This document shows, one piece after another, positions 1 through 23,812 of a stretch of 23,812 bases of DNA. The notes below the pieces were generated by a model that ran no database searches, was not told where the DNA came from, and was given only the letters and a program-made list of their open reading frames with translations. Where the stretch lies: IMG/VR virus record IMGVR_UViG_3300034156_000012, positions 1 through 23,812 of that record. One strand, given 5' to 3'. The position numbers and the translations under genes are program-made. The DNA comes from a virus. Positions within the stretch are counted from its first letter, which is position 1, and each line of letters begins with the position of its first letter.

Positions 1-1
1 C

Positions 2-394
2 ACAAACCCCAAGGGCATGACGGCGCAGGAACTGGCCGGCGCTACCGGGATGAGCATCCAATCAGTGCGCGCTGATCTGGTCGAGCTGGAAGCCAAGGGC
101 AAGATCGCCCGCGAGCGCGGCTCGGTCGGAAAGCCCCATGTGTGGTGGCGCACTGAAAAGCGCCCGCTCGACGGCCTCGACGTTCTGCTGATTATGGCCC
201 TGGCCGCCGAATTCCATGCATCCCCGGCCACACTCCGAGAAGTGCTAGCCAGCGCCGGAAGCCGCGCCAAGGATAAAGGCCTGGAGCGCATCGTGGCCAT
301 GTGTGCGATGTCGAAAGATCCGCATGCCATCGTACGGACGGCGATTCAGGAATACGACATCGAGTCGCTTGTTGAATCAAAGAGGGCTGCATGA
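2..394 (+). CDS. Winged-helix DNA-binding protein, probably 5'-truncated
   Basis: The N-terminal half reads as a winged helix-turn-helix: MTAQELAGATGMSIQSVRAD fits helix-turn-recognition helix, and KIARERGSVGKPHVWWR fits the wing. The remainder is helical and unrecognised. The frame is open to the window edge, reading TNPKG before the first Met at 17, and no well-spaced ribosome site precedes that Met, so the true start probably lies outside the window. The stop overlaps the next start by ATGA, so it begins a run of coupled small genes. A transcriptional or replication-related DNA-binding role is inferred from the fold only. Confidence 0.6.
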   Translation, partial: TNPKGMTAQELAGATGMSIQSVRADLVELEAKGKIARERGSVGKPHVWWRTEKRPLDGLDVLLIMALAAEFHASPATLREVLASAGSRAKDKGLERIVAMCAMSKDPHAIVRTAIQEYDIESLVESKRAA

Positions 395-705
395 TGGCGA
401 TGACCCAGCAGCAGCGAGACGAGAAGCGCGCCGAGAAGGCAGCAAGGCTTCAGGAAGAGGATCTACGCCTAAAGGTGCGCCCCGGCACAAAGAATGCCCT
501 GGCCGACCTCATGGAGTGGGCCGGGATCGAAGAGCAGGGCGAGGCAATGACGCTGATGATTCATCACCTGCACGCGCTCGGCCCTGGAAAGGCGAGGCCC
601 TTATTAGAAGCGCCGCGCCACAAGATCGAGTTATCCGAAATTGTGGTGCGAAAACTTGAAATGGCGAGCCGCCGAGAGGCTCTTCGGGTCTGCCACGACG
701 AATAA
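391..705 (+). CDS. Small charged phage protein, possible ribbon-helix-helix type
   Basis: This 104-residue protein starts with a basic, Gln/Lys/Arg-rich helix. A segment around residues 26-60 (LRLKVRPGTKNALADLM, then EEQGEAMTLMIHHL) resembles the strand-helix-helix pattern of Arc/MetJ-like DNA binders. It overlaps the upstream stop by ATGA. GAGG lies five bases before the first ATG, and a second in-frame ATG follows at 394. Function is not recognised; the DNA-binding suggestion is weak inference from the pattern and from its coupling to a winged-helix gene. Confidence 0.6.
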   Translation: MMAMTQQQRDEKRAEKAARLQEEDLRLKVRPGTKNALADLMEWAGIEEQGEAMTLMIHHLHALGPGKARPLLEAPRHKIELSEIVVRKLEMASRREALRVCHDE

Positions 706-733
706 TGTTTCATAACGGAATGTCGGAGGAATT

Positions 734-1141
734 ATGAGTGAAGTGAAGTTATCCGGTGAGTATCACGCTGACGTGAATGCTCTGATGCTCGATCTGGCTG
801 CGCTGCGGGAAGAGCTGGCCGAACTAGAAGAAGAGTTCGACACGCTAGAGCATTCCAACGTCACACTCAAACTGAGCCTTGCAGCCGCCGAGCAGCGGAA
901 TGCGGTTCGCGATATCGAGGCAGCCGCAAAGGTTCTCGCCAACTGCATGGATTATCCGTGGGAGCACATGCCAGAGAATGGCCGAGTGCTGATGCGTAAG
1001 CACGCCAAATGCATCGTTGATTCAGCATTGGCACAACCAACCGAATCGGGAGCAAGCGAAGCCGAACGCAAGGAAGACGACGAAGCCTTGCAGCGCCGCC
1101 ACGACCAAGAGCGTCAGGAGTATTTCAGTGATGACCGATAA
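734..1141 (+). CDS. Coiled-coil hypothetical protein
   Basis: The protein has 135 residues. Residues about 13-55 form an acidic heptad-rich coiled coil (DLAALREELAELEEEFDTLE), followed by a helical region and an acidic, Glu/Arg-rich tail. A strong GGAGG site at 725-729 lies four bases before the ATG. The 3' end overlaps the next gene by 11 bases. No enzymatic motif is visible. Proteins of this kind are common in the accessory regions of Pseudomonas phages, usually without assigned function. Confidence 0.65.
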   Translation: MSEVKLSGEYHADVNALMLDLAALREELAELEEEFDTLEHSNVTLKLSLAAAEQRNAVRDIEAAAKVLANCMDYPWEHMPENGRVLMRKHAKCIVDSALAQPTESGASEAERKEDDEALQRRHDQERQEYFSDDR

Positions 1142-1850
1142 AACCGTAACCATGTCGCGGGATCTGGCGCAAAAACTCGACGACCTGCTTTACATCATGA
1201 CCGGGCATGACAGCCATCCAAGGCTGATCCGCAAATACGGCGAAGAGTGGTGGGCTCCTCTCGACGCAATGCGAGCGGAAATCTGTACCACCCTCGCCGT
1301 CCCAGTCGTCGAGCGCCAGCCGGTGGCCGCAGCTTGGTTAAAGGTTACTGACAAAGGGCGAGGGAATGAATACGAACTTGACTGGTACGGCGCCGCCGAG
1401 CGCCTGACGGCTGGCGAATACGAGCTCTACACCTCCCCGCCCGAACTCGCCGAACTGCAAGCAACCATCGCACGGCTGACGGCGGAGAAAGAAGCTCTCA
1501 AGATCAATCTCGAAATGTCAGTAGAGGGCGCGGCGTCACTTGCTGAAACAGGCGACGAAGAGGTCGCCGCTCTAAAGTCTGAAATCGAGCGGCTGAAGGG
1601 TGGGCAGGGTGAGCCGGTGGGGCGTGTTGTTGAGTTCGGTCGCGGTCTAAGAGAGATTTCATGGGCCAAAGGCAAACTTCCAGATCTTGGGGTTGAGCTC
1701 TATACCTCGCCGCACGCGCCGGTAGCGGTGGTGATACCCGATGTTGATGTATTGGCGCAGATTATCCGGACGGTTGACGGCAACCATTCTCTTGGTGCGG
1801 GAGCATTGGCAGAACGCATCATCGACAAGGTCAAGGAGCTGAATCAATGA
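1131..1850 (+). CDS. Hypothetical protein with two ELYTSP modules flanking a coiled coil
   Basis: The ATG at 1131 was chosen because GGAG at 1116-1119 lies 11 bases upstream and the overlap with the previous gene is short; the longer open frame from 1017 has no such support. The 239-residue product has a helical N-terminus and then a module ending YELYTSP near residue 104. A Glu/Lys/Leu coiled coil follows at about 108-160. A second, diverged copy of the module (VGRVVEFGRGLREISW to VELYTSP) comes next, and then a helical C-terminus. ELYTSP-like repeats occur in many phage accessory proteins; no function can be assigned. Its stop overlaps the next start by ATGA. Confidence 0.65.
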   Translation: MTDKTVTMSRDLAQKLDDLLYIMTGHDSHPRLIRKYGEEWWAPLDAMRAEICTTLAVPVVERQPVAAAWLKVTDKGRGNEYELDWYGAAERLTAGEYELYTSPPELAELQATIARLTAEKEALKINLEMSVEGAASLAETGDEEVAALKSEIERLKGGQGEPVGRVVEFGRGLREISWAKGKLPDLGVELYTSPHAPVAVVIPDVDVLAQIIRTVDGNHSLGAGALAERIIDKVKELNQ

Positions 1851-2014
1851 GCGCGCTCTACAGAACCGCCGAGATTCGCCGTAGCAGCTCGCCGATGCCA
1901 TTCCTTGAGCTGAACCCGAACTGCGAATACTGCAAGCGGCACCGGTCGCACGGAAGTCATGCGAAGTGCTCGAAGAAGCGCCAGGCGGAACACGCAGCGA
2001 AGTGGCAATCATGA
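1847..2014 (+). CDS. Small Cys/His-rich protein, possible zinc knuckle
   Basis: This 55-residue frame starts at the ATGA overlap with the upstream gene and ends at an ATGA overlap with the DUF6378-like gene, so it fills exactly the gap between two coupled genes. Residues 22-44 read LNPNCEYCKRHRSHGSHAKC, with Cys26, Cys29 and Cys41 and nearby His residues, consistent with a small metal-binding knuckle. The rest is basic. The position and perfect coupling argue that it is translated. A nucleic-acid-binding role is only a guess. Confidence 0.6.
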   Translation: MSALYRTAEIRRSSSPMPFLELNPNCEYCKRHRSHGSHAKCSKKRQAEHAAKWQS

Positions 2015-2304
2015 GCGGACCTAAAACCTCGTCAGACTTCTTGCAGGCGGCGATTTATGTTCAGGCGGAGCGTGCCAAGGAGTACGAGCAGGAAGGCGGA
2101 GAGCGCAGCATGGGGCGCATGGTTTCGGCATTTGAGGCCATCACCGGAATAGCGCTGACCCAGGCAGAAGGGTTTCTTTTCTTGCAGATCCTGAAAGACG
2201 TGCGCCAGTGGCAGAACCCCGGAAAGTACCACGAAGACAGCGCGCTTGATTGCGTGTCGTATGCCGCGCTGAAGGCCGAGGCGCTGGCAGCCCGAAAACC
2301 ATAA
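2011..2304 (+). CDS. DUF6378-like phage protein
   Basis: The 97-residue product shows the pattern of a widespread phage family annotated as DUF6378. An N-terminal helix contains ERAKEYEQEGGERSMGRMV, then AFEAITGIALTQAEGFLFL, and a C-terminal helix has DSALDCVSYAALKAEAL. The ATG at 2011 gives an ATGA overlap with the preceding small gene and replaces a longer open frame starting at 1966. The family's biochemical role is unknown; it lies among early or accessory genes in many phages. The family name is from memory of the pattern, not from a search. Confidence 0.75.
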   Translation: MSGPKTSSDFLQAAIYVQAERAKEYEQEGGERSMGRMVSAFEAITGIALTQAEGFLFLQILKDVRQWQNPGKYHEDSALDCVSYAALKAEALAARKP

Positions 2305-2323
2305 AGAAATCCAAGGATCGAAC

Positions 2324-2569
2324 ATGAATATTTACCGCCATACATTCTCTGCAGTCTGTCCGGCAGACGGCGAAACGATCATCTACCGTCTGGAAATCAG
2401 ATCACTAGTGATGATCCACGTTGAGCACATCAAGACTTCCACCGCGCTGATTAAGAAGGGGTGGCATGAACAAATCGCAGACCGGCTTTCTGAAGCTTTT
2501 GGTGGAGACCAGACCATAATCGCCACGCACCAGGGTGTAGAAATAGAAACAGTGAGGCTCGTGGGATGA
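2324..2569 (+). CDS. Conserved hypothetical protein
   Basis: An 81-residue protein beginning MNIYRHTFSAVCPADGETI and containing a HVEHI motif and a GWHEQIADRL helix. AAGGA lies about eight bases upstream of the ATG. Short proteins with this start are frequent in phages of Pseudomonas, but no function is known. Its stop overlaps the start of the TGT/DpdA-like gene by ATGA, so the two are probably translationally coupled. Nothing points to an enzyme. Confidence 0.6.
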   Translation: MNIYRHTFSAVCPADGETIIYRLEIRSLVMIHVEHIKTSTALIKKGWHEQIADRLSEAFGGDQTIIATHQGVEIETVRLVG

Positions 2570-3291
2570 TCCATTACCATGGCACGCCAGTCGGCGGCAC
2601 TCGCCAGGATGGCGCCCGGTTCCTTGCCGGCCGGCATGCCTTGGTGCCGTTCCCTCGACAAGATGATATGGGAATCGTTGCCGATGTATGCCAGTCGTTT
2701 GTCTTCGACAATGGCGCTTACTCGATCTGGCAGAAAGGCGGAAAGCTCGACGTTGATGGTTATACCCGATGGGTTGAACAATGGCATCGGCACCCAGGCT
2801 TCGACTGGGCTCTCATCCCTGACGTGATCGACGGCGACGAGGCTGCGAACGATGCGTTGCTCGATGCGTGGCCCAAGGAGTTGCGTGGCGTCCCTGTATG
2901 GCACCTGCACGAATCACTTGAGCGCCTTCAGATGCTAGCTGCTGAATGGCAGATGGTCGCCATTGGCAGTTCAGGGCAATGGTCAAGCCCTGGCACTAAC
3001 CCATGGTGGAAGAGGATCGGGGCGGCGATGGATGCAATCTGTGACGATCACGGGAGGCCGATGTGCCGACTCCACGGCCTACGCATGCTTGACCCTGCGA
3101 TCTTCCAACTGTTACCGCTTGCATCAGCCGATTCCACGAACGCTGCAGTGAACGGCGGAAGCATAAGCCGCTTCGGGATGTACGCGCCACCAACTGCAGG
3201 ACAGCGCGCCAATGTCATCGCCGACCGCATCGAGGCGCACAACAGTTCGATGATCTGGCAGAGAGAAACACAGACCGAAATGGCACTGTGA
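2566..3291 (+). CDS. TGT/DpdA-like TIM-barrel protein (possible DNA 7-deazaguanine transglycosylase)
   Basis: The 241-residue protein has conserved blocks in the order seen in tRNA-guanine transglycosylase-like folds. FDNGAYSIW around Asp48 matches the SDSGGFQ block. IPDVIDGDE is at 85-92, VWHLHES at 111-117 and AIGSSGQW at 132-139. RLHGLRMLDP is at 168-177 and ASADSTNAA at 187-194, with Asp189 in the place of the nucleophilic Asp. Phage DpdA proteins exchange guanine in DNA for 7-deazaguanine bases. It is far shorter than bacterial Tgt, and no preQ0 synthesis gene is in the window, so activity is an inference. It is the last gene of the + strand run, just before the convergent terminator. 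Confidence 0.6.
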   Translation: MIHYHGTPVGGTRQDGARFLAGRHALVPFPRQDDMGIVADVCQSFVFDNGAYSIWQKGGKLDVDGYTRWVEQWHRHPGFDWALIPDVIDGDEAANDALLDAWPKELRGVPVWHLHESLERLQMLAAEWQMVAIGSSGQWSSPGTNPWWKRIGAAMDAICDDHGRPMCRLHGLRMLDPAIFQLLPLASADSTNAAVNGGSISRFGMYAPPTAGQRANVIADRIEAHNSSMIWQRETQTEMAL

Positions 3292-3327
3292 TTTCTACAG
3301 GTGCCTCAAGTCCGACGCAACGAATAC

Positions 3328-3357
3328 AAAAAAGCCCGCGCAATGCGGGCTCTCTTT
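3328..3357. terminator. Bidirectional intrinsic terminator between convergent operons
   Basis: AGCCCGC (3333-3339) and GCGGGCT (3345-3351) form a perfect seven-pair stem around a GCAAT loop. Six A residues at 3328-3333 become a T-run on the - strand, ideal for stopping the leftward late transcript after Rz. On the + strand CTCTTT follows the stem, a weaker tail for the early transcript. Confidence 0.85.
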
Positions 3358-3360
3358 CCG

Positions 3361-3388
3361 AACTACCTAGAAATCCTACTAGGTAGTT
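3361..3388. repeat. Perfect 10-bp inverted repeat beside the terminator
   Basis: AACTACCTAG at 3361-3370 and its exact reverse complement CTAGGTAGTT at 3379-3388 enclose an eight-base AAATCCTA loop. No T-run follows on either strand, so it is not a textbook terminator. It may be a second stop or RNA-stabilising element, or a protein-binding site. It lies between the Rz stop and the first terminator. Confidence 0.7.
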
Positions 3389-3407
3389 GCCATCTTGCCG
3401 TTATGGC

Positions 3408-3920
3408 CTAGTTCGCAATGCCCTGATACGCCGCTTCGCAGTTCAATCCCCGTGCTCGACTTTCATCAGCCTGACTCGCCAAATCTCCCGCTCTTTCATC
3501 AGCGCGCTTGAACAGCTCGGCAAACACCAGGACGGCGCGGCTTGCTGCCTGGCTTGCTGCGGCAGTGCAGGAATGGCTGCTGGTCGTACTTGCGGCACGG
3601 CTGGCGACTCTATCGACTTCGTTGCGCAGGCCGTTAGCAGTAGCGCGAGCGCTGACAGCATCAGCAGTCGCTGAATCAATGGCTTTCTGACCATCTTGGA
3701 TCACCTTGTTGATGGATTGCTGTCGGGCTTGCTCTTTGGTGCGCTCGGCAACTTCGGCATCGGCCAGCGCTTGGCTGTCGTCGGCGTCACGGTCAGACCA
3801 GCGCTCCTTCCACTGGGAATCCTTCACCGACAGCCCGTGATGATAGGCGACGAGCAGCGCGCCAGCCGCCAGAAGGACTGCAGCTATGTAAGGAAGGATT
3901 CGCAGCAGGAGCGGATTCAT
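3408..3920 (-). CDS. Rz-like inner-membrane spanin (DUF2514 type)
   Basis: The 170-residue protein has one N-terminal membrane segment (residues about 9-27, PYIAAVLLAAGALLVAY) and then a long periplasmic helical region rich in Ala, Gln, Glu and Arg, with no cleavable signal. This is the i-spanin layout: the inner-membrane anchor pairs with lipoprotein Rz1 to fuse the two membranes at the last step of lysis. The family resembles DUF2514 Rz proteins of Pseudomonas phages. Its ATG overlaps the endolysin stop by four bases, and Rz1 is embedded in another frame. It is the last gene before the terminator. Confidence 0.85.
   Translation of the reverse strand: MNPLLLRILPYIAAVLLAAGALLVAYHHGLSVKDSQWKERWSDRDADDSQALADAEVAERTKEQARQQSINKVIQDGQKAIDSATADAVSARATANGLRNEVDRVASRAASTTSSHSCTAAASQAASRAVLVFAELFKRADERAGDLASQADESRARGLNCEAAYQGIAN
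3443..3694 (-). CDS. Rz1-like outer-membrane spanin lipoprotein, embedded in Rz
   Basis: The frame lies wholly inside Rz in a different register and encodes 83 residues. It begins MVRKPLIQRLLMLSALALLL followed by TAC, a classic lipoprotein signal with lipobox LTAC and Cys23 as the lipidated residue. The mature part is rich in Pro, Gln and Ala (PAVPQVRPAAIPALPQQ), as in o-spanins. Its position and features together make it the Rz1 partner of the enclosing Rz. The N-terminal region is convincing; the C-terminal portion beyond the Pro-rich stretch is longer than in short Rz1 proteins. Confidence 0.8.
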   Translation of the reverse strand: MVRKPLIQRLLMLSALALLLTACATKSIESPAVPQVRPAAIPALPQQARQQAAPSWCLPSCSSALMKEREIWRVRLMKVEHGD

Positions 3921-4468
3921 GCCAGCACCTTCTTGGCGCGCTCATAGAAGGCCAGCCTCTCGGCCAAGCCATTGAACCCGCCATTGATGCGCTTGGTAAT
4001 GCCGCTCATATCGCCGGCATCGGCAAGCGCATTCAGGTTGCGCGAATTCCAGAACCACGCCGCCGACTTGCAGGCCCACTCGGCTTGCTCAAGAAGCTCT
4101 GGCGTACTCAGTAGGCGGTTATCCCCGAACAGGGCCTTGCTGCATGCCAGGTAGTTGTCGCGCCCAGTGATCTGGATCAGGCCCCGGCCCCGGTATTTCT
4201 GCCCGTCACCATCAGCCTCCGGCGTGTTGCCAAGGCGCTTTGCCAGAGCTCCGGTGTCGTACTTGCTAAGGTACTGGTCGCCGCCCAACTCGCGCACATA
4301 GCGAAACTGGCCGGACTCATGGCCGACCTGGGCAATGAATGCGGCCATACGCTTCGGCGTGTTGATTTGGTATTGACCCATGGCTAGGCTCATCTCAGAT
4401 GCAAAAACGTTCGCCTGCTTGCCGGAGCTCGGAAGGATCTGCAGAAGTTGCTGCGCGGTTATTGGCAT
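3917..4468 (-). CDS. Glycoside hydrolase family 19 endolysin
   Basis: The 183-residue protein is a single GH19 (chitinase class I-like) domain, a muramidase-type fold common in phage lysins of Gram-negative hosts. Visible marks are QVGHESGQF with Glu51 as probable general acid, Glu60 in VRELGGDQY, the family block YRGRGLIQITGRDNY at 92-106, and GGFNGLAER near the C-terminus. It degrades peptidoglycan at the end of infection. There is no signal peptide, so export would need a holin; no holin gene was found next to it. AAGG lies about 10 bases before the ATG. Its end overlaps Rz by four bases, giving a lysin-Rz-Rz1 cassette. Confidence 0.9.
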   Translation of the reverse strand: MPITAQQLLQILPSSGKQANVFASEMSLAMGQYQINTPKRMAAFIAQVGHESGQFRYVRELGGDQYLSKYDTGALAKRLGNTPEADGDGQKYRGRGLIQITGRDNYLACSKALFGDNRLLSTPELLEQAEWACKSAAWFWNSRNLNALADAGDMSGITKRINGGFNGLAERLAFYERAKKVLA

Positions 4469-4520
4469 GTCAGATCGCCTTGTAGAAATTGATTTTGGTG
4501 GTCATGCCAACCACAAACTA

Positions 4521-5240
4521 CTAAACGCTTGCCACTAGTAAAGTAGCGAGCTGACTTTTTACTGATGCTGTTAGCGCTGGATGACCAGACGCTAGAACAT
4601 ACTCAGCAAGTGAAGTGAGCAGGGCCAGTTCAGGGTTAGGACTTACTACGGGAAGCGCTGCCTGGTTAAAAAACCCAACGTGCCACGGCTTTGCAGCAAA
4701 AGCAGCAACAAAAGCGTGCCCCGCTACCGTGAGGTGTATCAGGTCGACGTAGTACGGAGAGTGCGCCCCTACCAATGCCTCCTGGCACATACGGGCGTAC
4801 AGATCAACAAGGTTGCACTTCTTGAGAAATGCCACCTCTCTGACTGCATCAATAAAGGCCCCGTAGCTCGCGAACTGCGCCGAGCTGCCGCAGTACATGT
4901 TGTCCGTGAATAGCGTGCACTTAATGCCTTTAGCCTGGATCTGGTCAACAATCGATGTAAGGTTGGCTTTGAACGTAGCCAATGGCACGCCGTTGATCCA
5001 GTCATTAACGCCGATCATGACAACGCAGACAGCCGGCGACAGCGCCAGAACATCTGTTTGAAGACTAGCCAGCACGTCAGCGGTCTTGTTACCACCAACG
5101 CTGGCGTTGACGATATCAGTTGCCGCGTACCCGTTTGCCAGCCCTACTTTTTGGACGAATGTATCGGCGACTGTTACGCCGCCGTACCCGACGCCGAGCG
5201 GTACACTATGACCTACAAATACAATCTTTGGCATTGTCAC
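4521..5240 (-). CDS. SGNH/GDSL-like hydrolase in the tail fibre cassette
   Basis: The 239-residue protein carries SGNH hydrolase blocks in order. FVGHSVPLG has Ser12 (block I, with His where GDS normally has Asp), ASVGG has Gly49-Gly50, GVND has Asn79, and DLIH has Asp166 and His169 as the catalytic D-x-x-H. These enzymes are esterases, often deacetylating sugars. In a fibre cassette the likely substrate is acetylated host surface polysaccharide, which is inference. A GTG at 5240 gives a GTGA overlap with the upstream gene and has AGG six bases away; an ATG at 5234 is the alternative. The C-terminal 45 residues are helical and may mediate attachment. Confidence 0.8.
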   Translation of the reverse strand: MTMPKIVFVGHSVPLGVGYGGVTVADTFVQKVGLANGYAATDIVNASVGGNKTADVLASLQTDVLALSPAVCVVMIGVNDWINGVPLATFKANLTSIVDQIQAKGIKCTLFTDNMYCGSSAQFASYGAFIDAVREVAFLKKCNLVDLYARMCQEALVGAHSPYYVDLIHLTVAGHAFVAAFAAKPWHVGFFNQAALPVVSPNPELALLTSLAEYVLASGHPALTASVKSQLATLLVASV

Positions 5241-5554
5241 TTACTACCTACTGTTGGCCAAGGGAGAGATTTTTTTATTTCGGCAAATCTTGAGCGGCCT
5301 GCGCTTTTTGCTTTTTCAATTTCATCCAGGCTTGCGTCTGACGCAGCAAGCCTGACAGCTTCTGCAAAAAACCTATCACAGCCGTAGACTGGATCTGAAT
5401 AGGCAATGCGCCTCATTCTCTCTACCGATTCTCTGTCCGGGGCAAGCGGGGCTATTTCAACCGGCTCATTGCTATAAAACTCGTCAGGCTTTACGTCTTC
5501 CCGGCTGTTTACCATCCGTAGGTCGCGCAAGTTCTTTTTGATTGCGTATCCCAT
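5237..5554 (-). CDS. Small tail-fibre-associated protein, possible assembly factor
   Basis: A 105-residue protein beginning MGYAIKKNLRDLRMVNSRED, with a Pro-rich middle and a helical C-terminal half (MRRIAYSDPVYGCDRFFAEA then LDEIEKAKSAGRSRFAEIKK). Small proteins of this architecture lie directly after tail fibre genes in many Pseudomonas phages and are often called fibre assembly proteins. The ATG overlaps the fibre stop by one base (TAATG), with GGAGG ten bases upstream. Function is inferred from position and general shape. Confidence 0.55.
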   Translation of the reverse strand: MGYAIKKNLRDLRMVNSREDVKPDEFYSNEPVEIAPLAPDRESVERMRRIAYSDPVYGCDRFFAEAVRLAASDASLDEIEKAKSAGRSRFAEIKKSLPWPTVGSK

Positions 5555-6852
5555 TATAACGAATCCTCCCAGCCGTATGCATGAACAGTTGCGATAAGCG
5601 GAGTCCCGCTCATTTGGTAGTACATATTTGTCGACTCAATTGACATTTCAAAAACCTGAGCCAACGACATGTTCCCTGTGGAGTTAAACCCAACCTGGAA
5701 CTGTGCCGGAGCGTTTGCAATAGCTGCTAGCTGGTTATTTGGCGCAATATAGAACGCTGCTGGAGCAGTTTGCGACATGTAAAATTTCAGTCTAGCTTTG
5801 AACGCCGTTGGTGGGAATACAGACGAAATCCCTGCAGCCGTCCACGAGCCAGTAGGAGTTGTTGCCGAGGCTATCAATGGAAGAACGGTAAGGTTGCTAC
5901 CAATTACAACCTTGTAATCAACTGAGGCGCCAACCTGGATAAACGGCAGTGGAAATTTATTTGCAGTCGCATCGCTTCGCGCCCAGCCAATCCGCGCTTT
6001 ATACGTGTAGCCTGCCGGCATGGTTGGTGCGGTCGCGCTTAGCGAAAGCAAACCAGCAACAGTTGTTCCGTTCCAGATTGCCCAAACGCTATACCATGTG
6101 GACGCAGCAGAAACGCCAGTATCAAGACCGTTTGCTCCACTACCCGCCAGGTTCACGCTCAGCGAAATAGCGTTTAGAACTTTCTGCGCAAACGCAGGGT
6201 TTTTTACGCAAACAGCGTCTGCGGTAACTACTACCAGTGCGCTAAGCCCAGTCGCGGAAACTTTCAGATTTGAATGGCTTCCGGCAATGCCGTCAGTTGA
6301 CGCCGAGGTATTGGCGGCAATCGACTGCTTGGTTTTAAGTGGGGTCATGCTCGTTGTATCGTCTACGCCAGCCTCCGCTAACGCTTGGGTAGATCGTTTA
6401 GAAATACCCGCGACAGTCTCTGTTGCCATAGTCTGAGTGTTTCGGCCAGCATACAGCGCCCAGCTTGTGCCGATGGATGCTGGCGTTGTATTGAAGTTTG
6501 CAGTGTTGGAGTCTACAAGACTGACGTAGGAGTTTAGACCGTCGTCAGCTTGAACCACATCACTAATGGAATAGCCGCCGCTTTGCGCAACGTAGGCTGA
6601 CGACCACTTGTATTGGCCGCCATGCTCAGTGAAAACCGTATGTTCGCTGATCGCTTTCAGGACGCCGTTGAAGTCTTGGCCTTTCGGCGGGATGCCGCCT
6701 GCCGCCAGCGGGGTCATGGTTACTTGAGGGAATCCTTCGTCCCATGTGGCCTGCTGCGGTTCATCGCCAGGGCCTCTGGTTTTTGGGATCGGGTCAATAG
6801 TCCCGGGAGTGGCATTTTTACCAAATGGGATCAGGATCAAATCAGGTTGCAT
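5554..6852 (-). CDS. Tail fibre / receptor-binding protein
   Basis: The ATG at 6852 was chosen because AAGGAG lies nine bases upstream; it overlaps the upstream stop by 11 bases. The 432-residue product has an N-terminal region with GGIPPKGQDFNGVLKAI and HGGQYKWSSAYVAQSGGYSI, a pattern known from baseplate-attaching ends of phage tail fibres. A Thr/Ala/Ser-rich shaft follows. The C-terminal beta-rich part (WYSVWAIWNGTTVAGLLSLS, MPAGYTYKARIGWARSD) resembles a module shared by several phage receptor-binding proteins. It probably decides host range by binding a cell-surface structure. The lower GC and irregular codon use of this cassette would fit horizontal exchange. Confidence 0.85.
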   Translation of the reverse strand: MQPDLILIPFGKNATPGTIDPIPKTRGPGDEPQQATWDEGFPQVTMTPLAAGGIPPKGQDFNGVLKAISEHTVFTEHGGQYKWSSAYVAQSGGYSISDVVQADDGLNSYVSLVDSNTANFNTTPASIGTSWALYAGRNTQTMATETVAGISKRSTQALAEAGVDDTTSMTPLKTKQSIAANTSASTDGIAGSHSNLKVSATGLSALVVVTADAVCVKNPAFAQKVLNAISLSVNLAGSGANGLDTGVSAASTWYSVWAIWNGTTVAGLLSLSATAPTMPAGYTYKARIGWARSDATANKFPLPFIQVGASVDYKVVIGSNLTVLPLIASATTPTGSWTAAGISSVFPPTAFKARLKFYMSQTAPAAFYIAPNNQLAAIANAPAQFQVGFNSTGNMSLAQVFEMSIESTNMYYQMSGTPLIATVHAYGWEDSL

Positions 6853-7468
6853 CGTAGAAAACTCCTTGGCCGAATGGCTGGAAACCCGATCCATAAAATC
6901 CGAAAATTCCAGAAGGGTCGGCGCTGATGATAATGCTCACATCCACGCCGCACGGGCGCGGAAGAATGTCGGTATTGAAAACCAAGTGATGCTGGTAGGG
7001 CGATAGATCGAACTCGAAAACGTAACGACCCTGCATGTGACCCGTAATCAGGAAATAGCAGGGCTTCGCGAACATGGCGCGCATGAGTGCGTTGATGTTT
7101 GGGGCTGACGCGTAAACGATGTTGGCCAGCGCCTTCAGCAAGATCAGTTCGCGGTAAGCGTCATTGGTCAGCTCCCACGTATCAGTTCCGCTGCCTGGGG
7201 CGCTAAATGGTCTCTCGCCGAACGGATAGAATCCGTCCTCGAACCCAAGGTATTCTCCGGCCGGGTTTACAAACGTAACGGTCCGGCCGATCCCAACAAT
7301 TCGACCCCAGATGTCGAGGCCGTAGGTGTTGGCGTTTGGGATATCCATCACTAAGCGATAAAAGTCGCCAGTGAACTTTTCAGGGTCGATTGCCGTCCAC
7401 AGACCAGAAATGATGCTCATCAACCGAGGGCTGTTGGCATACTGGCTCATGATCGTTTTTTCGATCAT
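6842..7468 (-). CDS. DUF2612-like baseplate protein
   Basis: The start at 7468 gives an ATGA overlap with the J-like gene; an alternative Met lies at 7450. The 208-residue protein has an N-terminal helical region (PRLMSIISGLWTAID) and a central DIWGRIVGIGRTV motif. It ends with aromatic repeats FGFYGSGFQPFGQGVFYD, echoing EYLGFEDGFYPFGERPF earlier in the protein. This matches the DUF2612 pattern of phages in which it sits between gpJ-like protein and the tail fibre, the place of gpI in P2. It probably links baseplate wedge to fibre. Confidence 0.75.
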   Translation of the reverse strand: MIEKTIMSQYANSPRLMSIISGLWTAIDPEKFTGDFYRLVMDIPNANTYGLDIWGRIVGIGRTVTFVNPAGEYLGFEDGFYPFGERPFSAPGSGTDTWELTNDAYRELILLKALANIVYASAPNINALMRAMFAKPCYFLITGHMQGRYVFEFDLSPYQHHLVFNTDILPRPCGVDVSIIISADPSGIFGFYGSGFQPFGQGVFYDAT

Positions 7469-8652
7469 ATGCCCACCACAGTGACGTTGGCGACTGAGGT
7501 TGTCGGGTATTGATCCACGCCAAAGCGCATGAACTCTTCCCACGTCACGCCATCAGTGGAAAGCTCAAGCTTGACCGGGCGCAGCAGGGCGCTGTCCAGA
7601 TTCAGCAGGTAGTTAGCGCCGACGACCAGGCCGCCGATCCTGGCGCGATACTCACCGGACTGGAAGTCGGAAACGATCTGCTGCTTTGCAGCCTGAGAGC
7701 TGGCGTATGAAATGACCGAGGCGTCCACGACAGTGAGGCGCAGCGAAACAGTGACGTGATCCGGCCGTTCAAGCTTGACGATGTACTCGGGGCGATACCC
7801 TGGCGTGCCGCTGGCTTCGTCTTTCCAGAGAATAGACGTGTTGCCCACGAACGAGCAGCAGGTTCCGCCTTTGATAAGGATCATCTCGGCAAGCTGCTGA
7901 TCGTCGCCGCCGACCACAGACACCAGCAGGCTATTACGGATCATTGGATAATCCGTCTCGCCAATGATGATGGAGCCGTCTGTTGGGTTGTCTTGGACAA
8001 ATACGTCAATGACGCCAGGCAGGTTGCCGACAGCACCGCGAACCGAGGCGTTCATGTTCTTGCTGTTGGCCGCGACCGACTCATAGCGGCGCGTCTCGTA
8101 GTTCGAGCGGGACTCCTGATTAGAACCTACTGCGGCTGCGTCCGGGTTTTCCGTGCGATCTAGGCCGTCGATGGTTTCCTTGAAGGTGCGGATCGTCAAA
8201 GGCGCAGCCTGAATAGGGCCTGGCGTCATGCAAAGAACAGCCACCAAGCCCGCGCCGACTGTCGAAGCGTTTGCGACTTCCCATTCGATACCGGCGTCAT
8301 CAATGATGATGAACCCCTTCGGGATAACGGTTCCAGCGATGCCGATAAAGTCCTGCATGGCAACTGATCGAGTGGCGAGCTTTCGAGTCAGGAAGTAGAC
8401 GGCTCCAAGCGCCTCTTGGAACTGGCCGATGGCATAGCGCGGGTCGAAGTTGTTGCCGAGCGCTATCATCGAGCTGTTCTGATTGTCGATCATCGCCGCG
8501 AGAGACGTTACAAGCTGACCTTGCGGTGTGCGTGCGTCCTCGTTCAGATCTTGGCCGAACGCGCCGCGCATGATCTCCCACAGGCCCGCCGTGATCGCCT
8601 CGCGTGTCGGAGCGACTAGGCCAATGTCGGTGATCTGGATCATAGGGATCAT
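7465..8652 (-). CDS. Baseplate J-like wedge protein
   Basis: The 395-residue protein shows the baseplate J-like pattern. The N-terminal helical part TPQGQLVTSLAAMIDNQNSS is followed by a Gly- and Val-rich middle including FIGIAGTVIPKGFIIID and QESRSNYETRRYESV, then the block VRGAVGNLPGVIDVFVQDNP. The C-terminus is mixed alpha/beta. In P2-like baseplates gpJ forms the wedge ring around the hub. Its start overlaps the gp25-like gene by ATGA and its stop overlaps the DUF2612 gene likewise. Confidence 0.88.
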   Translation of the reverse strand: MIPMIQITDIGLVAPTREAITAGLWEIMRGAFGQDLNEDARTPQGQLVTSLAAMIDNQNSSMIALGNNFDPRYAIGQFQEALGAVYFLTRKLATRSVAMQDFIGIAGTVIPKGFIIIDDAGIEWEVANASTVGAGLVAVLCMTPGPIQAAPLTIRTFKETIDGLDRTENPDAAAVGSNQESRSNYETRRYESVAANSKNMNASVRGAVGNLPGVIDVFVQDNPTDGSIIIGETDYPMIRNSLLVSVVGGDDQQLAEMILIKGGTCCSFVGNTSILWKDEASGTPGYRPEYIVKLERPDHVTVSLRLTVVDASVISYASSQAAKQQIVSDFQSGEYRARIGGLVVGANYLLNLDSALLRPVKLELSTDGVTWEEFMRFGVDQYPTTSVANVTVVGI

Positions 8653-8999
8653 AGGTTGATTTGCCCGGTCTGGTTGTCTTCATTGGTGAACAGGATAGCG
8701 CCGCTTGCGACACGCCCGGTCAATTGTAGCTGAGCGCTCGCCGACACCACACCGGAAACGGACTGTGCGGCTGTCTCCAGGTGCATCTTGTACAGCGATA
8801 GCGGGAATCCAAACTGGCCAAGAACGTTTTCGAAGTAGGGGATGCCGGCGGCCTGATCGTAATACACATCACGCGAGAAGGTGCGGCACGCACTGGCAAC
8901 ATCTTGGGTCTGCTGATAGATATCGCTGGCCACGGCAATATTACCAGAAGAGTCGAGCGCCAGATCCCACGTCTCGGGAAGAAGAAACAGCGTGTTCAT
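8649..8999 (-). CDS. gp25/gpW-like baseplate wedge protein
   Basis: The 116-residue protein begins with NTLFLLPETWDLALDSSGNI, then DVASACRTFSRDVYYDQAAGIPYFENVLGQ. This is the pattern of small lysozyme-like-fold wedge proteins (T4 gp25, P2 gpW) that polymerise with the J-like protein and start sheath assembly. The gene order spike, this gene, J-like supports the call. The ATG overlaps the spike gene's stop by one base (TAATG). Confidence 0.78.
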   Translation of the reverse strand: MNTLFLLPETWDLALDSSGNIAVASDIYQQTQDVASACRTFSRDVYYDQAAGIPYFENVLGQFGFPLSLYKMHLETAAQSVSGVVSASAQLQLTGRVASGAILFTNEDNQTGQINL

Positions 9000-9634
9000 T
9001 ATGGTGATTCCTCCATCGGGACGCTCGGGGACGATCCGCCGCTAGGCAAGTGCCCGATGTGCGCGTTGTACTGGTCGCGCATGAGTTGCATCGTTCCAAC
9101 GGCGTCTTCTATCTCTCCACTAACCTTTAGCCTGGGTGCATCAATCGTGATGGTGCCGGTAGCCTTTATGCTTATTCCGCTGTCCAGAAATTGAATCCAC
9201 TGCGACGGCGCGCCGTTCAGCAGGCCGCCGATATACAGGCCATCCGAAACATCAAGTTGGCGCAGGCTTGGCGGAGGCCCTTCGGTCTTGCTTTGCTTGA
9301 GATCGCTGATGTCGCGCCGAGCAAACACGGCAAGGCCAATGTCGCCCGGCTTCGGGTCGATGATGATCGCATTGCCGCCACCTTGCAGGCGGAAGTAGGG
9401 CAGGTTCTCCATCGGCTGATTCGGGATTCCTTCGTTGTTCCCGTTCATCTGCTGAATCAGGTCGGTCGCGGACAAAAATCCCACCGGGCCGGTGCCGCCT
9501 GCCTGAACTTCGCCCACCTTGACCAGCGTCATGGTGTAGGAGCGACCGATCAGCCGCTCAAGGATGAACTCGGTTTCCAGTGGGCCGCCCGAAGAATCCT
9601 CGGCGCGGTAAGGCTTAGCGACTGATGGCGGCAT
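8999..9634 (-). CDS. Baseplate spike protein (Gp138/gpV-like)
   Basis: The 211-residue protein has an N-terminal OB-like domain with YTMTLVKVGEVQAGG, PVGFLSATDLIQQMNGN and GGNAIIIDPKPGDIGLAVFA, the pattern of the Gp138 N-terminal domain. A beta-repetitive region follows (ISIKATGTITIDAPRLKVSG), fitting a triple beta-helix needle. The end contains NAHIGHLPSGG, a His-containing tip like those that bind metal in other spikes. It would pierce the outer membrane when the sheath contracts. The start overlaps the hub gene by 20 bases. Confidence 0.82.
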   Translation of the reverse strand: MPPSVAKPYRAEDSSGGPLETEFILERLIGRSYTMTLVKVGEVQAGGTGPVGFLSATDLIQQMNGNNEGIPNQPMENLPYFRLQGGGNAIIIDPKPGDIGLAVFARRDISDLKQSKTEGPPPSLRQLDVSDGLYIGGLLNGAPSQWIQFLDSGISIKATGTITIDAPRLKVSGEIEDAVGTMQLMRDQYNAHIGHLPSGGSSPSVPMEESP

Positions 9635-10478
9635 TGTTTGGCTCGTTGTGAGTGGCGCGGATGTCCATAAACCAGTTGCCTCCAGGCACTTCTGATTCTA
9701 GGTTTAGTGTAACCCCGAACACCCTCCAATCTCCATTGCACGGTTCAATTACCGAGTCAGCAATGCGGATGACGCCACCAAAGCGAATGGCTGGACTGTA
9801 CAGGCATCGAGCGTCCACGCCCTGCATCGTCGGCGCGGGGTAGCCAATGAGTCCGCTGCCAGGCCGGAGCGTGGCGATACGGATGTTTCGCGGCGATCCC
9901 TGGGGAGCGATGCTGATTGTCTTCTGCTCAATGTAAAGATCGATCTGGTAGCGCTTGCACAGGGCCCGGATCTTGTTCAGGTCCGTGTCCGTCAGGGTCG
10001 TGTCTTTCATGGTCAGCGAATCAGGAACACCGTTGTTCTCCAGCGTGTAACCCATCTTGTCGGCAATCGACCCCAGCGCCTGGACGACCGGGGTTTCGCC
10101 CTTGAACGTAATGGGCGTGGCGGCCGTGTACATATCGAGGATCGCTGTCGAGCTGGTGATGCGAAACGCCACATCGGGCGCGTTGCTCATGTCCACATAG
10201 CCGAACGTGATATTGCCCTCGTAGACCGTCGTCAGCTCGCTGCCTTGCTCGCCGGCCTCGACCTTGATTGTGTTCTGCATGCTGCGGATGATGCGCATCA
10301 GCTTCAACATGGCCGGCATATTCAAGCCATAAATCATGATCTCGGCAGTAGGCACCACGGAGCCATTGCCGAAGTTGATGGTGCAGATCGTGCGCAGGTT
10401 CTCTGTGATGAGCGGGTTCCCCTGCGAGAAGGTGTCGCCGACCAGCGTGATGGTGGTGCGGATGATCTTCTTGTTCAT
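9615..10478 (-). CDS. Baseplate hub protein (gpD / gp44-like)
   Basis: The 287-residue protein fits the phage hub family. An N-terminal beta-domain (NLRTICTINFGNGSVVPTAE, AEIMIYGL) is followed by a central part with TVYEGNITFGYVD and the segment ALGSIADKMGYTLENN. Then comes LTDTDLNKIRALCKRYQIDL, the recurring 'look for a second domain after short peptide' region of late-control-D type hubs, and a C-terminal beta-domain. It joins the tail tube end to the spike encoded next. Its start overlaps the plug gene by ATGA. Confidence 0.82.
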   Translation of the reverse strand: MNKKIIRTTITLVGDTFSQGNPLITENLRTICTINFGNGSVVPTAEIMIYGLNMPAMLKLMRIIRSMQNTIKVEAGEQGSELTTVYEGNITFGYVDMSNAPDVAFRITSSTAILDMYTAATPITFKGETPVVQALGSIADKMGYTLENNGVPDSLTMKDTTLTDTDLNKIRALCKRYQIDLYIEQKTISIAPQGSPRNIRIATLRPGSGLIGYPAPTMQGVDARCLYSPAIRFGGVIRIADSVIEPCNGDWRVFGVTLNLESEVPGGNWFMDIRATHNEPNNAAISR

Positions 10479-10747
10479 TGCTGCAACCCGAACAGCAGCC
10501 AGCGCGAGCCGAACCCCTTGTAATCAGGATCATCGGTCCCTTGCGTATCGACCATTTGAAGACCGAAGCCAATCGGCGCATAGGAGCGCAAGGCGCGATT
10601 GCGCAGCACGTAAGCGCCAGAGATGAAGACTGAGATGTAAGGGATGTCCAGCCGGGTATCCACATCAATGGTGTACGGCAGGCCGTTCAGCAAGAAAGAC
10701 GTGGATTGGTTTGGTACTGGCTGAAGCTGTATCACGTCAAGGGTCAT
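10475..10747 (-). CDS. Baseplate plug-like small protein (DUF6983-like)
   Basis: The 90-residue protein contains PVPNQSTSFLLNGLPYTIDV, then PYISVFISGAYVLRNRALRS, and ends DDPDYKGFGSRWLLFGL. This order (PNQ-type start, short beta-strands, tyrosine/FGS motif) matches small proteins annotated as phage baseplate plug / DUF6983. It sits between the Dit-like and hub genes, linked to both by ATGA overlaps, which agrees with a place in the central baseplate. The family name is from memory of the pattern. Confidence 0.7.
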   Translation of the reverse strand: MTLDVIQLQPVPNQSTSFLLNGLPYTIDVDTRLDIPYISVFISGAYVLRNRALRSYAPIGFGLQMVDTQGTDDPDYKGFGSRWLLFGLQQ

Positions 10748-11454
10748 TGCGTCACTGCTCCCGGCGTTCCGTTGGTGAACTTGTCGAACATTTCCAAAGC
10801 CTTATCGCCGACATCTTGGGCGACCTGCCTCAAGCCGCCATCGGCCGTGATCGTATCAACAATCCGCGTCAGGATGGATTCGCTGGCCGGGGCTGGCTGC
10901 TGTTCGCCTGCGTCTACGGGCGGAGCGTCCTCGGGATTTGCCGTCTCCTTGGTTTCATACGTCACTTCGCCTTCGCGGATCTCTTCCAGGTAGATGTTGG
11001 CCGCGATCATGCGGGCGCCATCCTGCGGCATCCTGGCGTAGTCGTAGCCGGTGATCGCCGCATTGAGGTGCACGTATTCCGGCGTGATGATATGGAACAG
11101 CAGCGTGGACTTAGACAGCAGCTCAAGCTGGGCGATGAACAGGCCGCGCAAGGTCGCATCACCGCCGCCGCGAATCATCGTCACGGTCGCCTGATAGGGG
11201 TTCTGGACCTTGTTGTAGCTGGTGAAGGTGCCTTTCTCGACCGGCGCCTGAGACACCTGGCTGTTGTTCTGGTACTTCACCGAATACACGGTGTCCGCCA
11301 GCATGATCGGAATGCCGAACTGGTTGAAGATCCCCCATTGGTTGCCGAAGATCTTGCGGATCAGGGTCGCTCCGCCAAAGCTGATTAGTGCGCTAGTGCC
11401 CGATGAGACGAGCCCTTTAAAATCGGGAATGCTAGGGAGCCCAGGAATCGTCAT
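10744..11454 (-). CDS. Dit-like baseplate / distal tail protein
   Basis: The 236-residue protein has a central beta-domain with TVYSVKYQNNSQVSQAPVEK, then TFTSYNKVQNPYQATVTMIR and LLFHIITPEYVHLNAAITGY. This resembles the Dit-like N-terminal domain found after the tape measure in several myophages. A helical N-terminus precedes it. An acidic, Pro/Ala-rich linker (about residues 172-195) leads to a helical C-terminus. It would form a ring joining tail tube and hub. Start and stop overlap neighbours by ATGA. Confidence 0.72.
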   Translation of the reverse strand: MTIPGLPSIPDFKGLVSSGTSALISFGGATLIRKIFGNQWGIFNQFGIPIMLADTVYSVKYQNNSQVSQAPVEKGTFTSYNKVQNPYQATVTMIRGGGDATLRGLFIAQLELLSKSTLLFHIITPEYVHLNAAITGYDYARMPQDGARMIAANIYLEEIREGEVTYETKETANPEDAPPVDAGEQQPAPASESILTRIVDTITADGGLRQVAQDVGDKALEMFDKFTNGTPGAVTQ

Positions 11455-13631
11455 AGCGTGCCACCTCCCAATTGGTTAATAAGCTGACTACTGCGCGATA
11501 CGCCCGCCGCCACACCAGCCGCTGTCGCTTCAGGAAGGGACGTGGCCGAGGTCTGTACGGTGACAGAGCCGACCGATACCTGAACGCCGCCACCCGATGA
11601 CGAGCTTGCGGAAGAGGGCGATACGCCGCCCTGAGTCATTCGCTGAGCCGTGATAGCCGACATTTTACCCAGAACGTCAGACCCATAGGCTTCTGTTTTC
11701 GAACCCCAGATGTTTCGGTTGGGTCCGGCGTGGTGATGCTTGAATGCATCCTCCATCGTGTCGCCCGCGTCCAGGCGCTGACGCAACTGCATGGCGGCCG
11801 CATCAATCGCCTGGGCCGGGTCGTAAGGGTTGATGCCCAAGCTTTTCGACGTGCTGTCAAGGTATTGCATCATGCCCTTGGCTGTGCCCCACTTGGTTTC
11901 CGGGCCGACTGCGTTCGCATTGAAGCGTGATTCTTGATGCGCCAGGGCGATCAGCGACTCTACCGGTACACCGTGCTTTTTCGAAGCGTTCTCGAAAGCC
12001 GGCATCAGCTCGGCGGGCGGCATCAGGCCGGATTGCCCGTAGGACGATGTGCCCGCAGATCCGCCACTAGAGCCAACCCATGAAGCCAATTGGTTTTTCA
12101 GCCATGCGGCGCCGGACTTCACTCCGCCCGAGATAGTGCCTTCCGAGCCCGCCTCATGACCCAGCATGGTGTCCAGCGCGCCAGCAACATGGCCGGTTGT
12201 TGCGCCTACCACATCGATATAGGTGCCCGCGACTTGCGCCGGGATATTCTTCGCCAGGCTCAGCGCGTCACCCCATCGGCCCTCCATTACGGCGCCGAGA
12301 AGTTCGACCATTGTTTTCAGTGCCGGGACGGAATCGTAAATGTCCTTGCCGAGCTGCTTGAAGGCATTGGCCAGTCCGCGAACGGATAGGCCATTCTCGT
12401 CAATGATGCCTTTTTCATGCAGCCACTTTGAAAAGGCTTGCTGCGCATCGGCCAGCGAGTCATACCCGGTCAGCAGGCGGGCGAAGCCCTTGGCTAGGCT
12501 GTCCACGGATACGTTGGTGCCCTTGATGTACTTGTCGAACGCCGTCCAGTCGAACAGCGATTTCCCGCCCTCGGCCCATGTCTTGTAGTCGTCGTAGAGC
12601 AGGGCGAAGCCAGCGGCCAGGATAGCCACCACGGCCGCCGTCGCGAGAATAGGGGAAATCAGCGCCAGCATAGCAACCCCGGCCCTTACCAGGGCAGGCA
12701 GAAGCAGCACAGTAATGGCGATGGTGATGCCTTCGAATAAGTTGCGCACGGTGCGCTCATTGCGGGCCAGGTAATCCATCCACCCCGAAACCACTTTAGT
12801 CATCTTGAGCAGTACGGGAATCAGCGCGTTGGCCAGCATGGTTTTCATGCCTTCCCACTGCGACGACAGGAACGCCTGGGCCTTGCTCAGTTCGCGACTG
12901 GCCTTAATGTCTTGCTCGCTGGAGACATATGACTTCTTCTGCATGTCCAGCATCTCTTGCATGGCATCCCGGCCCTGGATCAGGGCGTTAGCCATGCCGT
13001 CATCGATCCCCATTGCCGAGGCAATCGCATAGGCCTGCTGCGGGTCCATCTTCGACAGCGAGTCGGACATATCAAGCAACACGTCGTTCATCTTGCGGAC
13101 GTTGCCCGAGGCATCGACCACGCCGACGCCGAGCGCGCTGAAGAAGGGGATCAGAGAGTCATTGCCCATTAGCACCATTTCCTGAATCCCTTGATTCAGG
13201 CTGCGCATGGTGTTTTCGGCTGAGGCCCCGGCGCCGCCAAGACCGGCGACGGCGGTGTCCATCCCTTTGATGTCTCGAGCGGTCGCGCCAAGACGCTTGG
13301 ACATAAAGCCTAATTGGTCGTTGGCATTGGAAATTGCGGTCGTGAACTTGACGATGGCGTTAGAGCCGGCGAGCGCGCCAAGGAATGCCACGACGCGCCC
13401 GGTGACGGCTATCAGGGCTTGCTGCTGCTTGCCCACGGCCTTGGTGGATTCGCCCACTTTCCCGGCCATCTTATCAATGCCTTTGCCGGCATCAGCGGAA
13501 GCTTCCTCAGTGCCCTTGAGCGCAGTTCGCAGGCGCTTTTCAATGCCCTCAGCTTGGCCCGCTTCAGATCGAAACTTGTCCAGTTCGATCTCGATGCGCA
13601 TTACCAGTTCATCGACCGTTACTGAGCTCAT
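11451..13631 (-). CDS. Tape measure protein with lytic transglycosylase (SLT) domain
   Basis: The 726-residue protein begins with a long helical region rich in Ala, Lys, Glu and Gly. A hydrophobic stretch at about 300-345 (ITVLLLPALVRAGVAMLALI and onward) is typical of tape measures that insert in the host membrane. The C-terminal part holds a lysozyme-like SLT domain at about 545-640: LIALAHQESRFNANAVGPE with Glu567 as probable catalytic acid, then GTAKGMMQYLDSTSKSLG and HHHAGPNRN. The tail end is Ser/Gly-rich. It sets tail length and may cut peptidoglycan during DNA entry. AAGGA lies eight bases before the ATG. Confidence 0.92.
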   Translation of the reverse strand: MSSVTVDELVMRIEIELDKFRSEAGQAEGIEKRLRTALKGTEEASADAGKGIDKMAGKVGESTKAVGKQQQALIAVTGRVVAFLGALAGSNAIVKFTTAISNANDQLGFMSKRLGATARDIKGMDTAVAGLGGAGASAENTMRSLNQGIQEMVLMGNDSLIPFFSALGVGVVDASGNVRKMNDVLLDMSDSLSKMDPQQAYAIASAMGIDDGMANALIQGRDAMQEMLDMQKKSYVSSEQDIKASRELSKAQAFLSSQWEGMKTMLANALIPVLLKMTKVVSGWMDYLARNERTVRNLFEGITIAITVLLLPALVRAGVAMLALISPILATAAVVAILAAGFALLYDDYKTWAEGGKSLFDWTAFDKYIKGTNVSVDSLAKGFARLLTGYDSLADAQQAFSKWLHEKGIIDENGLSVRGLANAFKQLGKDIYDSVPALKTMVELLGAVMEGRWGDALSLAKNIPAQVAGTYIDVVGATTGHVAGALDTMLGHEAGSEGTISGGVKSGAAWLKNQLASWVGSSGGSAGTSSYGQSGLMPPAELMPAFENASKKHGVPVESLIALAHQESRFNANAVGPETKWGTAKGMMQYLDSTSKSLGINPYDPAQAIDAAAMQLRQRLDAGDTMEDAFKHHHAGPNRNIWGSKTEAYGSDVLGKMSAITAQRMTQGGVSPSSASSSSGGGVQVSVGSVTVQTSATSLPEATAAGVAAGVSRSSQLINQLGGGTL

Positions 13632-14267
13632 CCTGCAATTCCTTAATCAGTGCCTTGTTGTGCGCGGACACCTGATGAAATTCAATCATCGTGATGGCGT
13701 CTTCTAGCGTTAGGTGCGAGTCAAGATCAGCGTAAGTTGCCAGGCCGTTGTCGAGGACATAGAAGGCCTGGCCGCTCAGGTTTGCGCACCTTGCAAATGC
13801 CTCTGTGTTCAGAGGCATCTGCAACCCATCAGTTTCGATTACTGGGTAACGCCGGCCGTTAAAAAATCGAGGTTGACCTTGATCGATTCGATTCGAAGTT
13901 TCCAGAGCGTGGAAATACTGGTCACGTCGGTCTCGAGCATCAAAGGCCGATCCGATCCACTGGGCAGGCGCAGGCGAACGTCTTGCAGCACTTCGTCCAG
14001 CAGCTCTTGGGCGGTGACATCATCGACGCCGCCCAATGCCTTCAGCGCCACGCTGACCACGCCGGCCATGTCCAGCAAGCCTCGAAACACCAGCTTTCCG
14101 CTTTCGTCGGTCGTGGTCAGGCCGGAGATATCAACCCCGCCCTTGCACAGTGACAGCGCCACGCGGTTGGCCCAGCGATCACCGCGAAGAAGAGGCATCT
14201 TCTTCACGATGAACGTTTTGCCCGCGTCCGTGCCGTCTTCGATGGTCACGTCCTTGGTCGAAATCAC
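13609..14267 (-). CDS. Tail assembly chaperone, long form made by -1 frameshift (gpGT-like)
   Basis: The -1 frame is open from upstream of the shorter gene's stop down to 13609. Slippage at T TTT TTA (13866-13860) would join residue 136 of the short form to 83 further residues starting NGRRYPVIETDG, giving about 219 residues. The extension ends LTLEDAITMIEFHQVSAHNK and a charged helix. Frameshifted G/GT chaperones just before the tape measure are known from lambda and most long-tailed phages, where they bind tape measure and recruit tube protein. The extension has no good independent start: the candidates are TTG at 13824 and ATG at 13818, the latter inside a nine-pair hairpin. Confidence 0.8.
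13797..13818 (-). other. Nine-pair hairpin covering the in-frame ATG of the chaperone extension
   Basis: ATGCCTCTG and CAGAGGCAT are perfect complements around a four-base loop. The ATG at 13818-13816, the first in-frame ATG of the extension, lies fully inside the stem, which would hinder independent initiation. Confidence 0.6.
13839..14267 (-). CDS. Tail assembly chaperone, short form (gpG-like)
   Basis: The 142-residue product has DAGKTFIVKKMPLLRGDRWA near the N-terminus and a helical centre (LLDMAGVVSVALKALGG), a pattern of phage tail assembly chaperones encoded between tube and tape measure. The start is GTG at 14267 in a GTGA overlap with the tube gene, with GAGG about ten bases upstream. 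It ends LDFLTAGVTQ; the codons GAT TTT TTA just before the end form the slippery site for the longer product. It acts in the cytoplasm and is normally not part of the mature virion. Confidence 0.82.
   Translation of the reverse strand: MISTKDVTIEDGTDAGKTFIVKKMPLLRGDRWANRVALSLCKGGVDISGLTTTDESGKLVFRGLLDMAGVVSVALKALGGVDDVTAQELLDEVLQDVRLRLPSGSDRPLMLETDVTSISTLWKLRIESIKVNLDFLTAGVTQ
13860..13866 (-). promoter_or_regulatory. -1 programmed frameshift heptamer T TTT TTA
   Basis: On the - strand the zero-frame codons read GAT TTT TTA, so the last T of GAT plus the next two codons form the canonical X XXY YYZ slippery heptamer. The -1 frame continues for 83 codons. Twelve bases downstream, ACCCAGT (13847-13841) can pair with ACTGATGGGT (13833-13824), leaving a small bulge, a possible stimulatory stem. 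Confidence 0.8.
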
Positions 14268-14713
14268 GAAATAGATTCCTCGCTGTTGATGACCATGTTG
14301 AACACGTACTGCGTGCCGTTGATGAGCTTCTGCGCGGAAGGACCGCCACCCTGGCTAACCATGAAGCCGCTGGCCTGGATGCGACGGCCAATCGACGGGA
14401 TGGTGATGTCCAGTGTGCAGAGGCTGGTTTCTTGGTTGGCGTTGCACCAGGCACGGAACTCTTCCATCTGCAAACGGCTTGCGCTGTTCGCCTCGAGGAA
14501 TACCGTAACCGGCACTTCGTGAGCGACCCAGCCACCAGACTGCTTGCCGTCCACGCCCATGCGGGTCTCGCCCACGGTCGCATCACCGAAGCCGAACGCG
14601 TTATCTACCTGGAAGCCTTGAAGCTGAACGGCCTGATCGTAGTAGCCCGCAGCGGTGAACATAACGACGCTGTTGGCCGCTGTGATCGTGCGGGGATTCT
14701 GTCCCATTGGCAT
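14264..14713 (-). CDS. Tail tube protein
   Basis: The 149-residue protein lies directly after the sheath gene and before the chaperone, the conserved place of the tube protein. It is beta-rich with short loops: NSVVMFTAAGYYDQAVQLQG, VGETRMGVDGKQSGGW and VAHEVPVTVFLEANSAS suit the tube-protein sandwich, and VFNMVINSEESIS ends it. It would form the inner tube through which DNA passes. Assignment rests on order and fold pattern; no catalytic motif is expected. Its stop overlaps the chaperone start by GTGA. Confidence 0.82.
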   Translation of the reverse strand: MPMGQNPRTITAANSVVMFTAAGYYDQAVQLQGFQVDNAFGFGDATVGETRMGVDGKQSGGWVAHEVPVTVFLEANSASRLQMEEFRAWCNANQETSLCTLDITIPSIGRRIQASGFMVSQGGGPSAQKLINGTQYVFNMVINSEESIS

Positions 14714-14725
14714 GATTTATTCCCC

Positions 14726-16198
14726 TTACTGTACGTTGATCGAAGCCATGTTGACGCTTTGCACCGATCCGCCGTCTGTGTACCAGAAGGTGAACGGGAA
14801 CGAGCCACGGTTGCCGCGAGTCTGCGCATCCGGGGTTTTGATATCGATTGCCCAGCCCTGCGACAACAGCGAAGGCGTGATGCTGTAACCGGCCTGAGTG
14901 TTGATGATTGACTTTTGCTGTTCGCTCAAGGCCGAAGGATCAACCAGTGGCACGATACCACCGAAGTTCAACATCTCGGCGATAGGGCCAGCGGCCGCAG
15001 CGCGGTGAATCGCCTTGCCCGTCTCGTTGTACGAGATGAAGCCGTAGCTGGTGAGCATGGTCATCATCGCCAACTGGAACTGCGCATTCAGATAGATCTG
15101 ATTGACGTAGTTGTCCAACCATTTGAATTGTCCGGACACGGCGCCGTTGACGTTGAATCGGAATTCATCGTTGGCGGTCGCGAACTCGCCGTAGAAGGTG
15201 TAGCCGTTGCTCATCAGCGCGGTGTATTCACCTTCCTCGGTGATGGTCGCGGCCAGGCCCGACTGCTTCATGAACATGATGTTCCGGCGACCGTTGGTGC
15301 GCTTGAAGTCGATGGCCGCGATACCGCCGCAGACTGCCGCCACTTGCTCCAGGGAGCCGTAGTAAGGAGTCGTGCCGTTCTGCTCGGTGTCTTCCAGCCA
15401 CTTGCCAAAGCTGGCGTCGTTGTTGGCGACCAGCGCGGTTCCGTCAGTGTCCTGGGCGATGTAGGCGAAGCGGCTGTTTTGCAGCGTAACCCATTCCGAC
15501 ATCGATTCTTTCTTGGCGCGCAACTGCTCGGCGACGTGCGTGATGACGCCGAAGTTCTGGGTTCTATTCAGGACGTATGCCATCAGCTCGGCGTCGGTCA
15601 TGACAGCTCGGCCGTTTTCTTTCTGCGCGCCTGCCGCTTGATCCAGCTTGAGCGCCAGGCCGACGATGCCAGAACCGAAGCTGATGTTTGCCGGCGCACC
15701 GGTATCGATGGTAGACAACTCGAAGCACTGTTGCTGTTCGTTGTAGTCGCCGACAAAGTTGGTGACATCAGTCAGCAGAGCGGCAGCTTCAGAGAAGCTG
15801 GTGACAGCGGAGAAGTTCGGCGTGATGGTGATCGGCGATCCGTCGATGGTTACGATCAGTGTACCGGTAATGGCCTTGAGCTGGGCCAGGGTCAAGGTGC
15901 GCACGCTGGCACCGCGCAGCATAGCAGGCAGCGGGGCGGCTGGATTCTCAACGACGTTCAGCGCATCAGGCACCCTTGTCGCGCCGTCATAGCCGAGGAA
16001 GTAGCGACCGGCAAAGGTGTACTCCGGCGAAGTCAGGCCGTAGAAGGCGCCAACCTCGGCAGCACTGCCAAACTGTTGCACGCCAAGGGTGCGCTCTGGG
16101 CCGCTCACAATGAGCAGGGTATTCATCGCAAGCGGATTGCCCCCGGTGCCAATGGCAGACGGGTTGATCGTGACGATGCGACTTGCCGGAATGGACAT
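14726..16198 (-). CDS. Tail sheath protein (DUF3383 family)
   Basis: The 490-residue protein matches the DUF3383 pattern of contractile sheaths: N-terminal SIPASRIVTINPSAIGTGG, GVQQFGSAAEVGAFYGLTSP, and a C-terminal region with NGYTFYGEFATANDEFRFNV and KWLDNYVNQIYLNAQFQ. Two Met codons are possible. The one at 16198 has GGAG nine bases upstream, while the one at 16204 leaves only three, so 16198 is preferred. A contracting sheath drives the tube and spike into the cell, which fixes the morphology as a myovirus. A 12-base gap separates it from the tube gene. Confidence 0.92.
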   Translation of the reverse strand: MSIPASRIVTINPSAIGTGGNPLAMNTLLIVSGPERTLGVQQFGSAAEVGAFYGLTSPEYTFAGRYFLGYDGATRVPDALNVVENPAAPLPAMLRGASVRTLTLAQLKAITGTLIVTIDGSPITITPNFSAVTSFSEAAALLTDVTNFVGDYNEQQQCFELSTIDTGAPANISFGSGIVGLALKLDQAAGAQKENGRAVMTDAELMAYVLNRTQNFGVITHVAEQLRAKKESMSEWVTLQNSRFAYIAQDTDGTALVANNDASFGKWLEDTEQNGTTPYYGSLEQVAAVCGGIAAIDFKRTNGRRNIMFMKQSGLAATITEEGEYTALMSNGYTFYGEFATANDEFRFNVNGAVSGQFKWLDNYVNQIYLNAQFQLAMMTMLTSYGFISYNETGKAIHRAAAAGPIAEMLNFGGIVPLVDPSALSEQQKSIINTQAGYSITPSLLSQGWAIDIKTPDAQTRGNRGSFPFTFWYTDGGSVQSVNMASINVQ

Positions 16199-16204
16199 GT
16201 GCAT

Positions 16205-16705
16205 TTACTCCGAGACAGGGACGATTGTTATCACGGGAGGGGAATTACTGAATCCCTGCGCGACGGTTACTTGTGGATTGTATTGCAGGCCGAGGTCAAT
16301 GATCCAACGGTCTTCGTACTGATTTGAGTCGTTGACGTAAATGTGACGGTCATGCGACTGGACATAGAGCGGCTGGCAAGTGGTGAGCAGGTCGCAGGTG
16401 TAGCCGGTGCGCCAGAGGTTGGCGACGATCCGACTACGCGCTTCGGCGTTCACGCCGTAAAAGTCGATCTGCATGCGTAATTCGACAGAGTTTTGAATCG
16501 CGGCCTCGGTCGGCGGCAGTGGTGTTACGACGGCGATGTCCAGGTTCTTGCTAAATAGAACCTGCATCACCACGGCATTGTTCGGCAGCGGGTTGTTATT
16601 CTGGGCCGCCTGGATGATTTGCTTTTCTGATCCGGGAAACAGACCAAGCAGGAAGGCGCGAACGTCCTTGTAAATCTCCTGCTGCGTGACGTTCAGCTCA
16701 GCCAT
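16205..16705 (-). CDS. Neck terminator protein (gp12-like)
   Basis: The ATG at 16705 has GAGG nine bases upstream and gives an eight-base overlap; the open frame extends to 16732 without support. The 166-residue protein contains ELNVTQQEIYKDVRAFLLGL, then MQVLFSKNLDIAVVTPLPPT, MQIDFYGVNAEARSRIVANL and DRHIYVNDSNQYEDRWIIDL. This is the order seen in proteins annotated as phage neck terminator gp12-like, found just before DUF3383 sheaths. It probably caps the tail at the head-proximal end. Confidence 0.8.
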   Translation of the reverse strand: MAELNVTQQEIYKDVRAFLLGLFPGSEKQIIQAAQNNNPLPNNAVVMQVLFSKNLDIAVVTPLPPTEAAIQNSVELRMQIDFYGVNAEARSRIVANLWRTGYTCDLLTTCQPLYVQSHDRHIYVNDSNQYEDRWIIDLGLQYNPQVTVAQGFSNSPPVITIVPVSE

Positions 16706-17111
16706 TGATAGGTGCCTCGGTAATCGGAGCATCAGTGCGCCATGCGATTACCCGGGTCCATGTGGCGTAGGATTCAGCCACCTGATCGACCATCCACACG
16801 GCCGGGTCTTCTTCGCCGTAAGCCGGGAAGGTGAACTTCGACGAACCTTTTTGCAGCCAGCGACGGATGCCGTCAATGGTGCCGTAGGCGTAGATCGAAA
16901 TGAACTGACCCTGCTTGTTGTTCAGGTCCAGGTTGTACTTCTCAGTCGATGAAAGAGACTGAGTTTGCACCTCGATCTGCTGCGACAGGAACGACGGAAC
17001 CTGATTGCCGTAGTCGTCCACGGCGTAACCGGTATTCACCTCAAGAGTGACGACCTGATTAGGGTTCACGTTCTGCGTGGCCATGTTGGCCAGTCCGCGC
17101 ACGTTAATCAT
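16698..17111 (-). CDS. Conserved neck / head-tail joining protein
   Basis: The 137-residue protein has VNPNQVVTLEVNTGYAVDDY at the N-terminus and RRWLQKGSSKFTFPAYGEED then WMVDQVAESYATWTRVIAWR at the C-terminus. I recognise it only as the small protein that regularly lies between the tail completion protein and the gp12-like terminator in phages with DUF3383 sheaths. The likely role is a neck or head-tail joining component. It starts in an ATGA overlap. Confidence 0.6.
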   Translation of the reverse strand: MINVRGLANMATQNVNPNQVVTLEVNTGYAVDDYGNQVPSFLSQQIEVQTQSLSSTEKYNLDLNNKQGQFISIYAYGTIDGIRRWLQKGSSKFTFPAYGEEDPAVWMVDQVAESYATWTRVIAWRTDAPITEAPING

Positions 17112-17656
17112 GATTCGACCTCGTAGGTGAAGGAGTTTCGCAGGATCTTGTCATTAGCCCGCAGCGGCGCGTTATAGCCCTTAGCGGCAATCGTGGACTT
17201 GGCGTTCGCCGGATCGCTCCAGGTCATGACCGATTCTTTCAATTTGTCCGACATGAACTCGCCCGCGATGCGCATTCCGTAAACCACTCCGCCTTCGCGA
17301 ATGGCCTTAGAGATGATCTCTTTCAGCTGGTCTTTGTTCAGTGCAATCGCGTGCGTGAAGAAAGGCCGCGCCGGGATGTTCAGCTCATACGACGGTACGT
17401 CAACGATGCGCGCCAGGTTGGCCTTCTTGGCCTTCACAAAGCGCCCATCGTTACGCATCGATCCGTCAGCATTGACCGCGTGATAGATCACCTGCTTGCG
17501 CCCGGGGATCATCCCCTTGTAACCGTAATTGTTCAGATACCCGACATACGCCACAAGCTCGCCATCCGGGTAGGTTTTATCACCCATGATGCCAACCTTC
17601 AGAACCGCTTTAGGTTCTTTCCGGTACTTGTCGAGCATATCGGTGAGCTTGCTCAC
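17108..17656 (-). CDS. HK97gp10-like tail completion protein
   Basis: A GTG at 17656 gives a GTGA overlap with the DUF4054 gene; an ATG at 17638 is a shorter alternative, and the open frame to 17752 is an artefact of overlap. The 182-residue product shows YVGYLNNYGYKGMIPGRKQ and later ELNIPARPFFTHAIALNKDQ, matching the 'NEYGT...IPARPF' signature of tail completion/HK97gp10-type proteins. These complete the tail end that joins the head. An insertion of about 40 residues separates the two signature parts. Confidence 0.75.
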   Translation of the reverse strand: MSKLTDMLDKYRKEPKAVLKVGIMGDKTYPDGELVAYVGYLNNYGYKGMIPGRKQVIYHAVNADGSMRNDGRFVKAKKANLARIVDVPSYELNIPARPFFTHAIALNKDQLKEIISKAIREGGVVYGMRIAGEFMSDKLKESVMTWSDPANAKSTIAAKGYNAPLRANDKILRNSFTYEVES

Positions 17657-18072
17657 TGCGTGTACGTCCGCTGCACCGGCATAGGCGCAATGCCCAGACG
17701 GTACACGGCCGAGCGATAACGCTTGGTGAGCTGCCAGTACATCGCGCCCCAAGGGGTTTGCAGATACCAGCGCTCGTTGTTGCCCATGGTGCCGTAGTCC
17801 AGAGACACGGAGACGGTCCCCTCGGTGGCGCTCGAGATGCGGCCTACCACTGGGTTTCCTTTCTCAGCCATGCCGGTCAGCATGGCGATGTGGGCCACCA
17901 GCAGGTAGAGCATCCGCTTGCGCGAACCCAGATCCTTGACGACACTGCATTCGGTGTTGTCTAGGAAGGATTCCGCCATGGCGAAGTAGTCCTCGAGCTG
18001 CGCATCGGTGGCCGTGATCGCGGGATACAGCGCCCGGAATTCAGCAATGTCGAAGACTACGACGCCATCCAT
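17653..18072 (-). CDS. DUF4054-like head-tail adaptor
   Basis: The 139-residue protein begins VVVFDIAEFRALYPAITATD, continues QLEDYFAMAESFLDNTECSV and contains RKRMLYLLVAHIAMLTGMAE and the end NERWYLQTPWGAMYWQLTKR. This is the DUF4054 arrangement (N-terminal F-R-A-x-YP motif, helical middle, W-x-x-T-x-YG-x-x-YW end). The family occurs between capsid and tail genes and has the helical fold of head completion proteins that bind the portal. The ATG lies a few bases after the upstream stop; its ribosome site is weak, so coupling is probable. Confidence 0.83.
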   Translation of the reverse strand: MDGVVVFDIAEFRALYPAITATDAQLEDYFAMAESFLDNTECSVVKDLGSRKRMLYLLVAHIAMLTGMAEKGNPVVGRISSATEGTVSVSLDYGTMGNNERWYLQTPWGAMYWQLTKRYRSAVYRLGIAPMPVQRTYTQ

Positions 18073-18074
18073 GA

Positions 18075-18407
18075 TTAAACGTCCGACTTGCCGAGAACAC
18101 CGGCCTTGTCAGTTTCCTTGATTTGTGGCAACTGCTCGAAACCGGAATTGCGGTCTTTCTGGTCCTTGGCTTTGTCCTTGGCGCGCTTCTCCGATTCCTC
18201 GGCGAAGATGAAACCATTCGTAACGAGCTTCGATTCGGCGTGCTCTTTGCTCCAGGCTTCCCACAGGCTGACAGGAACGTCGCGGGTAATGCCATGCGAA
18301 AGGCCGGCGATCTCGTTGTTGTTCCAGCCGTTGATGCGCACACGGGTTTCGCCCATCTGCATATAGATGCCGTTCGGAAGTTTGCAGCCGATGGTTACAG
18401 TGCTCAT
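18075..18407 (-). CDS. Small head-region protein, unrecognised
   Basis: A 110-residue protein: beta-rich N-terminus (VTIGCKLPNGIYMQMGETRV, RINGWNNNEIAGLSHGITRD), a helix with VSLWEAWSKEHAES, then a Lys/Asp/Glu-rich tail. It follows the capsid gene and has GGGGA about six bases before its ATG. Similar small proteins sit between capsid and DUF4054 adaptor in related gene orders, without known role. A minor structural or head-completion role is inferred from place only. Confidence 0.6.
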   Translation of the reverse strand: MSTVTIGCKLPNGIYMQMGETRVRINGWNNNEIAGLSHGITRDVPVSLWEAWSKEHAESKLVTNGFIFAEESEKRAKDKAKDQKDRNSGFEQLPQIKETDKAGVLGKSDV

Positions 18408-18427
18408 GCTTTCCCCTTATCAGTGAT

Positions 18428-18447
18428 GGCGAGGCCGAAGCCCCGCC
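18428..18447 (-). other. Stable cUUCGg hairpin directly after the capsid gene
   Basis: On the - strand GGCGGGGC and GCCTCGCC form eight pairs (one G-T wobble) around a TTCG loop closed by C-G, the extra-stable tetraloop type. It starts eight bases after the capsid stop. No T-run follows, so it is more likely an mRNA-protecting or partial-stop element than a full terminator. Confidence 0.75.
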
Positions 18448-18454
18448 GCACAGT

Positions 18455-19471
18455 TTAGATTGCAACCAGCGCGCTGGCTACGAAGATCGGACGATAGATG
18501 ATCGTGCCCACGGTGCCCTGGGAACGCTTCTGGCGCCACGAAGACAGACCCAGCACCATCGGATGAACGCGCATCTTTTCGGTAAAGGTCGGCTCGACGG
18601 TATCAACACCTTCGTAGTTCTTCACGATCAGCTTGATCGCTTCGCCGGCACCAGTAGACATCTCTGGCGCGGTCTGCACTTCCAGGTTCGGGAAGTTCTT
18701 CTTGATCTGATCGCTGACGTTCACGTTGTACTGGTTGGTACGAGTGAAGGCCGCTTCTGCTTGTGGCGACAGGAGCAGGATCATCGGGGTTTCACGGTCG
18801 ATCAGGCCGCCAGTTTGCAAGACCAGTTGGCCGTAAAGCTGAGCGATACCGGCGTACACAACCGCGCCATCAGCACCGACCCACGTCGGCAGAGTGATGG
18901 ACGACAGCAACGACGGATCGTTCAGGATGCCCCAGTTACGCAGACCGGCCACGCCGAAGAAGTAGGTCTTGTTCTGGAACTTGTTCAGGGTCAGCGCGGC
19001 AGAAATCTGCTTGCGCGAAACCCAATCCAGCTTGGCCGCACCGGCACGCTCAACTTCCCGCTCGCCCAGTTCGATGATGGTCTGGTAGTAGTAGGTGTCG
19101 CGGGTTTCCCAGTTGACGTTGGTGCCGCTCATGCCGTTTTCGGAGAAGTCGTCGTAGGACGATGTTTCGCCGGTAGATTCCGCAATCGGGAATTGCAGAA
19201 AGTCGTCAGTCCACGAACCTTTCTTCGTCTCGCCGAAGATCTGGCCAGCCTTCATCGGCTCCACCAGGAACTCGACTACGCGAGGATCTACGTAGGTAGT
19301 GAACATCGACAGGATGCCGGCGTTGGGCGCGGTGAGCAGTGGCGCGGCGTCACCTACGGTCCCGCGAATCTCGCGGTTCAGTCGGGCGCGATCCGCTTCG
19401 GTAAGCATGTTCGGCGCGTGGCCGGTGGCGAACACAATGCCCGCGTTTTGCTGCAAATCATGCAAGTTCAT
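18455..19471 (-). CDS. Major capsid protein (DUF2184 family)
   Basis: The ATG at 19471 has GGGGG seven bases upstream, so the open frame to 19537 is not used. The 338-residue product begins MNLHDLQQNAGIVFATGHAP and shows the DUF2184 pattern of HK97-fold capsid proteins: FTTYVDPRVVEFLVEPMKAG, QIFGETKKGSWTDDFLQFPI, VNWETRDTYYYQTIIELGER and RKQISAALTLNKFQNKTYFF. The C-terminal region ends RPIFVASALV. Order protease, cement, capsid supports it. It should be the most abundant virion protein, in keeping with the strong ribosome site and stable 3' hairpin. Confidence 0.92.
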   Translation of the reverse strand: MNLHDLQQNAGIVFATGHAPNMLTEADRARLNREIRGTVGDAAPLLTAPNAGILSMFTTYVDPRVVEFLVEPMKAGQIFGETKKGSWTDDFLQFPIAESTGETSSYDDFSENGMSGTNVNWETRDTYYYQTIIELGEREVERAGAAKLDWVSRKQISAALTLNKFQNKTYFFGVAGLRNWGILNDPSLLSSITLPTWVGADGAVVYAGIAQLYGQLVLQTGGLIDRETPMILLLSPQAEAAFTRTNQYNVNVSDQIKKNFPNLEVQTAPEMSTGAGEAIKLIVKNYEGVDTVEPTFTEKMRVHPMVLGLSSWRQKRSQGTVGTIIYRPIFVASALVAI

Positions 19472-19481
19472 GCTTGCCCCC

Positions 19482-19949
19482 TTAGATCGAGAATCGAGTG
19501 ATTTTGACAAGCGCGCCAGAAACGGCGGTCTCGGCAAACTTGAAGTTGGTGATGTGCGAGTTGGTCGCTACGGCCGATACGGCGCCGGTAGCATCCAGGG
19601 CATACACCGAATCACCAGCGGCAACGTTAGCAGGCGCGACCACGTAGAAGTCACCACTGGAGAACAGGGCGATTTCCTTGCCGGTCGGGATAACCATGCT
19701 CGCAGCCGAACCCAGCGGAACCACTGCTTGGTTGTTGCGATGCACGAAGCCGATAACCAGGCCGGCAGCGAACACGCTAGCAACCAGTCCGGTCGCCAGG
19801 TCGGCAAACGCGAAGGCGCCGACATTGATCGGAGCGGCAGTGCGCAGCGAGGATTCACCGGCCAGAATGGAGTTTCGCGGATTGGTCGAAGCGAAGTCGC
19901 CCGCCACGCCGCGTGGAAGGTCACGATTGAGAGCGCGTTGAAAGGCCAT
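19482..19949 (-). CDS. Capsid cement / decoration protein (Gp24-like)
   Basis: The 155-residue protein starts MAFQRALNRDLPRGVAGDFA and continues NPRNSILAGESSLRTA, VASVFAAGLVIGFVHRNNQA and SMVIPTGKEIALFSSGDFYV. This is the pattern of proteins annotated as structural cement protein Gp24, Ala/Val/Gly-rich and beta-structured. It lies between protease/scaffold and capsid, the usual place. It probably sits on the capsid surface and stabilises it against internal pressure. GGGG lies six bases before the ATG. Confidence 0.8.
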   Translation of the reverse strand: MAFQRALNRDLPRGVAGDFASTNPRNSILAGESSLRTAAPINVGAFAFADLATGLVASVFAAGLVIGFVHRNNQAVVPLGSAASMVIPTGKEIALFSSGDFYVVAPANVAAGDSVYALDATGAVSAVATNSHITNFKFAETAVSGALVKITRFSI

Positions 19950-19952
19950 GAT

Positions 19953-20501
19953 TTACCCCTGCTTGAAGCGAGTAGTGAGAGTGGAAGGCGCGGCATCTTG
20001 TGCGATATCGCGTACCGGCTTGACTTCGCGCTGCATAGCAACCAGAGCCTTCAGGCCGGCTTCGTTGATGCCATCGCAGGCAATGCCTTTCTGCTTCAGT
20101 GCGTAGGCGTAGATCGCGGCGGCGTCCGGGAAGCTGTCGCAAGCGATACGGCCGACGATGCTTTCAACGGCATCACGGGCAGCGTATTTGGACTCGATGC
20201 GAGCACCGACGACGACGGCAATGGAATCAGCATCCATGGCGGTATCGCGAGGGGTAGGGGCCGGAGTGTCGGAATCCTTGGCTACCGGAGAATCGGGGGC
20301 CTTTTCAGGTTCTTTCTTTTCCGGATCTTCGTCTTCAGCGGTAATCAGATCAAGATCGCCGTCAGCGCCGATCAGCTTGTCCATCTCTTCATCGCCAACA
20401 ATGGCGCGAAGGGCGACAGCCATTTCAGGGGTTACACCGTCTTGCGCTGTAGAACGCAGCCGGGCAGTAATCAGCGCCAAAGCGCTTTTCTTGAGTTTCA
20501 T
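19953..20501 (-). CDS. Putative scaffold protein from internal in-frame start
   Basis: Within the DUF2213 gene, GAGG and then six bases precede an ATG at 20501 beginning MKLKKSALALITARL. The product would be 182 residues in the same frame, matching exactly the boundary between protease and helical scaffold. Nested protease/scaffold genes are established in lambda (C/Nu3) and related phages. Here it is inferred from the ribosome site and the domain boundary. Confidence 0.55.
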   Translation of the reverse strand: MKLKKSALALITARLRSTAQDGVTPEMAVALRAIVGDEEMDKLIGADGDLDLITAEDEDPEKKEPEKAPDSPVAKDSDTPAPTPRDTAMDADSIAVVVGARIESKYAARDAVESIVGRIACDSFPDAAAIYAYALKQKGIACDGINEAGLKALVAMQREVKPVRDIAQDAAPSTLTTRFKQG

Positions 20502-21062
20502 GTTGGACCTCATTTCAAGTGGTAGTGAGTCGCTAATTACTGCGTCCCGGCCGATTCTACCACGCTCAACCAGCGCAAGATGGTTGCCGTGGATGTTGCG
20601 CATTACACCATCATAATGCTTGCCTTCGAATTCACCGGGCGTCATGACCGGATCGAAGTAGTAGGAGTATGAAAGCTGCTCCATCTTTTCGGATTCGATA
20701 AGGGCGATTGCCTCATCATCCCAGAACGTGAGGTCGGCGAAGAGTTTTCCGTCCTCATACGAAATGTCGGAGCCAATGGCGCCGACAGTTAGTTCTTTCT
20801 CGGGGGTCTTTGAATCGACGTAGATATGCTTGAAGAGGATCTGCTTGCCCTTGGCGGTGTCGGCGGACTTCTCCAGCTCTACAGGGTCGCGCAGCATCTG
20901 GTAGATGCGCGCAGGCTCAAGCCCCAATGCTTCGAAGCCTGGGATCTCTTTGCCGAAATACTGATCGATCTGCGCCTTGCTGATAACGGTACGAGCAATG
21001 CGCAAGTGTCCGCTCTCATCGATTGAGCGTACGGAAGAATCGAAGGCGATGTTTCTTGTCAC
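19953..21062 (-). CDS. DUF2213 prohead protease with C-terminal scaffold region
   Basis: The start is GTG at 21062 with GAGG seven bases upstream. Residues 1-180 are DUF2213-like: EQLSYSYYFDP with Ser131 as candidate nucleophile, and GNHLALVERGRIGRDA with His161. From about 188 the protein changes to a helical domain, then an acidic Pro/Lys/Asp-rich linker (about 236-275) and a C-terminal helical part, like a scaffold fused to the protease. An internal ATG at 20501 with GAGG six bases upstream would give the scaffold part alone. The protease would cleave scaffold and itself before DNA packaging. Confidence 0.85.
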   Translation of the reverse strand: MTRNIAFDSSVRSIDESGHLRIARTVISKAQIDQYFGKEIPGFEALGLEPARIYQMLRDPVELEKSADTAKGKQILFKHIYVDSKTPEKELTVGAIGSDISYEDGKLFADLTFWDDEAIALIESEKMEQLSYSYYFDPVMTPGEFEGKHYDGVMRNIHGNHLALVERGRIGRDAVISDSLPLEMRSNMKLKKSALALITARLRSTAQDGVTPEMAVALRAIVGDEEMDKLIGADGDLDLITAEDEDPEKKEPEKAPDSPVAKDSDTPAPTPRDTAMDADSIAVVVGARIESKYAARDAVESIVGRIACDSFPDAAAIYAYALKQKGIACDGINEAGLKALVAMQREVKPVRDIAQDAAPSTLTTRFKQG

Positions 21063-21091
21063 GGCAAAACCTCGTAGTCCATAAGCGCCAC

Positions 21092-21105
21092 TGTATAACT
21101 ATACA
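21092..21105. repeat. Short palindrome in the gap before the protease gene
   Basis: TGTATA and TATACA form a perfect inverted repeat with two bases between, in the AT-rich gap just after the gpF-like stop. It could be a weak operator or promoter-associated site; no well-spaced -35/-10 pair was found on the - strand. Confidence 0.35.
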
Positions 21106-21885
21106 CTACCATTCCAGCACACTACTACTTGTGCAACCGCAGTTGATTGGCTGGCCCGGTAGAACCCATTCGCCGTCGAGATACATGCCCTTTTCAATAT
21201 CGAACTCTTTGCCATTAGCGGCGACATGAGACTTGCGCGGCTCCCTGGCTGCGGCCGAGTGGCGCCAGATGGCTTTGGTGATTCCCAGCTCTTTGCGGCG
21301 TGCCTGCTCCATGACGGCATGGACCTTGTTGGACTGGTCGCGGGCGATGAGTTTCGCCCGGTTGCGACCGACGTGGTAGGCATGCTCCAGGTTGTCGGTG
21401 AGGGTCTTCAAATCGAAACCCGCCTCGACCGACTCCCACACGTATTTCTGCACGTCGCCCAAGTATTCGCCCGGGATCGACTTGATGAGGCCGACGTTCA
21501 TGCCTACGGAGACCCGCATGGCCTCCTTGGTCGCATCGGTCAATTGCAGGTTGACGGCGAATCCCGACTTCTTGAGGGTCGCACTCAATCCGCGATCCAG
21601 CGCGCCGGCCGTCTGCCCAACGAATCGCCGCGCCATCTTCTGCGGCAGGTCATTGAGGCTCGTCATCCACTTGGCAATGATGGTGTCGATCACGCGACCG
21701 AGGACATCACGGGCTGCGTCCATGGCGATGGCCGGCGCCGGCTGCCAGTGGCCGGCGACGGCCGCCATAACCTCGTTGCGCGCACTGCGCAGGAGGCTAT
21801 TCAGCTCGGCGCGGTAGGACGCCCGAATTCCTGCATTCGGGCGAAAGTCTGGAAGGACTACACGCTTACGCTTGATCTGTTTCAA
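21106..21885 (-). CDS. Mu gpF-like minor head protein
   Basis: The 259-residue protein begins KRVVLPDFRPNAGIRASYRA and has a long helical middle. Its C-terminal domain has the MuF signature: ARDQSNKVHAVMEQARRKEL, IWRHSAAAREPRKSHVA, a GKEFDIEKGMYLDGEW segment and PGQPINCGCTS. These proteins join the portal and may be injected with DNA or help head assembly. The start seems to be TTG at 21885, overlapping the portal stop by TTGA; the next in-frame Met would remove the conserved N-terminus. A 43-base gap separates it from the protease gene. Confidence 0.87.
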   Translation of the reverse strand: MKQIKRKRVVLPDFRPNAGIRASYRAELNSLLRSARNEVMAAVAGHWQPAPAIAMDAARDVLGRVIDTIIAKWMTSLNDLPQKMARRFVGQTAGALDRGLSATLKKSGFAVNLQLTDATKEAMRVSVGMNVGLIKSIPGEYLGDVQKYVWESVEAGFDLKTLTDNLEHAYHVGRNRAKLIARDQSNKVHAVMEQARRKELGITKAIWRHSAAAREPRKSHVAANGKEFDIEKGMYLDGEWVLPGQPINCGCTSSSVLEW

Positions 21886-23483
21886 GTCTCAAGGTCCGAA
21901 TCAGAACCTTCATCGAAGGCGTCATCCATGCCCTGGCCCTCTGGCACGTCGTCTACGTCAATGCCATTGAACGGGCTCTGCTCATCCTTCGACAGCGCCT
22001 GGCGGGCCTCCTGCGGGGAGACGATGGCGGCCGTGACCAGCTGAGCGGCATTCCGCCCGTTGATGTCCTGCACCTCGGCCAGCTCCTTCGCATTGAGCTG
22101 ATAGAGCGGGTTAAATTCCCACTTGATCGTCGGGTCAATATCGCCGAAAAGGTCAAGCTGGATCAGGTCGGAGAATGTCTTGATGACTGGGCGGACGTGC
22201 GCCTCGTTCTGCGCCATCAGGTAGTCATAGTAGACGCGAATTTCGCCATCGCTGCTGGCATTCAGGCCGGCAGGCGTTGCCCCGGTCAGCTTCACAAGCG
22301 GCGTATGACTCGGCCCGGCCATCTGCTCTTGGGCCTTGGTCAGCAACTCGGGAAGACTGGTCAGCGGGGTGTTTATCTGGTCGAGCTCTTCGCTTTCCTT
22401 GTCGAGCAGCATCATGCCGCTGTTCTCGCGGAAGCGGTTGAAGATCCCGGCGCGCAACCACAGGTTAGCGTCACTCTCGCCACTCGACAGGATGCCGCTC
22501 ATGTCCGTAGACAACACGGTCAGACTGAACGCCTGGACGATCTGTGCCACGCTGTCGGCGGTGCGCTGGTAGCGCTCGACATACGGCTTCATGAGCTGGA
22601 ACATCGAGATGCCGCCGAAGTTGTAGGCAGGCTTCAAGATGTCCGGAACCGGGCGCATCACCAGGGTCATCAGCCGGTCGGCGTGAACTTCCTTGCCCAG
22701 AACATACCACTTGGTTGGGACGTAGAAATCGGCCTCGGTTGGGTCGTTGGCGTTGTACATGCTCGGCGTGGACCACATCGGCTCAATCAGGCGGAACCCT
22801 TTCAGGTCCCCCTTTTTCACGCTGACCTTATCCATCAGGAAGGGCAGCTTGTCATCCAGATGGTTCAGCTTGATGTAGATCTGGGCGCGGCCCATGCCTA
22901 GCTCGACTTCAACGGCGCGGCGGACCAGGTCGCGAACGCCATACCGCTCGAAGGCGTCATTGATCTGGTTGATCTTCCTCTGTCGGTCGGTCGCCTGTTT
23001 CGACTTCTGCAGCTTGAACGCCTCGAGCTGAGCATCCGTCAGGTCGGCGCCTTGCTCGGCGTCCGGGTCATCGATCTTGAAGCGACCCCACTCGCGGGTC
23101 ATCTCGGTGGCGGTCGTCTCGGCCACGGCGCGATAATCGCTCGACTGGCTCATGGCGGCCAGGACTGGGTAGCCGGGGAAGGTGCCGTAGAAGTTAGGAA
23201 TGCCGACAGAGGCATACTCATAGATCGACTGGCAGCTATCCATGGCCACGGCGGCCTTCTGGTCAGCCGGGACAACAATGGGCAGCAGCGCGGGCGCGGC
23301 CAGCGTTACAGGCACGTCCTTATGAGATGCGCGCAACTGATCGTCCTGCATCATGCGGATAATCGTGCGCTGCTGCTTGAGCTTGCGATCCTCGATGTCG
23401 GCGGTCTTCTCGGCCAACTCAAGCTCGCGCTCTCTCAGCTCTGCTTCTTTGCGGCGGCGCTTGCGGCCAAGTAGATCGATCAT
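21882..23483 (-). CDS. Portal protein (DUF1073 family)
   Basis: The 533-residue protein has a charged N-terminal helix and then the DUF1073 portal pattern: SVGIPNFYGTFPGYPVLAAM, SSDYRAVAETTATEMTREWG, YGVRDLVRRAVEVELGMGRA and the central MSGILSSGESDANLWLRAG. The C-terminal region contains PLVKLTGATPAGLNASSDGE, RVYYDYLMAQNEAHVRPVIK and a final acidic tail (Asp/Glu-rich, last 30 residues). It forms the ring at one capsid corner through which DNA is packed. The start overlaps the terminase stop by ATGA and the end overlaps the gpF-like gene. Confidence 0.93.
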   Translation of the reverse strand: MIDLLGRKRRRKEAELRERELELAEKTADIEDRKLKQQRTIIRMMQDDQLRASHKDVPVTLAAPALLPIVVPADQKAAVAMDSCQSIYEYASVGIPNFYGTFPGYPVLAAMSQSSDYRAVAETTATEMTREWGRFKIDDPDAEQGADLTDAQLEAFKLQKSKQATDRQRKINQINDAFERYGVRDLVRRAVEVELGMGRAQIYIKLNHLDDKLPFLMDKVSVKKGDLKGFRLIEPMWSTPSMYNANDPTEADFYVPTKWYVLGKEVHADRLMTLVMRPVPDILKPAYNFGGISMFQLMKPYVERYQRTADSVAQIVQAFSLTVLSTDMSGILSSGESDANLWLRAGIFNRFRENSGMMLLDKESEELDQINTPLTSLPELLTKAQEQMAGPSHTPLVKLTGATPAGLNASSDGEIRVYYDYLMAQNEAHVRPVIKTFSDLIQLDLFGDIDPTIKWEFNPLYQLNAKELAEVQDINGRNAAQLVTAAIVSPQEARQALSKDEQSPFNGIDVDDVPEGQGMDDAFDEGSDSDLET

Positions 23484-23812
23484 GGTCGATGGTTCTCTGG
23501 GTTGATATTGAGCCCGCGACGTATCGGAGCGTAGGCCATGATGAAGCCATCGCCAAGGTTGGGCGAGGCCACTTCACGCTTTTTCATGTCCTTTTTAGAT
23601 TCTACCTTTACGCGCCCGTTGTTGTCGAAGTCGCGCAGCGGCGTGCACAGCTCCATCTTCAGCTTGGACAAGTGTTTTATGGCGCTATCGATGCTTATTA
23701 GATCCTCAATCTTGAACTTCGGCGGCACGGTTCCATTCTTGATCGACTCTACGACCATGTGCGTCAGGAGGAATCGATCGGCCACATCCCACCACATCTG
23801 CGCCTTGATGTT
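23480..23812 (-). CDS. Terminase large subunit, C-terminal part only
   Basis: The frame is open to the window's right edge, reading NIKAQ before the first internal Met, so only about 110 residues are present. NIKAQMWWDVADRFLLTH, a helix with VESIKNGT, and DGFIMAYAPIRRG near the end match the C-terminal nuclease portion of phage terminase large subunits, where KAQ-x-WW and DxxMA-type motifs recur. The position directly before the portal gene supports this. The ATPase domain and the rest of the nuclease lie outside the window. Confidence 0.8.
   Translation of the reverse strand, partial: NIKAQMWWDVADRFLLTHMVVESIKNGTVPPKFKIEDLISIDSAIKHLSKLKMELCTPLRDFDNNGRVKVESKKDMKKREVASPNLGDGFIMAYAPIRRGLNINPENHRP

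Follow-up and report, generated by a model that had tools for sequence, protein, structure and literature searches.

Organization of the tail assembly chaperone locus

The window analysed here is a 23.8-kb viral record whose head and tail genes lie on the minus strand. Profile searches assigned this minus-strand set to a portal protein, a sheath protein (DUF3383), an E217 gp32-like protein, a chaperone, a tape measure protein, a Dit-like protein, an E217 gp41-like hub and baseplate J, and the phage is a contractile-tail phage of the AP22/Popoffvirus/E217-like kind. The genes run in the order sheath, E217 gp32-like, G, T and tape measure, which places G between the tail tube position and the tape measure gene. 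G (13839–14267; minus strand, as are all features described here) starts with GTG and encodes 142 amino acids, the short form of a tail assembly chaperone (TAC-N) as judged from PHROG 1932, its position and an AlphaFold2 model. Right before it lies the gene for a probable tail tube protein (14264–14713; PHROG 1964, virion structural protein; Pfam E217_Gp32, PF22764). T (13609–13860), assigned from PHROG 3976 and AlphaFold2 as the C-terminal part of a predicted long form (TAC-NC), is an extension of 83 codons plus a stop in the −1 frame (NGRRYPV...ELSNGR). It is followed at once by the tape measure gene (11451–13631; PHROG 2276/12506), whose product carries a C-terminal SLT lytic transglycosylase domain (Pfam PF01464). 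A DNA-level search among named phages found no relative at the chaperone locus and, for the whole window, short scattered patches only; a search of genome contigs found no relative.

Elsewhere in the window, a GH19-type endolysin (PF00182, 3917–4468) and a GDSL/SGNH hydrolase (PF13472, 4521–5240) adjoin the lysis genes, and the hydrolase may target host surface polysaccharide. A small ORF with a lipobox-like LLTAC motif (3443–3694) lies entirely inside a DUF2514 gene (3408–3920) in another frame, an arrangement resembling Rz1 embedded in Rz.

The assignment of G came from a profile match of residues 3–139 to PHROG 1932 ‘tail assembly chaperone’ (E = 7e-26), a family matched by 40 of 40 aligned relatives of G. 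Pfam PF21822 (Phage_TAC_15) was matched by 12 of these 40 at E values up to 0.01 (best 1.8e-5) and not by G of the window. The AlphaFold2 model of G (pLDDT 76) yielded no convincing match in a Foldseek search of the PDB. T matched PHROG 3976, as did all 42 aligned relatives; this viral family is listed as ‘unknown function’. The model of T (pLDDT 84) is a small helical domain, and Foldseek found no match to it in the PDB. Searching BFVD with the same model returned weak but coherent matches, namely small phage orphans and Bcep781 gp47; among the resembling orphans was D4N451 of PAK_P1 (64 aa; E = 0.4, probability 0.97). If T is indeed joined to G as proposed below, the function of PHROG 3976 would be that of a C-terminal chaperone domain added by frameshifting.

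A slippery heptamer precedes the end of G

The C-terminus of G reads ...NLDFLTAGVTQ*, and the original prediction had placed an X XXY YYZ heptamer in its codons GAT TTT TTA (13868–13860). The heptamer, T TTT TTA, is present at 13866–13860 in the right phase, its X being the third base of GAT (13868–13866), and the zero frame ends six codons beyond it (TAGVTQ*). In the −1 frame no stop interrupts the 53 codons preceding the slip site or the 83 following it, which run to 13612; the stop is at 13611–13609. The claim that it stays open for 83 codons up to the tape measure start thus held, and the frame runs on into the tape measure gene, overlapping its start (13631) by 23 nt. The predicted fusion product would comprise 136 G residues plus 83 residues of T, 219 aa in all, with the sequence ...NLDFL-NGRRYPVIETDGLQMPL...ELSNGR.

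The heptamer in G is beyond chance, because TTTTTTA occurs in frame once in the 6671 codons of the window's genes and it is kept in every close relative. Among the 15 in-frame X XXY YYZ heptamers in these 6671 codons, one is TTTTTTA; TTA accounts for 10 of 560 Leu codons (1.8%) and TTT for 60 of 236 Phe codons (25%).

The −1 frame and a T TTT core are conserved across the family

Relatives were collected by IMG/VR scans started from G and from T, together with named phages, giving 148 distinct loci. T lies in the −1 frame of G in 68 of 68 T-anchored loci with a recognisable upstream G, and the conserved T of G-anchored loci is likewise in −1; wherever both parts were found among the 148 loci, the extension was always in −1 and never in +1. 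A zero-frame NNT TTT is present in the overlap at 147 of 148 loci, compared with 33 per 14054 codon pairs upstream of the overlap. A full slippery heptamer occurs in 129 of 148 loci, as TTTTTTA, G, C or T, as GGGTTTT or as AAATTTT, and about 13% of loci lack a strict heptamer and have T TTT only (for example GAT TTT TCC or GAG GCT TTT CTC). The motif thus varies across loci while T TTT is common to its versions, and the shared core is therefore T TTT, which closes an [H]x[D/E/G]F motif. This core would be well suited to a slipping Phe tRNA. Of the tetramers measured in E. coli, U_UU.U and U_UU.C belong to the more shift-prone (PMC4066793).

The original prediction had tied its case to two features of relatives that keep the extension, retention of the heptamer and a −1 frame free of stops. 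The heptamer, or a related motif with the T TTT core, is conserved, and relatives retaining the extension show no −1 stop, with the exception of L040. This locus has an intact slip site, and its T frame diverges abruptly part way and ends early, unlike those of its near-identical relatives (L037–L042); recombination or an assembly artefact is possible. Separately, L117 is the sole locus of the 148 without NNT TTT in the overlap and has an in-frame AAATTTC there instead. In several lineages (L013, L016, L018, L037, L043–L047 and L060), the −1 frame is closed by a stop immediately upstream of the heptamer, and the change of frame must therefore take place at or after the heptamer.

Synonymous variation was examined in 12 close relatives whose chaperones are 73–95% identical. 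Mean synonymous diversity over G codons 2–132 is 0.375, and codons 120–128, just upstream of the slip site, vary freely. Diversity falls to zero at GAT, TTT and TTA and stays there in every later G codon except one. The lone variable codon past the site is GCC/GCA, read as CGG/AGG (Arg) in −1, a change silent in both frames. Two-frame coding that starts at the slip site would be expected to produce such a drop, and after the site purifying selection acts in both frames in the close relatives.

These comparisons bear on two other ways in which the frames might come to be joined. A change of frame at a homopolymer is a classic sign of sequencing error, and the two ORFs could represent one gene broken by such an error or by a decaying frameshift mutation. 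The −1 arrangement recurs in 148 distinct loci, complete reference phages included, and both frames are under purifying selection, so that we consider this explanation to have a negligible chance of being correct. Alternatively, the long form could arise by transcriptional rather than ribosomal slippage, given that six T follow one another at the site and that RNA polymerase can slip on homopolymers. For transcriptional slippage to be efficient, however, six bases make a short run, and in many relatives the run is down to four or five T (GAT TTT TCC, GAG GCT TTT CTC) or the site is G GGT TTT, forms that tRNA re-pairing fits better; we hold this route to be very improbable. Both explanations were rejected, and ribosomal slippage is the reading followed below.

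Predicted RNA structures downstream of the site

RNAfold predicted a stable structure in the 60 nt after the window's site (−23.4 kcal/mol, z −4.4), made up of stem 1 and a second hairpin together. Stem 1 (13824–13847) pairs ACCCA (13847–13843) with TGGGT (13828–13824) and begins 12 nt past the heptamer, in agreement with the stem claimed 12 bases downstream; three extra outer pairs would move its start to 7 nt, yet compete with the hairpin. The hairpin (13791–13824), TTGCAGATGCCTCTG-aaca-CAGAGGCATTTGCAA, covers the only in-frame ATG (13818–13816) as originally proposed, although folding gives it 13–15 bp and not nine pairs. In the window's clade, the pairs of stem and hairpin are nearly invariant, so that covariation is uninformative, and no compensatory change was seen. 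Across 11–12 relatives, synonymous positions of the arms are for the most part fixed.

Folding 29 mixed relatives to a consensus yielded almost no structure, because the two subclades have their stems in different register. The stem test was consequently limited to 16 sequences sharing one register. In this other clade, a well-supported 8-bp stem lies 6 nt past the heptamer and is 98.4% paired, compared with 21–52% for slid controls, and one pair is changed on both sides, from G-C to A-U, in seven sequences, probably through one event. For the window's clade, roles of stem 1 and the hairpin in stimulating frameshifting are plausible.

T lacks a start codon conserved in the family

The program-listed ORF of 71 aa begins at TTG 13824, and an in-frame ATG lies at 13818. 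T might accordingly be an independent small protein made from one or the other codon, perhaps with its translation coupled to the end of G. An in-frame ATG is indeed present in the window's clade, annotators list T as a separate gene, and in Obolenskvirus L018 an in-frame ATG has a fair Shine-Dalgarno sequence (TAAGGA at 4 nt), making it a plausible separate start of T in that phage. On the other hand, no strong Shine-Dalgarno sequence was found for the window's ATG, which is buried in the 13–15 bp hairpin, and no T start codon is conserved across the family: most lineages, with some exceptions, are without a convincing one, and L050, L016 and L048 have none among the first 25 post-slip codons. 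Constraint on the −1 frame extends from the ATG back as far as the heptamer, and the junction residues FF and R of T are invariant or nearly so among relatives. Natural G-T fusions also exist, as described below. Weighing these points, we regard independent translation of T as improbable and favour its synthesis as an extension of G.

Bcep781-like phages encode a G-T fusion and a separate G

Profile alignment showed that Bcep781 gp47, read from an upstream ATG, is a 186-aa in-frame G-T fusion. Residues 1–119 match the G profile (E = 3.6e-10) and residues 107–183 the T profile (E = 4.1e-10), so that G and T exist here as one chain without a frameshift, in a domain order colinear with the predicted frameshift product. 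The annotated GTG start of gp47, and likewise that of Bcep1 gp48, seems to be 16 codons too late.

After the fusion gene comes gp46, a G encoded on its own (PHROG 1932), at the end of which we found no slip motif and no −1 extension. The order fusion then G holds in five of five phages inspected (L105:32215–33182, which is Bcep781, minus strand, and L191, L192, L193 and L194), with one extra ORF between the two in KPhi1, and the records matching gp47 are 22 Burkholderia and Xanthomonas phages. A recent duplication as the origin of the pair is unsupported, because gp46 and gp47 share no BLASTP similarity.

Our results thus suggest, with reasonable though not high confidence, that one chaperone family produces its two isoforms in two ways: by −1 frameshifting at a T TTT site in most lineages, and from adjacent G-T fusion and G genes in Naesvirus and related Xanthomonas phages. 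If so, frameshifting would be dispensable once the short form comes from a second gene, and the two-gene pair would be a natural experiment on the purpose of the frameshift, namely ratio control. Lineages with separate G-T and G genes would make it possible to test directly whether the frameshift only sets the ratio of the two forms.

Annotation of the extension in reference phages

The extension is annotated as a separate hypothetical protein in AP22 (gp43), vB_AsaM-56 (gp68), Highwayman (CDS_0065) and others, and is absent from the annotation of Orisa01. A joined G-T CDS was found in none of the reference annotations inspected. The expectation that the exact site would usually be missed and the extension left as an orphan was borne out in these records, but the same kind of event has been published for Pakpunavirus/Vandenendeviridae (PMC12846349). 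Recognition of the fusion would correct the annotation of a large set of contractile-tail phages, among them phages of Acinetobacter and Aeromonas. In one of the former, phiAC-1 (L189, 1831–2793), the tape-measure region is annotated as two separate lysozyme-like ORFs; a split gene or an error in the sequence could account for this.

A model for two chaperone isoforms and its relation to known systems

Based on the sequence comparisons, we consider it highly probable that G yields two chaperone isoforms through a −1 slip on T TTT TTA. That the frameshift is real and has a function is very likely, because the −1 frame is constant, T TTT is conserved, synonymous variation collapses at the site, the −1 frame is closed just before it in many lineages and natural fusions occur; slippage at T TTT TTA in G, and its efficiency, we infer. 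Most ribosomes would stop at 13839 and release the 142-aa short form, whereas a minority, perhaps helped by the downstream RNA structure, would slip back one base and make the 219-aa G-T. By analogy with phage lambda, the tape measure protein would be coated by the short form, and tail tube subunits would be recruited by the T domain of the long form, the rarer of the two. Neither form would be expected in the finished virion.

The −1 frameshift producing gpG and gpGT of lambda (Levin 1993; Xu 2004) is established and conserved in long-tailed phages (PMC5009743), and a predicted HK97-type chaperone frameshift has been measured at 6–7% (PMC3711429). The locus described here resembles lambda in arrangement and frame: a predicted two-isoform chaperone lies just upstream of the tape measure gene, its short form would come from normal translation and its long form from ribosomes slipping into −1 close to the 3′ end of G, and T is in the −1 frame. 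It differs in belonging to a contractile-tail phage, in its slip site, T TTT TTA, and in its protein families (PHROG 1932 and 3976). For TAC-N/TAC-NC of Vandenendeviridae/Andersonviridae (phage Adele), a −1 frameshift at GTTTTT was argued in December 2025 (PMC12846349). That group likewise has a contractile tail, a T-rich −1 site near the end of TAC and a C-terminal part earlier annotated as hypothetical, whereas the phage families and the exact motif are different. The Vibrio phages phi 2 and X29 have annotated gpG and joined gpGT (PMC5690320); they too are myoviruses with G and GT upstream of the tape measure gene, but their G is like Mu gp41 (PF10109), of another chaperone family. Bcep781 gp47 and gp46, and the KPhi1-type Xanthomonas pairs, belong as G-T and G to the same families and lie next to the tape measure gene, and differ in being two genes, the in-frame fusion and then the stand-alone G. 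Our literature search, outside which most subscription journals lay, found no paper on a frameshift in this family or on the two-gene arrangement of Bcep781. Taken together, the kind of system is already known, and what is added here is the precise site, its family-wide demonstration and a lineage that apparently makes the two forms from two genes.
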